A stretch of 64,000 nucleotides of DNA from Prochlorococcus marinus subsp. marinus str. CCMP1375 (GTDB lineage Bacteria > Cyanobacteriota > Cyanobacteriia > PCC-6307 > Cyanobiaceae), in the NCBI RefSeq assembly GCF_000007925.1, contig NC_005042.1, positions 868,001 to 932,000 on the forward strand. Reading direction: 5' to 3'. Under the pieces are notes generated by a model. It saw only the letters and a list, made by a program, of their open reading frames with translations, ran no database searches and had not been told where the DNA came from. Both the position numbers and the translations under genes were made by a program. Positions 1 through 64,000 of the stretch are shown here, in pieces (position 1 is the first letter of the stretch; the number at the start of each line of letters is the position of its first letter).

Positions 1-35
1 ACTATCAATTTAGAGTTAAATTGATTTAAATTATA

Positions 36-1301
36 ATGATAAAAAAAAATACAATCCTTCTTGCTCTACTTTTTGTTTTCTCAATAATATTATTTAATAG
101 ATATAATGGTTTTATTTTAAGCTTTAAATCATTACTAAAGAGTCAATTTAATCTAGATAATAATAAGTTTACTAAGAAAATACACCAGAAAAATATTTGT
201 TATAATCTTCAAAATCAATTTACTTCAATCTTAGGTGATGAATTGCCTTACTGGAGTATTACCGTATTAAATAGTGATTCAACTGTCATAGCAGAATTAA
301 ATGGAAATATATTAAGGATACCAGCATCTAATCAAAAGATATTTAGTTCAGCTTACGCATTAACTAAAAAAGGACCTTATTTCCGACTTTCTACAGATGT
401 ATATAAAAATAGTAATGGCTATTATGAAATACTAGGAGCTGGAGATCCAGATATAGACTTAAATAATATTTCAAAAATCTCATCAGTAATAGCAAAAAGA
501 CCTTTTTATACCAAAAGTAATACAAAAATAATCTTATATGAGGAAAATAAATCATTATGGTGGCCTAAAACATGGTCTTATCAAGACCGTCTTGAAAGTT
601 ATGGAGCACCAATTTCACGATTAGCTATAACTAGTAATGCTAATGAATACTCTGTTACTGAACCGCTTGTAAATTTCTCTAATTACTTATCACTATCTTT
701 ATATAAATATAAAATCAAACCTATTATCGAATTTCAACAGCTTGATAAATTTAATAGGAATCATAAGAGACGTTTAATTTATAATATTAAATCAGCCCCT
801 CTTTATATGTTACTTAACCTATCTAATTCAGAGAGTCATAATTTTATAAGTGAAGTGTTAATGCGGTCTACAGCAAATACATGGGTTCCAAAAGACTCAT
901 CTTTTAAATTACATAATTGGCTAACCTCTATTGGAGTAAACGAGAAGCATATTGATATTAAGGATGGAAGTGGACTATCTCGCTCCAATCAAACCACAAC
1001 TAGGGCGCTATCATCAGTGCTATATTATATGAAGAACCATAAATATAGTGATTACTTTGTTTCTTCAATGTCATTATTAGGAATTAGAGGTACCCTTAGA
1101 GATCATTATATTATGCCTAGGCCCTTAGGTTACTTTTTAGGGAAATCAGGTACCTTAGAAGGTGTTCGCTCACTATCAGGATATTTATATACAGATAATA
1201 AAGTTCGTATTGTAAGTATAATTCAAAATAATGCTAATTATGATGAGACGATTTTTTCAGAATTACTCAGAATGATTTATAATCATGATGAATGCATATA
1301 A
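36..1301 (+). CDS. dacB: D-alanyl-D-alanine carboxypeptidase, PBP4/peptidase S13 type
   Basis: Peptidoglycan carboxypeptidase/endopeptidase that trims D-Ala from stem peptides in the periplasm. Three penicillin-binding signatures are visible: SNQK (SxxK) near residue 99, SHN (SxN) near residue 269 and KSG (KTG) near residue 370. An N-terminal hydrophobic segment at residues 5-30 looks like an uncleaved anchor or signal. At 421 residues it is near the usual S13 length. It starts with ATG and ends directly against the stop of the convergent coaD gene, with no intergenic space. The assignment to S13 rests on motif order and is fairly secure; the precise enzymatic preference is inferred from the family. 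Confidence 0.85.
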   Translation: MIKKNTILLALLFVFSIILFNRYNGFILSFKSLLKSQFNLDNNKFTKKIHQKNICYNLQNQFTSILGDELPYWSITVLNSDSTVIAELNGNILRIPASNQKIFSSAYALTKKGPYFRLSTDVYKNSNGYYEILGAGDPDIDLNNISKISSVIAKRPFYTKSNTKIILYEENKSLWWPKTWSYQDRLESYGAPISRLAITSNANEYSVTEPLVNFSNYLSLSLYKYKIKPIIEFQQLDKFNRNHKRRLIYNIKSAPLYMLLNLSNSESHNFISEVLMRSTANTWVPKDSSFKLHNWLTSIGVNEKHIDIKDGSGLSRSNQTTTRALSSVLYYMKNHKYSDYFVSSMSLLGIRGTLRDHYIMPRPLGYFLGKSGTLEGVRSLSGYLYTDNKVRIVSIIQNNANYDETIFSELLRMIYNHDECI

Positions 1302-1787
1302 TTATATATCCCCTTGTTTATATATTTTATATAGATCTTTAGCAACAATAGCAGGAACCATATGATCAATATTACCTCCGAACATTGCTACTTCTTTAAC
1401 TACTGAACTGCTAAGAAAACTATGTCGAGCTTCAGTTGCTAAGAATATTGTTTCTATTGACTTGTCTATGGATCTGTTTGTGTGAGCTATTTGAAGTTCA
1501 TATTCAAAGTCACTCATGGCTCTTAGACCCCTTAAAATAAAATCTACGTCTAAGCTCTTTGCACATTCAACTGTTAATCCTTTGTAGGAAAGAATTTTGA
1601 TTTTTGACAGTTCTTTAGTCGACTCTTTTATTTGCTCAATTCTTCTACTCACAGAAAAGGTAGGAGATTTGGTTGAATTTTCAAGAACCGCAATAATGAC
1701 TTCTTCGTAGAGAACAGAAGCCCTATGAATAAGGTCTAAGTGACCCAGGGTAAGTGGATCAAAACTTCCAGGGTATAGAACTTTCAT
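1302..1787 (-). CDS. coaD: Phosphopantetheine adenylyltransferase (CoaD)
   Basis: Transfers AMP from ATP to 4'-phosphopantetheine, the penultimate step of coenzyme A synthesis, in the cytoplasm. The nucleotidyltransferase signature [11 protein letters not shown] is at the extreme N-terminus (TxGH motif). The conserved SSSVVKE stretch near residue 126 corresponds to the ISSTxVRE nucleotide-binding motif. Length 161 aa is exactly typical. It is divergent from the flavin-reductase-like gene, with a 69-bp intergenic region, and converges without a gap on the carboxypeptidase. Confidence 0.95.
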
Positions 1788-1856
1788 AATTTAAGTAAAA
1801 AGGATGGTCTTATTTTTTGGGGAAGTGATTAGAGTTGTAGAGCTTGTACTCTTTTT

Positions 1857-2339
1857 ATGCCACTTGATTTAGAAGCAAAAAAGGTTCTTCTCAGAAAGAT
1901 ACCTCATGGTCTCTTTATTTGTACGGTCCGTGAAGGAGACGTTATTAATGGCTTCACAGCAAGTTGGGTTACCCAAGGATCATTTGCCCCTCCTTTAGTT
2001 GTTATGGCAGTTCGATCGGATGGATCGAGTCATGCCATCATCAAAAGAACAAATAATTTCTGTTTAAATGTTCTTCGATCAGATCAGAAAGATTTAGCAG
2101 CAGTTTTCTTTAAACCACAGGAGGGCTTGGGCGGAAGGTTTGAATCTACAACTTATCAATTTGGAGAACTTGGATTGCCTGTTCTTGAAGATGCCATTGG
2201 AGGACTGGAATGTTCAGTTGTAGGCGCCGTAGAACATGGAGATCATTCTGTTTTTGTAGCAGAGGTAGTTTCAGCTAAATTAATTAAGGATTCTGAATCA
2301 CTCAACTTATCTTCAACTGGATGGTCTTACGGAGGTTAA
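1857..2339 (+). CDS. Flavin reductase-like FMN-binding domain protein
   Basis: A 160-aa single-domain protein of the flavin reductase-like FMN-binding split-barrel family. The region around residues 15-60 contains the GLFICTVREGDVINGFTASW pattern typical of these domains, followed by SFAPPLVVMAV. A C-terminal GDHSVFVAEV motif is also characteristic. In cyanobacteria this domain also forms the C-terminus of diflavin flavoproteins, but here it stands alone. It probably binds FMN and reduces flavin or another acceptor; the partner is unknown. It lies 6 bp upstream of uvrC and is probably co-transcribed with it. Confidence 0.75.
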   Translation: MPLDLEAKKVLLRKIPHGLFICTVREGDVINGFTASWVTQGSFAPPLVVMAVRSDGSSHAIIKRTNNFCLNVLRSDQKDLAAVFFKPQEGLGGRFESTTYQFGELGLPVLEDAIGGLECSVVGAVEHGDHSVFVAEVVSAKLIKDSESLNLSSTGWSYGG

Positions 2340-2345
2340 ACACAT

Positions 2346-4268
2346 TTGAGATCTTTAAATGACAATTTACCTTTAATATTAGACCCAACTAGATTAAAAA
2401 CTACTTTAGATAATATTCCAAAAGCACCTGGCTGTTATCTAATGAAAGACAATGAGGATAACATTATTTATATTGGTAAATCAATTAACCTTAACTCTAG
2501 AGTAAAATCTTATTTCAGAAGAAGGAATGATAATAATCCCAAAAATAGCTTGATGCTAAAACAAGTAAGTTTAATAGATTTTATAGTTACAGATAATGAG
2601 TTAGAGGCTTTAAACTTAGAATCAAACTTAATAAAGTCAAATCAACCTCACTATAATATCTTGTTGAAAGATGATAAGAAGTATCCATATCTATGTATTA
2701 CATGGAGTGAAGATTATCCTCGCATATTAATTGTTCGAAGAAGAAGAAATAGAGCAGATAAGGACAGATATTATGGTCCATATGTCGATGTTACTTCTCT
2801 GAGAAATACTCTTTTCTTAATAAAGAAGATATTCCCATTAAGACAAAGGCAAAGACCATTATATAAGGATAAGACATGTTTAAATTATTCAATTGGTAGA
2901 TGCCCTGGAGTTTGTCAAAAAATCATATCTTCCTCTGATTATCGAACTGTTATAAAAAAAGTTGAAATGATTATCCAAGGGAGAACTTCTGAATTGAAGA
3001 AATTACTTGAAGAGAAAATGCATATTTATTCAAAAGAAATGAAATACGAGGAGGCTCTAAAAATTAAAAATCAATTGTCTGGTTTGAATACATTTTCACA
3101 AACTCAAAAGATCACTGAACCTGATTCTTCTATTAATCGAGATGTTATTGCACACGCAAGTAATGATTCTAATACATCAATACAGCTATTTCAAATAAGA
3201 GCTGGAAAACTAATTGCCAGATTAGCTTTTACTGCTGATTCAATTAAAACAAATAAAGAAAATATAATTCAAAAGGTGATTGAAGAGCATTATAGTCAAT
3301 TAGATCCAGTAGTTATTCCAAAAGAAATTTTGTTAGACAATCAAATAGAGAAAATTGAGGTTATATCAGAGTGGCTGAGCGAGATGAAGGGATCTAAAGT
3401 TAATATTAAGATACCAAAGATAAGCAAGAAAGCGAATATGGTAAGTCTAGTAAAAAAGAATGCTGAGTTAGAACTTACAAAGTTATCGAAGGGAGTTGAA
3501 AAGGCAAATTTAGCTTTAGAAGAATTAGCTGAATTATTAGATTTACCTTTTAAACCACGACGTATAGAAGGGTATGATATTAGCCATATCCAGGGATCAG
3601 ATGCTGTTGGCTCTCAAGTTGTATTTGTGGAAGGCATGCCAGCTAAGCATCATTATAGGAAGTTTATAATTAAGGATGAGACTATTAAATTAGGTCACAG
3701 CGATGATTACTTATCAATTTATGAGTTAATTACCAGGAGGTTCTCTAGATGGTCAAAATATAAAGAAAAGGGAGTAAATCTATCAGATATAAGAAATTAT
3801 AAATCCAGTATATTAGATCCTTCGACATTAGCAGACTTCCCAGATCTAGTTATGATTGATGGCGGTAAGGGACAATTAAATATTGCATTAAAGGCTCTTG
3901 AGAAACTTAATTTATCAGAGGATATAAAATTATGTTCACTAGCTAAAAAGAATGAGGATATTTTCATACCCGGTAATAACAAGCCTCTTAAATGTAATAA
4001 CGATGATAATGGATTATTGTTACTAAGAAGATTGAGGGATGAAGCTCATAGATTTGCGGTAACTTTTCACAGGAAACGGCGAACATTAGGAATGAGAAGG
4101 ACAGAACTAACAGAAATACCGGGAATCGGACCTAAAAGAATTAAGGCTTTGCTATTACACTTTAATTCAGTTCAAGCTATAAAAATGGCTAGAAAAGAAG
4201 AAATAGCTTCAGCGCCTGGCGTTGGAAGAGAATTAGCAGAACATATATGGAATTACTTCAATAAGTAG
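2346..4268 (+). CDS. uvrC: Excinuclease ABC subunit C
   Basis: Makes both incisions flanking a DNA lesion in UvrABC nucleotide excision repair. Domains in order: GIY-YIG nuclease at about residues 25-105 ([15 protein letters not shown]), UVR motif near 225-245 ([13 protein letters not shown]), RNase H-like endonuclease with GYDISHIQG near residue 415, and C-terminal helix-hairpin-helix repeats near 585-640 ([26 protein letters not shown]). Start is TTG, 6 bp after the preceding stop. Full-length at 640 aa. Together with mfd in this window it supplies transcription-coupled repair. Confidence 0.96.
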
Positions 4269-4377
4269 TTTGATGATTTTTAATTTTATTAAATCATAAA
4301 TATTTTCCCTCTAAGAAAGTATAAATAGTGACAATAAAGACTAATATGAGTATCTTATATTCATATATTTACTTGGG

Positions 4378-4944
4378 ATGAGCTTACCAGCAGAGTCTTA
4401 CTTATGGTTAAAGACACTTCATATTATTGGAGTAGTTGTATGGTTTGCAGGACTTTTTTATCTTGTTCGACTTTTTATCTATCATGTCGAGGCAGATGAG
4501 CTTGAGAGTGATATTAAATTTGCCTTTGTTAATCAATATTCATTAATGGAAAGACGCCTCGCAAATATTATTACTACACCAGGAATGATACTAGCAGTAT
4601 CAATGGCTATAGGTTTACTTATCTATAACCCAAGCTGGCTTGAGCAAACTTGGATGCAGGTTAAACTATTCTTTGTTTTTTTGCTACTCATTTATCATAT
4701 ATTTTGTTACCGATTAATGTCCTCTCTGGCCAAGGGAGAGTGCAAATGGTCAGGTCAACAGCTAAGAATATTAAATGAATTGCCTACATTATTTCTTGTG
4801 ATAGTTGTAATGTTAGTAGTTTTTAAGAATAATTTCCCTACAAGTGCTGCAACATGGCTTATTGTTTTCTTAGTCATATTCATGGCATTAAGTATTCAAT
4901 TGTATGCGAGGTTTAGGAGGATTAATAAAGAGAAACAAATATAA
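4378..4944 (+). CDS. hemJ: Protoporphyrinogen IX oxidase HemJ (CopD/UPF0093 family)
   Basis: Integral membrane protein of 188 aa with about four or five hydrophobic helices. HemJ oxidises protoporphyrinogen IX to protoporphyrin IX, the branch-point substrate for heme and chlorophyll. The N-terminal helix has the family pattern WLKTLHIIGVVVWFAGLFYL, including the conserved His near residue 15. A conserved Lys is present in the WMQVKLFF segment near residue 97; these residues match the heme-binding His and Lys known for HemJ. Starts with ATG after a 109-bp gap downstream of uvrC. A generic CopD-like role is the alternative but less likely. Confidence 0.85.
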   Translation: MSLPAESYLWLKTLHIIGVVVWFAGLFYLVRLFIYHVEADELESDIKFAFVNQYSLMERRLANIITTPGMILAVSMAIGLLIYNPSWLEQTWMQVKLFFVFLLLIYHIFCYRLMSSLAKGECKWSGQQLRILNELPTLFLVIVVMLVVFKNNFPTSAATWLIVFLVIFMALSIQLYARFRRINKEKQI

Positions 4945-4948
4945 GAAT

Positions 4949-5602
4949 ATGATTTTAAATAATCATCCTATGTTCGCTACTATTTCATCAATAGATCATA
5001 ATAGTTGTCCAAGACATATCAATTTTCATTGTCACAGTACACTAAGTGATGGAAGTATGAATCCAATTGATTTAATAGTCCAAGCTTCAAAATTAAAATT
5101 GAAACATTTAGCTGTTACAGATCACCATAATATCAACGCATATGCAATTATCTCCGAATGGATAAGTTCAAATCAAAATACAATATCTATTCCAGCATTT
5201 TGGAGTGGAATAGAAATAAGTTGTCTTCTTAAAGGCTGTTTAGTTCATATTATTGGCCTAGGCTTTGATACTCATGCAAAGTCACTCTTGCCTTACATCA
5301 CTGGCGAAGCTCCTAGAGGAACTGATTTACAAGCTGAACAAGTAATTAAAGCAATAAAAGCAGCCAATGGAATTTCTATACTTGCTCATCCAGCCCGCTA
5401 CAGACTGAATTTTGAAATACTAATAAAAGAAGCTAAGAGCTTAGGCATAAACGGAGTCGAAGTTTGGTATGACTACGACTTTTTGAAAGAATGGAGGTCT
5501 ACTACCTTAATATGCGATTCAATACTTGCCATTGCTAAAGCTAATAATCTACTAAAGACTTGTGGAACTGATACCCATGGATATTCTCTATTAGGGCGTT
5601 GA
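4949..5602 (+). CDS. PHP-domain metal-dependent phosphoesterase
   Basis: Polymerase-and-histidinol-phosphatase superfamily protein related to the YciV/TrpH group, whose known members are 3'-5' nucleases or nucleotide phosphatases. The metal-binding motifs are clear: NFHCHSTLSDG near the N-terminus, LAVTDHHN, a central HIIGLGFD, LAHPARY and the C-terminal GTDTH. The reading frame is open back to 4904 inside hemJ, but the ATG at 4949, 5 bp after the hemJ stop, or the one at 4970, is the more natural start. The 217-aa product is somewhat short for the family. Substrate cannot be deduced. Confidence 0.8.
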   Translation: MILNNHPMFATISSIDHNSCPRHINFHCHSTLSDGSMNPIDLIVQASKLKLKHLAVTDHHNINAYAIISEWISSNQNTISIPAFWSGIEISCLLKGCLVHIIGLGFDTHAKSLLPYITGEAPRGTDLQAEQVIKAIKAANGISILAHPARYRLNFEILIKEAKSLGINGVEVWYDYDFLKEWRSTTLICDSILAIAKANNLLKTCGTDTHGYSLLGR

Positions 5603-5618
5603 AATTTCATTGCAACAT

Positions 5619-8600
5619 TTAATAATTACTTTCTTCTATTGTTTTTTCAGCTTCCAACAGTAGTCTCTTTATTTTGTTCAATTCTGATTTTGAAGCAGAC
5701 CACATCTTTCGATTATATGCTTCTAAGAATCTCTCTGATATATCTCTGAGTACCCAAGGATTCTGTTCGATCAAAAAGTTTTTTGTCGAATCATTGTCTA
5801 GCCATTGTTCTCTGATGGATGAGTAGCACCATTTAGGGACTGAGCCTGTTGTGGCGTCATAAGCAAATAGGTAATCTAGACTTGCAGAAAGTTCAAAAGC
5901 TCCTTTATAACCATGCTCCTTCATTCCTTCTATCCATTTGTTGTTCAATAATCGACTTCTTACGACTTTATCTATCTCCTTTTCTAATTTATGTATTCTT
6001 GGCTTATTTTTACGAGAGTTATCTCCAAAGTAAATATCAGGACATATTCCTGATAATTCTTTCACAGCGGCAGATAATCCCCCATGGAATTGATAATAAT
6101 CATCTGAATCTAACAAATCATGTTCTCGATTATCTTGACTATGCAGAACAACCTGAATTTTTTTAAGTGATTCTTTTAAACCGTTTAAGTTTAATGTTGG
6201 TTCTTTACTATTAGTGTACTCCCATTGGCTAGATTTCAAATAACAATTAGCTAATTCACTGGTTTCCTCCCATATACCTATATTTATCAATTCCTGGAGT
6301 CCTGTTCCATATCCCTCAGGAGAAGAACCAAATATCCTAGATATATATTCACCATTTTTGCTAGATTTAAGTAGTGGATTAAGTTCTAATGGTTCATCAA
6401 TATTTAATATCATATCTAATGCTTTATTAACAAGTTCGATCAGATTAGGAAATGCATCTCTAAATAATCCAGAAATTCTTAAAGTAACATCTACTCTAGG
6501 TCTGCCAAGAATTTGTAGAGGTATAACTTCTAAATCGATTAATTTCTTTGTATTGTTATCCCATACCGGTCTAATTCCAAGGAAAGAAAGAAATTGACAA
6601 ATGTCTTCACCTCCATTTCTCATTGTAGATGTTGCCCAAACAGACATAGCTAAATTAGACATGTGTATACCTTTTTCTAATAAATAAATCTCACAAAGTT
6701 GTTCAGCACTTTTTCTACCTAAATCCCATGCTGACTGAGTTGGCAAACATCTTAAATCGACACTATAGAAATTCTTACCAGTCGGTAATACCTCAACATT
6801 ACCTCTAGTAGGAGAACCAGAAGGCCCGCTAGAAACTCTGAGTCCATTAATGCCTTTAAATAAAGATTTAATCTCATTAGAGGGGGATTTTAGAATTGAG
6901 GGTATTAAAGATTCCTTTATTTTATAGATTTCTAAAGGTAGGGGACCTGGGAGTAATAGTGGTCTAAGTTCATTAATTAGATTGTTAGGTATACAATTAA
7001 TATCTCTCTTATTAAGAGCTTTTCTTAAATAATAACTGACTACAGATTGAGCCTGGTTATTTATCCATGTTATATAATCTCCTTTTATTCTAAATTTTAA
7101 TTGGTTTAGATCGAATAATCTATTATTATCAACTTCAGAAATACTATCACCTTCATTATCTGCCCATGGATCTATATTGATATTTAATAATCTAGAGAGA
7201 TATTGAGAAATACCTGATGTATTAAATGTTGGTGCCATAGCAATCGCTAATGTTAATTCCCCTAACTTAGAATCAGAAGGCATTCTACCTAATATGTGAA
7301 GCCCAGTTCGAATTTGGGATTCCTTTAGTTCACATAAATATGAATCAAGATTTTCATATATACTATCTACTTTATTGTTCAACTTATCTTTGGTGCTGAT
7401 TATTGAATCAAAATTCTCTTTTATTATTATCGAATCTAGTTTTTCTTTGACTATTTTATTACGGTCAGAATCTAACAATAAAGTTTCATAATATTCATCC
7501 AAAAGATTCTCTAAATCAATTAATTGTTGAGATAAACCAGCTCTTGCTAAAGGAGGAGTTAGATGATCAACAATAATAGAGTGTGTACGCCTTTTTGCTT
7601 GTGAACCTTCTCCAGGATCATTAACAATAAAAGGATATAAATATGGTATCGGAGGAATAACGAGTTGAGGAAAGCAACTACTACTTAAACCTACACTTTT
7701 ACCCGGCAGCCATTCAGCTGTTCCATGTTTACCCATATGAATCATTACATCCGCCTTAAAGAACTTGTATATCCAGAAATATTGTGCAATATATCTGTGA
7801 GGTGGAGCTAATGTAGGTGAATGTATGTCATTTATATTGTCCTCTGTATAACCCCTTGAAGGTTGAATTAAAATAGCTATATTTCCGAAACGTATACCAT
7901 TTACAGGAAATCCTTTTTTTTCCAGGTCAATTGACAATGAGGGCTTGTTCCAATTAAGTTTTATTTTTTGCTTAGCAGTAAGCGAAAAAGTAGACCAAAA
8001 TTTTAAGTATTGATCCAATGAGATATATTCTAAAGGTTCATTGTTTGAAGATTCTAATGAATTTGTTCTACCATTGATAATAAGCTTCATCAGTTGCTTA
8101 CTATTTGAAGGAATTGGTTTGTTACCTAAATAGTATCCATTTAATTTAAGCTGTTCTAGCAAAACTACAATACTTTCTGGAGAGTCGAGTCCTACTCCGT
8201 TAGCTATTCTTCCATCTTTAATTGGATAATTAGATAAATTTATTATAATTTTTACTTCTTGCTTATCTTTTTTTTGTAATGACACCCATGATTTTGTATA
8301 GTCAGCAATCCATTTTATATTTTCCTTATCAGGATTAATTCGATATACAGGAGAATACAAATTTAAATTCTGTTCGACTACTTTTTTAAAACCTCCTATT
8401 TTAGTAGTAATTCTGCCATCTAGTTCCGGCATCACTACCTGTAAAGATAAATCTAATGGGTCCAAGCCTCTAGATGAATCTTTCCATTCTTTCTTTTGTT
8501 TATTGCTTGAAAGAATTTGTATAACTGGTACACCTAATAAATCCCAGATTTGCTTACCTTCTGAAGCCTGATCAAAATTAACAGAAGCAAAACTAGTTGT

Positions 8601-9368
8601 AGTAAGCACGCACCTTACATTCTCCTCTTTATATATATCTAGAACTTTACTTTGTACATGTTTCTTCTTAAGGCTACTTACCCACAAAGGCCGAGGATTT
8701 AAACCTTTTTGTCGGAGAATTTTAATTATACTAATTGCTAAATTACTATCTCCAGAATTCAAGATAGAACTATATAATATTAAGCCTATCTTTGGCCCTT
8801 TAACATCTGTCCATTCCCATCGACACGGGTCATCAATATTAGCTATTTTAATATTCTTAAAATTAACTATTTCGCAAGTCAATATTTTAGATATGATCGC
8901 TAGGAAGGTTTTCATATTAGAGAAGCCTCCTATTCGCAGGAGCTTTCCTAATTTCAAAGAAAGCGGAAAAGTAATATTACCGATACTATTTAATTCCGTT
9001 TCTTGTTCTTCTACCCCAGATAAAATTATTAAATGTCTATTCTTATCTTCTTTGCTCCAGTAATATAATTGTTCGAAGCCATAAGACCAATCTGATCGTC
9101 TACCTAGATACCTAACAACAATTATCTGTGCTTTTGACCCTGTTGTTGTTAAATAATGATCAACCTGCGCATTATGCAATAAGAAATCTATCTTTAGAGC
9201 TCTAATTTTGTCTTTTAGCGCATGATTTTTGTTCTCGTTTAGTATATAAGAAAGTGTAGATATATCTGAGGCTGCAGATGTTAGGAAAAGAACTGGGGCC
9301 TGAGGTTGCTCAAGGAGTGCTAAATTTTCAGTAGATTCTTCACTTGGAAGATTTGCTATTCGATGCAT
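5619..9368 (-). CDS. cobN: Cobaltochelatase large subunit CobN
   Basis: Large (1249 aa) chelatase subunit that inserts cobalt into hydrogenobyrinate a,c-diamide in aerobic cobalamin synthesis. It belongs to the CobN/magnesium-chelatase H superfamily. The segment near residue 545 with KHGTAEWLPGK, after RYIAQYFWIYKFFKADVMIH, distinguishes CobN from ChlH. The C-terminal half has the family's conserved glycine-rich and GVRPVWDN-like blocks (here SFLGIRPVWDNN). No cobS or cobT is in the window; in cyanobacteria the ATPase partners may be ChlI/ChlD (inference). It is divergent from ilvE with 74 bp between them, and no cobalamin riboswitch is visible upstream. Confidence 0.92.
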   Translation of the reverse strand: MHRIANLPSEESTENLALLEQPQAPVLFLTSAASDISTLSYILNENKNHALKDKIRALKIDFLLHNAQVDHYLTTTGSKAQIIVVRYLGRRSDWSYGFEQLYYWSKEDKNRHLIILSGVEEQETELNSIGNITFPLSLKLGKLLRIGGFSNMKTFLAIISKILTCEIVNFKNIKIANIDDPCRWEWTDVKGPKIGLILYSSILNSGDSNLAISIIKILRQKGLNPRPLWVSSLKKKHVQSKVLDIYKEENVRCVLTTTSFASVNFDQASEGKQIWDLLGVPVIQILSSNKQKKEWKDSSRGLDPLDLSLQVVMPELDGRITTKIGGFKKVVEQNLNLYSPVYRINPDKENIKWIADYTKSWVSLQKKDKQEVKIIINLSNYPIKDGRIANGVGLDSPESIVVLLEQLKLNGYYLGNKPIPSNSKQLMKLIINGRTNSLESSNNEPLEYISLDQYLKFWSTFSLTAKQKIKLNWNKPSLSIDLEKKGFPVNGIRFGNIAILIQPSRGYTEDNINDIHSPTLAPPHRYIAQYFWIYKFFKADVMIHMGKHGTAEWLPGKSVGLSSSCFPQLVIPPIPYLYPFIVNDPGEGSQAKRRTHSIIVDHLTPPLARAGLSQQLIDLENLLDEYYETLLLDSDRNKIVKEKLDSIIIKENFDSIISTKDKLNNKVDSIYENLDSYLCELKESQIRTGLHILGRMPSDSKLGELTLAIAMAPTFNTSGISQYLSRLLNINIDPWADNEGDSISEVDNNRLFDLNQLKFRIKGDYITWINNQAQSVVSYYLRKALNKRDINCIPNNLINELRPLLLPGPLPLEIYKIKESLIPSILKSPSNEIKSLFKGINGLRVSSGPSGSPTRGNVEVLPTGKNFYSVDLRCLPTQSAWDLGRKSAEQLCEIYLLEKGIHMSNLAMSVWATSTMRNGGEDICQFLSFLGIRPVWDNNTKKLIDLEVIPLQILGRPRVDVTLRISGLFRDAFPNLIELVNKALDMILNIDEPLELNPLLKSSKNGEYISRIFGSSPEGYGTGLQELINIGIWEETSELANCYLKSSQWEYTNSKEPTLNLNGLKESLKKIQVVLHSQDNREHDLLDSDDYYQFHGGLSAAVKELSGICPDIYFGDNSRKNKPRIHKLEKEIDKVVRSRLLNNKWIEGMKEHGYKGAFELSASLDYLFAYDATTGSVPKWCYSSIREQWLDNDSTKNFLIEQNPWVLRDISERFLEAYNRKMWSASKSELNKIKRLLLEAEKTIEESNY

Positions 9369-9442
9369 TAGCCTATTATCTAGCTAACTAGTCACTAGAA
9401 GCGTGAAAAGACAGAAAATGTTGATCTATAGCCAACAAAGCA

Positions 9443-10357
9443 ATGCATGATTTTCTCCCATATGCATGGTTTAAAGGTAAATGTGTTCCTTTTGACGAAG
9501 CAAAAATATCTATAGCAACTCATGCACTTCATTATGGAACAGCAGCTTTTGGAGGTATGAGAGCTATACCCGATCCAAGTGATAATGGTAATTTTTTACT
9601 CTTCAGAGCTGATAAGCATGCAAAAAGGCTCAGCCAAAGTGCAAAACTTCTACTTACAGAACTCAGTGAGCGCTATATTTTACAGAGCATAGAAACTTGG
9701 CTCAAAGCCAATAAACCTAGTAAACCAATTTATATAAGACCTTTTGTTTATACCAGTGATTTAGGCATTGCTCCAAGGCTACATAATATAGAAACTGACT
9801 TTTTCATATACGGACTGGAATTAGGTGATTACTTATCTCCCGAAGGCGTTTCATGTCGCATAAGTAGCTGGAAACGGCAAGAAGATTGTTCTCTCCCACT
9901 AAGGGGAAAGATTAGTGGTGCCTATATAACAAGCTCACTTGCTAAAACAGAGGCCGTTTTAACAGGCTTTGATGAAGCTTTATTATTAAATTCACAAGGC
10001 AAAGTAAGTGAAGCTAGTGGTATGAACCTATTCATTGTCAGAGATGGAAATCTAATTACTCCGGGGACCGACCAAGATATTCTAGAAGGAATAACTAGAG
10101 CTAGTGTTATAGAAATAGCTAATTATCTAGGAATTAATGTCATTGAAAGGCCAGTGGATAAAACAGAGTTGTTTATAGCAGATGAAGTATTCCTTACTGG
10201 AACAGCGGCTAAGATAACACCAATCAAACAGATTGAATCTACCCTATTAAATACAGAACTGCCTATAATGAATAAACTAAGGGATTATCTAATTTCAATA
10301 ACAGAAAATAAGGAAGATAAATTTAGTAACTGGATAACCTCCATAAAAATAAGTTAA
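9443..10357 (+). CDS. ilvE: Branched-chain amino acid aminotransferase
   Basis: PLP-dependent fold type IV aminotransferase catalysing the last step of valine, leucine and isoleucine synthesis. The N-terminal THALHYGTAAFGG motif is diagnostic for the BCAT group. The PLP lysine is expected in RGKISGAYITSS near residue 156. EASGMNLFIVRDG and LEGITRASVIEIA follow, as in other BCATs. Length 304 aa is typical. It starts with ATG and is followed 30 bp later by metH on the same strand. Confidence 0.93.
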   Translation: MHDFLPYAWFKGKCVPFDEAKISIATHALHYGTAAFGGMRAIPDPSDNGNFLLFRADKHAKRLSQSAKLLLTELSERYILQSIETWLKANKPSKPIYIRPFVYTSDLGIAPRLHNIETDFFIYGLELGDYLSPEGVSCRISSWKRQEDCSLPLRGKISGAYITSSLAKTEAVLTGFDEALLLNSQGKVSEASGMNLFIVRDGNLITPGTDQDILEGITRASVIEIANYLGINVIERPVDKTELFIADEVFLTGTAAKITPIKQIESTLLNTELPIMNKLRDYLISITENKEDKFSNWITSIKIS

Positions 10358-10387
10358 TTATCTACATTTAATTTATAAATTATCATA

Positions 10388-13300
10388 ATGATAGATTTTA
10401 AATCATATATTAATTCCTCTAAATCTAGTGTACTGGTTTTTGATGGGGCAATGGGCACGTCACTTCAATCCCTTAATTTAACAGCGGATGATTTTGGAGG
10501 TACCTTACTCGAGGGATGCAATGAAAACCTGGTTTTAACGAATCCACAAGCTGTAAGGAATGTACATAGAAGTTATTTAGAAGTGGGATGCGATGTAATT
10601 GAAACTAATACTTTCGGAGCAACATCTATAGTACTTGAGGAATATAATCTTCAAGATAAAACATATGAGATTAATCTTGAAGCTGCAAGACTGGCAAAAG
10701 GTATTGTCAAGGAATTTTCAACTGATGACAAACCTAGATTTGTTGCAGGATCAGTTGGTCCTACAACGAAACTACCTACATTAGGTCATATTAGCTTTGA
10801 TAAACTTTCTTCTTCTTATCAAGAACAGATTGAAGCATTAATTGATGGTGAAGTAGATCTAATATTGTTAGAAACCTGTCAAGATGTTTTACAAATTAAA
10901 TCGGCATTAGTTGGAATTAACAACGCTTTTGAGATTAAAGATAAATATTTACCTATTATGGTATCTGTGACAATGGAAACGACAGGTACAATGCTCTTAG
11001 GAACAGATATTTCAGCTGTAGTAAATATACTTGCACCTTTTAATATTGATATTTTAGGACTTAATTGTGCAACTGGACCTCATGAAATGAAAAGGCATAT
11101 TGAATATTTATCTGAATACTCACCTTTCTTGATATCCTGCATACCTAATGCAGGATTGCCTGAAAACATTGGTGGTAAGGCTCACTATAGACTAACTCCT
11201 ATTGAATTAAAAATGCAATTAAGCCATTTCATAAATGATCTGGGAGTAAAAGTCATAGGAGGTTGTTGTGGGACAGGTCCAACACATATAGAGCAATTAG
11301 TGAAATTATCTCAAGAAGTAATAGATACAATAGAGCAAAAAGAATTTAAAAAGAATACGGATTATGGCGTTTCATCTCTGTATGAAATGACTTCATACAA
11401 TCAGGATCAATCAATATTAATTATAGGAGAACGTCTAAATGCTAGCGGTTCAAGAAAAGTTAGAGAATTACTTAATGAAAACAATTGGGATGGATTGATT
11501 GCTGTAGCTAAAGATCAACTGAAGGAGCAGGCGCATGTTTTAGATGTAAATGTAGACTATGTTGGTAGAGATGGAGTTGAAGATATGAGCAAGGTTGTTT
11601 CACAATTAGTAACCAATATAAATCTACCTTTGATGTTAGATTCTACTGATTATACTAAAATGGAAAGTGGTTTAAAAAATGCAGGTGGTAAATGTATTTT
11701 AAACTCTACAAATTATGAGGATGGTCCAGAGCGTTTCTATAAAGTTCTTGATTTATGTAAAAAATATGGATCCGCTGTTGTTATTGGAACAATAGATGAA
11801 AACGGTATGGCACGAACCTCAGATTTGAAGATAAAAATAGCAGAAAGATCCTTCAACGATGCAACAAAATATGGAATAGCAGAGTTTGATATTTTTTACG
11901 ATCCTTTAGTATTGCCTATATCAACTGGTTTGGAAGAAGATAGAAATAATGCGAGTGAAACAATTAAGGCAATCTCAATTTTAAGAAAGAGATTTCCACA
12001 TGTACATATAACTCTTGGCATTTCTAATGTTAGTTTTGGACTTAACCCAGCTGCTAGAATTACTTTAAACTCTGTATTTTTGGAGGAATGTATAGTAGCT
12101 GGATTAGACTCTGCAATTATTTCACCAGCTAAGATTTTACCCACGCAAAAAATTAAACCAGAACATCGAAAAGTATGTATCGATTTGATATATGATAAGA
12201 GATTATATAAAGATGACATATGTATTTATGATCCACTAACAGAACTTACATCTTTGTTTTCTGATGTTACATCTCAAAGTCTAAAGCAAAGAACTGATGA
12301 GCTTAAATCATTACCATTAGAAGAGAGACTTAAAAAGCACATAATAGATGGTGAAAAGAATGACCTCAGAGAACATTTATTAGTTGCTCTTGATGATTAC
12401 AAGGCTTTGGATATAATTAATAACTTTTTGTTAGATGGCATGAAGGTAGTTGGAGAATTATTTGGTTCAGGGAAAATGCAACTTCCTTTTGTTCTTCAAT
12501 CTGCAGAAACTATGAAATATGCTGTTTCCGTTCTCGAGCCTTACATGGAGACAAATGAGTCTGTTCAATCAAAGGGTAAATTTATAATTGCTACTGTAAA
12601 AGGAGATGTACATGATATTGGAAAGAACTTAGTTGATATCATATTAACTAATAATGGCTATGATGTTATCAATTTAGGTATCAAACAAGACATATCTGAA
12701 ATTATAAATGCACAAAAGAAATTCCAAGCAGACTGCATAGCTATGAGTGGGCTACTGGTCAAATCTACAGCATTTATGAAGGACAATTTACAAGAGCTTA
12801 ATAACAACTTAATATCCATACCTGTAATTCTTGGAGGAGCCGCGCTAACACCTAAATTTGTCAATCAAGATTGCAATAATGTTTACAAAGGTCAAGTTAT
12901 TTATGGCAAGGATGCTTTTACAGACTTAACTTTTATGGACGCTTATATGAAGGCTAAAAGTAACGCTAAATGGGACAATTATAAGGGCTTTTTAGATCAT
13001 AATCCAACAGGAATACAATTATTTGAAAAATCCAATTGTTCAATATCAGAAGCTGCTGAAAAGTCGTCACCTACAAAAACTAACTCCATTAAGTTATCTA
13101 CATCTAAATCGCCTGTTATCAAAGAGGAAATATCTATATCACCACCATTTATAGGCTCTAAAATTGTACATGATGATAATATTAATTTAGATAATCTTAT
13201 GTTTTACCTAGATAAAAGAGCTTTGTTTGCCGGACAATGGCAATTCAAGAAAACTAAAGATCAAACTAAGGAAAGCTACCAGGAATTTATTGATACAGAG

Positions 13301-13936
13301 GCTACTTCTATTCTTAACCATTGGATAAATAGAATAAAAGAAGATAATTTGATTTCACCAGCTTTTGTATACGGTTACTTTCCTTGTGGATCAAATGGAA
13401 ATAATTTAGAGATATTTGATTTTGATGGTAAGAAAAGAATAGGATGTTTTACCTTTCCCAGACAAAAAGCAAATAACAAGTATTGCATTTCTGATTTCTA
13501 CAACCCCTTGAAGGAGAATTCTCCAGTTGATTATATACCTATGCAAGCTGTGACTATGGGCAATGTTAGCTCTGAATTCGCGCAAGTATTATTTGCTGAG
13601 GACAGGTATTCAGATTATTTATATTTCCATGGATTGACAGTTCAATTGGCTGAAGCGTTAGCCGAATACTCTCATGCCAATATCAGACAAGAATGTGGAT
13701 TCGTTATTAATGAACCAGACAATATAAGAGATATTCTTGCTCAGAGATATCAAGGTTGCAGGTATTCATTTGGTTATCCAGCATGTCCAAATGTAAGCGA
13801 CTCTAAGAAACAATTAGATTGGCTGCAGGCTAGTAGAATTGGAATTTCTATGGATGAGTCAGATCAACTAATTCCTGAACAAAGTACAACAGCTATTATT
13901 TCATTACATTCTCAAGCAAAGTATTTTAGTGCCTGA
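10388..13936 (+). CDS. metH: Cobalamin-dependent methionine synthase
   Basis: Transfers the methyl group of methyltetrahydrofolate to homocysteine via cobalamin. All four modules are present: homocysteine-binding barrel (1-310, zinc Cys pair in GGCCGTGP near residue 291), pterin-binding barrel (about 335-620, GERLNASGSRKVRELL), cap and Rossmann cobalamin domain (about 640-880, DVHDIGKN at residue 739 supplying the cobalt-ligating His) and the C-terminal SAM reactivation domain (about 930-1180, RYSFGYPACP). Full length at 1182 aa. A low-complexity Ser/Lys/Thr-rich linker lies near residues 890-915. It makes the cell dependent on the cobalamin pathway seen here as cobN and cobU. Confidence 0.97.
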   Translation: MIDFKSYINSSKSSVLVFDGAMGTSLQSLNLTADDFGGTLLEGCNENLVLTNPQAVRNVHRSYLEVGCDVIETNTFGATSIVLEEYNLQDKTYEINLEAARLAKGIVKEFSTDDKPRFVAGSVGPTTKLPTLGHISFDKLSSSYQEQIEALIDGEVDLILLETCQDVLQIKSALVGINNAFEIKDKYLPIMVSVTMETTGTMLLGTDISAVVNILAPFNIDILGLNCATGPHEMKRHIEYLSEYSPFLISCIPNAGLPENIGGKAHYRLTPIELKMQLSHFINDLGVKVIGGCCGTGPTHIEQLVKLSQEVIDTIEQKEFKKNTDYGVSSLYEMTSYNQDQSILIIGERLNASGSRKVRELLNENNWDGLIAVAKDQLKEQAHVLDVNVDYVGRDGVEDMSKVVSQLVTNINLPLMLDSTDYTKMESGLKNAGGKCILNSTNYEDGPERFYKVLDLCKKYGSAVVIGTIDENGMARTSDLKIKIAERSFNDATKYGIAEFDIFYDPLVLPISTGLEEDRNNASETIKAISILRKRFPHVHITLGISNVSFGLNPAARITLNSVFLEECIVAGLDSAIISPAKILPTQKIKPEHRKVCIDLIYDKRLYKDDICIYDPLTELTSLFSDVTSQSLKQRTDELKSLPLEERLKKHIIDGEKNDLREHLLVALDDYKALDIINNFLLDGMKVVGELFGSGKMQLPFVLQSAETMKYAVSVLEPYMETNESVQSKGKFIIATVKGDVHDIGKNLVDIILTNNGYDVINLGIKQDISEIINAQKKFQADCIAMSGLLVKSTAFMKDNLQELNNNLISIPVILGGAALTPKFVNQDCNNVYKGQVIYGKDAFTDLTFMDAYMKAKSNAKWDNYKGFLDHNPTGIQLFEKSNCSISEAAEKSSPTKTNSIKLSTSKSPVIKEEISISPPFIGSKIVHDDNINLDNLMFYLDKRALFAGQWQFKKTKDQTKESYQEFIDTEATSILNHWINRIKEDNLISPAFVYGYFPCGSNGNNLEIFDFDGKKRIGCFTFPRQKANNKYCISDFYNPLKENSPVDYIPMQAVTMGNVSSEFAQVLFAEDRYSDYLYFHGLTVQLAEALAEYSHANIRQECGFVINEPDNIRDILAQRYQGCRYSFGYPACPNVSDSKKQLDWLQASRIGISMDESDQLIPEQSTTAIISLHSQAKYFSA

Positions 13937-13947
13937 CACAGCTAAAA

Positions 13948-14178
13948 CTATTGGCTGCAAAGGATCTCAAGCATTTGGATAATATCATTTTGAAAGGAAC
14001 TCATTTCTTCAGCATCGCTAAGATCTATCCCTTCGCCTGCTGCATTCTGGATCAATTCATGAAAATGAAATTCACCTTCGCCATTTGCTAGAAATTCAAT
14101 TGCAGAGCTTTCGCCACTTTCTCGGAAAGCGTCGCATAAGGCGATGAAGGATGCGTCTTCAGAGAACTCCCAATCCAT
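13948..14178 (-). CDS. Small acidic conserved hypothetical protein
   Basis: A 76-aa, strongly acidic soluble protein beginning MDWEFSEDASFIALCDAF with no membrane segment and no motif I can assign. Base composition is richer in GC than the surrounding intergenic DNA and codon use is orderly, which supports a real gene. It converges on metH (11 bp between stops). Upstream is the long non-coding stretch at 14179-14713. I recognise this style of protein from marine picocyanobacteria but cannot name a function. Confidence 0.7.
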   Translation of the reverse strand: MDWEFSEDASFIALCDAFRESGESSAIEFLANGEGEFHFHELIQNAAGEGIDLSDAEEMSSFQNDIIQMLEILCSQ

Positions 14179-14713
14179 TGAGGAGGTATTACTGATTGAT
14201 TTTTAAACCTTCACCCCCCTATCACGTCAACCTTTTTTTAGAAGAATCAGTCAGGAATTTGCATTTCAACATAAAGTAAAAGCGTATGATTTAATGATAA
14301 GTGTTGCAGTGGAATAGATTTGGGCGAATAGGTCTCCCAAGATGAAATCAATTTTTTTTGTTTGTTAAATAATGTCTATTGGATCTATAACTCTGTAAGA
14401 GTCAAACTAAAGGTGGGAACTATTAGATTATTTAAAACATCTCCAGAAGTCGTCCTCAGCCCCTAAAGGCCCTTACTAAGGCTGCTTAATGCTTTTTGTA
14501 AGAATAGCTCTTTGGGGATACCTCAGCTCCTGGCTGGCTATAGAAGTGAGCTGTTTAGGCAATGTATGGCCTTAAATTAGATAAAGTTCCAGTAAGCCAA
14601 ATCACAGATTTATATATAATTGCAAATGATATTCATAATTATCAAACGAAATTTGTTAATATGATATAAATAAAATAAATTTTTTAACATTAATCTACTA
14701 TCAGAATAATAAA
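14179..14713. other. 535-bp intergenic region with a structured-RNA candidate
   Basis: No convincing protein gene is present; only reading frames of a dozen codons or fewer appear. Between about 14455 and 14580 the sequence is markedly less AT-rich and rich in inverted repeats. These include CCCCTAAA with TTTGGGG, CTTAC with GTAAG nested inside, and CAGCTC with GAGCTG downstream. That is consistent with an unassigned structured RNA. The flanks are AT-rich and could hold promoters for the acidic-protein gene and for the Ap4A phosphorylase-like gene. No tmRNA, RNase P or SRP RNA signature was recognised. Confidence 0.4.
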
Positions 14714-15556
14714 GTGAATCAAGAGAATTACTGGATAAAGTCCCTAAGCTTAAGTAAGAATGCACTAGAAAATTCTTCATTAAAACCCATAAATACTAAT
14801 CTCGAATATTTATCAACTGCTACTAATTTAATATTTGAATATAGAAGAGTTAGTTCAATAAATTTTAAATTTTCTACAACCTTTGGGCCTAAGGAGAATC
14901 CATTTAGACCATGGGATAAACGACTTCAAATAGATACAATAGGAAATAATCACATATTAATACTAAATAAATATCCAGTTCAGATAGGTCATATGTTATT
15001 AATAACAAGAAAATGGTATCCACAGGATGGCTGGCTAAATCAAACAGATTGGGAAGCTCTAAAAGCAGTCGAAAAGGATACTTCAGGCTTATGGTTTTTT
15101 AATAGTGGTCCAAAAGCAGGTGCCAGTCAAAATCATAGACACTTACAGCTTTTGAGGAGAAAAATATTAGATATATCATGTCCACTAGAGAGTTGGTATG
15201 AAGGAAATCAAAATATAAATCTATGTGAAAGTAGTCTACTAAGAAGAAATATATGTTCTGCTAAACGATCAATCAAGAATGAGACTGCTTATGATTTGCA
15301 CAATACTTATATTAGGCTTTGCGATCGGATAGGGTTAGGTGCTCCAGATGATTCGACTAAACCAAATTACCCATACAATTTATTAATCTCTCCCAATTGG
15401 ATAGGAATAATACGTAGGTCAAAGGAATATGCATATGGTTTTAGTCTAAATGCATTAGCATTTGCTGGATATCTTCTTGGAACAAATAAATCTAATAATG
15501 ATTGGTTAAATAAGAATGGTCCTATCAAATTACTTGAAGAGGTAGTAGCTGATTAG
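14714..15556 (+). CDS. ATP adenylyltransferase / Ap4A phosphorylase-like HIT-superfamily protein
   Basis: Predicted to split or make diadenosine tetraphosphate (Ap4A + Pi to ADP + ATP), a nucleotide-metabolism and stress function. The HIT-like catalytic triad HxHxx appears as NHRHLQLL near residue 142, preceded by FFNSGPKAGASQ as in Ap4A phosphorylase II. Upstream, NHILILNKYPVQIGHMLLITR is the expected HIT-superfamily strand region. The C-terminal half contains NLLISPNWIGIIRRS, also typical. Starts with GTG; length 280 aa. Its stop overlaps the stop of the convergent small gene by 4 bp. Confidence 0.83.
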   Translation: MNQENYWIKSLSLSKNALENSSLKPINTNLEYLSTATNLIFEYRRVSSINFKFSTTFGPKENPFRPWDKRLQIDTIGNNHILILNKYPVQIGHMLLITRKWYPQDGWLNQTDWEALKAVEKDTSGLWFFNSGPKAGASQNHRHLQLLRRKILDISCPLESWYEGNQNINLCESSLLRRNICSAKRSIKNETAYDLHNTYIRLCDRIGLGAPDDSTKPNYPYNLLISPNWIGIIRRSKEYAYGFSLNALAFAGYLLGTNKSNNDWLNKNGPIKLLEEVVAD

Positions 15557-15750
15557 TTTATTGAATCAGCCGACAACTCATTATCTCGATTTATTTGCTC
15601 TTCTAAGGTCTTAATAGAAGCTGTTAACGCTGAGATTCGACGTTCTAAAGCATCTCTGTAGAAAACCATTAGTTCTAATTTTCTCTTATGTATTTTCTGA
15701 CGTCTTTGAGCAGATGAATCATTTGAATTGCAAAAGTCAGTGATAAACAT
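15553..15750 (-). CDS. Small coiled-coil conserved hypothetical protein
   Basis: A 65-aa charged protein with a predicted helical, coiled-coil-like core (ELMVFYRDALERRISALTA, then IKTLEEQINRDNE). No membrane segment or catalytic motif is visible. It converges on the Ap4A phosphorylase-like gene with a 4-bp overlap and is divergent from the RHH/J-domain gene, with the repeat-bearing region between them. The heptad pattern and the start with ATG make a real gene likely, but the function is unknown. Confidence 0.6.
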   Translation of the reverse strand: MFITDFCNSNDSSAQRRQKIHKRKLELMVFYRDALERRISALTASIKTLEEQINRDNELSADSIN

Positions 15751-15781
15751 AATGATTTTTCTTTAATAATAGAGATATTTA

Positions 15782-15915
15782 TTGAACAAAGCGAGTTGAG
15801 AACGATATTGATCATAAAAACACAACAAAGGGATTTTGAAGAACCTATAAAACATATCCATCTAGTACTCTTTCAATATGTAAAAAGAAAATAATGGAGT
15901 TGAACAAAGGGATTT
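15782..15915 (+). repeat. Three copies of a (TTG)AACAAAG motif upstream of the RHH gene
   Basis: AACAAAGGGATTT occurs identically at 15824-15836 and 15903-15915. TTGAACAAAG occurs at 15782-15791 and again at 15900-15909, overlapping the second long copy. The copies are direct repeats on the + strand, in the 199-bp region between the divergent small gene and the ribbon-helix-helix gene starting at 15950. RHH regulators usually bind short repeats upstream of their own genes, so these are candidate operator sites (inference). Confidence 0.5.
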
Positions 15916-15949
15916 AGCGAATTAGCCTTAAATAAGTCGGTTCGTTTCA

Positions 15950-17014
15950 GTGCCATCATCTGACAAAGAAGGATCAAAACGAATATCAGTTGATTTACCA
16001 GTTGAGTTAATAGAACGTTTTGATGAATTAAAAACTCAATGGGGACTACGAAGGCGTGGAGCTGTATTAGAGAGACTTTTAGACACATTATTTAATGATA
16101 ATGATGATATTAATAATCACACTACTAATGAATTATTTACCAAGGGTGTATATCAGCAGGAATTAATTGAGTCTAATAATAGCGCAGAGCAAACAACTGA
16201 GTATATAGAGGACAATTCCATAGTTTTAATTAATGCAGATATAATAGAGAAAAAAGATTTGGGTAATAATCCAAGTATCAATTATACTAATGATGAACAA
16301 AAATTGCAGGAAAAACCATCCCCTAAATTATCAAATATCAATTTACCTGGATTTGTAAGTAGCAGAGCTCAAAAACTAAAAAAGAGTCTAGGAAGGTCTA
16401 AAAACATAGATAATAATTATGATTCAATTATACATACAATTAAAGAAACTGAAGTCGAATTATGTATTAAAGAGTCTCTTTCCCACTGGATTTCATTATA
16501 TGGTAACAAACCAAGAGAGGAGGTAATTGAGGCAGCGATGATATGGTTTGCCAGAGAAATCTGGCCGTATTTAGATAATACTCAGAATCTACCTTTTACT
16601 TGGCATGCAGCCAGTGAAATGATTACTAAAATGTGCCCATTTTGGAAAAAAGAAAATCCATCTTTTGAAATAATAATTGTTATGGCAGGCGTACTAGAAG
16701 ATCCATTTGCTACTCACACTTTAGTAAATAGGATCCCAACACTGATTAGACGGTTTGTTAATAGTTTTAAGCGAAGAACTAATGTAACCTCTTTCCAAAC
16801 TTTAGAGTCAACGATGACTATAACTGGGGCTCTAAAATTGTTAGGTTTGCCAACAACAGCAGGAAAATCAGTTTCACTTTCTACAGTCAGAGATGCTTAT
16901 AAAACAAAGGCACTACAAAATCATCCTGATTCTGGAGGTTCAACAGAAATTATGCGCAAGATCAATGAAGCTTATCAACTATTAAAAGATTTATATAAGA
17001 AAAAACCAACTTAG
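15950..17014 (+). CDS. Ribbon-helix-helix and J-domain fusion protein
   Basis: A 354-aa protein combining two unrelated modules. Residues 9-48 (KRISVDLPVELIERFDEL, then RRGAVLERLLDTLF) resemble a CopG/Arc-type ribbon-helix-helix DNA-binding domain. Residues 305-350 form a J-domain-like helical pair with the HPD tripeptide at 325-327 in KALQNHPDSGGS. A low-complexity linker covers roughly 50-160, and a helical domain with conserved Trp residues (WFAREIWPYLD) covers about 165-300. Starts with GTG. It could be a DNA-associated DnaK co-chaperone or a regulator; the role is unknown. Repeated motifs lie upstream. Confidence 0.75.
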   Translation: MPSSDKEGSKRISVDLPVELIERFDELKTQWGLRRRGAVLERLLDTLFNDNDDINNHTTNELFTKGVYQQELIESNNSAEQTTEYIEDNSIVLINADIIEKKDLGNNPSINYTNDEQKLQEKPSPKLSNINLPGFVSSRAQKLKKSLGRSKNIDNNYDSIIHTIKETEVELCIKESLSHWISLYGNKPREEVIEAAMIWFAREIWPYLDNTQNLPFTWHAASEMITKMCPFWKKENPSFEIIIVMAGVLEDPFATHTLVNRIPTLIRRFVNSFKRRTNVTSFQTLESTMTITGALKLLGLPTTAGKSVSLSTVRDAYKTKALQNHPDSGGSTEIMRKINEAYQLLKDLYKKKPT

Positions 17015-17571
17015 TGTCTAATCAATCTAGATTGAGACTTATTACAAGTCTTACTATTAGTCTCATAGGGGATCAATGAGCATTATTCCAATAGGATTTA
17101 TTATTCCGAGAATTTGGTTACTCGATTTTGGTTTTTATGAGAAAAGTATTGAAAAGTGAGTCTCAGATCTCATTGGTCTACTTAGAGTCCAATTGCAGGA
17201 CTAACAATGAGTCTAATATAAGACAAGCAATTTAGATTTTTTCTTTAATTTTAAATGTTTTTGCCTATAAGAAGCTCATGCCATTAAAAAGTGGAGAGTT
17301 TTAATCGTAAATTAACTATTTCGCGTTCGACCTCTGTCCATACAGATGTTAGCATTGAAAAAACCAATCATAGACTTGCTTTAGAGATATGCGTAACTGT
17401 CATTACTGCAGTTACGCAAACACCACCAGTTCTCTTTTGTATTTTTCCTTCCTCCACTTACCTATTAGGTCTTCGACTTTTTATGTCACATGTATTAGAT
17501 GGGACTCATAGGAAGACTCATAAATAGACTCAGCTAAGACAACTGGTACTTTCACAATCCTTTAGTTATGA
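17015..17571. other. 557-bp intergenic region with inverted repeats
   Basis: Holds no convincing protein gene. It is rich in GAGTCT/AGACTC-type words (for example GAGACT near 17032 with AGTCTC near 17059, plus scattered GAGTCT and GACTCA copies). It also contains one strong perfect inverted repeat at 17391-17417. A 78-codon frame at 17291-17527 has biased, non-protein-like composition and I do not accept it. The region could contain a small RNA. Confidence 0.35.
17391..17417. repeat. Perfect 9-bp inverted repeat
   Basis: GCGTAACTG at 17391-17399 is the exact reverse complement of CAGTTACGC at 17409-17417, with a 9-nt loop. There is no T-tract directly after it on either strand, so it is not an obvious intrinsic terminator. 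It is unusually GC-rich for its surroundings. It may be part of a structured RNA or a protein-binding site. Confidence 0.55.
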
Positions 17572-17574
17572 GCC

Positions 17575-18957
17575 CTGCCTACTGATCCGTCAAATGTTAT
17601 ACAGCCTGGCGAAACCTGCCATGTAACCTGTGCTGATATTGATACTTCAGGGAGAGGAATTTGTCGTCACAACAATTTTGTTCTTGTAGTTGCTGGTTTG
17701 TTACCAGGAGAGGAAGCTCTAGTTAAATGTGAATACATGAAGAAAAACTTTTGCTTAGCCTCTCTTATCAAGATTATAAAGAAATCACCATTAAGAGTTA
17801 ATCCTAAATGTTCCTTTTATTCAGACTGTGGAGGATGTTCAATGCAAGAAATAGAACCCCACTATCAATTTGCAATCAAAAAGAAATTGCTAATAAATGC
17901 TTTAAGTAGGATTGGCAAATTAAACGATTTTCCTGAACCAATTTCTATTACGCCTAGCCAATTCTTTCACTACAGGAATAAATCGACCTTTCCTGTCTAC
18001 AATGAAAGCTACGGAAATACAATCATTGGCTATTACCAGCGAAATAGTCACAAGATTGTAGATATAGATAATTGCCCTGTCTTAGATCATAAAATAAATA
18101 AGGCCCTATCAGATATAAGACTAATTCTAAAGGATAATCACATTAATGCGGATCATGACATCAGACGAAAAGGTGGATTACGACATATTTCTATTAGATC
18201 TGGTATTAATACAAATGAAGTTTTAATCACTTTTGTTTCAAATTTTTCTATAAAAAAATTGCTATTTCCAATAACAAATAAATTGAATGGAAGTGAATCA
18301 AATGTAGTAGGGATTTTAAATAATATTCAACCAAAACCTAATAACAAAATATTTGGAGCAACTACAGAAATCTTAACTGGAAGAGATTATATTTACGATA
18401 AATTTTGTCATATGGATATTCTAATAGGAAGCACATCATTCTTCCAGGTAAATTTAGTAGAAGCTGAAAAGGCTATTAATTGTATTCGTAATATAATTTC
18501 TAATACTAATAAAATAGTTCGTATTATAGATGCTTATTCAGGTATAGGAACTATGTCAATTCCATTAGCTAGTGATGGCTACAGGGTAATCGGGATTGAA
18601 ATTAATAATGAGGCACATGAAATAGCTATAAGAAATGCTGAAATTAATAATATAAAAACCATAACTTTTGAAAACCAAGATGTAACTAAATATTTGCCTA
18701 AAATCCTTTTACCTAATGACTTCTTGATTCTTGATCCTCCCAGAAAAGGGCTTGATCCTTCTCTTATAGATGTTATTACAAAACTGATGCCTATTCATAT
18801 ATGTTATTTAAGCTGTAATCCAGCTACGTTAGCAAGAGACTTATCACTTATATTGCGTGAACATAAATATTCTATTATATCAATAACTGCATTTGATTTT
18901 TTCCCTCAAACAACACATTTAGAAACATTAGTATATTTAAAAAGATTAACTTCTTAA
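17575..18957 (+). CDS. TrmA/RumA-family RNA (uracil-5-)-methyltransferase
   Basis: SAM-dependent 5-methyluridine methyltransferase acting on 23S rRNA or tRNA. An N-terminal TRAM-like domain is followed by an Fe-S cluster motif (CSFYSDCGGCSMQ) and a Rossmann fold with DAYSGIGTMSIPLA. The catalytic SCNPATLARDL sits close to the C-terminus, and FFPQTTHLETLVYL ends the protein. The first standard start in frame is TTG at 17698, but coding similarity clearly extends upstream (ETCHVTCADIDTSGRG, RHNNFVLVVAGLLPGEEA). The frame is open only to 17572 and offers just CTG at 17575. An ATG at 17568 lies in another frame. It overlaps convergent pheT by 12 bp. Confidence 0.85.
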   Translation: MPTDPSNVIQPGETCHVTCADIDTSGRGICRHNNFVLVVAGLLPGEEALVKCEYMKKNFCLASLIKIIKKSPLRVNPKCSFYSDCGGCSMQEIEPHYQFAIKKKLLINALSRIGKLNDFPEPISITPSQFFHYRNKSTFPVYNESYGNTIIGYYQRNSHKIVDIDNCPVLDHKINKALSDIRLILKDNHINADHDIRRKGGLRHISIRSGINTNEVLITFVSNFSIKKLLFPITNKLNGSESNVVGILNNIQPKPNNKIFGATTEILTGRDYIYDKFCHMDILIGSTSFFQVNLVEAEKAINCIRNIISNTNKIVRIIDAYSGIGTMSIPLASDGYRVIGIEINNEAHEIAIRNAEINNIKTITFENQDVTKYLPKILLPNDFLILDPPRKGLDPSLIDVITKLMPIHICYLSCNPATLARDLSLILREHKYSIISITAFDFFPQTTHLETLVYLKRLTS

Positions 18958-21459
18958 TTCAGCTGAAAATTCTACCTTTAACTTTTCTCTAATTTTATCA
19001 TGAATAGGGGAAACTTCCTCTTCCTTTAGGGTATCTTTGTTCTTTCTATATCTTATTCTAAAAGCCTGACTTACTTTACCCTTTGGAATGTTATCTCCTT
19101 CATAACGATCGATCAAATAAGCATCTTCGACGAGAGGACGGCCCGTTTTTATTATTAAGTTAGAAATATCTAATGATTGTATATTATTATCTACTAATAG
19201 TGCTATATCTCTTTCCATTGAAGGTACAGTTGGGAATTGTTTAAAACTTATATTTAACTTATTTTTACGGGTAGAAGACTGTAGAATTAAATTGAAATTT
19301 AACTCAAAAATATAAATAGGGTAATCAATATTTAAATCAGATAATTTAGAAGGGTGTAATTCTCCAAAAAAACCTAATTCTTTACCTTCAAGTTTTAACA
19401 TGGAGGACTTACCAGGATGCAATAATTGGTTTTCATCTAACTTTTCATCTGTGATATTTATATTTAAACTATTTAGTGCTGAGTGTAAAATACCTCTACT
19501 TTGAAAATAGTCTAACGATGAATTCTTAGTCTCAGTTTGCCATTGACCAATTGATTTATTACCAACTAAAGCTCCACATAATAAGCTTGTTTCATTGATT
19601 CTTCCTGAATCAATATTATAAATCTTTCCTATTTCATAAATCCAACATCCTTTTTGCTCATAAGCCATATTTCTCTGACAGATATTCAAATGTTCTTGCC
19701 ATAGGTTTGTTCGTAAATGGCTAGTTTCACTTAACAGAGGATTAGATATTGCTACTTGATTTTTACTATATTGGTCTTTTGCTACAAGCGACAAAGTAAC
19801 TACTTCTTGAAAACCAACAGAAGTTAATGATTCTCTAACCTTTCTCTCAATTTTCTGTTTAGGTGTCAAACCTCCTGGTCTTAATGGATTTGGTAAATTA
19901 GAGTCAAATCTGTCATAACCAATTAAACGAGAAATCTCTTCAATTAAATCAATCTCTCTCTTCAAATCTAATTTTCGATTAGCAGGTACCTCTACAAGCC
20001 AACCCTTAACATCTTTTTGTAACTTACAACCTAAAGATATGAGAGATTGCTCTATCTCATGATCATCAATATTTCTTAGTGTATTTATTTGTGATTCACC
20101 TGATTTATCAATATTGTTTGAATTGTCACCTGCGTTAATATTTGTTTTATGTTCTACTACTTTCCCTAAGGTTTTGTTTATTTTTTCTCTTCTAAGTAAT
20201 AATAGTTGTTCTTCTATTACTAATTCTCTGTTTATCCATTTTTCTAGAATCTGACAATCAAATGTTTTAGTAAGAAGATTGAGGCATCGTTCAACTGAGC
20301 TTATTGTTATTTCGGGTGAGATCCCCTTTTCAAACCTAGTACTAGATTCAGTACGTTTACCTATCTCCCTAGAAGAAATTCTTACAGAGCTAGGAGAGAA
20401 AAGTGCAGCTTCTAACCATATCTTTCTAGTTTCCTTATTCACACAAGAATTCTTACCTCCTATTATTCCGGCTATAGCGATAATGATATTGGAGCAAGTT
20501 ATAACATCTACTTTAGAAGAAAGTGAATAATCAATCCCATCTATTCCTATTAAATTTTCACCTGTCTTTGCTTTTCTAATACCAAAATCATTTATTGTAA
20601 CCTCTTTTCCAGTTAACTCACAAAGCAGATCAGCGTCAAATGCATGAAGGGGTTGACCTTGTTCTAGCATTGTATAATTAGTTAAATCTACAATTGCATT
20701 TATAGAATTAATACCAGCATTCCTTAATCTAGATTTTACTTCTTCTGACGAATCGTTATTTCCATTAAGATTATCAATAAGATTTAACGAGTATACTTCA
20801 TTGCGAGAGGCAAATTTCTTTGATTCAACATTATGGTCAAATTCCTTGTAATCTTTATGTAATAAATCAATCGCAGGTAATTTAAGTTTTGTGTTATTTA
20901 TAGCTGATACCTCTCTAGCAATGCCGACCATAGATAACCCATCAGGTCTATTAGCGGTAATAGCTAAATCAAATATTATTTCGTCTAATCCCAATTGTTT
21001 TTTAGGGCATACTCCAATCTTTGGTATTGCAATATTCATTTCCTCAAGTATTGCTATTCCATCGTTATTAGGAGGCAAGCCCAATTCTGATAAGGAACAG
21101 ATCATACCTTGACTAATTTGACCTCTTAAATGACTAGTCTTTATAGTTAAATCAATATCTTTAAGGTAAGTCCCTTCAGTAGCAACTAGAACATGTATAC
21201 CTGATCGAATGTTTTTTGCTCCACAGACAATCTGTATAGCTTCGGATTTTCCAATATCAACCTTGCAAACGCTTAATTTGTCAGCATTTGGATGCGGAGA
21301 TATATCGATAACGTAACCAGTAACAATACCTTCAAGAGAAGCTGACAAGTCAATTAGCTCTTCCACCTCAAAGCCAGCCATAGAAAGAGAATCAGCAAGT
21401 TCCTCGACATCACAATGGATATCTACAAGTTCGTTCAACCAAGATAGCGAAACCTTCAT
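18946..21459 (-). CDS. pheT: Phenylalanyl-tRNA synthetase beta subunit
   Basis: Large subunit of the heterotetrameric PheRS, which charges tRNA-Phe. Domains visible: N-terminal MKVSLSWLNELVDI block, EMAP-like tRNA-binding OB fold (about 40-155, PHPNADKLSVCKVD), B3/B4 editing domain (about 215-390), B5 domain, catalytic-like core (LIEEISRLIGYDRF) and a C-terminal ferredoxin-fold anticodon-binding domain (FPTVPSMERDIALLVD). A low-complexity Asn/Ser/Asp-rich insertion of about 35 residues lies near residue 445 within or near B5. Full length at 837 aa. pheS is not in the window. Divergent from rpmG. Confidence 0.96.
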   Translation of the reverse strand: MKVSLSWLNELVDIHCDVEELADSLSMAGFEVEELIDLSASLEGIVTGYVIDISPHPNADKLSVCKVDIGKSEAIQIVCGAKNIRSGIHVLVATEGTYLKDIDLTIKTSHLRGQISQGMICSLSELGLPPNNDGIAILEEMNIAIPKIGVCPKKQLGLDEIIFDLAITANRPDGLSMVGIAREVSAINNTKLKLPAIDLLHKDYKEFDHNVESKKFASRNEVYSLNLIDNLNGNNDSSEEVKSRLRNAGINSINAIVDLTNYTMLEQGQPLHAFDADLLCELTGKEVTINDFGIRKAKTGENLIGIDGIDYSLSSKVDVITCSNIIIAIAGIIGGKNSCVNKETRKIWLEAALFSPSSVRISSREIGKRTESSTRFEKGISPEITISSVERCLNLLTKTFDCQILEKWINRELVIEEQLLLLRREKINKTLGKVVEHKTNINAGDNSNNIDKSGESQINTLRNIDDHEIEQSLISLGCKLQKDVKGWLVEVPANRKLDLKREIDLIEEISRLIGYDRFDSNLPNPLRPGGLTPKQKIERKVRESLTSVGFQEVVTLSLVAKDQYSKNQVAISNPLLSETSHLRTNLWQEHLNICQRNMAYEQKGCWIYEIGKIYNIDSGRINETSLLCGALVGNKSIGQWQTETKNSSLDYFQSRGILHSALNSLNINITDEKLDENQLLHPGKSSMLKLEGKELGFFGELHPSKLSDLNIDYPIYIFELNFNLILQSSTRKNKLNISFKQFPTVPSMERDIALLVDNNIQSLDISNLIIKTGRPLVEDAYLIDRYEGDNIPKGKVSQAFRIRYRKNKDTLKEEEVSPIHDKIREKLKVEFSAELRS

Positions 21460-21522
21460 TTTGATTTTCTGTTATTCATTGATCCTACGGTTTAAAAGTA
21501 TTGGTTTTAAAAATACACTTCA

Positions 21523-21566
21523 GCTTGTAGGATATAGGTTCTACAAAGTATCGTAAAAACGATACT
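21523..21566. repeat. Two inverted repeats in the pheT-rpmG divergent region
   Basis: AGTATCGT at 21547-21554 pairs perfectly with ACGATACT at 21559-21566 across an AAAA loop, ending 8 bp before the rpmG ATG. Just upstream, TGTAG and CTACA flank a 10-nt loop. They lie within the 115-bp region separating divergent pheT and rpmG. On the + strand the 8-bp hairpin would sit in the rpmG leader, close to the ribosome start site, suggesting operator or translational control (inference). Confidence 0.55.
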
Positions 21567-21574
21567 ACGTTCTT

Positions 21575-21772
21575 ATGGCTAAAAAAGGGACCAGGATAGT
21601 TGTAACCTTGGAATGTACGGAGTGTCGTTCCGCACCAGCGTCTGAGAAACGCTCTCCTGGTGTCTCTAGATACACTACCGAAAAAAACCGAAGGAATACC
21701 TCAGATAGGCTAGAACTTAAAAAGTTCTGTCCACAGCTAAACAAAATGACAATCCATAAAGAGATCAAATAG
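21575..21772 (+). CDS. rpmG: 50S ribosomal protein L33
   Basis: Small 50S subunit protein of 65 aa. The start [17 protein letters not shown] and the later [15 protein letters not shown] are diagnostic; the CxxC and the single later Cys correspond to the zinc-binding Cys pattern with part of it missing. It is followed 34 bp later by rpsR, the common cyanobacterial rpmG-rpsR pairing. The preceding divergent region contains inverted repeats that may control it. Confidence 0.95.
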
Positions 21773-21806
21773 GTCATTATCATTAAACAATTCATCTAAA
21801 TTAGAA

Positions 21807-22028
21807 ATGCCAAATTCACTTTTTAAAAAAAAGCTTTCACCAATAAAGCCAGGTGATCCTATTGATTATAAAGATGTAGAAACTCTCAAGAAATTCATTA
21901 CAGAAAGGGGGAAAATTCTACCTAGAAGACTCACCGGATTAACTGCAAAACAACAAAGGGACCTAACTACTGCAGTTAAACGAGCTCGTATAATTGCTCT
22001 TTTGCCCTTTGTAAATCCTGAAGGATAA
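21807..22028 (+). CDS. rpsR: 30S ribosomal protein S18
   Basis: Small-subunit protein of 73 aa that binds with S6 on 16S rRNA. The diagnostic block [20 protein letters not shown] followed by [20 protein letters not shown] is complete, as is the terminal LLPFVNPEG. Second gene of the rpmG-rpsR unit; the RNase II-like gene starts 52 bp downstream on the same strand. Confidence 0.96.
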
Positions 22029-22080
22029 ACAAAATTAATCACTAATTAAATAGTTTATTGCTTTATAATTTCAATAAATA

Positions 22081-23379
22081 ATGGTACATAAAAGAGCATT
22101 TACTAGAAAATGCTTAATAGAAAGTAAATCAATCTTAGGCCGTGACATTATAAGTAACAAGGATCATCATAAATATAAGGATATTACTAACCTAAAAACC
22201 TATACCATAGACGACCCCAATACTATAGAAATAGACGATGCTATCTCATTAGAAAAAAGAGGAGATAAATGTTTTCTATGGATACATATTGCTAATCCAG
22301 CAGAAACTATCAGTTTAAATAGCGCATTGGCTCAAGAAGCTATGATTAGGTCAAGTACTATTTATCTAGCAGAATCGATAAGTTATATGTTTCCTAAGGA
22401 ACTTATTCGGGAAAAAATAAGTTTAGTTCAAGGGAAAGAATCGCTTGCTATTAGTCTAAAATTAGAGTTAAGTGATAAAGGTGATATTAATAGTTTCTCA
22501 ATAGAAAGAACAAAGATTAAACCAGATTATAAGCTTAGTTATGAAGAGGCTAACGAAATTCTAGATTATCAACCTAAGGAAGAAACTGAATTGATTATAT
22601 TTTATAATCTTATAAACCAGCATTACAATAATAGAATTAAACAAGGAGCAATAATTATAGAAGAGTCTGAAGGCATAATATTTAAGAAGGATAACTACTA
22701 TCAACATAAAATAAGAAAAATGAGTCCATCAAGAAGACTTATTAGTGAGTCAATGATAATTTACGGAGAACTAATTGCAGAATATTGCTTTTCAAAGAAA
22801 ATAGTTATTTTTTATAGAAATCAATCTCCAGCTACATTAGTGGATATAAAAAAGCTTAAATTCTTTAATAATAATCATGTAAAGAATTATATTTTAAAAA
22901 GTAGTTTAGGGAAATCTAATATTGAAATAAAACCTAAAAAGCATTATAGCCTTGCTTTAAATAAATATTCTCAGGCTACCTCACCTTTAAGAAGGTATTG
23001 TGATTTTATAAATCAACACCAATTGTTATCATATTTCAATAATAAGAAGCAATTGTCCGAGGTTGAAATGCTTTCAATCCTAGATAAAGTTAAGTTATCT
23101 CAAACACAAAACATACAGTTAACAAGAGCAAATAAAAGAAATTCTATATTATCTTATTTAGAGCATACAAAGAAAAAAAAATGGAATGTGATCTTTATGA
23201 GATGGATGGTCAAAAAAGAAAAGCTAGCATTACTTTACTTTTCAGATATTTATCTTGACATAGTATGTTCTCTAAATGGTTATGATCAGGACTTACTTGG
23301 CTATGAGTTCATAATTCATTTAGACCAACTAGATTCTGGTCTAGATATAATTAAAGTAACTGCTATAAACTATAATTGA
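22081..23379 (+). CDS. rnb: RNase II-family exoribonuclease with intact catalytic site
   Basis: 3'-to-5' single-strand exoribonuclease of the RNB family. The catalytic acidic cluster is intact: TIDDPNTIEIDDAIS gives Asp44/45 and Asp52/53. The second RNB block, SQATSPLRRYCDF near residue 300, is also present. The 432-aa protein is shorter than classical RNase II; it lacks N-terminal cold-shock domains and has only a short, poorly recognisable C-terminal region where S1 would be. Contrast the degenerate paralogue at 37204-39510. Starts with ATG downstream of rpsR. Confidence 0.88.
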   Translation: MVHKRAFTRKCLIESKSILGRDIISNKDHHKYKDITNLKTYTIDDPNTIEIDDAISLEKRGDKCFLWIHIANPAETISLNSALAQEAMIRSSTIYLAESISYMFPKELIREKISLVQGKESLAISLKLELSDKGDINSFSIERTKIKPDYKLSYEEANEILDYQPKEETELIIFYNLINQHYNNRIKQGAIIIEESEGIIFKKDNYYQHKIRKMSPSRRLISESMIIYGELIAEYCFSKKIVIFYRNQSPATLVDIKKLKFFNNNHVKNYILKSSLGKSNIEIKPKKHYSLALNKYSQATSPLRRYCDFINQHQLLSYFNNKKQLSEVEMLSILDKVKLSQTQNIQLTRANKRNSILSYLEHTKKKKWNVIFMRWMVKKEKLALLYFSDIYLDIVCSLNGYDQDLLGYEFIIHLDQLDSGLDIIKVTAINYN

Positions 23380-23443
23380 AATAATTTTAGTTTGATAAAT
23401 ACAATATAAAACGGTACTATAGGCATATATTCAATTTGAAAAT

Positions 23444-24967
23444 GTGACTATTACAATCACAACTCCTCTATATTATGTAAATGATAAACCACATCTAGGT
23501 AGCACTTATACAACGATTGCATGCGATGCATTTGCAAGATATAAAAAACTTAATGGCAATAACGTTGTTTTTATTACTGGTGTTGATGAGCACGGCCAGA
23601 AAATTGAAAGGACAGCAAAGGCTAACAATATTAGTCCTTCTGATCATTGCAGCAAAATAGCAAGTCAATATGAGATGCTTTGGAAAAAGTGGTCTATATC
23701 TAACGATAAGTTCATTCGAACAACATCATCACAACACAAAACATTAGTTGAGAAATTCTTTCACCGAGTCGATCAAAATGGAGATATTAGATTAGGGCGA
23801 CAGCAGGGATGGTATTGCGTTGGCTGCGAGGAATATAAGGATGATCCACCAGGGGCAAAAGATCCAATTTGTTCAACACATAAGATGCCACTTGAATGGC
23901 GAGACGAAGAGAACCTCTTTTTTTGTCTGTCAAAATATCAAACAAAAATTGAAAACCTTATCTCACAACCAAACTTTGTCCAACCAATATCACGTAGAAA
24001 TGAAATTATCAATTTCGTTTCTAAAGGGCTTAAGGATTTTTCAATCTCTCGAGTAAATATAAGCTGGGGTATCCCAGTACCAGGATTTAAAGGACATACT
24101 TTCTATGTATGGTTTGATGCACTTTTAGGATATTTGTCAGGCTTACAAACAAAAGGAGAAGTAGAACTAGATGAACTCAATAACTATGGATGGCCAGCAG
24201 ATGTTCATGTGATTGGAAAAGATATTTTAAGATTCCATGCTGTCTACTGGCCAGCAATGCTTATGTCAGCAGGTTTGGACCTACCTCACAGGGTTTTTGG
24301 ACATGGTTTCCTAACCAGAGAAGGTAATAAAATGGGAAAATCCCTTGGAAATGTACTTGACCCTGAATTACTCCTCGATAAATATGGGGAGGATCCCGTA
24401 AGATGGTACTTATTAAGTGATATTAAATTTGGACAAGATGGTGATTTTCAGGAAAAGAGATTTATAGATCTAACAAATAATGATCTAGCAAATACTATAG
24501 GCAATTTATTAAATAGAACTTCTTCTATGTCAAGAAAGTGGTTTAGCAATTGTGTTCCAAATATTCACAAGGAAAATGAAAATAATGAACTTAAGCTTCT
24601 TGCCTCTAAAACAATTAGCGATGTAATTAATTATTATGAGCAATTATCATTCAAAGAAGCATGCAAGGCAATTCTAGATTTGGCCTCTTCTTCTAATTTA
24701 TATTTAAATGATAATGAACCTTGGAAGCTTATAAAGCAAAACTCCGAAAGAGAACTAGTTTCTTATCATTTATACAATGTTTTAGAAAGCTGTCGTATTG
24801 TTGCAACTCTAATAGCCCCAGTGCTTCCTAACTTAAGCAGAAAGATACTTAATCAATTAGGTTTTTTTGATAGTCTTCAGTCCTGGGAGCACCAACTTGT
24901 TTGGGGTGTATTAGAAAAGGGTCAGGAATTACCAGAACCATCGCCAATAATTCCTAGATTAGAATGA
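23444..24967 (+). CDS. metG: Methionyl-tRNA synthetase
   Basis: Class I synthetase charging both initiator and elongator tRNA-Met. HIGH-type motif PHLGS lies near residue 17 and KMSKS-type KMGKS near residue 297 (EGNKMGKSLGNVL). The connective-peptide zinc region shows YCVGCEEY followed by a Cys/His pair (ICSTHKMPLEW). At 507 aa it is a short form without the C-terminal dimerisation OB domain. Starts with GTG. The LptC-like gene follows 3 bp later. Confidence 0.96.
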   Translation: MTITITTPLYYVNDKPHLGSTYTTIACDAFARYKKLNGNNVVFITGVDEHGQKIERTAKANNISPSDHCSKIASQYEMLWKKWSISNDKFIRTTSSQHKTLVEKFFHRVDQNGDIRLGRQQGWYCVGCEEYKDDPPGAKDPICSTHKMPLEWRDEENLFFCLSKYQTKIENLISQPNFVQPISRRNEIINFVSKGLKDFSISRVNISWGIPVPGFKGHTFYVWFDALLGYLSGLQTKGEVELDELNNYGWPADVHVIGKDILRFHAVYWPAMLMSAGLDLPHRVFGHGFLTREGNKMGKSLGNVLDPELLLDKYGEDPVRWYLLSDIKFGQDGDFQEKRFIDLTNNDLANTIGNLLNRTSSMSRKWFSNCVPNIHKENENNELKLLASKTISDVINYYEQLSFKEACKAILDLASSSNLYLNDNEPWKLIKQNSERELVSYHLYNVLESCRIVATLIAPVLPNLSRKILNQLGFFDSLQSWEHQLVWGVLEKGQELPEPSPIIPRLE

Positions 24968-24970
24968 GCT

Positions 24971-25615
24971 ATGTATAGCATTATATTTAAATTATTTATA
25001 GCTCTAGGATTAGTTGGTTGTTCTTCCGAACAATCTAAGGTTAAGCAGCCATCATTCAAATTTACCAATATAAACCTTGAGCAATTAGATAATAATGGTA
25101 ATAAACAGTTTTCATTTACTACAAAGAAAGCAGAAATAGTTGAAATTTCTAAATCTCTAACGGCTAAAGAACCAGTACTCATATTCTATCAAGGTAATAA
25201 GCCATATTATAAAATTCAATCAAATAAAGCTTCACTAATTAATAATGGACAATTAATTACACTAAAAAATAAAGTGACTATGCAATCTATTAATAATACG
25301 AATTTAAATTTATTAACTGATCTTATAAAATGGGATAAAGATAATTCCAGGGCAGAACTATCTGGATCGATCATCTCACGCATTAATGGTTCTATGTTTA
25401 GATCAAGTAAGGCAGTTTACGACCATACTAATAATACTATTGAGTTTATCGGTATAAAGAAATTTACTTTTAGCGATAAATCATTGTCTAAAACAATAAA
25501 AGTTAAAGCGGATAAAGCAATTTGGTATGCAAATCAAAATAGATTGTATTTTAGTTCGAACGATTCTCAAGTAAGAACTTCAATAGACTTTTCAGATATC
25601 TTAAAGAATTTATAA
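24971..25615 (+). CDS. lptC: LptC-like lipopolysaccharide export protein
   Basis: A 214-aa predicted lipoprotein or membrane-anchored periplasmic protein. The N-terminus is hydrophobic and ends in a lipobox-like LVGC at residues 14-17. The rest is a beta-rich jellyroll pattern of repeated short strands (KAEIVEISKS, NKASLINNGQLITLKNKVTM, KAVYDHTNNTIEF) typical of LptC/OstA-type domains that pass lipopolysaccharide across the periplasm. It starts 3 bp after metG and overlaps the convergent CCB-like gene by 6 bp. Confidence 0.78.
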   Translation: MYSIIFKLFIALGLVGCSSEQSKVKQPSFKFTNINLEQLDNNGNKQFSFTTKKAEIVEISKSLTAKEPVLIFYQGNKPYYKIQSNKASLINNGQLITLKNKVTMQSINNTNLNLLTDLIKWDKDNSRAELSGSIISRINGSMFRSSKAVYDHTNNTIEFIGIKKFTFSDKSLSKTIKVKADKAIWYANQNRLYFSSNDSQVRTSIDFSDILKNL

Positions 25616-26221
25616 CATTTTACTTATCTTTTTAGACCAACCATCTATCCATACCTCGTCTGATTTAGTGAAGCATCTTTCAGACCATCCTCCGACAATT
25701 AACCAGCTGTTCGACTTTATTGGGAAAACCATAATAGAGGGCAAGTCCTTAATGATACTATCAAATTCTACTTTTCCTGGATAAAACTTTGTATTTACCA
25801 GTGAAATATACTTTCCTTTCTTTGTTGAGCTAAGGCAAATTGTTCCAGGAGAAAATTCAGTTTCGCTTAAAAGTCCTCTTTTTAAAATTGTTTGATTATT
25901 ATTGTAAATCAGAACTGTACATGAAGCTGTTGCTGTAAGTATCATCTGAGTTCCCCAGGCCAATTCATTCCTAACTTCGAAAGACAAATCTTCATTAATA
26001 ATAAAACCCTCAAAACCTACCAAGTTACTATTAGATTTCTTAATTGGATTTTCATCTAATTGAAGAAAACCAACTAAAATAATAGAAATCGATGTTAATG
26101 CTGCGATAATTTCTGCTCTTTGCAAGGTTGGAGTTACTTCGTGAATACTAAGGTTGTTTATTAATGTTAGAACTATCATTAATAAACCTATAGAGAAGGC
26201 TATCGTGGAAGACTTACGCAT
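25610..26221 (-). CDS. Cofactor assembly of complex C subunit B (CCB2/CCB4-like)
   Basis: A 203-aa cyanobacterial and plastid-type protein resembling CCB2/CCB4, which help attach the extra covalent heme c(i) to cytochrome b6 of the b6f complex. Two N-terminal transmembrane helices (about 5-25 and 38-55) are followed by a soluble GAF-like domain with LAWGTQMILTATASCTVLIY and a C-terminal SNSWLIVGGWSERCF segment, both typical. The stop overlaps convergent lptC by 6 bp. Assignment is by remembered family pattern; heme attachment is inferred. Confidence 0.72.
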   Translation of the reverse strand: MRKSSTIAFSIGLLMIVLTLINNLSIHEVTPTLQRAEIIAALTSISIILVGFLQLDENPIKKSNSNLVGFEGFIINEDLSFEVRNELAWGTQMILTATASCTVLIYNNNQTILKRGLLSETEFSPGTICLSSTKKGKYISLVNTKFYPGKVEFDSIIKDLPSIMVFPIKSNSWLIVGGWSERCFTKSDEVWIDGWSKKISKML

Positions 26222-26364
26222 ATAGAATTAAACTAATTCAAATAGAATGAAAAATAACCAGTTAAAAATTAGGTAGCAATAAGGTGGAATTACTATACAT
26301 AATTAATAAATATAGACAAAATTCAAAAATAATGCCAATATAGAGATCATTACTAATATTAACT

Positions 26365-26676
26365 GTGATAAAAAAATCTACTTTTTTAATCATCATATCC
26401 TTCTTCCTAGCAATGTCTCTCTCCTTTGCTAATCCAGCTTTAGCATCAAATGCTAGTAACAGTTTAATTACTCATATGCAGCAAACACTTAGCTTTTCTG
26501 TGCTTAATTATGAACCAAAGGATCCAAGTACATTACAAGAACCTATTACAGACCCTAATTTCAATGTAATGCGAAAGCAAGAATTAGGTAAGGCAAAGGC
26601 AATTCCTTTAGTTGTTGGTATATTAATAATTGCAGTCGCAGCTCCAATTGCTACCTGGCTATACTTTTCTAAGTAG
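26365..26676 (+). CDS. Small secreted or membrane protein, conserved hypothetical
   Basis: A 103-aa protein with a clear N-terminal signal sequence (hydrophobic 5-23, then an ANPALASNA cleavage-like site) and a C-terminal transmembrane helix at about 80-100 (AIPLVVGILIIAVAAPIATW). The middle is soluble and probably lies on the periplasmic or lumenal side. Starts with GTG and is divergent from the CCB-like gene across 143 bp. cobU follows 15 bp later. No family was recognised. Confidence 0.68.
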   Translation: MIKKSTFLIIISFFLAMSLSFANPALASNASNSLITHMQQTLSFSVLNYEPKDPSTLQEPITDPNFNVMRKQELGKAKAIPLVVGILIIAVAAPIATWLYFSK

Positions 26677-26691
26677 GATTAATACCTTTGT

Positions 26692-27237
26692 ATGATCAAC
26701 AAACGTAATAAGAATAACTTAATATTAGTTTCAGGGCCAATAAAAAGTGGTAAAAGCAGATGGGCCGAAAAACTAATATTTAAAGAAAAGAATGTAACAT
26801 ATATTGCTACACATGAGGTAATCTATGATAATAAAGACTGGATAGAAAGAATAAGATTACATAAACAAAGAAGACCATCACATTGGCAATTAATTGAGAC
26901 TTCAGACATATCATCATCACTAAAATCTATCGATAAGGGAAATTCTATATTAATAGATTCACTAGGAGGAGTAGTTTCCAAATATCTAAATTACGACAGC
27001 GTAAAATGGAACACTTACTCAAGCTTAATTATAGAAAAACTTACAAAATTTGAAGGAGTGATTGTTATAGTTGCTGAAGAAATTGGTTGGGGAGTATCCC
27101 CTTATACAGAATCAGGTAATATTTTTAGAGACCGTTTGAGTGAATTAACAGAAAAATTAGATACTTATGCAAAACAAAGTTGGCTGGTAATTCATGGACG
27201 AGCAATAAATATCTCAATTAATAGTTCTCGTATATAA
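26692..27237 (+). CDS. cobU: Adenosylcobinamide kinase / adenosylcobinamide-phosphate guanylyltransferase
   Basis: Bifunctional enzyme of the nucleotide-loop assembly branch of cobalamin synthesis. P-loop GPIKSGKSRWAE is at about residues 15-26. The diagnostic CobU block ERIRLHKQRRPSHW near residue 57 contains the His that is guanylated during the transferase reaction. The IDSLGGVVSKYL and VAEEIGWGVSPY blocks are also family features. Length 181 aa is typical. It complements cobN in this window. trmL starts 3 bp after its stop. Confidence 0.92.
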   Translation: MINKRNKNNLILVSGPIKSGKSRWAEKLIFKEKNVTYIATHEVIYDNKDWIERIRLHKQRRPSHWQLIETSDISSSLKSIDKGNSILIDSLGGVVSKYLNYDSVKWNTYSSLIIEKLTKFEGVIVIVAEEIGWGVSPYTESGNIFRDRLSELTEKLDTYAKQSWLVIHGRAINISINSSRI

Positions 27238-27240
27238 TTA

Positions 27241-27741
27241 ATGGACAAGAAGATCATAAATAAATTAAGCATTGCTCTTTATGAGCCTAGAATTCCTCAG
27301 AACACAGGAAATATAGGCAGAACATGCCTAGCATTTGACTTTGATTTACACTTAATATTACCACTAGGGTTTGAAATAAATAATAAACGACTCAAGAGAG
27401 CAGGTTTAGATTACTGGAAGTATATTAACCTAGAATTACATGAATCTTTTGCTCACTATAGTAAATTTATAAATCCTTCAAGGATTATAGGATTTAGCAA
27501 AGAAGGGGGTATTCCACTAAGTAAGATAGAGTTTCAGAGTAACGATAGTTTATTATTTGGAAGAGAAGATCTAGGATTACCTTCACATGTGAAGAACAAA
27601 TGTGATTTTATGGCAACAATACCAATGCCAGGTAAATCAAATTCTAAAAATGATAATGGAGTTAGAAGTTTAAATTTATCTGTAGCATGTGGGATAGCAT
27701 CCTTCTGCAGCTTTAATTGTCTTAATCATGTAGAACATTAG
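27241..27741 (+). CDS. trmL: tRNA (cytidine/uridine-2'-O)-methyltransferase TrmL
   Basis: SPOUT-class methyltransferase that 2'-O-methylates the wobble base of leucine tRNAs. The N-terminal block ALYEPRIPQNTGNIGRTCLA is diagnostic. The trefoil-knot cofactor site is seen as LLFGREDLGLPSHV and the C-terminal IPMPGKSN, then VRSLNLSVACGIA. Length 166 aa is normal. Separated by 3 bp from cobU; the convergent DUF2939 gene ends 38 bp downstream. Confidence 0.93.
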   Translation: MDKKIINKLSIALYEPRIPQNTGNIGRTCLAFDFDLHLILPLGFEINNKRLKRAGLDYWKYINLELHESFAHYSKFINPSRIIGFSKEGGIPLSKIEFQSNDSLLFGREDLGLPSHVKNKCDFMATIPMPGKSNSKNDNGVRSLNLSVACGIASFCSFNCLNHVEH

Positions 27742-27779
27742 TTTGCCTAACATCGTTCTAAAAATATTTATAATAATGT

Positions 27780-28379
27780 TTATTGATTATTTACCGTTAA
27801 ACTCGTTGGTAATTCAATTGAATTAAGTTTCCATTTAAATAAATTATATCGTATCCAATGGGCCTTTATTTCTTGATTAGAATTCTTTACTTTGCTACTT
27901 AATACAAATTTATTAATATTAGAGTAATAGAGTTTAATATCAGCCTTGTCTTTTTGATTTAATTTACTTTCATAATTGTTCTTTTTGTTGTGTAATTTAT
28001 TAGAACTCTTTGTTTTTGTTAATTTTCCTTGATTAAGCAATAGGCTAAGCCCCCTAGGAGTAATTGTTGCTGTAACTGTAGACTCAACTACACTCTTAAT
28101 AATCGGGTTTAGTACCATTATCTTTATATCTGCAAAAGGACTATCAGCTAATTTACTATTTGTTCTTTTCTGAAGTTCTGGGACTAATTGATTGGTTAAA
28201 CTTATCCTTAGTGAATTATAGTCTATAAATTTACTTGCTTTTTCTGTATCATTCTTGTCTATAGCTTGTTTAAAATTAAATATAGCTAAATATGGAGTTA
28301 GGTAAATATATGAACCAGAAATTAAAGGAAATAGTAATAATAGAGGCGAAGCTAGGAAAGGAATTTTATTATTTTTCAT
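27780..28379 (-). CDS. DUF2939-like membrane-anchored protein
   Basis: A 199-aa protein with a single N-terminal transmembrane segment (about 9-28) followed by LTPYLAIFNFKQAIDKNDTE, the typical DUF2939 start. YNSLRISLTNQLVPEL and a conserved glycine-containing block near residue 108 follow. The C-terminal part is Lys/Asn-rich and ends in beta-like strands. Function is unknown for the family. It lies alone on the minus strand between trmL and the tRNA gene. Confidence 0.72.
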   Translation of the reverse strand: MKNNKIPFLASPLLLLFPLISGSYIYLTPYLAIFNFKQAIDKNDTEKASKFIDYNSLRISLTNQLVPELQKRTNSKLADSPFADIKIMVLNPIIKSVVESTVTATITPRGLSLLLNQGKLTKTKSSNKLHNKKNNYESKLNQKDKADIKLYYSNINKFVLSSKVKNSNQEIKAHWIRYNLFKWKLNSIELPTSLTVNNQ

Positions 28380-28719
28380 TAAAGTAGAATATAAGTATAT
28401 TCATAGAATAAGATAAAATTCGTTAATATGCAATTAGTTTTTTTTAAGATAATATCAACTTTAAGAGAATGATACCTGATAATTTAGAAATACTAATAAT
28501 AAGCGAATAAAAAAGGATGTATTTATATTTAGGTTATAATTATTGGCTTTAAACATACAATAACCAATAAATAGCAATTTCTGCTCTAATCAATGATGTA
28601 CATTTGTGGGGTACTATTGTATAAGAATTTAATATTTGTAGGGCGACGCTCTGTCGGACAACATCTGTTATTGTACTATTTTGATCATTTAACTCTTTTG
28701 GATTATGATTGAAAATCGA
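28380..28719. other. 340-bp AT-rich spacer upstream of tRNA-Met
   Basis: I see no protein gene. The only local feature is a short CGAC/GTCG hairpin near 28645-28660 in a small GC-richer patch. The remainder is AT-rich, with TATAAT-like words such as TTATAAT near 28534 that could serve as promoters. A reading frame across this region on the minus strand is antisense to the tRNA and is rejected. Confidence 0.4.
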
Positions 28720-28793
28720 GTCAGTGTAGCTCAGCTGGTTAGAGCACAGCATTCATAACGCTGAGGTCGAGAGTTCAAGTCTCTCCACTGACA
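28720..28793 (+). tRNA. tRNA with CAT anticodon, probably tRNA-Met (elongator)
   Basis: A complete cloverleaf can be drawn. The acceptor stem GTCAGTG/CACTGAC is perfect (7 bp) with discriminator A. The D arm is GCTC/GAGC with the GG of the loop. The anticodon arm is CAGC(A)/(C)GCTG around loop TTCATAA, anticodon CAT, and the T arm GAGAG/CTCTC encloses TTCAAGT. No CCA is encoded. The lowest anticodon-stem pair is an A-C mismatch. CAT could also denote tRNA-Ile read through lysidine modification; the G1-C72 start and overall sequence fit elongator Met, but this is not certain. Confidence 0.93.
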
Positions 28794-29257
28794 TATCAAT
28801 TAGTCTAATCAAAGCAATAAATTAAAAATATAATTAGTTGACATTTAAATTTAAAACAACAAATATTATTTATATAATTTATAGCCATTGAAATAATAGT
28901 AACATGTGAATAAAGTAATAATTCTTTTATAGATTAATATTGTTCAAATTTATAGCTACTTAATAACAAGAAAAGCTATCTCTTAGTACTGGCTATATTT
29001 CTATCTCTTTTTGTTGTAACTCTATTTATAGGATGTTTTATTAACTCATTTTTTAAATATGAAAGTATTTTTGTGTGTGATGTTGAATTGAATTTTTTAA
29101 GTATCGACATGTTCCATTTTGCTTGTTTCATTCTATAAGAGCCTTAATAAATATTCTCACTACACTCACAATAGTTGTAAATGTATGTTAAATTGGAAAA
29201 GGTTTGTAAAATATAACAAGCCTAATAAAATTATTCAATTTATTTTTCCAGTTGATT
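28794..29257. other. 464-bp AT-rich spacer between tRNA-Met and the peroxiredoxin
   Basis: No accepted gene. A frame at 28956-29138 encodes a hydrophobic stretch resembling a transmembrane helix, but it has no ATG, GTG or TTG at its beginning, so it may be a gene remnant or chance. The segment immediately before 29258 is very AT-rich and probably carries the peroxiredoxin promoter. Confidence 0.4.
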
Positions 29258-29851
29258 ATGACAGAAGGATGTTTAAGAGTCGGCCAAATGGCACCCAACT
29301 TCACTGCAGAAGCTGTTGTAGACCAAGAATTTAAGCAGATTTCACTCACTGATTACAGAGGTAAGTGGGTTGTACTTTTTTTCTATCCCCTTGATTTTAC
29401 CTTTGTATGTCCGACAGAAATAACCGCTTTTAGCGACCGATTCTCAGATTTTTCCTCAAAAAGCACAGAAATACTTGGTGTGTCAGTTGATAGCAAACAT
29501 TGTCATCTTGCGTGGATACAAACTCCACGCAACAGGGGTGGAATTGGAGATATAACTTATCCACTTGTTTCTGATCTTAAACGTGAAATAGCTACTGCTT
29601 ATAATGTGCTTAATGATGATGGCGAGGCCGATAGAGGCCTATTCCTAATAAATCCAGAAGGTATTATTATGCATTGCACTATAAACAAGGCTCCAGTAGG
29701 AAGAAATGTAGATGAAACATTGAGAATACTTCAAGGGTATCAATATGTAGCGTCTAATCCTGACAAAGTTTGTCCAGCCAACTGGAATCCTGGAGATAAA
29801 ACAATGCTTGAGGATCCAAAAGGAAGTAAGGAGTATTTCGCTAGTCTATAA
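29258..29851 (+). CDS. Typical 2-Cys peroxiredoxin
   Basis: Thiol peroxidase that reduces H2O2 and organic peroxides, using thioredoxin as reductant. The peroxidatic Cys lies in [15 protein letters not shown] near residue 51 and the resolving Cys in [11 protein letters not shown] near residue 173, defining the Prx1/AhpC typical 2-Cys class. [14 protein letters not shown] and [11 protein letters not shown] are conserved. The frame extends two codons upstream to a TTG, but ATG at 29258 (MTEGCLRVG) is preferred. Length 197 aa is typical. It stands alone with long flanking spacers. Confidence 0.93.
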
Positions 29852-29890
29852 GTACATAAAAAACTAATTCATATATAAGTATTTAGGAAG

Positions 29891-30721
29891 TCAAGCAGTT
29901 ATTCCCACTAGGAAAGTAATACAACAAATATATATAGATATTGCTGATAATATATGGCGAAAATGTGTAATTGAAAGTTTTCTACATTGAAAATCACTTA
30001 AGCAAGTATTTGCTATTAGATAATTAAGCAAACCACACAACACAGTAAAGCTAATAAAGACTAATATATGAGTTGATGGTAATATGATATTGGCATTATA
30101 TTGAATCAGATATTTGGAATAAATATTATTTATTTGATCAATTTCTATATTACTAATATTATACGAGAATGGTATATAAAATATTAGCGTTCCTAATAAA
30201 AATAACGAATGTACAGAACGCCGCACCAATATATATATTATTAGAACTATATACGGTATTAGAAATAGATATGATTTAAATTGCTGGAAGTAAAGTGTAC
30301 TGTTCGCTATAGATATATTACTTTCTATTTCTATAAAACTCTGAATGAAGAATCTAATTAAAAATATTAGAGCACTATATGCAGCGATAATTGAGACGAT
30401 TAAGGAGATTAAATACTTTCTATTCTTGATTTTATTTTTATGTTCATTTTTAGTTTGAGAATGTACTGGTATACAAATTTCATTCCAACTTCTAAGCCAT
30501 TCAATAGCCATGTAAACCGGAATAAGAGCTGCAAAATAAGATAATAATTGATAAATAATACTATAACTTGTTATTATATTTGATTGATATGTATCAAGTA
30601 GATTTAATTCTAATAATAGTCTACCTACAATAAAAAATATGATAAATGAACCTAAATGAAATAATGCTCTAGGTCCCCGAAGTCTTTTATTTATTATTTT
30701 TTCAATTATAAATTTCATCAA
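29891..30721 (-). CDS. Unknown polytopic membrane protein, directly downstream of the FtsH-like gene
   Basis: A 276-aa, very hydrophobic protein with about seven predicted transmembrane segments (roughly 22-40, 55-72, 105-125, 148-165, 170-185, 217-235 and 255-275) and few charged residues. No family motif was recognised; the RGPRALFHLGSFIIF block near the N-terminus is the most distinctive. Its start directly abuts the stop of the FtsH homologue (30721/30722), so the two genes are almost certainly co-transcribed. A functional partnership is inferred. Confidence 0.7.
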   Translation of the reverse strand: MMKFIIEKIINKRLRGPRALFHLGSFIIFFIVGRLLLELNLLDTYQSNIITSYSIIYQLLSYFAALIPVYMAIEWLRSWNEICIPVHSQTKNEHKNKIKNRKYLISLIVSIIAAYSALIFLIRFFIQSFIEIESNISIANSTLYFQQFKSYLFLIPYIVLIIYILVRRSVHSLFLLGTLIFYIPFSYNISNIEIDQINNIYSKYLIQYNANIILPSTHILVFISFTVLCGLLNYLIANTCLSDFQCRKLSITHFRHILSAISIYICCITFLVGITA

Positions 30722-32476
30722 TTATAGGCCATTATCTGAAAGAATTTCGTTAAATCTCTTAGAGGATATAGACTCCTCATAAATCAACTCATTGACAATT
30801 TGATCTGCAACTTTCCTTTGAGGATTAAGTTTTTCTAAAGCTATTGACATAGCTCTTTTAAGTAAAAGTCTTACTTGTCCGTCAATAGCCTTTGTTGTTT
30901 TATTAGCATAAATAGACTTCGATCGTAATAACTCCCTTCCCAAATAATTAGGAACACTATTGGTAGGAATTGATATCAAGCCAAGGCTTGAGAAGCCATA
31001 TTGCATAACCATTTCACGAGCAATAATAGTTGCTTGTTTTAAATTATTACATGAAATCTGTGTTAATTCCGATTCGCCAAAAACAATTGTTTCCATAGCC
31101 CTTCCTCCTAGGGCTACAATTAGCTTTGAAAATAAATATTTTTTATGAGCTATACCACTGTCAAGATTTTCATCTGATGGAATTAACCGCGTAAAACCTC
31201 CTATATCATTTGGTCTTCTTAGAATAGTTATTTTATCTACCTTATCTGTACATTTTGTTAAGTAGGCCAATAATGCTTTACCAGCTTCATTGTAAGCAAT
31301 TATTTTTTGGTGAATATAGCTATTACCATGATTTGTAAGTTGTCCAATTGTAATTTTATCTATGGATTTGTTTAATTGTCTTGTTCCGATTGAGGATTGA
31401 TTATCTCTTGCCGCAATAATAGCTGCTTCATTTAATAAATTACAAAGTTCGGCTCCAGAAAAACCCACTGTCTTATTAGCCCAATCATTTAAATCAACCT
31501 CTTCTGATAAAGGTTTGGACAGTGAATGTATCGACAGTATTTGCAATCTACCTTTCCTGTCTGGAAGATTGACATTAATCACTCGATCAAATCGTCCTGG
31601 TCTTATTAAGGCTTGGTCCAGAATATCTGCCCTATTAGTAGCTGCTATAACAATAATTCCAGAATTATCTGTGAATCCATCCATTTCTGTGAGTAATTGA
31701 TTTAAGGTTTGTTCTCTTTCGTCATTACCTCCTCCAAGGCCTATTCCCCTTTGTCTTCCAATTGCATCAATTTCATCTATAAAAATGATGCAGGGCTTTT
31801 TCTCCTTCGCCTGTGCAAAAACACTTCTAACTCTTGTTGCCCCTATTCCTACAAATAGTTCAACAAATTCGGAAGCAGTAGTTGAAATGAAAGGGACATT
31901 TGCTTCTCCTGCTATTGCTTTAGCTAAAAGAGTTTTGCCAGTTCCAGGAGGGCCAACTAAAAGAAAACCTTTAGGTAATCTTGCGCCCATTTTGGTATAT
32001 ATCTCTGGATTAGACAAAAAGGAAACGATTTCTCTTACTTCATCTACTGCTTCTGGTATTCCAGCTACATCTTGAAATTTAGTATCTATACTTGATGGGT
32101 CATTTATTTTTGTATTCCCTGCAAAAAAGGAAAGATTTTTTCCAAGCAAACCTAGTGATTTTTTTAATATAAAACTACAGAAAATAAGAAATATGATAAA
32201 AGTTGAAATTGAGGCAGTTATTGATGCTGCTGCTTCTTCTGATGAAATATCCTTTACAACCAGATCTGTCGCTGAAAGCTCAGCGGTACGTAATATTAAT
32301 TGATCATTAGGAAAGATTGAAACTATAAATGATTCTCCATTTTTATAAATAGCTTTAACTTGTCTTCGTGCTGGGATAAGAACTAACGATTGAACCTCTC
32401 CGGTTTGAATATCGTTAAGAAGCTGGCTATAGCTAGGAGTCTTAGAATTATTCTCTGATATAAAGCTTGAGGCCAC
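30722..32476 (-). CDS. FtsH-family AAA+ protein lacking the zinc protease site (FtsHi-like)
   Basis: The AAA+ ATPase module is complete: Walker A GPPGTGKT at 175-182, Walker B IIFIDEID near 230-237, and the second region of homology TNRADILDQALIRPGRFDR near 280-298. The metalloprotease signature HEXXH is replaced by NEAGK at 396-400, and the usual third-ligand Asp region reads SCNNLKQAT near 475-483, so all zinc ligands are missing. The N-terminus goes directly into the periplasmic-type domain (PSYSQLLNDIQTGEV) with no first transmembrane helix; one helix remains at about 86-104. Starts with GTG; an in-frame stop lies ten codons upstream. Likely an unfoldase or scaffold rather than a protease. 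Confidence 0.88.
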   Translation of the reverse strand: MASSFISENNSKTPSYSQLLNDIQTGEVQSLVLIPARRQVKAIYKNGESFIVSIFPNDQLILRTAELSATDLVVKDISSEEAAASITASISTFIIFLIFCSFILKKSLGLLGKNLSFFAGNTKINDPSSIDTKFQDVAGIPEAVDEVREIVSFLSNPEIYTKMGARLPKGFLLVGPPGTGKTLLAKAIAGEANVPFISTTASEFVELFVGIGATRVRSVFAQAKEKKPCIIFIDEIDAIGRQRGIGLGGGNDEREQTLNQLLTEMDGFTDNSGIIVIAATNRADILDQALIRPGRFDRVINVNLPDRKGRLQILSIHSLSKPLSEEVDLNDWANKTVGFSGAELCNLLNEAAIIAARDNQSSIGTRQLNKSIDKITIGQLTNHGNSYIHQKIIAYNEAGKALLAYLTKCTDKVDKITILRRPNDIGGFTRLIPSDENLDSGIAHKKYLFSKLIVALGGRAMETIVFGESELTQISCNNLKQATIIAREMVMQYGFSSLGLISIPTNSVPNYLGRELLRSKSIYANKTTKAIDGQVRLLLKRAMSIALEKLNPQRKVADQIVNELIYEESISSKRFNEILSDNGL

Positions 32477-32623
32477 GGTGAATTGAATAAGCTTGTGGTT
32501 TTCTCATTATTAACTTAATGAAAATAATAAAAATCCATAGTATAAATAGTTATCTGCAAAATAACTACAATTTGACGAAATGGCTAATAAAGCACGATAA
32601 TAAAAATACAAAAAGATTTTTTA

Positions 32624-32797
32624 ATGGCAGTTCCAAAGAAAAAGACTTCTAAAGGCAAACGGAATCAAAGACATGCTGTCTGGAAGGCTAAAGCTGGGGA
32701 TGCAGCTCAAAAGGCTCTTTCTCTAGGCAAATCAATCTTAAGTGGCCGAGCCCAGGGCTTTGTATACCCCATTCAAGAAGAGGATAGTGAGGAATAG
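32624..32797 (+). CDS. rpmF: 50S ribosomal protein L32
   Basis: A 57-aa basic protein of the large subunit. It begins [20 protein letters not shown] and continues with [20 protein letters not shown] and an acidic tail, the cyanobacterial L32 form. The zinc-binding Cys residues of some L32 proteins are absent, as usual for this group. It starts with ATG, divergent from the FtsH-like gene, and is followed by the convergent ycf20-like gene 11 bp later. Confidence 0.93.
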
Positions 32798-32808
32798 ATA
32801 TAAAGGAA

Positions 32809-33147
32809 TTATGAACCAAGTTTGAATGCTTCTAGTACAACTGCATAGGTGATACCAATTCTAATGTTATCTAAAATCAATAAATAAGATTCTTTTTGAT
32901 TATTTAATAGAGCCCTTCTTAATCTGACAGAAATTTCAACTAAAATAACTAGTGGAATAACTACTAAAGATCTTTGTGTAAATAAAACTAAAAAGTAGGT
33001 TGTTAATATTGACGCTAAATAATAACCAACAAGTAATGATATTAATCCTATCGACCTAACTTTCCAGGGACCAAATAATGCTTTTGAAATAAATCCTGTT
33101 ATATATTTAATAAAGGAATTGTAGTTTGTATTATAGATCTTCATCAT
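32809..33147 (-). CDS. Ycf20-like protein (DUF565)
   Basis: A 112-aa membrane protein of the DUF565/Ycf20 family found in cyanobacteria and plastids; in algae and plants a homologue affects non-photochemical quenching. Two hydrophobic helices lie at about 33-55 and 60-72, followed by a conserved block, RRALLNNQKESYLLILDNIR, and a hydrophobic GITYAVVLEAFKLG tail. It overlaps the upstream HAD phosphatase gene by 4 bp and is probably translationally coupled to it. Family assignment is moderately sure; the molecular role is unknown. Confidence 0.75.
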   Translation of the reverse strand: MMKIYNTNYNSFIKYITGFISKALFGPWKVRSIGLISLLVGYYLASILTTYFLVLFTQRSLVVIPLVILVEISVRLRRALLNNQKESYLLILDNIRIGITYAVVLEAFKLGS

Positions 33148-33896
33148 ATTTTGCCATTAAGTATGGAGTAAAGACAAGAATAATTAATCATAGATTCTTT
33201 AGTATGTCCATAAAATATTTTGGATGACATGTGATTGTCTCCAAGGTGATCTACCACTAAATCAGCATGTGGAGTTGATCTAGGGGCGGACTTTATCCAA
33301 GGGGATAATGTCATAATACACTTTAATTGAGCTGATTTAGCAGCCTGACAACCAATTATAGAGTCCTCTATAGCTAATGAATTTTGTGGCAAGGAATTAC
33401 TTCTTTTTAATGCCAAATCATAAGCTTCAGAGTCAGGTTTATGGCAATTAACATCTTCTCCAGAAATAATTCCGGAAAATAAGAGTTTATGATTTGGAAA
33501 ATATCTATTAAGTATTGCATTGACAGCTAAAATGCTTGATGTCGTAACAATCCATTGCTTAACATTTTTAGAATAGAGTTCATTTATTAATCGACTAACT
33601 CCTATTCGTAAATCTAATTTACCAGCACTTACTAATGAATTATAGTGAAATTGTTTTCTTTTATGTATTAGCTTAGCCTGTTCAAGGGATAAATATGTAT
33701 TAATTTCTTCAAAATATTTAATTATTCTGCTAAGACCTCCTCCTATCGATAATAGCCTTATATATAGCTCTTCATCCCAGTTCCACATTAATGAATATTC
33801 TGAGAATGCTAAATTGAATGCTATCCTATGGCCAGACATCTCTGTATTGGCTATTGTTCCATCAAGATCCCAAAAAACGGTATTTAAGGCTTCCAT
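33144..33896 (-). CDS. HAD-superfamily hydrolase, CbbY/phosphoglycolate phosphatase-like
   Basis: A 250-aa Mg-dependent sugar-phosphate phosphatase or mutase of the HAD subfamily. Motif I FWDLDGTIANTE (nucleophile Asp) lies at about residues 9-20, motif II VTTSS near 117-121, and motif III/IV SGEDVNCHKPDSEAYDLAL then AIEDSIIGCQAAKSA near 145-190. The long alpha-helical cap between residues 20 and 100 resembles CbbY-type enzymes. Substrate cannot be told from the sequence. Divergent from recJ across 57 bp and overlapping the ycf20-like gene by 4 bp. Confidence 0.82.
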   Translation of the reverse strand: MEALNTVFWDLDGTIANTEMSGHRIAFNLAFSEYSLMWNWDEELYIRLLSIGGGLSRIIKYFEEINTYLSLEQAKLIHKRKQFHYNSLVSAGKLDLRIGVSRLINELYSKNVKQWIVTTSSILAVNAILNRYFPNHKLLFSGIISGEDVNCHKPDSEAYDLALKRSNSLPQNSLAIEDSIIGCQAAKSAQLKCIMTLSPWIKSAPRSTPHADLVVDHLGDNHMSSKIFYGHTKESMINYSCLYSILNGKI

Positions 33897-33953
33897 TAGT
33901 AAATGATTTTATATAATTCTACTAAAATTATTTTATCTTAACAGGAAATAATA

Positions 33954-35834
33954 TTGTCAAACCTTACCTGGGAAATACCAAAACATATAGATTTTCACTC
34001 TATAGAATATGATTATTTAGGAACAATTATAAAAGAGATACTTTACCGCAGAGGTTTTCAGAGCAAGTCAGATATTCAGAACTTTATTGAGCCAAGCAAA
34101 CCACCAAACGCTCTCTTCCATTTTCCATTTCTAAACATAGCTTCAGAGCGAGTAATAAGTGCGATAAAAAATCATGAAGAAATAGCAATTTGTGGTGATT
34201 ACGATGCTGATGGAATGACAAGTACAGCATTACTTATAGATGTACTAACTAAATTAAATGCAAAACCTATACCGTTGATTCCTTCTAGGCAAGATGATGG
34301 TTATGGACTAAATAAAGCTATAATAGATAAGATAGTAGCCTTAAATATAAATTTACTAATTACAGTAGATAATGGTGTATCAGCAATAGAAGAACTTAAG
34401 TACGCCAAAAGTCTTGGTATAGATGTCATAGTTACAGATCACCACAAAATAAATCATCAACTTAATGACGCATTTGCTCTGATACATCCTGAGACTACAC
34501 CTGAGAAATCACCTTACAGATCAATTGCAGGAGTAGGTGTTACGTATATACTGGCTGAAGATATAGCAAAAAAGTTAAATAAGGAAGAAATTCTAAATTT
34601 ATCGAAAGACTTATTATGTATAGGAACGATTGCTGATATGTCTAAATTAGAAGGTGCTAATAGATATTGGTTAAAACATTGGATATATAAACTTAAGGAT
34701 TCAACAAGTTTAGGTTTACAAGCAATCTACAAAAATAGCAAACTAAATAATCTGCAAATAAAAACTAATGACATTAGCTTCAAAATAGCTCCCCGAATTA
34801 ATTCAATAGGACGAATCGATGACCCAAAATTGATTCTTGATTTGTTAATAGAAAAAGATCAATCAAAGGTTGATCACATGGCAAATAGGTGTGAGGAGAT
34901 TAATAGGCTTAGGAAAAAACTTTGCTTAATTGTAGAAAAAGAAGCCTTGAATATTCTTGAAAAGAAAGATGCCCAAATAGATTCTTTTATTTTACTTGCT
35001 CAAGGTCATTGGAATCATGGGGTAATAGGCATAGTCGCTTCAAGAATTATGAATAAATATTTAAGGCCTACAGCTATCCTTTCAAGTGAAGGAGAAGGGC
35101 TATTAAGGGCATCAGTTAGATCACCAAAAAACTTTCATGTCACTGAAGCACTTGGGAAATGCTCAGATTTGTTAGAGAAATATGGAGGTCATGCTGCTGC
35201 AGCTGGTTTTACTGTCAAAGCTTCTAATCTAATGGCGCTCGAAAAAAAACTAAATTCAATAGCTGAAACCTGGTTGAGCCAAAACGAAGTAGCCAAAATC
35301 TCGCCAGAAGCACGTATAGATTTCTCACAAATTAATGATGAATTATTAGGTGATCTGAAGAAACTAGAGCCTTTTGGTATTGGTAATCAAAAGCCATTAT
35401 TTTGGACTAACTCATGTGAAGTAACTAAATATAGAATTGGATATTTTGGAGAGTTAAGAATTAGCCTTAAGAATGCAGATATTAGCTTTGATGCAATCAA
35501 ATGGGAATTCTCTAAAAAAGATATTAATTTGCCCAAAACAATAAATATAGCCTTTAATATTGATATTTCAACTAAGCAAGATAAAGATATAGTTTGTTTA
35601 AACATAGTTGACTTTGTCCCTGATTTTAAAATTAAGAAATTTAGATTAAATCAAAGGATATATTCTTGTGAGGAAAATGTAAATAAAACAATCAGTATTT
35701 ATAACAAGGATAATCAAAAGATTCTTTGTGATATTCAATCAAAAAGTAAATTCATCGATTGTATTAAGGATTTGCATCCCTACACAATAGTCATCATAAA
35801 GGAGGCAATGACTGTCCTTGGGATCAAACTCTAA
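33954..35834 (+). CDS. recJ: Single-stranded-DNA-specific exonuclease RecJ
   Basis: 5'-to-3' ssDNA exonuclease of the DHH family used in recombination and mismatch repair. Motif I CGDYDADGMTSTALL is near residue 80, then VTVDNGVSA-type LLITVDNGVS, DHH motif VTDHHKI near residue 160 and the DHHA1 glycine motif KYGGHAAAAGFTV near residue 410. The C-terminal OB-like domain contains PFGIGNQKPLFW. TTG is the start. Length 626 aa is normal. Confidence 0.93.
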   Translation: MSNLTWEIPKHIDFHSIEYDYLGTIIKEILYRRGFQSKSDIQNFIEPSKPPNALFHFPFLNIASERVISAIKNHEEIAICGDYDADGMTSTALLIDVLTKLNAKPIPLIPSRQDDGYGLNKAIIDKIVALNINLLITVDNGVSAIEELKYAKSLGIDVIVTDHHKINHQLNDAFALIHPETTPEKSPYRSIAGVGVTYILAEDIAKKLNKEEILNLSKDLLCIGTIADMSKLEGANRYWLKHWIYKLKDSTSLGLQAIYKNSKLNNLQIKTNDISFKIAPRINSIGRIDDPKLILDLLIEKDQSKVDHMANRCEEINRLRKKLCLIVEKEALNILEKKDAQIDSFILLAQGHWNHGVIGIVASRIMNKYLRPTAILSSEGEGLLRASVRSPKNFHVTEALGKCSDLLEKYGGHAAAAGFTVKASNLMALEKKLNSIAETWLSQNEVAKISPEARIDFSQINDELLGDLKKLEPFGIGNQKPLFWTNSCEVTKYRIGYFGELRISLKNADISFDAIKWEFSKKDINLPKTINIAFNIDISTKQDKDIVCLNIVDFVPDFKIKKFRLNQRIYSCEENVNKTISIYNKDNQKILCDIQSKSKFIDCIKDLHPYTIVIIKEAMTVLGIKL

Positions 35835-35875
35835 ATAATATAGTGAATTGCTTTTCTATTGAGTACTTAACTTAC

Positions 35876-35959
35876 TTAAGCTCCTCTTCTATAAAAGACT
35901 AAAGCAATAATGGCTGGCCCAGCGAGAGCTACTGCTACAAGAGGAAGAAGGTTGCCCAT
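35876..35959 (-). CDS. psb30: Photosystem II protein Psb30 (Ycf12), short form
   Basis: A 27-residue single-helix peptide, MGNLLPLVAVALAGPAIIAL followed by VFYRRGA. The AGPxIIxLxxxRRG ending matches the C-terminus of Psb30/Ycf12, a small subunit at the edge of the photosystem II core that stabilises the complex. It lacks the N-terminal extension of other cyanobacterial Psb30 proteins. Minus strand, ATG start, convergent with recJ and divergent from the YkgJ-family gene. Confidence 0.82.
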   Translation of the reverse strand: MGNLLPLVAVALAGPAIIALVFYRRGA

Positions 35960-36074
35960 TTTACGTACGAAATTTGTTTTTGTATTATAAATCTCAGATG
36001 GATCAATTAAGATGAAATGTATTTTTTGTAATTTCTCTGTCATCTACAGATAAAATTTAATTTATTGATTAGCC

Positions 36075-36434
36075 ATGGCTAGACCTTTAAAATGGAGTTG
36101 TATAGAGCAGTGTGGGGCATGTTGCAAGCTCTCCCCTGAAAGTAGAACCGAAGCGATGGAGGTACTAAATAATGAAGAGCAAGAATTGTACTTATCACTT
36201 GTTGGTATAGATGGATGGTGTAAGTTCTACGACAAGGCACGGAGAAAATGTACTGTTTACAAAACTAGGCCTAGCTTTTGCGATGTAAAAAATTTATGTA
36301 CAACTTTCAAAATCTCAGAGTCAAACACCGAGTCTTTTGCAATTAAGTGCTGTAAAGAACAAATAAAACATATCCATGGAGCAAGAAGCAGAGAGATGAA
36401 AAGGTTTATTTCTAATATTAAACAAGTAAAATAA
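36075..36434 (+). CDS. YkgJ-family cysteine cluster protein
   Basis: A 119-aa protein of the Fe/Zn-binding YkgJ (UPF0153) family. The conserved cysteines are visible: CGACCKLSP near residue 13, WCKFYDKARRKCTVYKTRPSFC at about 48-70, then CTTF and KCC. Arrangement CxxCC...CxxY..RP..C is the family signature and suggests a metal centre. Function is unknown. It precedes the UPF0016 pair by 7 bp and may be co-transcribed with it. Confidence 0.82.
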   Translation: MARPLKWSCIEQCGACCKLSPESRTEAMEVLNNEEQELYLSLVGIDGWCKFYDKARRKCTVYKTRPSFCDVKNLCTTFKISESNTESFAIKCCKEQIKHIHGARSREMKRFISNIKQVK

Positions 36435-36441
36435 TATTATT

Positions 36442-36795
36442 ATGACTGCAAAGGATTTACTAAATATTACCAAGGAAAACTCAGAAAACGGTTTTTACCA
36501 AACGTTAGTAACCACATTTACAGCAGTATTTCTAGCTGAACTTGGAGACAAGACACAAATAGCTACATTCATGTTATCAGCTGAGACTGGACGACCATTT
36601 ATTGTATTTATAGCAGCGGCTACAGCTCTAATATTATCAAGTCTTATGGGAGTTGCAATAGGATCTGTATTGTCTAAAAGGATCAATCCAAGAACCCTAA
36701 ACACAGTTGCCGGATTTCTAATGATTACAATAAGCTTATTTATGCTATTTGAAATAATAGAAGGCAATAATATTCTTACTAATATACTAAAATGA
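36442..36795 (+). CDS. UPF0016/GDT1-family cation transporter, first half-size subunit
   Basis: A 117-aa membrane protein with three predicted helices and the signature ELGDKTQIAT at residues 33-42. The family (TMEM165/GDT1/Mnx) exchanges Mn2+ or Ca2+, and the cyanobacterial member exports Mn2+ to the thylakoid lumen or periplasm. Most homologues are one protein with two such repeats; here each repeat is a separate gene, so a heterodimer is inferred. It overlaps the next gene by 4 bp (ATGA), which indicates translational coupling. Confidence 0.85.
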   Translation: MTAKDLLNITKENSENGFYQTLVTTFTAVFLAELGDKTQIATFMLSAETGRPFIVFIAAATALILSSLMGVAIGSVLSKRINPRTLNTVAGFLMITISLFMLFEIIEGNNILTNILK

Positions 36796-37073
36796 TATCT
36801 GCAATCTTTATCTCTACCTTCTTGACTATATTCCTAGCGGAATTAGGAGATAAAACTCAAATAGCGACTTTGGCAATTAGTGGGACTAGCAAAAGACCAT
36901 TAGCTGTATTTATTGGCTCATCAAGCGCACTAGTTTTAGCAAGTTTTCTTGGAGTGGCTTTAGGAGGTTCAATATCGAACGTCATTCCTACTTATATATT
37001 GCAAATAACTGCTTCTATAGGGTTTTTCATAATAGGCCTAAGCCTTCTCATATCAACCAAAGAAACTACTTAA
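36792..37073 (+). CDS. UPF0016/GDT1-family cation transporter, second half-size subunit
   Basis: A 93-aa membrane protein with three hydrophobic helices and the same ELGDKTQIAT signature at residues 17-26. It is a clear paralogue of the preceding gene and corresponds to the second repeat of full-length Mnx/GDT1 proteins. The 4-bp overlap with the upstream subunit supports stoichiometric synthesis. In inverted-repeat transporters the two halves bind the cation together, so both are presumably needed. Confidence 0.85.
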   Translation: MISAIFISTFLTIFLAELGDKTQIATLAISGTSKRPLAVFIGSSSALVLASFLGVALGGSISNVIPTYILQITASIGFFIIGLSLLISTKETT

Positions 37074-37203
37074 GAGGACAACTCCAAGGTTGAGGCTTGA
37101 CTAAAACGAAATAGGTGAGAAATTAAAAAATCTAGTGTCTTAGAATATAATTTTAAGCAACTGTACTTAATAAATTCAATTAAGAGTACAGGATTTCCTA
37201 ATT

Positions 37204-39510
37204 ATGTTTACGGTAGCCAAAATACTAGAACTGCTACCCCAAGAAGGGAGTCTAGAAATTAAGACTCTTGAAAAGATGCTGAAATTATCTCGCAAGATAG
37301 AACGCACAAGACTTGAAATTGCCATAAAAGCTCTAGCAAAACTAGGAATAATAGAGCAAAAGAATGACCATCATATTCAAAAAGGAAACATTGAAAATAC
37401 AATTCCTGCGACAATCAGATGCAGCAGTAAAGGATATTGCTTTGCAGTTAGAGAAGATGGAGAAGAAGATATTTATATAAGAGAGAAATTCCTAAATCAT
37501 GCATGGCATGGCGATAAAGTATTAGTACGAATAAGCAGAGAAGGTATACGCAGAAGATCACCAGAAGGTGAAGTATTATGCATATTAGAGAGAACCAAAA
37601 CAAATATCTTAGGAACAATCAATGAAAATAACAATGAAATTATAGGAAAGCCATTAGATGAAAGGATTTTATCTTCTATAAATTTACCATTAGAAAATAG
37701 TAGATTTATTGATAAAGATGAAAAAATAAATATTGTAGATATAAAAATTAACAGATATCCTATTGGTCAATTACCAGCAACTGGAGAAATAGTTAGGAAA
37801 TTAAGTTTAAATAACGGCCCAGAAGGAGACTTGGAGATTATTAAAACAAAATACAACTTATTAGATAGTTCTGTAGCACCTAATGTAGCGTTAAAGAAAC
37901 CTTTGCAGAAGAACAGAAATAACCTAGAAAGTCAACCTTGCATACTTTTTAAGAGCTGGTCTTCTAAGAATTGCCCATTACTTCCAGCACTATATTCCGA
38001 GCCAAGTAATGGAGGCATGACATTGTGGATTCATATACCTACTATTGGTGAAAGATTAAATTACGGTAGCAAGTTAGACGAATGGATCAGAAATAGATCG
38101 AATTCAATTTGTTTTGGTGAAGAATGGCAATGTTTTTTAGGCGATAAGCTTAATAAAGAAGCTGGATTCGAAATTGGCAAATCAAACTCTGCAATAACAT
38201 TAGAACTATTTATAGATAAAAATGGAAAATGTCAATCCTGGGAATTTTATTTAAGTACTATAAAGCCAGTAGCTAAGGTCTCACAAAAGAATTTAGATGA
38301 TATTCTCAAGAGAAAGAAAAGATCACGTATTGTACCTGCTAGTTTAAAGTTATTAAAAGATTATATAAATAATATTGAGGACCTATTATATATCTCCAAA
38401 ATAATAAATGAGAATTTGATCAAGGCAGGATTAATTCAATTAGATTTACCTGTTCCTGTAATAGAAAATTTAGAAGATTTAGATAAAACTGTTCCAGGGG
38501 GAGAATTTAATGGATGGTCTGACACTTATAAAGACAAAGATCCACAATCTATTATCTCAGTCTTTACAAAGTATGCAAATATCATATTAAAAGATCATTT
38601 TATTTCTTATAACATTAGTTTTATAGCACTTAAATTTAAACAACCAGATAATATACAATTAAATGACGTAATCAAATCTGCATTAGTATTAGATACGAAA
38701 ATAAATGTTAATGAAGAAGGCATTATTAGTTTTAAAGATCTTATTCTCAGCCTTAAGGAATCTCCTAATAAAAGGTTAATAGAGAAAATAATTAGCAATA
38801 CTATTTTAGATAAATATTATTCAATACCAACTAGTAATTCAGATGATTTAGGTTTATCTAAAGAAGATTCAACTAATTTAATCAGTGCAGATATTGAGGC
38901 ACCATGGTCATCTCCTGGAATGAATTATGCTGATGTGATTAACCAATTCATTCTTTTAAAGCTTCTTAATGAAGGTAAATCATATAAAAGTAAAAGAAAA
39001 GGTAGCGACCAATCTCTTGGTTCAATTAATATTAACCAAGACAATAACTGGGAAATCTTTGATATAAATGCTAAGGAATACTTAGCTAAGGTTTGTAGCA
39101 AAACAAACCTTAGGACATTAAATACCAAGAAAAAACAAACTAAGTCATTTAGGAATGGATTGATTTCAATGATTCAATTAAGATCAGTAGAAAAGAGTAT
39201 AGGTAAAATAATACAAGGAACTATAACTGGCGTTCAGAGCTATGGTTTTTTTGTAGAGATAGATCCTTCAATGTCAGAAGGACTTGTTCATGTAAGTACA
39301 TTAGAAGATGACTGGTATGAATACAGGTCAAGGCAAAATCTATTAATAGGAAGGAAGAATAAGAAAACCTTCCAGATTGGAGATAAGGTTAATGTAAGTA
39401 TTGAAAAAGTTGATTTACTTCGCAACCAAATAGATTTGAATGTAAAAATTGAAGATGGCAATTCAGAAATAGAATCCTCTCAAACTGTTACTACCAATCA
39501 TACAAAGTAA
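37204..39510 (+). CDS. Degenerate RNase II/R-family protein with S1 domain
   Basis: A 768-aa protein with RNase R layout: N-terminal winged-helix-like region (1-60), OB/cold-shock-like segment (about 70-115), an RNB-like body and a C-terminal S1 domain at about 668-748 (GTITGVQSYGFFVEI, EGLVHVS). The catalytic acidic cluster expected before WIHIPT (275-280) is missing; the region at 248-270 reads KSWSSKNCPLLPALY. The TSPxRRYxDL motif is altered to SSPGMNYADVIN. It keeps RNA-binding parts but probably not nuclease activity. Starts with ATG; ubiX follows 10 bp downstream. Confidence 0.8.
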   Translation: MFTVAKILELLPQEGSLEIKTLEKMLKLSRKIERTRLEIAIKALAKLGIIEQKNDHHIQKGNIENTIPATIRCSSKGYCFAVREDGEEDIYIREKFLNHAWHGDKVLVRISREGIRRRSPEGEVLCILERTKTNILGTINENNNEIIGKPLDERILSSINLPLENSRFIDKDEKINIVDIKINRYPIGQLPATGEIVRKLSLNNGPEGDLEIIKTKYNLLDSSVAPNVALKKPLQKNRNNLESQPCILFKSWSSKNCPLLPALYSEPSNGGMTLWIHIPTIGERLNYGSKLDEWIRNRSNSICFGEEWQCFLGDKLNKEAGFEIGKSNSAITLELFIDKNGKCQSWEFYLSTIKPVAKVSQKNLDDILKRKKRSRIVPASLKLLKDYINNIEDLLYISKIINENLIKAGLIQLDLPVPVIENLEDLDKTVPGGEFNGWSDTYKDKDPQSIISVFTKYANIILKDHFISYNISFIALKFKQPDNIQLNDVIKSALVLDTKINVNEEGIISFKDLILSLKESPNKRLIEKIISNTILDKYYSIPTSNSDDLGLSKEDSTNLISADIEAPWSSPGMNYADVINQFILLKLLNEGKSYKSKRKGSDQSLGSININQDNNWEIFDINAKEYLAKVCSKTNLRTLNTKKKQTKSFRNGLISMIQLRSVEKSIGKIIQGTITGVQSYGFFVEIDPSMSEGLVHVSTLEDDWYEYRSRQNLLIGRKNKKTFQIGDKVNVSIEKVDLLRNQIDLNVKIEDGNSEIESSQTVTTNHTK

Positions 39511-39520
39511 ATAAAAGCAT

Positions 39521-40123
39521 ATGTCTTCAATAGTATTAGCAATTACAGGAGCCTCTGCTCAAATTCTAGCCGAGAGGTCTATAGATCTTCTGCTTAGGTG
39601 CAATCAGAAATTAGATGTAATTATTAGTAAGGGAGCATATGAGGTATGGAAGTCAGAGATGAATGTCAATATTCCAGCAGAAGGAGCCAAGCAAGCTACT
39701 TTTTGGAGAAATCGATTAAAAAACAATCAAGGGGAAATAATATGCCATAAATGGAATGATAACTCAGCAACAATAGCAAGTGGTAGTTTTAGAACTAAAG
39801 GCATGGTTATTGTTCCTTGCTCAATGGGAACAATAGGTAGAATAGCTTCAGGTAGTTCAATAAATTTAATAGAAAGGTGTGCAGATGTTCATTTAAAAGA
39901 AGGAAGGCCGTTAATTATTTCGCCTAGAGAAAGTCCATTCAACCTTATTCATCTCAGGAATATGACAACACTTTGTGAGGCAGGAGCTAAAATTATTCCT
40001 TGTATTCCTGCCTGGTATTCAAAACCTAAGGATTTAGAAGAAGTTATAGATTTTATGGTTGTCAGATTATACGATTTATTTGATTTAAATATGAAAGATA
40101 TCAACAGATGGAAAGGTAACTAA
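39521..40123 (+). CDS. ubiX: Flavin prenyltransferase UbiX
   Basis: Makes prenylated FMN, the cofactor of UbiD-type decarboxylases used in quinone synthesis. The N-terminal AITGASAQILAERSIDLLL is the FMN-binding block, VPCSMGTIGRIASG near residue 105 matches the family's central motif, and PLIISPRESPFNLIHLRNM near residues 128-148 is diagnostic. Length 200 aa is typical. It lies between the degenerate RNase R-like gene and the repeat-tailed membrane protein, separated from the latter by 2 bp. Confidence 0.92.
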   Translation: MSSIVLAITGASAQILAERSIDLLLRCNQKLDVIISKGAYEVWKSEMNVNIPAEGAKQATFWRNRLKNNQGEIICHKWNDNSATIASGSFRTKGMVIVPCSMGTIGRIASGSSINLIERCADVHLKEGRPLIISPRESPFNLIHLRNMTTLCEAGAKIIPCIPAWYSKPKDLEEVIDFMVVRLYDLFDLNMKDINRWKGN

Positions 40124-40125
40124 AA

Positions 40126-40746
40126 ATGAATTCCAATAAGAAACTATTTATTCTATTAGCTTTATCACCTTTTCTAATATCACTTTATATAGCAACCTTA
40201 AATTTTAATAAAACAACTAAGCTTAGAATTTTGATATGGGAAACATCAGAGCAAAATATGGCAACACTTTTAGCTTTAGGTTCAAGCCTAGGTTTCACAT
40301 TATCATCATTAAATATACTAATCTCTAGCAAACAATATATACCACTAAAAAGAAAAGTTACTAAAAAGTCAAGGCCTTATTTAGAAAATGATCAATATAA
40401 TCCAGAAGATCAATATAATCCAGAAGATCAATACAAATCAGATCGATATAGTCAAGATGATCGTTTTTCTATTGAAGAGCCTAACTATATAGAACGCGGA
40501 ATTAGAGACCCTCAACCAACAATTTCAGTCCCATACAGAATAATATCTAATAAGACCGATAGTTCATATCAGAATCAGGAAAATGAATATACTCAATATC
40601 ATCAGTCAAAGTATCAAGATCAGGAGAACGATTACCCTGGGAATGATCAGTCAAAATATTATAATAAGAATTTAGAGACAGAAAGCCAGGACCCCGTAAA
40701 AATTGCAAATGAAGATTGGAATTCTACTGAATACCAAAACTGGTAG
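40126..40746 (+). CDS. Two-helix membrane protein with Tyr/Gln/Asp-rich low-complexity tail
   Basis: A 206-aa protein. Two hydrophobic segments (about 6-24 and 45-64) are followed by a basic stretch (PLKRKVTKKSRP) and then a long disordered tail with repeated QYNPED, DQYK and QSKYQDQEN-like units. The tail is enriched in Tyr, Gln, Asn and acidic residues. The first two repeat units are exact 18-bp copies at DNA level. No family was recognised. The position, 2 bp after ubiX, suggests co-transcription with it. Confidence 0.7.
   Translation: MNSNKKLFILLALSPFLISLYIATLNFNKTTKLRILIWETSEQNMATLLALGSSLGFTLSSLNILISSKQYIPLKRKVTKKSRPYLENDQYNPEDQYNPEDQYKSDRYSQDDRFSIEEPNYIERGIRDPQPTISVPYRIISNKTDSSYQNQENEYTQYHQSKYQDQENDYPGNDQSKYYNKNLETESQDPVKIANEDWNSTEYQNW
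40390..40425 (+). repeat. Two tandem 18-bp repeats inside the low-complexity tail
   Basis: GATCAATATAATCCAGAA at 40390-40407 is repeated identically at 40408-40425, with a third diverged unit following. Each unit encodes DQYNPE in frame. It is an in-frame tandem duplication within the tail of the two-helix membrane protein, so copy number could vary between strains. Confidence 0.85.
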
Positions 40747-40810
40747 TTGCTATAAGCATAGATAATGCTATGACTATCTGATCTATATTTAAATCAACCA
40801 AAAACATCCC

Positions 40811-41278
40811 TTGGAAAATAATCAAGACCTATCAGCAAATAATCCCCCCTTAAGCCCTGAGGCAAGGAAATCCTCTCAGTTAGAAGGAGAAAAGTCGCTC
40901 ATTAAGAAAAAACCGCCAAAATTAGAGGAAAAGCCCTTTGAAGAATTCGTAAATAAGCATCTAATTCCAGAAATAAGCAACTCATTAAGTTCTAAAGGTA
41001 TCTCATTAGAATCAATTATATTAAAAAAGGATCAAAGGCCTGTAGTCGGAGGAGAATGCTGGATTGTCTATGGAGAATTATTAAATGGCAAAAGATTTTG
41101 GATTACATTTAATTCTGACGATATTAAATCGACTAAAAATATTTGTCTTGCAGAATCTTCCTCAGAAGCAGCTCTTTTAGAATCTTTTCTTATTGATGAG
41201 AAAAAAATAACTCTTCAATTATTAACCTCTAGGTTCATGCAAAGACTTAATGGGCAAAAATGGCTTGGAGATAACTGA
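40811..41278 (+). CDS. DUF2996 family protein
   Basis: A 155-aa soluble cyanobacterial protein. The first 45 residues are polar and probably disordered (Pro/Lys/Ser-rich). The DUF2996 core follows, with PFEEFVNKHLIPEI, WIVYGELLNGKRFWITF and the conserved end LLTSRFMQRLNGQKWLGDN. Starts with TTG 64 bp after the previous gene. Function is unknown; the family is found almost only in oxygenic phototrophs. Confidence 0.75.
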   Translation: MENNQDLSANNPPLSPEARKSSQLEGEKSLIKKKPPKLEEKPFEEFVNKHLIPEISNSLSSKGISLESIILKKDQRPVVGGECWIVYGELLNGKRFWITFNSDDIKSTKNICLAESSSEAALLESFLIDEKKITLQLLTSRFMQRLNGQKWLGDN

Positions 41279-41421
41279 GCAAATACATTCACTAACTCCT
41301 TACACAGGCTATGGTTTTCGCTAATTCTTAGCTTTTAAATTGTCTTTTTATACACGCTACATGAAGTTTTTTCAAAAAAACGCCTTTAAGACTTATTATT
41401 GACTTCTGAATTGAAGAAGAA

Positions 41422-42465
41422 ATGACCACTACAACTTCAGGTGCACCTGCTTCATTGGGACGTAATGAACTACCACCACATTTAGATGAAAATCTTTTAA
41501 CACCTCGCTTCTACACAACAGAGTTCGAAAAGGCAGCAAAAACAGACCTTGAGATTGCCAGGAAGGACTTTGAAGCGATGTTCAAGGAAATGGAAGCTGA
41601 TTACAACCTTAAACATTTTGATAGAAAAGCTTCTCTTGAAAGGCTTGACGAACTATCTCCTGAAGACAAAGCAGTTTATGAAAGTTATTTGGTTCGCTCA
41701 GTTGTCTCAGAATTCTCTGGATTTTTACTCTTTAAGGAAATCTCTAATAGATTTAAAAAAGCTGGCAGGCAAGAGTTAGGCCAATTCTTTACATTCCTTG
41801 CCAGAGATGAAGCCCGACATGCTGGATTTCTTGGAAGAGCATTAAAAACAGAGGGTATCAATGTAGATCTACCAAATTTGCCAAAGAAGAGAGCAGCAAC
41901 ATTCTTCCCTTTAAGCTGGGTACTTTATTCCTTATACTTATCTGAAAAAATTGGATATTGGAGATATATATTAATCAACAGACACCTAAAAGCTAATCCT
42001 GACAAGGTTTGTGCACCTTTGTTTGACTTTTTTGAACCATGGTGCCAAGACGAAAATAGACATGGAGATTGTATAAATTTGATGATGCGCTGTTGGCCTG
42101 GGATGACTAAGGGTTTTAGAGGAAAATTACTAAGCAGATTTTTCCTCTGGACTGTTTTTCTAACTCACACATTAACGGTATGCGAAAGAGGGGAATTCTA
42201 TGAACTTCTTGGTATAGATCCAGTTTTGTTTGATGAAGAAGTAATTATTCAAACCAACAATACCTCAAAGAATGCATTCCCATGGGTTTACAAATTTGAG
42301 GACGGAAAATTCCTAAGCATGAGAATAGATATATTAAACGCATTCAAGAAATGGAGAAATCAAAATGGTATTAAAAAGCCTTTGGCACTTGGTAAATTCG
42401 TTTTATTAATTCTGAAGCAATTTACTCTCCCAATGGAAAAAACAGATGCAGTACGATATGGCTAG
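41422..42465 (+). CDS. acsF: Mg-protoporphyrin IX monomethyl ester oxidative cyclase (AcsF/ChlE)
   Basis: Diiron, oxygen-dependent enzyme forming the fifth (E) ring of chlorophyll. The conserved N-terminal TPRFYTTEFEKAAKTDLEIA and the diiron ligand blocks FLARDEARHAGFLGRA near residue 137 and WCQDENRHGDCINLMMR near residue 212 are present. The 347-aa length is standard. Its own 143-bp upstream region suggests an independent promoter. With hemJ it represents the tetrapyrrole pathway in the window. Convergent with the ferredoxin gene across 6 bp. Confidence 0.96.
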   Translation: MTTTTSGAPASLGRNELPPHLDENLLTPRFYTTEFEKAAKTDLEIARKDFEAMFKEMEADYNLKHFDRKASLERLDELSPEDKAVYESYLVRSVVSEFSGFLLFKEISNRFKKAGRQELGQFFTFLARDEARHAGFLGRALKTEGINVDLPNLPKKRAATFFPLSWVLYSLYLSEKIGYWRYILINRHLKANPDKVCAPLFDFFEPWCQDENRHGDCINLMMRCWPGMTKGFRGKLLSRFFLWTVFLTHTLTVCERGEFYELLGIDPVLFDEEVIIQTNNTSKNAFPWVYKFEDGKFLSMRIDILNAFKKWRNQNGIKKPLALGKFVLLILKQFTLPMEKTDAVRYG

Positions 42466-42471
42466 AACCAA

Positions 42472-42834
42472 TCACATATCAAAGGGATTGCCTGTCCTAT
42501 TTTTTATAGAACCTAAATATCTTCCAAACTGTAATTCATAAACTTCATCTTCGTCTTGCGTTTCTAGATCTGCTGGACCTGTAACTTTTGCAATACAAAG
42601 GAGTCCATAACCATTTTCTTGCATCTGTTTAGAGAGACCAATACCATCATGCTGATCGATGGTGCCAGAAAGTATTCGAACAGCACATGTTGTACAACAT
42701 CCATTTCTACAAGAAAAAGGTAGTACTTCGCCATCTTCTTCAAATTTACGAAGTATGCTTTCTCCCTCGGGAATTTCCTTTGAGATTATTCTATTTTGGT
42801 CCCGTAATCGTACGGTTATTTTATGAGATTTCAT
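42472..42834 (-). CDS. [2Fe-2S] ferredoxin, plant type
   Basis: A 120-aa ferredoxin. The cluster ligands are in FSCRNGCCTTCAVRIL (CxxxxCxxC), with the fourth Cys in GLLCIAKVTGP about 35 residues later. Compared with photosynthetic PetF it has altered flanking residues and a longer C-terminus, so it may be a specialised ferredoxin rather than the main photosynthetic carrier. It converges on acsF with 6 bp between stops and lies 22 bp downstream of the next minus-strand gene. Confidence 0.85.
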   Translation of the reverse strand: MKSHKITVRLRDQNRIISKEIPEGESILRKFEEDGEVLPFSCRNGCCTTCAVRILSGTIDQHDGIGLSKQMQENGYGLLCIAKVTGPADLETQDEDEVYELQFGRYLGSIKNRTGNPFDM

Positions 42835-42856
42835 GTTTAAGGATTGTTGATAGAGC

Positions 42857-43189
42857 CTAGTCAGGGATACTTATATCCTTAATTGGCGCTGCAGGAGGCA
42901 GATCCATTGCATCTTGCTTCAATATCTCTAAATCTATATCCATAATAGATAGTTCTCCTCCGAATCTCAATTTTAGCCAGTCAATTGCCGTCTTATCTGC
43001 TGCAACAACAGCCTCAAATTCTGTGGATGCAATGTTTAATCTCTTGACCAGATCAGCTGAAAGATACCAAAAAGCGACGTCTTGTCCTCTTTTATTTCTT
43101 CGCTCTGATATTGTTTCGCGTAATTGACCGTTCCCACAAAGCTGACCAATGGGCGCTAGCAATACGTAGAGTTTTTGCTGATCTGTCAT
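42857..43189 (-). CDS. Conserved hypothetical protein
   Basis: A 110-aa soluble protein with LYVLLAPIGQLCGNGQLRETI near the N-terminus and VAFWYLSADLVKRLNIASTE and DKTAIDWLKLRFGG later. No catalytic motif or membrane segment can be named. It is followed by the ferredoxin gene on the same strand and may form a two-gene unit with it. Divergent from tldD across 128 bp, which must contain both promoters. Confidence 0.68.
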   Translation of the reverse strand: MTDQQKLYVLLAPIGQLCGNGQLRETISERRNKRGQDVAFWYLSADLVKRLNIASTEFEAVVAADKTAIDWLKLRFGGELSIMDIDLEILKQDAMDLPPAAPIKDISIPD

Positions 43190-43317
43190 ATTAAGAAAAT
43201 GCTATCAATTATCTAAAAAGATAATAGAGCTATAACAACAAGAAGAATAAATGAAAGGGTCTCTCAACTTAAGTAACAGTTGGCATTTATAAAGCGTAAT
43301 ATGAAAGTGTAATAGAG

Positions 43318-44769
43318 GTGAAAGTGGCATTAACAAAAGCACGATTTAGTGAAAACTTTCTTAAAACCGACCAAATAGACGATCATCTCAAGAGAAATCT
43401 AGAGGAACTATTAGCTTATGGAATATCAGCAGGCGCAGATTTTGTCGAGATATTCATCGAAAATATAGACAGTATTGCCTTTCTTGCAGAGCAAGATACC
43501 GTCACAAGTGTTAATCCATCCATAGGGAAAGGTGTGGGCATTAGAGTCTTTCTTGGAAATAAAGATGGATTTGTTTCTACAAATGATTTTTCAGAGCAGG
43601 GTTTAAAATTTGCGCTCGACCAAGCTTTGGGAATGCTTGGTTTAGAAAGAAATTCAATATCAAAATACTCATTTAATGGGTTAAATGTAATTAATGACTA
43701 TGGCAAAGCAAAATCAGGATATTTATCTCTATGTCCTTCTCTTAAAGAAAGTACAAATAAAGTTCTTGAAGCTACAAGTTTGCTACAAAAACATGGTCCT
43801 CATATAAGTGTTAGGAGAGGAAGTTATTCCAAAACATTTCAAGAAGTCATAGTTGCTTCTAGTGACGGTACTTATGGCAGAGATCTACGTTTATATCAGT
43901 CAATTGGTTTAAATGTACTTGCATTAGACAAGCAATATCGCTCTAGCATTGGAAGAAGAATTGGTTCAGCAGGAAAACCCAATACCTTACTAGATTGGGA
44001 TGCTGAAGCTACTGCTAAGGAGATTAATGAAAGTGCAGAAAAAATGTTGTATGCGAAATATGTAAGTGCTGGTCAAATGCCAGCAGTACTAGCAAACAAA
44101 TTTGGTGGTGTGATTTTTCACGAAGCATGTGGTCATTTATTAGAAACCACTCAAATTGAAAGAGGGACAACACCTTTCGAACAAAAGTTAAATCAACAAA
44201 TAGCTAATAAAGCCGTAACAGCTGTAGATGAAGGGCTTACCGATGGTGCCTTTGGTTCAATATCCATGGATGATGAGGGCATGGAAACACAGAAAACAGT
44301 GCTTATAGAAAACGGAATTTTAAAACAATTTCTAAGTGATAGAGCTGGAGAATTACGGACAGGTCATAACAGAACTGGTAGTGGTAGGAGGCAAAGCTAT
44401 GCATTTGCAGCTGCAAGTCGAATGCGAAACACTTATATAGAAAAAGGCCCTTATGATCCTAATGAGCTTATTGAAAGTATTGATAATGGTATATATTGTA
44501 AATCCATGGGAGGAGGAAGTGTAGGTGCAACAGGGCAATTCAATTTTTCTGTAGAAGAGGGTTATTTAATTAAAAATGGGAAATTAACAGATCCAGTAAA
44601 AGGAGCCACGTTAATAGGAGAAGCAAAAGAAGTTATGCCACGAATTTCTATGTGCGCTAATGACCTTGACCTGGCTGCTGGTTTTTGCGGCTCAATTAGC
44701 GGCAATATAAATGTAACTGTAGGACAACCACATATAAAAGTAGATTCAATAACAGTTGGAGGTAGATAA
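43318..44769 (+). CDS. tldD: Metalloprotease TldD
   Basis: Catalytic subunit of the TldD/TldE heterodimeric peptidase, which degrades unfolded peptides and matures some modified peptides elsewhere. The zinc motif HEACGH occurs near residue 267 in FGGVIFHEACGHLLE. The conserved downstream blocks SMDDEGMETQKTVLIENG and TGSGRRQSYAFAAASRMRNT are present. Length 483 aa is typical. It starts with GTG 2 bp upstream-coupled to the next gene, tldE (2 bp gap). Confidence 0.94.
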   Translation: MKVALTKARFSENFLKTDQIDDHLKRNLEELLAYGISAGADFVEIFIENIDSIAFLAEQDTVTSVNPSIGKGVGIRVFLGNKDGFVSTNDFSEQGLKFALDQALGMLGLERNSISKYSFNGLNVINDYGKAKSGYLSLCPSLKESTNKVLEATSLLQKHGPHISVRRGSYSKTFQEVIVASSDGTYGRDLRLYQSIGLNVLALDKQYRSSIGRRIGSAGKPNTLLDWDAEATAKEINESAEKMLYAKYVSAGQMPAVLANKFGGVIFHEACGHLLETTQIERGTTPFEQKLNQQIANKAVTAVDEGLTDGAFGSISMDDEGMETQKTVLIENGILKQFLSDRAGELRTGHNRTGSGRRQSYAFAAASRMRNTYIEKGPYDPNELIESIDNGIYCKSMGGGSVGATGQFNFSVEEGYLIKNGKLTDPVKGATLIGEAKEVMPRISMCANDLDLAAGFCGSISGNINVTVGQPHIKVDSITVGGR

Positions 44770-44771
44770 CT

Positions 44772-46151
44772 ATGACTATGAGTAATAATGAATCACTTAT
44801 AAGTGAACAAAATCTAAGGGACAAACTTACAAAATTATCTAATGAAATTAAAATAAAAAAATGGGATTTGGGAGCCTCAATTGGTAAAGACACTTCTGTT
44901 CAAATCGACAAAGGAGAGCCAAAACAAATCAAAGCTTCTCAAAAGAGTTCTATAACAATACGAGTTTGGAACAAAGAAAATGCTGTAGGGATAACAAGTA
45001 CATCAGATCTATCGGAAGCAGGCCTTAGAAAAGCATTAAATAGTGCCTTCTCAGCAAGTGAATTTGCTAATAAGCTTGAATCTCCAAATTTTTCTAAATT
45101 GTCACAAAATGCACTCCCCAATTTGCAAAGGCCAATAGGTCAATCACTAGGAGTAAAAAAACTTTTAGCATATCTAATAGAAGCGGAATCTAAACTGCTT
45201 GATAAACACAACTCAATAAAAAGTATTCCTTACAATGGATTCGCAGAATCAAAATACGAAAGAGTTTATATAAATAGTGATGGAGCATTTAGGCATATGG
45301 AAAGCACACAAGCGAGCTTATATCTATATGCAAGAGCAGAAGAAGAAGGAAGGAAGCCAAGAAGCTCAGGATCAATTAAACTAGCCTATGCAGCCGATGA
45401 TATTAATATAGAAGAATGTATAAATGAAGCAGCTGAAAAGACATTAAGACATTTAAACTATCAACCTATAAAGACAAACAAATATCTTATTTGTTTTAAG
45501 CCTGAGGCTTTTTTAGACCTACTGACATCCTTTAGTAATATATATAATGCTAGATCTATAATTGATGGAATAAGTCTTTCAAATAAAAACTCTATAGGGG
45601 AACAAATATCATCTAATATAATGTCATTAAGTGATGAAGGATTACACAAAGATAATTTTGGGGCATGTACATTTGACGGAGAAGGAACTCCAACGCAAAA
45701 TATAACACTTATTGATTCCGGCATCCTTAAAAACCTTATTCATTCGGAGGCTACAGCAAGAATATTCGGATGTAATCCAACAGGACATGCGGGCATAGGA
45801 GCAAAAGTTTCAGTATCACCTGATTGGCCCGTTATTTATAAGACAAAGGGAGAAACAGCAAAGTATCCTGATTTGCAATTCCAACATACAAAAGAGGAAT
45901 TTGTTCTTGTTGAAAATCTACACGCATTGCACGCAGGAATAAAATCTAGTCAAGGATCATTTTCTCTGCCCTTTGATGGCTGGCTAGTAAAAAATGGAGA
46001 GCAAATATCGATTGAATCTGCAACCATAGCAGGTGATATAAAGAATTTGCTTAAAAATATTATTCAAATAGAAGATGATAATCAATCTACTCATCAAGGA
46101 GTATGTCCTCATATTTGGGTAGATGAGTTGGCTGTAACTGGTGATGCATGA
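44772..46151 (+). CDS. pmbA: TldE/PmbA peptidase subunit
   Basis: Non-catalytic partner of TldD. It shares the PmbA/TldD fold but lacks the HExxH metal motif, as expected for TldE. The C-terminal half shows FGACTFDGEGTPTQNITLIDSGILKNL split over conserved blocks, and FSLPFDGWLVKNGEQISIE. It follows tldD by 2 bp and overlaps fmt by 4 bp, forming a tight three-gene unit. Length 459 aa. Confidence 0.92.
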   Translation: MTMSNNESLISEQNLRDKLTKLSNEIKIKKWDLGASIGKDTSVQIDKGEPKQIKASQKSSITIRVWNKENAVGITSTSDLSEAGLRKALNSAFSASEFANKLESPNFSKLSQNALPNLQRPIGQSLGVKKLLAYLIEAESKLLDKHNSIKSIPYNGFAESKYERVYINSDGAFRHMESTQASLYLYARAEEEGRKPRSSGSIKLAYAADDINIEECINEAAEKTLRHLNYQPIKTNKYLICFKPEAFLDLLTSFSNIYNARSIIDGISLSNKNSIGEQISSNIMSLSDEGLHKDNFGACTFDGEGTPTQNITLIDSGILKNLIHSEATARIFGCNPTGHAGIGAKVSVSPDWPVIYKTKGETAKYPDLQFQHTKEEFVLVENLHALHAGIKSSQGSFSLPFDGWLVKNGEQISIESATIAGDIKNLLKNIIQIEDDNQSTHQGVCPHIWVDELAVTGDA

Positions 46152-47167
46152 ATATTATTTTTTGGGGAACACCTATTTTCTGCGTACCAATCCTAGAGAA
46201 GTTGCTTAAAAGTAACCACAATGTTTTAGCAGTAATAACACAGCCAGATAGACGAAGGGGAAGAGGGAATAAGGTTTTACCTTCTCCTATTAAACAAAAA
46301 GCCCTTGAGGAAAATCTACCCATTTATACTCCTGTAAATATCACAAAAGAAAAGGATATACAAGCGAAAATAAAGCAATACAATGCAGATATATTTGTTG
46401 TAGTAGCTTTCGGTCAAATACTTCCAAAATCTGTTCTAAAACTTCCCAAATATGGATGCTGGAACATTCATGCGTCACTATTGCCAAGGTGGAGAGGGGC
46501 AGCACCCATACAATGGAGCATACTTAGCGGAGATAGTGAAACAGGCGTTGGGTTAATGGCTATGGAGGAAGGTCTTGATACTGGAGCAGTTCTATTAGAA
46601 AAGAAATTAAAATTAAAACTACTAGAAAATGCAGAACAGCTAAGCCAAAGGCTAAAAGATTTGTCTTGTAACTTAATTATAGAAGGAATAGAAATACTAG
46701 AGAAAGTAAGAGAGCAAAGTCAATCATTAAGTAAGTTAAATCTGACAAAACAGGAAGATATTAATAGAACTTATTCATACGCTCGATTACTCATGAAAGA
46801 AGATTATCTAATAAACTGGAATGACTCAGGCTATAATATACATAAACAAATACTTGGTTTATATCCAAATTGTTATACATACATAAATTCTAAAAGGTTG
46901 AAAGTACTAGAATCAATACCAATTAATAACAAGTATGATGAGTTCCTAGATTTTAGATATAAAGATATAATCTTAAAAAGCCAATCTATCATAAATAATA
47001 ATGGCCTTATAATCGATATTATAGAAAATATAGGCATCATAGTACAAACAAAAGATGTACCATTATTAATAACGAAAGTGAAGTTAGAAGGGAAAAAGGA
47101 ATCTAGTCAAAACGCATTAATACAGCAATTAACATTAACTAATAGTCAAAATAAATTAGGAGAATAG
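46148..47167 (+). CDS. fmt: Methionyl-tRNA formyltransferase
   Basis: Formylates initiator Met-tRNA using 10-formyltetrahydrofolate. The N-terminal Rossmann-type domain has IIFWGTPIFCVPILEKLL, the catalytic block NIHASLLPRWRGAAPIQW near residue 107 and the SGDSETGVGLMAMEEGLDTG block near 130. The C-terminal OB-fold domain is present but diverged. Length 339 aa is slightly long. The start ATG overlaps the tldE stop by 4 bp, indicating translational coupling; terC converges directly (47167/47168). Confidence 0.94.
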   Translation: MNIIFWGTPIFCVPILEKLLKSNHNVLAVITQPDRRRGRGNKVLPSPIKQKALEENLPIYTPVNITKEKDIQAKIKQYNADIFVVVAFGQILPKSVLKLPKYGCWNIHASLLPRWRGAAPIQWSILSGDSETGVGLMAMEEGLDTGAVLLEKKLKLKLLENAEQLSQRLKDLSCNLIIEGIEILEKVREQSQSLSKLNLTKQEDINRTYSYARLLMKEDYLINWNDSGYNIHKQILGLYPNCYTYINSKRLKVLESIPINNKYDEFLDFRYKDIILKSQSIINNNGLIIDIIENIGIIVQTKDVPLLITKVKLEGKKESSQNALIQQLTLTNSQNKLGE

Positions 47168-47890
47168 TTACTCATTCTCATTTGAGTTTAAAGGTACTCT
47201 TTTCGAGAAACCCCATAGGAATACAAATCCCAATAGTATATAGAATATATATTCAGGTATAACGATATTAGGAAATGTGACTTCAAAAAGTAATTTTATA
47301 GCTACTAGAGCTACAGCAAAATATCCTGCATTCTCTAATTGAACAAAAATGTCCAACCATCGAATAAATAAATCCGCTGTAAACCTTAATGCGATAACAC
47401 CTATTAAAGCACCTATGATTACAAGTAAAATTTGATCACTAATTGCCACTGCTGCAGTTACACTATCGATGGAAAAAGCCAGATCTGTTGCGATTAGTAG
47501 AAAAGTAATTTTAATAAATGAAGATTTATTGTTATTTGATATGGAGCTTGATTCATCATTAGTAGGATTATTTATTGTAAATTTGGTTAGGACAATTGAA
47601 ATTAAGTAAACAGATGCTGCAATTTGAATTATTGGATATTTAATAATAATATTAGCTGCAAGTATTAAGAGAATGCGAAAAATTAAAGATATTGCTATTC
47701 CTATATTTAAAGACTTTTGTTGTAATTCAATGCTATCTAATCGCTTAGTAATAGAAGCAAGAGCTACTGCATTATCAGCTGAAAGGATGAGCTCTAGTAA
47801 AACTAGAAAAGGTAAAAGTGTCGCAAATTCTGACCATTGGTCAATTCCATTAAGTAGAGGGGTTAGGTAATCTAAAGAGGCTGTATCCAT
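47168..47890 (-). CDS. TerC-family integral membrane protein
   Basis: A 240-aa protein with about seven transmembrane helices. The TerC signatures are clear: LLELILSADNAVALASIT near residue 35 and LIATDLAFSIDSVTAAVAIS near residue 135, which carry the acidic residues thought to bind metal ions. TerC proteins act in metal efflux or membrane-protein insertion; the plant homologue is needed for thylakoid biogenesis. Its role here is inferred as metal homeostasis or thylakoid assembly. Confidence 0.88.
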   Translation of the reverse strand: MDTASLDYLTPLLNGIDQWSEFATLLPFLVLLELILSADNAVALASITKRLDSIELQQKSLNIGIAISLIFRILLILAANIIIKYPIIQIAASVYLISIVLTKFTINNPTNDESSSISNNNKSSFIKITFLLIATDLAFSIDSVTAAVAISDQILLVIIGALIGVIALRFTADLFIRWLDIFVQLENAGYFAVALVAIKLLFEVTFPNIVIPEYIFYILLGFVFLWGFSKRVPLNSNENE

Positions 47891-47983
47891 AGAAATGCTG
47901 ACTTATGGTGATTATTTGACGTAATTAGAACGAAAAGCTTAGATTATCTAGCTACCATTAATAGTGATAGGCAATAGCATAAG

Positions 47984-48694
47984 ATGCAAATTAATTCCGA
48001 GCTGTGTCACGTAGATGATGAGAAGATTATAGTTAGGATAACAGCTTTAGAAAATCAGATACAACTAGGTAGTGCACTAGGGCAGGGCAGCAATGTACAT
48101 GAAGCAGAAGAAAGTGCAATACAACAATTACTAACAAGGCTAAAGGAATACCAAAAGATTCAGTCATCGATTAATAGCAATGAAGCAGAAAAAAGCTTGT
48201 CAGTACAAAACAGTTACACTAAGGAAATAGAGTTTAGAAAATCAACCAAGGAAGACTCTAAAAGCATTAAAAGTGATAATTATTTGGATATAGTTGATGA
48301 CAAAAAGGTTCCAAATGATTGGAGTGAAGAGATATCTAAGATAGATATTGAAATAGAAAGGCTCGGATGGAATAAAGAAGATGAAAATGAATTTATGAAA
48401 ATCACCATTGGCCAGTCAAATAGAAATAGAATAAAATCCTATGAAGATATATTATTTTTTATTGAACTACTTCAAAAAATGAAAAAAGGAGAGGATATGA
48501 AAAATATAAACATAAACTATTTAAAAGAGAAGTTAATCAGTGAATCGAATGATATATTACGGAGCCTTAACTGGTCTAATGAAACTGCTAGAGAATATTT
48601 TGTAGATAAATTCAAAGTAAATAGCCGATCAGAATTAGGAATCTACGAATTGCTGAAGTTCGTTTCTATGTTAGGGAAAGAACTAAAGAGCTAG
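47984..48694 (+). CDS. Conserved hypothetical protein with charged linker
   Basis: A 236-aa soluble protein. The N-terminal 60 residues have a strand-helix pattern (IIVRITALENQIQLGSALGQ, then AEESAIQQLLTRL). Residues 65-110 are low-complexity and charged, and the C-terminal half contains two similar helical modules: EIERLGWNKEDENEFM near 125 and ILRSLNWSNETAREYF near 190, which look like an internal duplication. No known domain was recognised. It is followed by mfd 64 bp later on the same strand. Confidence 0.65.
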   Translation: MQINSELCHVDDEKIIVRITALENQIQLGSALGQGSNVHEAEESAIQQLLTRLKEYQKIQSSINSNEAEKSLSVQNSYTKEIEFRKSTKEDSKSIKSDNYLDIVDDKKVPNDWSEEISKIDIEIERLGWNKEDENEFMKITIGQSNRNRIKSYEDILFFIELLQKMKKGEDMKNININYLKEKLISESNDILRSLNWSNETAREYFVDKFKVNSRSELGIYELLKFVSMLGKELKS

Positions 48695-48758
48695 ATTTTA
48701 CATTCAATATGATAATATTAAATTTAATCTAATAATGTTGTAAAAAGTGTAAATCTCA

Positions 48759-51700
48759 ATGGCATTAAAATCTTTAATAACTAATGTCGTAGAATCAGCC
48801 TTAACAGAAGAGATCGTAAAGAGAGTAGTAAAGAAAGGTAAATTATCAATCAATGGAGGCAGCACCTCAGCTAAAGCCATAACAATATCGTCTCTAGCTC
48901 TAAAATCAAATAAACCAGTATTAGTAATAGTACCGACATTAGAAGAAGCCAGCAGATGGAATTCTATTATGCAAATACTTGGCTGGAATAAAGTACTTTT
49001 ATATCCATCAAGTGAGGTGTCACCCTATGAATCAATTGAAATTTCTAAAGAAATTGAATGGGCTCAACTTTCTGTTCTAAGTGAATTGTTAGCAAATGAT
49101 TATAGAGACCCAATGGCTATCATTTGTACTGAAAGGGCTCTGCAACCACATCTTCCACGACCAGAATTAATGCTAGAGAATAGCGTTAGTATAATAAAAG
49201 GTAATGAATTAAATTTAGATAATCTTAGTAGAAATCTAATTAAAATAGGTTATGAAAAAACAACCACAACAGAACAAGAAGGTACCTGGAGCAGAAGAGG
49301 AGATATAATAGATATTTTTGCGGTAAATAATGAACTTCCAATAAGAATTGAATTATTTGGTGATAATATAGATAAGATTAGAGAATTTGATCCAATAAAT
49401 CAACGTTCATTAGATGAAATCAATAACATAAGAATATCGCCAGTAAGTATTAATAAAATTACATTTAATAATTTGAGCAACAACGAACTAAAGAGAAAAG
49501 ATAATAATATAAAGCATGAAATAGAAGGAACGATAGAAGAATTACTAGAAATAACTCAAGCAAAAGATTCTACATTGATGAATTATATACACAAAGATAG
49601 TCTAATATGTATAGATGAAAAAAAACAATGCGTATCCCACAATGAAAATTGGATTAATCATTTAAGGATAACGTTTAACGAGTTAATGAGAGATAATACA
49701 CTTAAAGATAATAACAGTATAAATATCCTTAATTATAATGATAAGAATCAAATAAATAGCTTACTCGAAGATTTTAAAATAATAGAGATGTCAAATGACA
49801 GTATTTCCATTAATCAAGATGAAAGCTTCCACTTGAATTCTTCTAAAATAGTTACATATCCCAATCAATTTAGTAAAATAAGTGAATTAATTAGAGAATT
49901 TCAGAAAAAGAAATATTCTATTTGGTTACTCTCAGCTCAACCAAGTAGGGCTTCTGCACTATTAGAAGAACATGAATGCATAACGAAGTTTGTTCAAAAT
50001 AACCTAGATATCAGTCATATAAATTCTCTAATAGAATTTAAAACCCCAGTATCCTTAAAATTACATGGAAACATAGATATTGAAGGAGTAGATCTTTCAC
50101 AATGGAAGGTGTTATTACTAACTGACAAGGAATTATTTGGACAACAAATAGTCTCTTCTACAGGTTTTATAAGAAAACGTAGATCATCATCTAGTAGAAG
50201 TGTAAATCCAAATAAATTAAAAAGTGGAGATTACGTAGTTCATAGGAACCATGGAGTAGGAAAATTTCTAAAAATTGAAAAATTCATCGTCAATAATGAA
50301 AGTAGAGATTATCTACTTGTTCAGTATTCAGACGGGACCTTGCGTGTAGCGGCAGATCAGTTATCTTCCTTAGGCAGATATAGAAATTCAAGTGATAAAT
50401 CTCCCCGAATAAATAAATTAGGAGGCAATACCTGGACTAAAGCAAAAGAAAGAGCTAAAAAGTCAATCTCAAGAGTAGCTATAGATTTAATTAAGCTGTA
50501 CGCTGAAAGATCTAATTCACAAGGGTTTTCTTTTCCAAAAGATGGCCCATGGCAGAGAGAATTAGAAGAAGCTTTTCCTTACGAAGCTACTCCAGATCAG
50601 ATAAAAGCAGTTTCAGAAATAAAAAGTGATATGGAAAAAAGTTTTCCTATGGATAGGTTGGTATGTGGAGATGTGGGTTTTGGAAAAACAGAAGTTGCAA
50701 TTAGAGCCTTATTTAAAGCAATTACAGCAGGAAAACAAGTCGCTATACTCGCACCAACAACTGTGTTAGCTCAGCAACATTGGAGGACTCTTACAGATAG
50801 GTTTGCTCCCTATCCAATAAAAGTTTCTCTATTAAACAGATTTAAATCATCATCGGAAAAAAAGGAAATTGCAAAAAGTCTTAAAAATGGAACTATCGAT
50901 GCGATAGTAGGTACACATTTATTACTATCGAAAAATATAGAATATAAGGATCTTGGCCTATTGGTAGTCGACGAAGAACAACGCTTTGGTGTTAACCAAA
51001 AGGAGAAGATAAAATCACTTAAAAAAAATATAGATGTACTTACTCTTACTGCTACTCCAATTCCACGAACCTTATATATGAGTTTATCCGGTGTTAGAGA
51101 AATGAGCTTGATTACAACTCCACCACCACAAAGAAGAGCAATTAAAACACACCTAGTCTCTAAAGAAAATGAAATCATTAGAAGTGCTATATGCCAAGAA
51201 ATTGGAAGAGGTGGTCAAATATTTTACGTGGTTCCACGAATTGAAGGTATAGAAGAAGTAGCTACTGAAATCAAGCAAATGGTTCCGAATATTAAACTAA
51301 TTATCGCTCATGGACAAATGAATGAAGGTGAACTTGAGAATGCAATGATTGCTTTTAATGCTGGAGAGGCAGATTTGATGCTTTGCACAACAATTATTGA
51401 AAGTGGTTTAGACATCCCACGAGTAAATACAATATTAATTGAGGACGCTCACAAATTCGGTTTATCTCAGTTATATCAATTACGAGGCAGAGTAGGTAGA
51501 AGTGGAGTACAAGCACATGCTTGGCTATTTTTCCCTCAAGACAAAGAAGTAACTAATAATGCAAGCCAAAGGTTAAAGGCAATCCAAGAATTTAGTGAAT
51601 TAGGAAGTGGCTATCAATTGGCTATGAGAGACATGGAAATTAGAGGAGTAGGAAATTTAATTGGTATTCAACAAAGTGGGCAAATGGAAATTATTGGCTT

Positions 51701-52271
51701 TGATCTTTATATGGAAATACTTCATGAATCAATAGCTGAAATACAAGGTCAAACCATTCCTGTTGTGGAAGAAACAAAGGTAGATCTTCCAATTACTGCA
51801 TTTATACCAAACACCTGGATTAAGAGTAATGAAGAGAAATTAACCGCCTATAAACAAGCATCAGAATGCTCAACAATAGATAAATTACTTGAATTGACAG
51901 CCATCTGGATTGACAGATATGGAGTCCTTCCAGCACCTGTAGAGGCATTAATATTAATCATGAAACTCAAAATTAAATCAAAAGCATGCGGTTTTTCCAG
52001 AATTAGACTGAATAAACCTAATATTGTATTAGAAACAATGATGAATGAATCTACCTTTAGTAGTTTAAGGGATGGTCTAGAAGGGCACCTTCACGGAAGA
52101 GTAATATATAAAGCTGGGCAATCCTTTTCAGAAGTAACCTTAAGAGGATTAGGAATATTGCCATTGGAGTCTCATTTGGAAACAATTATAGAATGGCTTG
52201 AAAATATGAGTAATCAACTACCTTATATAGACAGCTCTATTACAAATATTATACGAGATAAATTAACATAA
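48759..52271 (+). CDS. mfd: Transcription-repair coupling factor Mfd
   Basis: DNA translocase that removes RNA polymerase stalled at lesions and recruits UvrA. A UvrB-like N-terminal region (about 1-380) precedes the CarD-like RNA polymerase interaction domain with GDYVVHRNHGVGKFLKIE near residue 493. The RecG-like motor domains follow: Walker A CGDVGFGKTEVAIRAL near 635, DEEQRFG near 738, then TATPIPRTLYM and QLRGRVGRS. The TRCF C-terminal domain completes the 1170-aa protein. Works with uvrC. Confidence 0.97.
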   Translation: MALKSLITNVVESALTEEIVKRVVKKGKLSINGGSTSAKAITISSLALKSNKPVLVIVPTLEEASRWNSIMQILGWNKVLLYPSSEVSPYESIEISKEIEWAQLSVLSELLANDYRDPMAIICTERALQPHLPRPELMLENSVSIIKGNELNLDNLSRNLIKIGYEKTTTTEQEGTWSRRGDIIDIFAVNNELPIRIELFGDNIDKIREFDPINQRSLDEINNIRISPVSINKITFNNLSNNELKRKDNNIKHEIEGTIEELLEITQAKDSTLMNYIHKDSLICIDEKKQCVSHNENWINHLRITFNELMRDNTLKDNNSINILNYNDKNQINSLLEDFKIIEMSNDSISINQDESFHLNSSKIVTYPNQFSKISELIREFQKKKYSIWLLSAQPSRASALLEEHECITKFVQNNLDISHINSLIEFKTPVSLKLHGNIDIEGVDLSQWKVLLLTDKELFGQQIVSSTGFIRKRRSSSSRSVNPNKLKSGDYVVHRNHGVGKFLKIEKFIVNNESRDYLLVQYSDGTLRVAADQLSSLGRYRNSSDKSPRINKLGGNTWTKAKERAKKSISRVAIDLIKLYAERSNSQGFSFPKDGPWQRELEEAFPYEATPDQIKAVSEIKSDMEKSFPMDRLVCGDVGFGKTEVAIRALFKAITAGKQVAILAPTTVLAQQHWRTLTDRFAPYPIKVSLLNRFKSSSEKKEIAKSLKNGTIDAIVGTHLLLSKNIEYKDLGLLVVDEEQRFGVNQKEKIKSLKKNIDVLTLTATPIPRTLYMSLSGVREMSLITTPPPQRRAIKTHLVSKENEIIRSAICQEIGRGGQIFYVVPRIEGIEEVATEIKQMVPNIKLIIAHGQMNEGELENAMIAFNAGEADLMLCTTIIESGLDIPRVNTILIEDAHKFGLSQLYQLRGRVGRSGVQAHAWLFFPQDKEVTNNASQRLKAIQEFSELGSGYQLAMRDMEIRGVGNLIGIQQSGQMEIIGFDLYMEILHESIAEIQGQTIPVVEETKVDLPITAFIPNTWIKSNEEKLTAYKQASECSTIDKLLELTAIWIDRYGVLPAPVEALILIMKLKIKSKACGFSRIRLNKPNIVLETMMNESTFSSLRDGLEGHLHGRVIYKAGQSFSEVTLRGLGILPLESHLETIIEWLENMSNQLPYIDSSITNIIRDKLT

Positions 52272-52398
52272 TCTTTATTTAAATAGATTAAAACCATCAA
52301 TATAATTTACGTAATATTCTAAATATTTAGAATATATAAGTAATTGATCTATCAAATACAACAACTATAATCATCATTAACTAGGCTTAGAGATGGGG

Positions 52399-52415
52399 TT
52401 TTCCACATTTCCACA
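52399..52415 (+). promoter_or_regulatory. Tandem DnaA-box-like sequences
   Basis: TTTTCCACA (52399-52407) equals the DnaA-box form reported for cyanobacteria, and ATTTCCACA (52407-52415) differs by one base. They are direct repeats offset by 8 bp. A third perfect copy on the opposite strand lies at 52608-52616 and a fourth on the + strand at 55421-55429. dnaA and dnaN are not in the window, so an origin is not supported; regulatory or titration sites are possible. Confidence 0.4.
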
Positions 52416-52484
52416 AGCTACACATCAAAGGTGAAAACCAATCTCCTGCTATGCCAATGACATAAGTGGTTTAATTACAGGTTG

Positions 52485-52592
52485 ATGCCTGTTGAGCAGA
52501 CTGTAGTGATAGCAAAGAGAGAAGTCGGAAAGAAGAACGAATCTTACATCGAATTATTAGTACGAGCTACATCCTGGCTTTACACTTCTTAG
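52485..52592 (+). CDS. Possible 35-residue peptide
   Basis: An ATG-initiated frame encoding MPVEQTVVIAKREVGKKNES and fifteen more residues to a TAG stop. Base composition is less AT-rich than the neighbourhood and the peptide looks plausible (mixed charged and hydrophobic), but there is no recognised homologue or clear ribosome-binding site. It could equally be part of a non-coding RNA located between DnaA-box-like motifs. Confidence 0.3.
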   Translation: MPVEQTVVIAKREVGKKNESYIELLVRATSWLYTS

Positions 52593-52876
52593 TTTAAAAC
52601 TGTTTTATGTGGAAAAGTATTAATTCATCTACGAATAAGCAGAAAAGAATTTCATTTTCATGTGATTTGCATTTCAAAAATATATTATTAATATATAAGC
52701 TAATTAATTAATTCTGTTGAAACCTTTTAGATATAAGAATTAAATTGTCTTATAAATAATAAAATTAAATTTTAAAAAGGATAATGAAATCTGAATATAT
52801 AATTATGAGTATGCCTTAAAGCAGAGCATGGATTAATTGATCCGTTTGAAACTAATATTCATTTAGAGACTAGTCA

Positions 52877-53122
52877 CTATTCCTTTAGAATAAAGCCCTT
52901 GTCTAGTAGTTCTTGATATAGATAACGTGCTTGAAAGGTGAATACTTGCTCTTCCTTCTCACCCCTTCTGATGTGAAAATAGTTGTGATCTAGTTGATTT
53001 CTACTAAAACTCACCTCAATAATCCCTTTTTGCATGATCCATTCTGGATCATTGGTATGAGTTTGATTTGGCCCACCATCCCATGGGGCAACTTCAGCAT
53101 ATTTAACTTTTTTCATTGACAA
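52877..53122 (-). CDS. Small conserved hypothetical protein
   Basis: An 81-aa soluble protein beginning MSMKKVKYAEVAPWDGGPNQ, with EWIMQKGIIEVSFSRNQLDH and a C-terminal FTFQARYLYQELLDKGF. It has many aromatic residues and looks like a small folded alpha/beta domain. No family was recognised. It is the first of a series of small genes in this low-density region and is divergent from the gene at 53350. Confidence 0.65.
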   Translation of the reverse strand: MSMKKVKYAEVAPWDGGPNQTHTNDPEWIMQKGIIEVSFSRNQLDHNYFHIRRGEKEEQVFTFQARYLYQELLDKGFILKE

Positions 53123-53172
53123 AATTCTATCTATACTAAATATATAACAAAGCTATCATTTAAGCCAAAATC

Positions 53173-53193
53173 ATTTATGGATTAACCATAAAT
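53173..53193. repeat. Perfect 8-bp inverted repeat
   Basis: ATTTATGG at 53173-53180 is the exact reverse complement of CCATAAAT at 53186-53193, with the loop ATTAA. It lies 51 bp upstream of the 81-aa minus-strand gene and 157 bp before the + strand gene at 53350. Composition is too AT-rich for a strong terminator, so an operator is more likely. Confidence 0.4.
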
Positions 53194-53349
53194 CCAGAGA
53201 TTTTCTTCTAGAGCATTAAACACTCATATTAAGCAAAGGAGGAATAAGCCACTTCTAGTTATTAATACTTAGTCGACATGCTAGTAAATAACGAGCTGGG
53301 GCTTGCAAATTTAGCTTTTGGCTGCATAGTTAAAGAAAGAATCAATTAA

Positions 53350-53514
53350 ATGACTACACTAGAGAAAATTGAATATGCTGAAACTAGAATCAAAGAGCTC
53401 CAGCTCTTAATAAATCACTGGAGGCTAACCGAATTAGAAAATTCAGATACTGTTATGAGAGTTCTTTCTACTAGCAGAACAGCGGAAAATAATAGTGACT
53501 GTATTGCTGCTTAA
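53350..53514 (+). CDS. Small helical hypothetical protein (54 aa)
   Basis: An ATG-initiated frame encoding MTTLEKIEYAETRIKELQLL followed by INHWRLTELENS and a polar tail. The amphipathic, heptad-like N-terminal half suggests a coiled coil. The third-position AT bias matches neighbouring genes. No homologue was recognised. It precedes the single-helix protein gene on the same strand by about 30 bp. Confidence 0.5.
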   Translation: MTTLEKIEYAETRIKELQLLINHWRLTELENSDTVMRVLSTSRTAENNSDCIAA

Positions 53515-53543
53515 TATATAATTCTAATATCCTTAAATTGCAG

Positions 53544-53807
53544 ATGATTAAAGATAAGCTGAGTTGTTCTGAGAAAATAAGAATTTATTTATATCCATCT
53601 TTAACAATATTTGCTATGGCATTCTTTACTACATTATTTTTTCCCATATCTGAAGAATTTAAAAATAAAACAAAATGTACATTATTAGCGAACAAGCATT
53701 TAGTTAAAACTATGTCTGAACTTCGCGTAATAAACTCCGGTCTAACTAGACAGGAGATAGGATTTGTTCGCGCATATCAAATGTGTAATAGCCCAATTGA
53801 TATTTAA
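53544..53807 (+). CDS. Small single-helix membrane protein
   Basis: An 87-aa protein with one hydrophobic segment (about residues 15-33, YPSLTIFAMAFFTTLFF) and a soluble C-terminal part (NKTKCTLLANKHLVKTMSEL, RVINSGLTRQEIGFVRAYQM). A TTG two codons upstream also keeps the frame open, but ATG at 53544 is preferred. Two Cys residues flank the soluble part and might form a disulfide if it is periplasmic. No family was recognised. Confidence 0.6.
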   Translation: MIKDKLSCSEKIRIYLYPSLTIFAMAFFTTLFFPISEEFKNKTKCTLLANKHLVKTMSELRVINSGLTRQEIGFVRAYQMCNSPIDI

Positions 53808-53815
53808 TTATATAG

Positions 53816-54049
53816 ATGATTAATGACTCTTCAAAGCTAAAGAAAGGTCAAAAACTTAAGGTTGACCTTGATAAGTTAAACGATCGTTTACCCAAAAACG
53901 TTCTTAATCTGCTAAAAAATGAGCCCATAGGATTATTAGTGGGATATAAAATGGTAGATGGTAATCAGTTTGGACTAGTACTTCAATTAAAATCTGGACT
54001 TAATCAATGGTTTTTTGAAGATGAGCTATGCGAAATTGAAGATGATTAA
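53816..54049 (+). CDS. PetP-like protein (DUF2862)
   Basis: A 77-aa soluble SH3-like protein. The pattern KKGQKLKVDLDKLNDRL, then GLLVGYKMVDGNQFGLVLQL and NQWFFEDEL, corresponds to DUF2862, whose Synechocystis member PetP is a peripheral cytochrome b6f subunit. The conserved GYKxxDG and WFFEDE features are present. It begins 8 bp after the preceding gene. The link to the b6f complex is inferred from the family. Confidence 0.7.
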   Translation: MINDSSKLKKGQKLKVDLDKLNDRLPKNVLNLLKNEPIGLLVGYKMVDGNQFGLVLQLKSGLNQWFFEDELCEIEDD

Positions 54050-54084
54050 ATTTAAAGACACTCATCAATACGAATAGATAGTTT

Positions 54085-54342
54085 ATGTATAATCTCTTTA
54101 TGAATAATGAAGCAAAGCATTGGAAAATATGGCTGGATAAATTTCTGGTTTACAACCTTTTTCTTGTAATTATATTTTGTTTATTCTTTATTCTAACTAT
54201 CTGTGCAAACATCTTCGGTTATAATCTTCCTTATCAGATATTTCAGCGTATCTGGTTACCTTTAATTATCCCATCAATTTCTATATTTTTTACAGCTGTA
54301 CTATTCCAAGAATTGTATAACTACCTTAACAAAGAAAGTTAA
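54085..54342 (+). CDS. Small two-helix membrane protein
   Basis: An 85-aa protein with two hydrophobic helices (about 22-45 and 57-75), a charged N-terminus and a short polar C-terminus. Two Met residues, at 54085 and 54100, could each be the start; the second gives MNNEAKHWKIWLDKFLVYN. No family was recognised. It is followed 2 bp later by a still smaller membrane peptide, in the same direction. Confidence 0.6.
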   Translation: MYNLFMNNEAKHWKIWLDKFLVYNLFLVIIFCLFFILTICANIFGYNLPYQIFQRIWLPLIIPSISIFFTAVLFQELYNYLNKES

Positions 54343-54344
54343 TT

Positions 54345-54449
54345 ATGTTGATAGAAGTTTTTACTCATAGTACACCTTTTATTATATTTATACTTATACT
54401 AATATCCATATTTTTTGGTATTAAATCTAAAAGCAAGAACAATAAGTAA
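54345..54449 (+). CDS. Possible 34-residue single-helix membrane peptide
   Basis: An ATG start 2 bp after the previous stop encodes MLIEVFTHSTPFIIFILILI followed by SIFFGIKSKSKNNK. One hydrophobic helix and a positively charged tail are the typical build of small photosystem, b6f or NDH subunits, but I do not recognise a specific one. The tight spacing to the preceding membrane protein supports co-expression. Confidence 0.45.
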   Translation: MLIEVFTHSTPFIIFILILISIFFGIKSKSKNNK

Positions 54450-54502
54450 TGATCAATTAACTAATAAATATCCAGATATTCAAAGTATATTTAATTTAGA
54501 TT

Positions 54503-54643
54503 CTATGCAACTAACATATCTTCTAAATCAAGCTCCTGCATTAAAGGTATAAGTGCATCTAACAAATCTTCTTCGGATTCGAAACCTAAATCCTCGACAG
54601 AATCATTTCCTAATGAAGCCTTGTCTTCAAATTGCTGATGCAT
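54503..54643 (-). CDS. Possible 46-residue acidic peptide
   Basis: A minus-strand ATG frame encoding MHQQFEDKASLGNDSVEDLG and then a strongly acidic, Leu-rich helix (FESEEDLLDALIPLMQELDL, EDMLVA). Amphipathic acidic helices of this type often bind a partner protein. Codon choices look protein-like. No homologue was recognised. Confidence 0.45.
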   Translation of the reverse strand: MHQQFEDKASLGNDSVEDLGFESEEDLLDALIPLMQELDLEDMLVA

Positions 54644-54786
54644 AATATTAATGCGTTGATTTTAAAATAGAATATTAATTCAGTTTTTAACTTATATATA
54701 TTGATATCCAAACGAATTATTTGTGAAAAAGTCAACTCTAAATGAAAGTTACGTTGAACTATCAGAGGTATGACTGTTGTTGACCT

Positions 54787-55227
54787 CTATCGTACCAATT
54801 TTCTAAATGTTTCAATTAGGAATTGAAGAAATTCATCAAATGAATACTTATTAATCGCTTTAGGAGGTAGCTGTGATCTGGTTATTGCTAAAATTAGGGC
54901 CCCTGTTAAGCCAGTATTCATGAAAAATGCTTGAGGTTGAAATGGTTTTAAATGAAAGATAATGGTGGTTGGAACAAGAAAAATCAATAAAAAAATAGCC
55001 CCTATTTTCTGATCTTTTCCAAAGACAAGCGCTAAACTGCCTGATATGAGTAAAAAGATAGCAGCCACTAAGAGTATATTTGCCTGAGTTTCAGGAATTC
55101 CTTTTTGAATTATTGTATTTAAGACAACTGGGTAATTAAGAAATTTTGAAGGTATTGCAACTACAAATGTTGAGGCTAAAAAAACTCTACCTAAAAAATC
55201 AAGAACTCTGCTAGAGAAATAGTGCAT
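54787..55227 (-). CDS. DoxX-family membrane protein
   Basis: A 146-aa protein with four hydrophobic helices, beginning with LDFLGRVFLASTFVVAIPSK, the typical DoxX N-terminus. The second helix (NILLVAAIFLLISGSLALVF) and the third with PTTIIFHLKPF also match the family. DoxX proteins are poorly characterised; some associate with redox or quinone proteins. It stands alone on the minus strand. Confidence 0.75.
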   Translation of the reverse strand: MHYFSSRVLDFLGRVFLASTFVVAIPSKFLNYPVVLNTIIQKGIPETQANILLVAAIFLLISGSLALVFGKDQKIGAIFLLIFLVPTTIIFHLKPFQPQAFFMNTGLTGALILAITRSQLPPKAINKYSFDEFLQFLIETFRKLVR

Positions 55228-55452
55228 TAAATAGTAATAAACTTGGCAGATTAATCTAATTTTAGGGTAATTAGATCAAAATCAAAAATCTCATAATGTG
55301 ATAGATGCATAATTTATAAACTGGTGAAGGGATACTTAAATAGGTATTATTGACTGTTGAATTGCTAACGTGAAATTCATTCTTTAATATAGAATAAAAG
55401 AAATAAGCTAATTACACTTGTTTTCCACATACCTTTTTCAATTAATAAGTAG

Positions 55453-55668
55453 ATGAGGTGGCCCCCAAACAAAGCATGGACTTCTAGTACGTCAATAGAT
55501 GGCTACCGTCATTTTGAAGTTATAGATTACGGAGGAAAAGGCGAGGAGCGTTGGGTAACATTGGTTGCAATACTAGACAAAAATATAAAGTTTAACGTTA
55601 ATTGGACTGATTTGAAAACATATGCAAAGTGGACTGTTGGCTGGGTTCAGCTTCCAAAAGATGAATAA
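55453..55668 (+). CDS. TIGR02450-like Trp-rich small protein
   Basis: A 71-aa protein beginning MRWPPNKAWTSSTSIDGYRH, followed by FEVIDYGGKGEERWVTLVAI and WTVGWVQLP. The regular tryptophans and the YGGKG.ERWV pattern resemble the TIGR02450 family of small Trp-rich proteins. It starts with ATG. A DnaA-box-like TTTTCCACA lies 23 bp upstream. Function is unknown. Confidence 0.75.
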   Translation: MRWPPNKAWTSSTSIDGYRHFEVIDYGGKGEERWVTLVAILDKNIKFNVNWTDLKTYAKWTVGWVQLPKDE

Positions 55669-55770
55669 ATCATTCTCCAATGAAAATCGAATTTAAAGAA
55701 GATTACTGAATAATATTAAACTTTATGCTCAAATTTAAATATATAAACTAAGGGATAAATGATTAAGGTA

Positions 55771-55808
55771 AAAAGATAAAAAAATAGACCCTAGAAATAG
55801 GGCCTATT
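55771..55808 (-). terminator. Intrinsic terminator downstream of the DUF4278-like gene
   Basis: On the minus strand an 11-bp stem, AATAGGCCCTA with TAGGGTCTATT (one G-U pair), closes a 4-nt loop and is followed by seven Ts and a further T-rich stretch. It lies about 17 bp after the stop of the 33-aa gene, so it terminates that transcript. Stem position on the + strand is 55783-55808. Confidence 0.82.
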
Positions 55809-55824
55809 AGCTTATCTAGAGATT

Positions 55825-55926
55825 TCAGATTGAATACCTTTTACCTCTATAAGTAAGGAGCACATGCTTCTTTTCAACTACTGCTTTGTGTTGAGTGTAC
55901 TTTTGACCTCTGTAGGTTAGTGACAT
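55825..55926 (-). CDS. DUF4278-like short peptide (33 aa)
   Basis: An ATG-initiated 33-residue protein with two copies of a TYRGxxY motif: MSLTYRGQKYTQHKAV near the start and VLLTYRGKRYSI at the end. That motif is characteristic of cyanobacterial DUF4278 proteins, normally with a single YRG box near the N-terminus. It is followed by a strong intrinsic terminator and preceded by a possible pseudoknot leader, so it forms a complete, self-contained transcription unit. Function is unknown. Confidence 0.7.
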   Translation of the reverse strand: MSLTYRGQKYTQHKAVVEKKHVLLTYRGKRYSI

Positions 55927-55934
55927 TGTTGTCT

Positions 55935-55970
55935 CCGGGTTAGCTCAAGTCCCCGTTCCATGGCTTGAGT
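55935..55970 (-). promoter_or_regulatory. Possible H-type pseudoknot in the leader of the DUF4278-like gene
   Basis: Read on the minus strand, CTCAAG (55964-55969) pairs with CTTGAG (55944-55949). The loop contains CGGGG, whose CGGG can pair with CCCG located just 3' of the stem. That is an H-type pseudoknot topology whose last helix ends about 8 nt before the AUG. It could occlude the ribosome start site. No known riboswitch consensus was recognised. Confidence 0.45.
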
Positions 55971-56133
55971 CGAACTGCGGCTCTAATAAGAGTTGAACGT
56001 TTTAGTAGCTGTTGCTACAAAATCACAATAGCATAAACAAATGTGCTTTATCAAAAGCCCGACATGCTAGGAAATTAATTAAACGACGAGTTAGTAAAAG
56101 TATCTTTTGTGCCTTTGCATTATGTTTTTTGAC

Positions 56134-56162
56134 AAAAAAAAGACTCTGCGTAATACGCGGAG
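56134..56162 (-). terminator. Hairpin and T-tract, probable terminator
   Basis: CTCTGCGT at 56144-56151 and ACGCGGAG at 56155-56162 form an 8-bp stem (one non-Watson-Crick position) around AAT. On the minus strand the hairpin is followed by eight Ts, as in an intrinsic terminator. No protein gene ends here on that strand, so it may end an RNA transcribed from the 56160-56640 region. Confidence 0.55.
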
Positions 56163-56455
56163 CCTGGGTGATGGGGAACCTTCTTTCTAGGCGATATTAT
56201 TTATTAAATCAAGTCCTATAGATGGTGATACAAAATGCTGTAGTCACACCATATCTAGTGGAAAGCTTTTGCAATAATACATTTGTCCTATTAAGACTGA
56301 GGTTTAGATGGTCAGCAAGTTGCCAAAAGACAGGTATCTAATACTTATGAGGGTGAAATGGAAAGTTTTTGGATTTGAAAGGAATTATTTTTAAGTGAGT
56401 TGATTTAATGAGCGTCTTGCCAAGAATTTAAAATTAGACTTTATCTATATCTATA
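56163..56455. other. Unassigned 293-bp region between a terminator and the 6S RNA
   Basis: No convincing protein gene on either strand; a 28-codon frame at 56308-56394 on the + strand is not protein-like enough to call. A short GTGATAC/GTAGTCAC hairpin lies near 56225-56250. Because the minus strand ends in a terminator at 56134, a small RNA read in that direction is possible. Confidence 0.35.
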
Positions 56456-56469
56456 AAAAACTATAGAAC

Positions 56470-56639
56470 CATTTTGCCGTGTGACCTAAGCGTTCGACCT
56501 GGATAAGCCAGAAGAGGAGTCAAAGTAATGATCCATTTCCAGTTGCATGACTGGTTTACTTCACGATAACAACAGTCTCCTCAAGTCGAAAAAGAGTCAG
56601 ATCAGAGCACTTAAAAGGTCATCACCAACAAAACAGTTC
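56470..56639 (-). ncRNA. ssrS: 6S RNA
   Basis: A single long, interrupted hairpin can be folded on the minus strand. The closing stem is TTTTG..GTG.TGACCT...AAGTG with CGCTTAGGTCACAC..CAAAA. Next come an asymmetric central bubble and TTCGAC/GTCGAA; the 3' side of the bubble carries a small hairpin CTGG/CCAG. GAGGAG/CTCCTC and a terminal AAGTAA..CCAGT/ACTGG..TTACTT follow. This is 6S RNA architecture, an open-promoter mimic that sequesters RNA polymerase. It lies directly downstream of purK, a neighbour I recall for cyanobacterial 6S genes. A TAATAT -10-like box lies at 56646-56651, and a T-run follows the 3' end. Confidence 0.82.
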
Positions 56640-56645
56640 TCTTGC

Positions 56646-56651
56646 ATATTA
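56646..56651 (-). promoter_or_regulatory. Candidate -10 box for the 6S RNA
   Basis: TAATAT on the minus strand, 7 nt upstream of the predicted 5' end near 56639. It lies in the short spacer between the purK stop and the 6S RNA, so 6S can be transcribed on its own as well as by read-through from purK. No clear -35 box was seen at standard spacing. Confidence 0.45.
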
Positions 56652-56661
56652 TTCAAAAGTT

Positions 56662-57831
56662 CTACGTCATTGGCCAAATAGATCGTATTTGATTAAGCAC
56701 TTGCAATGCTTCATTCCTTCGCTGCTTTATATCAATAGAGCTTAACAACTTGGTCACATGTCCTAATTTTCTACCAGGAATATTATTTTCTTTGTTGTAC
56801 CAATGAAGATTAACCCCGTTAATTTTCTTGAGTAATTGCAATCGTCTTTCAACTATGTTTTCTGAATCCTTAAAACCTAATAGATTAACCATTATTGCCC
56901 CTGGAGCAATTAATTCAGTAGATTTTACTGGCTTCCTTGCTGCTATAGCTATTTGATGCTCAAACTGGCTACTCGCGCATGCTTCTATGGATAAATGAGC
57001 TGAGTTATGAGTCCTTGGAGCTATTTCATTGACAAGCAAACCATCATTGCCATAGAAGAATTCAATAGCTAATACTCCCGTATAATTTAATTCTCGAACT
57101 AATGAAATTGCAATATTGTTAGCCATAGCAATGACTGGGTGAATAACATCTGCAGGCGCTAAAACCCAATTACAAATTTGATTGGTTTGAAATGTTTCAA
57201 CCAAAGGAAATGTTCTAACTTCTCCAAATAAATCTCTTGAAACAACCAATGACAACTCCTTATCATAGTTAATCCATTTCTCTAAAAACCATTGCTTTGG
57301 GTTAACTTGCTGAAGAAGAGTTTTTAGATCACTAAAGTCGTTTATAACCATTGTTCCTTTTCCGTCATAACCTCCAAAAGAAGATTTTGCCATAAGAGGA
57401 AATTTCCAATTAGCTTCTAGTTTTAGATCACTAATTTTGAAAGAGGATAAAGACAGCCATTCTGGACCGGGAATATTCAATTTCTTTAAAAGTTTGCGTT
57501 GAGACAGCTTATTTATAAGGGGTGACATCGCTGAAAGTTTTGGAATAAAGGTGACACCAGAATCCTCTAAGAGAGACAAGCCTTCTATATCTACCCATTC
57601 ATTCTCAAAAGTTATGCAGCTAGTTTTCTGAGCCAGTTGCCTAGTTCCGTTAATATCGTTTGTATCTGACAAAACAAGTCCATTTGCATTCTGAACAGCA
57701 GGGTCGTTTTCAGACCTTGTCTGGACAATCAAATCGACTCCCAGCTTCTTTCCTGCCTTAGCTAACATTTGAGCAAGTTGGCCTCCACCAACCACTCCTA
57801 TACAGAAATTCTGATGGTCGTTATTTTCCAA
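56662..57831 (-). CDS. purK: N5-carboxyaminoimidazole ribonucleotide synthase PurK
   Basis: ATP-grasp enzyme carboxylating AIR in purine synthesis. The N-terminal GVVGGGQLAQMLAKAGKKLG is diagnostic. The ATP-grasp core shows PLMAKSSFGGYDGKGTMVI near residue 145 and GVLAIEFFYGNDGLLVNEIA near residue 255, then PRTHNSAHLSIEAC. Length 389 aa is typical. Divergent from aroB across 82 bp; the 6S RNA follows downstream on the same strand. Confidence 0.95.
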   Translation of the reverse strand: MENNDHQNFCIGVVGGGQLAQMLAKAGKKLGVDLIVQTRSENDPAVQNANGLVLSDTNDINGTRQLAQKTSCITFENEWVDIEGLSLLEDSGVTFIPKLSAMSPLINKLSQRKLLKKLNIPGPEWLSLSSFKISDLKLEANWKFPLMAKSSFGGYDGKGTMVINDFSDLKTLLQQVNPKQWFLEKWINYDKELSLVVSRDLFGEVRTFPLVETFQTNQICNWVLAPADVIHPVIAMANNIAISLVRELNYTGVLAIEFFYGNDGLLVNEIAPRTHNSAHLSIEACASSQFEHQIAIAARKPVKSTELIAPGAIMVNLLGFKDSENIVERRLQLLKKINGVNLHWYNKENNIPGRKLGHVTKLLSSIDIKQRRNEALQVLNQIRSIWPMT

Positions 57832-57913
57832 TGAATAAAGTCCTCTGCATTGAGCTTAAATAACAGTCCCCCATAAAAGTTGGGGAAAATTCTTTAAATT
57901 CATTATTTAATTT

Positions 57914-59017
57914 GTGAACCAAGACAACTGCCGCATTAAAGTCAACTTAAAAAACAATCCATATGAGGTTGTAGTAGGTTCGGAAATCTTGTATACAATT
58001 GGAGAAGAACTACTTCGAATAAATATAAGAACAGGCGAGAAAATTCTCATAGTTACAAACCCTGATGTATCAAAACCTTATAGTAGAAGATTTATAACAA
58101 GCCTTAAAGAAGCTGGTTATGATGCCAATCTTTTAATATTAGAAGCGGGTGAAAATAAAAAAAATTATGAAAGCATAGCTCTTATACACAATGCTGCTTA
58201 TGAGCATCAACTTGACAGAGGTTCACTGATTATTGCATTGGGGGGTGGTGTGATCGGAGATATGGCAGGTTTTGCAGCAGCTACATGGCTAAGAGGTATT
58301 GATTTTGTACAAGTACCAACAACATTGCTTGCAATGGTAGATGCTTCAGTCGGAGGCAAAACTGGGGTGAATCATCCAAAGGGTAAAAACTTGATAGGAG
58401 CTTTCCACCAACCTAAATTAGTCTTAATTGATATTAATACTCTAAAAACACTTCCTCAAAGGGAATTCCGTTCAGGAATGGCTGAAATAATTAAATATGG
58501 TGTAATAAAAGACCTTGAATTATTTAATAAACTAGAGAATGAAGAAGATCTAAGTAATATATATTCAATAAAAGAATGTGTATTATTAGAACTAATAAAA
58601 ATATCAGTATCAATCAAAGCTAGGATTGTAGAAAAAGACGAAAAAGAATCTGGATTGAGAGCAATACTTAATTATGGACATACTTTTGGTCATGTTATAG
58701 AAACACTTTGTGGTTATGGGCATTGGTTACACGGAGAAGCTGTGTCAATGGGAATGGTTTTAATTGGTCAATTAGCACTAAGAAAGAATTTGTGGAATGT
58801 GGATGATGCGCTTAGGCAAGAAAAGTTACTAACTAAAGCAGGTCTGCCAATAAGCTGGCCTAAAATAAACAATGAAGACGTATTAAGAACATTGAAAGGA
58901 GATAAGAAGGTAGATAAAGGTAATATTAGATTAATAGTTCCTTTAGGAATAGGGATGGTTGAAATTTTAAATGATGTTAGCGAAAATGAAATTAAATCTC
59001 TTTTGGAAAGTATTTAA
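57914..59017 (+). CDS. aroB: 3-dehydroquinate synthase
   Basis: Second enzyme of the shikimate pathway, NAD- and divalent-metal-dependent. The NAD-binding GGGVIGDMAGFAAATWLRGI near residue 110, PTTLLAMVDASVGGKTGVNH near residue 135, metal-ligand regions RSGMAEIIKYG near 190 and NYGHTFGHVIE plus HGEAVSMGM near 255-280 are all present. Starts with GTG; 367 aa is normal. Convergent with the MidA-like gene, 3 bp apart. Confidence 0.95.
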   Translation: MNQDNCRIKVNLKNNPYEVVVGSEILYTIGEELLRINIRTGEKILIVTNPDVSKPYSRRFITSLKEAGYDANLLILEAGENKKNYESIALIHNAAYEHQLDRGSLIIALGGGVIGDMAGFAAATWLRGIDFVQVPTTLLAMVDASVGGKTGVNHPKGKNLIGAFHQPKLVLIDINTLKTLPQREFRSGMAEIIKYGVIKDLELFNKLENEEDLSNIYSIKECVLLELIKISVSIKARIVEKDEKESGLRAILNYGHTFGHVIETLCGYGHWLHGEAVSMGMVLIGQLALRKNLWNVDDALRQEKLLTKAGLPISWPKINNEDVLRTLKGDKKVDKGNIRLIVPLGIGMVEILNDVSENEIKSLLESI

Positions 59018-59020
59018 ATG

Positions 59021-60226
59021 CTAATCATTAGGTTCTTTAAGAAATCTAGATTGCAAGATATCTGAATTAGCAGAAGATGATTTATTAAATAATATCCAAC
59101 GAAAATCACCCAAACAGGATGGATCTATTAATCTTAAAAGATTTTCTCTCTTCGTTAAAGCTTCTCCAAGCTTACTATTTGGTATTTGTTTTAGATCATT
59201 TAGTTTATCAGCAAGACCTAAAGCTAAAAGTGAAAGGCCTTGCTTTCTTTCACCTACAAAATTCCAGTTATTTTTTATCGCTAATAAATAAATTATTTCT
59301 AGACATAAGTGAGAAGTAATATCAGTAGTTCCAATTTTTTCCAGGATGTTGGAATTTGAAACTTGAGAAGAATAAGAAATTATAGTTCCTTCCGATCGTG
59401 ATTTTGAATAATACCTATTAGCTTCAAGCGCATAATCAATAATTAATAGGGGACCTTCTGTTAAACATAAAGAAGTTTCCTTGAACCAATTATTTAAACA
59501 AGAATGCCATTCTGTAGACCAACCTTCTTCAGAATTTTGAGGGGGGATAGAAATATCAATTTTATTACTTATATCAATTATTGAATTTTTAATTGAATCT
59601 GATAAAGGGAGGTTAGTAAATTCAATGTAATGTTTATTATTTAAAGTGCTCAGTTTAACGCCTTGCATAAAAAGTTTATTGTTATTTGAAACAACTCTAT
59701 CGACTGGCAAAGCGTCTAATATTTCATGAGCAATCATAATTCCCTTAACAGGAACATCTGATAGTTCTTTCATTGACATCCAACAAATAGGAATATCTTT
59801 AAATGGGGCCAACCTCCTTTTCTGACGATCTTTCATACCCTCATTAATTTCGATTAGAATTAATTTGATTTTTTTAAAAAGGGAAGGTGATTTTTTTTGT
59901 AAAGCTTCGATCAAATGGAAAAGCAAGTCTCCTTCACCAGGTCCAATATCTATTATTGAAATTACTTCACTAGTTACATCTGTATGCAAAAGTGCTTCTA
60001 CCCAATCCACAACCTGTGATGCTAATAAATCACAAAACTCAGGCCCTAAAGAAGGTGATGTAACGAAGTCACCTTTAGGCCCAATCCTTAGTTTTCCAGT
60101 TGCATAAGATCCGTTTTTCATATCATTTAGAGCCAAGTCCATAAAATCAAAGAAGCTTATGACACCTCCTCTATCAGAAATATGAGCGGCCATCCAATCA
60201 GGACAAGGTACAGGCAAGTGTTCCAT
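59021..60226 (-). CDS. MidA/NDUFAF7-like SAM-dependent methyltransferase
   Basis: A 401-aa protein of the DUF185 family; the mitochondrial member NDUFAF7 methylates an arginine of complex I. The N-terminal GPKGDFVTSPSLGPEFCDLL and the SAM-binding IIDIGPGEGDLLFHLIEAL are diagnostic. GIMIAHEILDALPVDRV follows, as in homologues. In cyanobacteria a role in NDH-1 assembly is conceivable but only inferred. It starts 30 bp from the divergent psb32 gene. Confidence 0.83.
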   Translation of the reverse strand: MEHLPVPCPDWMAAHISDRGGVISFFDFMDLALNDMKNGSYATGKLRIGPKGDFVTSPSLGPEFCDLLASQVVDWVEALLHTDVTSEVISIIDIGPGEGDLLFHLIEALQKKSPSLFKKIKLILIEINEGMKDRQKRRLAPFKDIPICWMSMKELSDVPVKGIMIAHEILDALPVDRVVSNNNKLFMQGVKLSTLNNKHYIEFTNLPLSDSIKNSIIDISNKIDISIPPQNSEEGWSTEWHSCLNNWFKETSLCLTEGPLLIIDYALEANRYYSKSRSEGTIISYSSQVSNSNILEKIGTTDITSHLCLEIIYLLAIKNNWNFVGERKQGLSLLALGLADKLNDLKQIPNSKLGEALTKRENLLRLIDPSCLGDFRWILFNKSSSANSDILQSRFLKEPND

Positions 60227-60256
60227 CAGCGAGTATGGTTTTAATTACAAAAAAAC

Positions 60257-61048
60257 ATGAGCCAAAGGCTAATAGGTTCTATGAGAAGCATTTTATTTGC
60301 ACTGTTAATTTGTTTTTCATTATCTTTACCAGCAACTGCCTATGAAAATGCAGATTTATTACCAGATCATCAAACTCCTGTAATTGATCTTGCAAAATCT
60401 CTCAGTGAAGTAAAAAGAATTAATCTAGAGAAGTCTCTTAATGAATATGAAAATAAAACAGGTTGGAAGATCAGAGTGCTTACTCAATACGAAAAGAGTC
60501 CTGGGATTGCAGTAAAAAAATTCTGGGATTTAGACGAAAGAAGCCTTGTATTAGTTGCAGATCCTAGAGGGGGTAACCTTTTGAACTTCAATGTAGGAGA
60601 AGCATACTTCGCGCTTATGCCCAGAATTTTCTGGGTCGAACTGCAAACAAGATATGGTAATCAATTCTATGTGCGAGATAATGGAGAAGAAATGTCAATA
60701 ATCGATTCCATAAATTCTGTGAAAGAATGTCTTAATAGGGGTGGATGCGATGTGGTTCCAGGACTACCTAAGGAACAATGGGTTTGGACATTATGTACTT
60801 CTATTCTAGGTGGTGTAATTGCAGGGGTTGCTGCAGTGCCAAGAAAGGAGGATGAATTAATTGCTTGGAAGTGGCTTCTATTAATGTCTCCATTATGGAT
60901 AATGTTATTTGGAGTATTTGGAATAGCGCCTGTAATAACAAGGACTAATGATCTACTCCCACTATCAAGAAATATTTTCTCCTTCATAGCATTTTTTATT
61001 TTTGGTTTTATTTTTTCCAAAAGAGTTACAAGTACAAGTAATAGTTAA
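60257..61048 (+). CDS. psb32: Psb32-like TPM-domain protein
   Basis: A 263-aa protein with a signal peptide (hydrophobic 10-25, cleavage-like PATAYEN), a TPM phosphatase-like domain (about 38-165, LEKSLNEYENKTGWKIRVLT) and C-terminal transmembrane helices (about 175-190, 208-225 and 240-256). Cyanobacterial Psb32 protects photosystem II from photodamage and speeds its repair. The order and the lumenal TPM domain fit Psb32. Starts with ATG, divergent from the MidA-like gene. Confidence 0.78.
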   Translation: MSQRLIGSMRSILFALLICFSLSLPATAYENADLLPDHQTPVIDLAKSLSEVKRINLEKSLNEYENKTGWKIRVLTQYEKSPGIAVKKFWDLDERSLVLVADPRGGNLLNFNVGEAYFALMPRIFWVELQTRYGNQFYVRDNGEEMSIIDSINSVKECLNRGGCDVVPGLPKEQWVWTLCTSILGGVIAGVAAVPRKEDELIAWKWLLLMSPLWIMLFGVFGIAPVITRTNDLLPLSRNIFSFIAFFIFGFIFSKRVTSTSNS

Positions 61049-61137
61049 GAACTTTTCAAGCAATAGCAAACTCTAATCGATGATTATTTTAAAGAAAAGA
61101 GAAATAAATATACTTAATCTCTAATAGTTTGAATCAG

Positions 61138-61986
61138 CTAGAATCTACTATAGACAGTATCCTTAAAGGCTAAAGAGTGATCATTTCGAAACCATCTATG
61201 AGAAGCATTGATTAGTTTACCTTTCGAAAATTCTACCCATGAAAAATGACATAATTCAACCCCATTAGCATCTCTACCTCTTCGTGGAACACATGCAGTA
61301 TTTAGATAAACAGTATCCCTTAAATTATCAACATGACACGTTTTCCTTTGGCCCTTTCCTCTCTTTAATTGATGGTGCATATGACCAAAAACAACTAAAT
61401 CAACATCTCTAGATTTCCGTATTTGGTCAATAGATAATTCCAAGTCTTTGTCTCCCCAATCAACAGAAGGAGTCTTCCAATCTCTTCCACAAGGACTGGT
61501 AACATCTGACCCTAAGCCAGTAGGTCCAGAATGCGCCAAAATGATGAGAGGCAAATCTTTGGGGACATCAGAAGCAGCTTTGACAATTCGTCGAACTGAT
61601 TCGTCAAGACTTACATGTCCAAACACAGCTTTCATTTGGGGTGAAAGATAATATCCACCTCCTGCACTGCAAGGTCTTGCTCCTACAACAGAAACTAAAG
61701 GGTTATTCCAATTACTTTTATCCCAAGCACAATTTTTGTTAGCTAGTAATGAAATTTGGGCCTTTAATTTAGAACCATCAAGATCCTTCCCTCTATCATG
61801 ATTCCCAAGAATTACGGCTGTAGGAATTGGAAGACTACTAATTAACTTAACCAGCTTTAAATCTGCATCTCCAAGATCTCCAACAAACAAGACTCCGTCA
61901 GGATTCAAATGCATTAACAAATCGTTGTCCTCCTGTAGCCAAGAGCCATGGAGATCTCCTGCTATAGCAATACGAGAAAATGACAG
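61138..61986 (-). CDS. Calcineurin-like metallophosphoesterase with non-standard start
   Basis: Metal-dependent phosphoesterase. The N-terminal metal motif is AIAGDLHGSW, then VGDLGDADL, ILGNHDRG, LAHSGPTG and FGHMHHQL. Conserved motif I lies upstream of the first standard start in frame (TTG at 61920): the sequence RIAIAGDLHGSWLQ is encoded at about 61933-61974. The frame is open to a stop near 62008 but offers no ATG, GTG or TTG there; CTG at 61986 or ATT at 61971 are the only near-cognate choices. The start overlaps or abuts the divergent nadA start at 61980. Substrate unknown. Confidence 0.82.
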   Translation of the reverse strand: MSFSRIAIAGDLHGSWLQEDNDLLMHLNPDGVLFVGDLGDADLKLVKLISSLPIPTAVILGNHDRGKDLDGSKLKAQISLLANKNCAWDKSNWNNPLVSVVGARPCSAGGGYYLSPQMKAVFGHVSLDESVRRIVKAASDVPKDLPLIILAHSGPTGLGSDVTSPCGRDWKTPSVDWGDKDLELSIDQIRKSRDVDLVVFGHMHHQLKRGKGQRKTCHVDNLRDTVYLNTACVPRRGRDANGVELCHFSWVEFSKGKLINASHRWFRNDHSLAFKDTVYSRF

Positions 61987-63011
61987 AGGGAAATTGGATA
62001 AGAACCTCTATACTGCCTCAAATTGCTAAAAAGAAACTGTCTACAGTTTATTCAACTCAACAGACGGTATTACCGGATCCCCTAACTAGGGATGAAGTCA
62101 AAAACCAAATTAGATTGCTCTGTAAAGAAAAAAACGCTGTAATTCTCGCTCATTACTACCAAGACGATTTAATTCAAGACATAGCCCATTTCATAGGCGA
62201 TTCATTAGAACTTTCACGCAAGGCTGCTGAAACAGAGGCAGAAGTGATTTTATTCTGTGGTGTTCATTTCATGGCAGAGACAGCAAAGATAATTTGTCCT
62301 GATAAAAAGGTAATAATTCCTGATATGGACGCTGGATGTTCTTTAGCAGACGAATGTCCTGAAGAAGACTTTAAAAAATTTATAAATAAATACCCTGATC
62401 ATTATGTAATTAGCTATATAAATTGTTCAGCAGCTGTTAAAGCACAAAGTGATTTGATATGTACAAGCAGTAATGCTGTTGATTTAGTTAAAAGAATACC
62501 TCTAAACATACCAATCATATTTGCCCCAGATAAGAATTTAGGTAGGTGGGTAGAGAAGCAAAGTGGTCGTAAAATGAAACTATGGCAAGGTTCTTGTATG
62601 GTTCATGAAACATTTAGCGAAGAAAGTGTTATAAAATTGAAATTGCAGCACCCTAAAGCAGAAATAATTGCTCATCCAGAATGTACAGATCAACTTTTAG
62701 ATTATTCAGACTTCATAGGTTCAACTAGTAAATTGTTATCACATGTTCAAATATCTCCGGCTGAAGAATTTATTGTGTTAACAGAACCAGGTATTATTCA
62801 TCAAATGAGAATTAAAGAGCCGAAAAAGAAATTTTTTGAGGTTCTAGGGCTAGATGGATGTAGTTGTAACTCTTGCCCTTATATGCGACTAAATACAGCA
62901 GAGAAGGTAATTAAATCATTGAAGGAATTAACTCCCGAAATAATTTTAGATGAAGAAGTGCAAAATAAAGCATTAAGACCAATTAAGAAAATGTTGTCAT
63001 TAAGTAAGTAG
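61980..63011 (+). CDS. nadA: Quinolinate synthase A
   Basis: 4Fe-4S enzyme condensing iminoaspartate with dihydroxyacetone phosphate in NAD synthesis. AHYYQDDLIQDIAHFIGDSL near residue 60 is diagnostic, as are FCGVHFMAETAKII and the cluster-ligand cysteines, including CSCNSCPYMRLNT near residue 300. Length 343 aa. Starts with ATG very close to the start of the divergent phosphoesterase gene; convergent with the protease gene 1 bp after its stop. Confidence 0.95.
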   Translation: MTEGNWIRTSILPQIAKKKLSTVYSTQQTVLPDPLTRDEVKNQIRLLCKEKNAVILAHYYQDDLIQDIAHFIGDSLELSRKAAETEAEVILFCGVHFMAETAKIICPDKKVIIPDMDAGCSLADECPEEDFKKFINKYPDHYVISYINCSAAVKAQSDLICTSSNAVDLVKRIPLNIPIIFAPDKNLGRWVEKQSGRKMKLWQGSCMVHETFSEESVIKLKLQHPKAEIIAHPECTDQLLDYSDFIGSTSKLLSHVQISPAEEFIVLTEPGIIHQMRIKEPKKKFFEVLGLDGCSCNSCPYMRLNTAEKVIKSLKELTPEIILDEEVQNKALRPIKKMLSLSK

Positions 63012-63012
63012 T

Positions 63013-64000
63013 TTATTTAGAGGATATGGCAACTTCAAAGTTAGAGCTATTAGGCAAATAAGCTTTTTTATCTTGAAACTTTTTTAATAGTCTAATTAAA
63101 GCCGATTCAGCTACTGAATATTGACTATCCTTTTCTGTACCAAGATCAATGCTAGAAAATCTATTACCTTTTATAGATTTCAATTCCACTTCAATATCAG
63201 GAACGATTCCGTATTTATGAATATCAGTACCGCGAGGAGTAAGGTACTTAGCGACAGTAACAGTTAATCCTGAACCATCAACCAATGGTCTAACTGATTG
63301 AACAAGACCCTTACCAAATGTCTTTTTACCAATTAAAATTCCTCTTTTATTATCTTGGATAGCTCCTGACAAGATTTCACTTGCGCTTGCTGAACCTTCA
63401 TTAACTAAAATAGCAATAGGCTTATGTGTCAAAGCATTTCCTCTGGCTCTTCTAACATCAGTAATCCCATCCTTTGTTTTAGTACTTACAATTACTCCTT
63501 TATCTAACAATTGCCTCGAGATATCTATACTTGCCTCCAGTAATCCACCCGGGTTCCCTCTTACATCAATAATATAAGCATCAGGATCATTCCTTTCCAA
63601 TGAGATTAATGCTTTTCGCATTTCCTTAGCTGCATTTGCACTAAACTGTTTTAAGCGTATATATCCAAAATGATTGCCAGAGCTTGATTTATTGATCCTA
63701 CTTACGACAGTACGAATTTCAATTCTGGCCCTGACTAAAGTTAATTTAAAAAATTGATTATCTCTTGAAATTCCTAATTTAACTTCGGTACCTTTTTTAC
63801 CCCTTATCAACTTAACAACATTTTCTATACTCATACCTTTTGTTAAAGTTCCATCTATAGATATAATTTTATCTTTTGCCTTTATGCCAGCTTGAAAGGC
63901 AGGTGTACCTTCAATAGGAGAAATAACTAGTACATCATTATTTTTCTCATCAATAGATATTTGTATTCCAATACCTGTAAGTTCTCCAGAAGTATCTATT
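63013..64000 (-). CDS. C-terminal processing protease (CtpA/S41 family), cut by the window edge
   Basis: The C-terminal 329 residues of a tail-specific serine protease; the gene continues beyond 64000. A PDZ domain (GTPAFQAGIKAKDKIISIDG, LIRGKKGTEVKL) is followed by the S41 core with YIIDVRGNPGGLLEASIDIS and the Ser-Lys catalytic region VNEGSASASEILSGAIQDNK, then KKTFGKGLVQ. CtpA in cyanobacteria trims the C-terminus of pre-D1 in photosystem II; which paralogue this is cannot be told. Confidence 0.9.
   Translation of the reverse strand, partial: IDTSGELTGIGIQISIDEKNNDVLVISPIEGTPAFQAGIKAKDKIISIDGTLTKGMSIENVVKLIRGKKGTEVKLGISRDNQFFKLTLVRARIEIRTVVSRINKSSSGNHFGYIRLKQFSANAAKEMRKALISLERNDPDAYIIDVRGNPGGLLEASIDISRQLLDKGVIVSTKTKDGITDVRRARGNALTHKPIAILVNEGSASASEILSGAIQDNKRGILIGKKTFGKGLVQSVRPLVDGSGLTVTVAKYLTPRGTDIHKYGIVPDIEVELKSIKGNRFSSIDLGTEKDSQYSVAESALIRLLKKFQDKKAYLPNSSNFEVAISSK

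Follow-up and report, generated by a model that had tools for sequence, protein, structure and literature searches.

The 768-aa protein encoded at positions 37204-39510 of the window (the whole 64,000-nucleotide stretch of the Prochlorococcus marinus subsp. marinus str. CCMP1375 genome analyzed here) is the Zam orthologue of this picocyanobacterium; it has lost all catalytic residues yet retains its fold. We consider it probable that this protein, with its RNase R-type fold devoid of catalysis, is a non-cutting regulator of RNA metabolism that acts through its CSD1 and S1 domains on RNA and/or RNase E and carries a redox switch formed by C73 and C79. The concept of Zam as a conserved, non-cutting RNB regulator is already published: Thomas et al. 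(2022; PMC9145284) described a cyanobacteria-wide RNB clade of redox-regulated pseudonucleases with a degenerate active site. New here are the indications that the picocyanobacterial branch has reshaped the dead site into a conserved pattern of its own and that the cysteines thought to be essential are not always both kept.

Identity of Zam and loss of its catalytic site

The features of the zam locus and of the second RNB-family gene in the window are as follows.

37204-39510, plus strand: zam, encoding a 768-aa RNB-family pseudonuclease (Pfam domains, Zam clade, synteny)
37411-37578, plus strand: CSD1/OB_RNB domain, residues 70-125, with C73 and C79 (Pfam, cysteine positions, dN/dS of 0.019 in family pairs)
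37420-37440, plus strand: CSSKGYC, residues 73-79, with the pair of Zam cysteines on either side of the RNA-contacting loop (sequence positions; PMC9145284)
37915-38970, plus strand: RNB domain, residues 238-589, catalytically degenerate (Pfam, 201.5 bits; catalytic columns)
37951-37986, plus strand: site of the lost Asp cluster, residues 250-261 (E. coli RNase II alignment)
38908-38934, plus strand: SSPGMNYAD, residues 569-577, altered TSPxRRYxD motif (sequence alignment)
39199-39447, plus strand: S1 domain, residues 666-748 (Pfam, 53.6 bits; dN/dS of 0.038)
39521-40123, plus strand: ubiX-like flavoprotein gene, conserved neighbor of zam (Pfam Flavoprotein; synteny)
22081-23379, plus strand: rnb, encoding a 432-aa RNase II with an intact catalytic site and a probable S1-like C-terminal barrel, without the N-terminal wH/HTH region (alignment, Pfam, model)

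Zam and Rnb are the only two RNB proteins encoded in the complete, 1,751,080-base source genome. The OB_RNB, CSD2, RNB and S1 domains of Zam are all found in a single chain, each above the Pfam cut-off. The translation and Pfam bear out the ORF, its length, the arrangement resembling RNase R and the S1 domain that an earlier, sequence-only reading of this DNA had described. The protein does not reach the cut-off of the NCBIfam RNase_R model (TIGR02063; 212.5 bits against 597.85). In a quick tree with long outgroup branches and open forks, built after removal of the catalytic columns, it groups with the Zam clade, apart from the cyanobacterial Rnb (SH-aLRT 93). The ORF can be identified as zam given this placement, the presence of C73 and C79, and the adjoining ubiX gene, a neighbor of zam at 36/36 family loci and at 52 of 56 loci from other cyanobacteria. 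Within the family, zam was found with an open frame in all 63 high-quality genomes.

When aligned to RNase II and RNase R of E. coli, the protein has K250, P258, L260 and P261 at the positions of D201, D207, D209 and D210, so that none of the four is acidic. The catalytic R500 is replaced by M573, inside SSPGMNYAD, and the two tyrosines, Y253 and Y313, by C303 and Q361, respectively. The loss of the catalytic aspartates and the alteration of the TSPxRRYxD motif that the same reading had pointed out are thus confirmed; the same loss is seen in 29 family relatives and is therefore neither a chance change nor a sequencing error. In a local sequence check, the stretch 199-211 contains at most 2 acidic residues in 29 picocyanobacterial Zams versus at least 4 in every Rnb. 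The AlphaFold model (pLDDT 86.8, pTM 0.86) is confident around the lost site, with block means of 93-97, and its best PDB matches in a Foldseek search (8cdu, 5xgu and 7did) are RNase R structures. Zam thus shares the fold and the domain order with the bacterial RNase R of E. coli, B. subtilis and M. genitalium but, unlike these enzymes, lacks all four metal-binding aspartates and the arginine of the RRY motif.

The paralogue Rnb

The paralogue encoded at 22081-23379 shares the RNB domain with Zam and belongs with the cyanobacterial Rnb (Synechocystis sll1290; fold of the D. radiodurans structure 2r7d). In contrast to Zam, the cyanobacterial Rnb keep the D-E/D-D-D and RRY residues, and have wH/HTH domains in place of the cold-shock domains, with neither present in the small-genome lineages. 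In the window protein, D44, E50, D52 and D53, both tyrosines and the RRY arginine are retained in the alignment, with the motif reading TSPLRRY; cyanobacterial Rnb usually have Glu where the second Asp would be (65/80). Judging by these residues, Rnb is likely to be the only active RNB exoribonuclease of this genome, consistent with the proposal of the sequence-only reading that the activity resides in the short RNase II, for which the four acidic positions and the Arg provide support. That reading had also credited the short protein with the catalytic cluster and no obvious S1 domain; the first part stands, and the second is an impression at the level of sequence. There is indeed no Pfam S1 match in Rnb. 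However, an S1-like end is probably present, as suggested by the confident five-stranded barrel at the C-terminal end (residues 367-429) of the structural model (pLDDT 94.9) and by the best PDB match, the RNase II family protein 2r7d of D. radiodurans.

The Rnb proteins of relatives with larger genomes are about 680-735 aa long, and full-length cyanobacterial Rnb contain N-terminal wH and HTH domains (these are clear in the protein of locus L145; in the picocyanobacterial Rnb tested they are weak or lacking). This region is missing from the window Rnb, directly upstream of which lies rpsR, and the N-terminal domains have been lost only in small-genome members of the family (the short forms are found at family loci L064-L092). 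Another genus also has shortened Rnb, of 466-502 aa, in three genomes (G153, G204 and G232), perhaps as the result of an independent shortening.

The coexistence, in the window genome, of a Zam without catalysis and an Rnb without its N-terminal region fits the division of labor envisaged in the sequence-only reading, with RNA binding in one protein and cleavage in the other; Zam would then bind the RNA in trans on behalf of the shortened enzyme. We give this arrangement a slim chance at best and reject it as an explanation. Zams from outside the family lack the complete site as well, even though the Rnb that accompanies them is full-length, which shows that the two losses are not coupled: the erosion of Zam is family-wide and the shortening of Rnb is local. 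Furthermore, the part missing from Rnb corresponds to wH/HTH rather than to a cold-shock domain, and the S1-like barrel is retained. The other suggestion made in that reading, namely that the large protein is a pseudoenzyme regulator, is supported and matches the published view of Zam (PMC9145284).

In several cyanobacterial genomes there is yet another RNB-family paralogue, whose DDDD site is intact (loci L131, L132, L160, L166 and L167).

Graded erosion and probable remodeling of the RNB domain

The sample of 231 Zams comprises 93 picocyanobacterial (family) proteins and 138 from outside the picocyanobacteria, and all position counts rest on one MAFFT alignment, in which, for Zams with inserts near the old Asp cluster, D209 and D210 can be placed with more certainty than D201. 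The erosion of the catalytic site across this alignment is graded. The equivalent of D207 is acidic in only one Zam and gone in the other 230, so that this residue was probably lost early in the history of the clade. Three of the four carboxylates along with the Arg are kept in 43/138 non-picocyanobacterial Zams, e.g., TIDGPNAQVIDDAL in Nodosilinea. At the other extreme, 79 of the 93 picocyanobacterial Zams retain no acidic residue at the four positions and the remaining 14 retain one; unlike many other Zams, this branch has also lost R500, Y253 and Y313. The published statement that no Zam has a canonical catalytic site (PMC9145284) holds across all 231 proteins. The least-eroded Zams come out close to the base of the tree, a placement that is no more than suggestive, considering the quick tree, the long outgroup branches and the open forks.

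Zams of the Leptolyngbya/Elainella/Nodosilinea type (loci L003-L006 and most of L176-L240) have 2-3 of the four catalytic carboxylates and mostly an RRY motif, and by these residues are candidates for residual nuclease activity. For the Zam studied here, the possibility that it still cuts RNA, slowly or by means of another metal site, appears very improbable. Many other Zams retain 2-3 of the four carboxylates, and Anabaena Alr1240, a Zam according to Thomas et al. (PMC9145284), has been reported to degrade unstructured RNA (reviewed in PMC10989914), in conflict with the claim that all Zams are dead; however, the window protein has lost all four carboxylates together with R500, Y253 and Y313, and purified Zam from PCC 7002 showed no nuclease activity (PMC9145284). 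The erosion series, from three of four carboxylates in the Leptolyngbya type to none in most picocyanobacteria, offers a ready test of that claim.

The selection pressure is distributed unevenly over the domains. Close pairs within the family have dN/dS values of 0.019 for CSD1, 0.038 for S1 and 0.138 for RNB, and in the other Zams the respective values are 0.010, 0.009 and 0.075. Accordingly, the sequence comparison indicates an RNB domain that, in the family, is relaxed but constrained (0.138 vs 0.075). The picocyanobacterial clade sits on a very long stem (2.1 changes per column) and RNB identity within it is low, as might be expected of a decaying pseudogene; with an open frame in 63/63 high-quality genomes and an overall dN/dS of 0.11, this explanation was rejected and its probability is practically negligible.

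The picocyanobacterial Zams share W308, N580 and Q581 in 93/93 proteins, E283 and R284 in 92/93, and P258 in 91/93, whereas at W308, N580, E283, R284 and P258 the predominant residues in the other Zams are V/I, V/I, H/Y, Y and V, respectively. This pattern makes remodeling of the picocyanobacterial RNB pocket more likely than drift. One could go further and suppose that the dead domain has been turned into a conserved site of a new kind that binds a small ligand, a partner protein or, in a different mode, RNA; RNB would then be a working part of Zam and not a scaffold alone. The fixation or near fixation of W308, N580, E283, R284 and P258, the higher conservation of the stretch 238-270 compared to the whole RNB domain in the clade (49.0 vs 40.5%), and the RNB dN/dS of 0.138 are all in line with such repurposing. 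On the other hand, these residues, known here from sequence, may serve folding alone, and among the large domains of Zam it is RNB that shows the lowest conservation. On balance, we regard the repurposed pocket as a possible but rather unlikely development, one that would be compatible with the preferred reading of Zam as a non-cutting regulator.

Cysteines and the possible role of Zam

The window Zam resembles the published Zam of Synechocystis PCC 6803 (sll1910) and Synechococcus PCC 7002 in its CSD1-CSD2-RNB-S1 layout, the degenerate site and the conservation centered on CSD1 and S1, and the motif CSSKGYC places C73 and C79 at the same residue numbers. In the published work, the conservation of Zam is centered on the OB-fold domains, the CSD1 cysteines C73 and C79 are redox-active, and a redox-dependent function and an acetazolamide phenotype were reported for PCC 7002 and PCC 6803; deletion of zam and the C73S or C79S changes give shared phenotypes in PCC 7002 (PMC9145284). 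Our literature searches found nothing on zam with acetazolamide and Prochlorococcus, and no text on D207N mutants.

The reading of Zam as a regulator draws on the loss of all catalytic residues, the preserved fold, CSD1 and S1 domains under strong purifying selection, and the presence of the two Zam cysteines. Zam would bind RNA and/or RNase E through CSD1 and S1, this binding would tune RNA turnover, and a disulfide between C73 and C79 in the RNA-contacting loop would serve as the redox switch, following the model of PMC9145284. The observation that Alr1240 binds RNase E and raises its activity counts in favor of this scheme. Against it, Alr1240 was also reported to degrade unstructured RNA (PMC10989914), and purified Zam showed no RNA binding either, though the protein aggregates (PMC9145284). 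Zam, which is encoded in every high-quality family genome searched, has been proposed as a link between the redox state and RNA turnover.

Both cysteines are present in all 138 other Zams and in 84 of the 93 picocyanobacterial ones. The nine exceptions are natural Cys-to-Ser variants (loci L035, L036, L052, L261, L262, L309, L320, L321 and L322), five with C73S and four with C79S but none with both, and each change occurred at least three times on the tree; four of them (L035, L036, L261 and L262) come from the same genus as the window. By their sequences, these variants argue against a universal C73-C79 switch and offer a ready test of the published claim that both cysteines are needed. Together with the erosion series, they may also help settle the conflict over the reported RNase activity of Alr1240.

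All the exceptions fall within a clade marked by another cysteine, C126, which is present in 93/93 picocyanobacterial Zams versus 0/138 other Zams and, unlike in other Zams, is fixed in this branch along with W308, N580, E283 and R284. That C126 stands in for the lost partner of C73 or C79 is a hypothesis only. Conceivable but rather unlikely is a rebuilding of Zam in marine picocyanobacteria, in which the dead RNB pocket would have become a new conserved binding site and the redox switch would have been rewired, with C126, gained as a third cysteine of CSD1, permitting the loss of C73 or C79. Under such a scenario, the natural variants with C73S or C79S would be functional, in contrast to the PCC 7002 proteins carrying these changes.

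Outside cyanobacteria, Zam can be compared with yeast Ssd1 (7am1), a eukaryotic pseudonuclease of the RNase II family that also combines a dead RNB domain with conserved cold-shock domains (TM-score of about 0.6). Ssd1 is not known to have a redox cysteine pair. It is an RNA-binding regulator that binds mRNA (PMC8934651, PMC8097288). Unlike Zam, it is a descendant of Dis3L2 in the published phylogeny, has fixed loops that block its RNA path, and recognizes an mRNA motif that is known. Ssd1 is a good working analogue of Zam, with a separate origin according to that phylogeny.

Two further observations concern the neighborhood of zam. Just downstream of ubiX, a 206-aa ORF (40126-40746) contains YNPEDQY-type repeats and has no Pfam match. 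Directly upstream of zam, two overlapping half-size genes of the GDT1 divalent cation/proton antiporter family are located at 36442-36795 and 36792-37073; a GDT1 match is found at the zam locus in 36/36 family loci versus 0/56 loci of other cyanobacteria.
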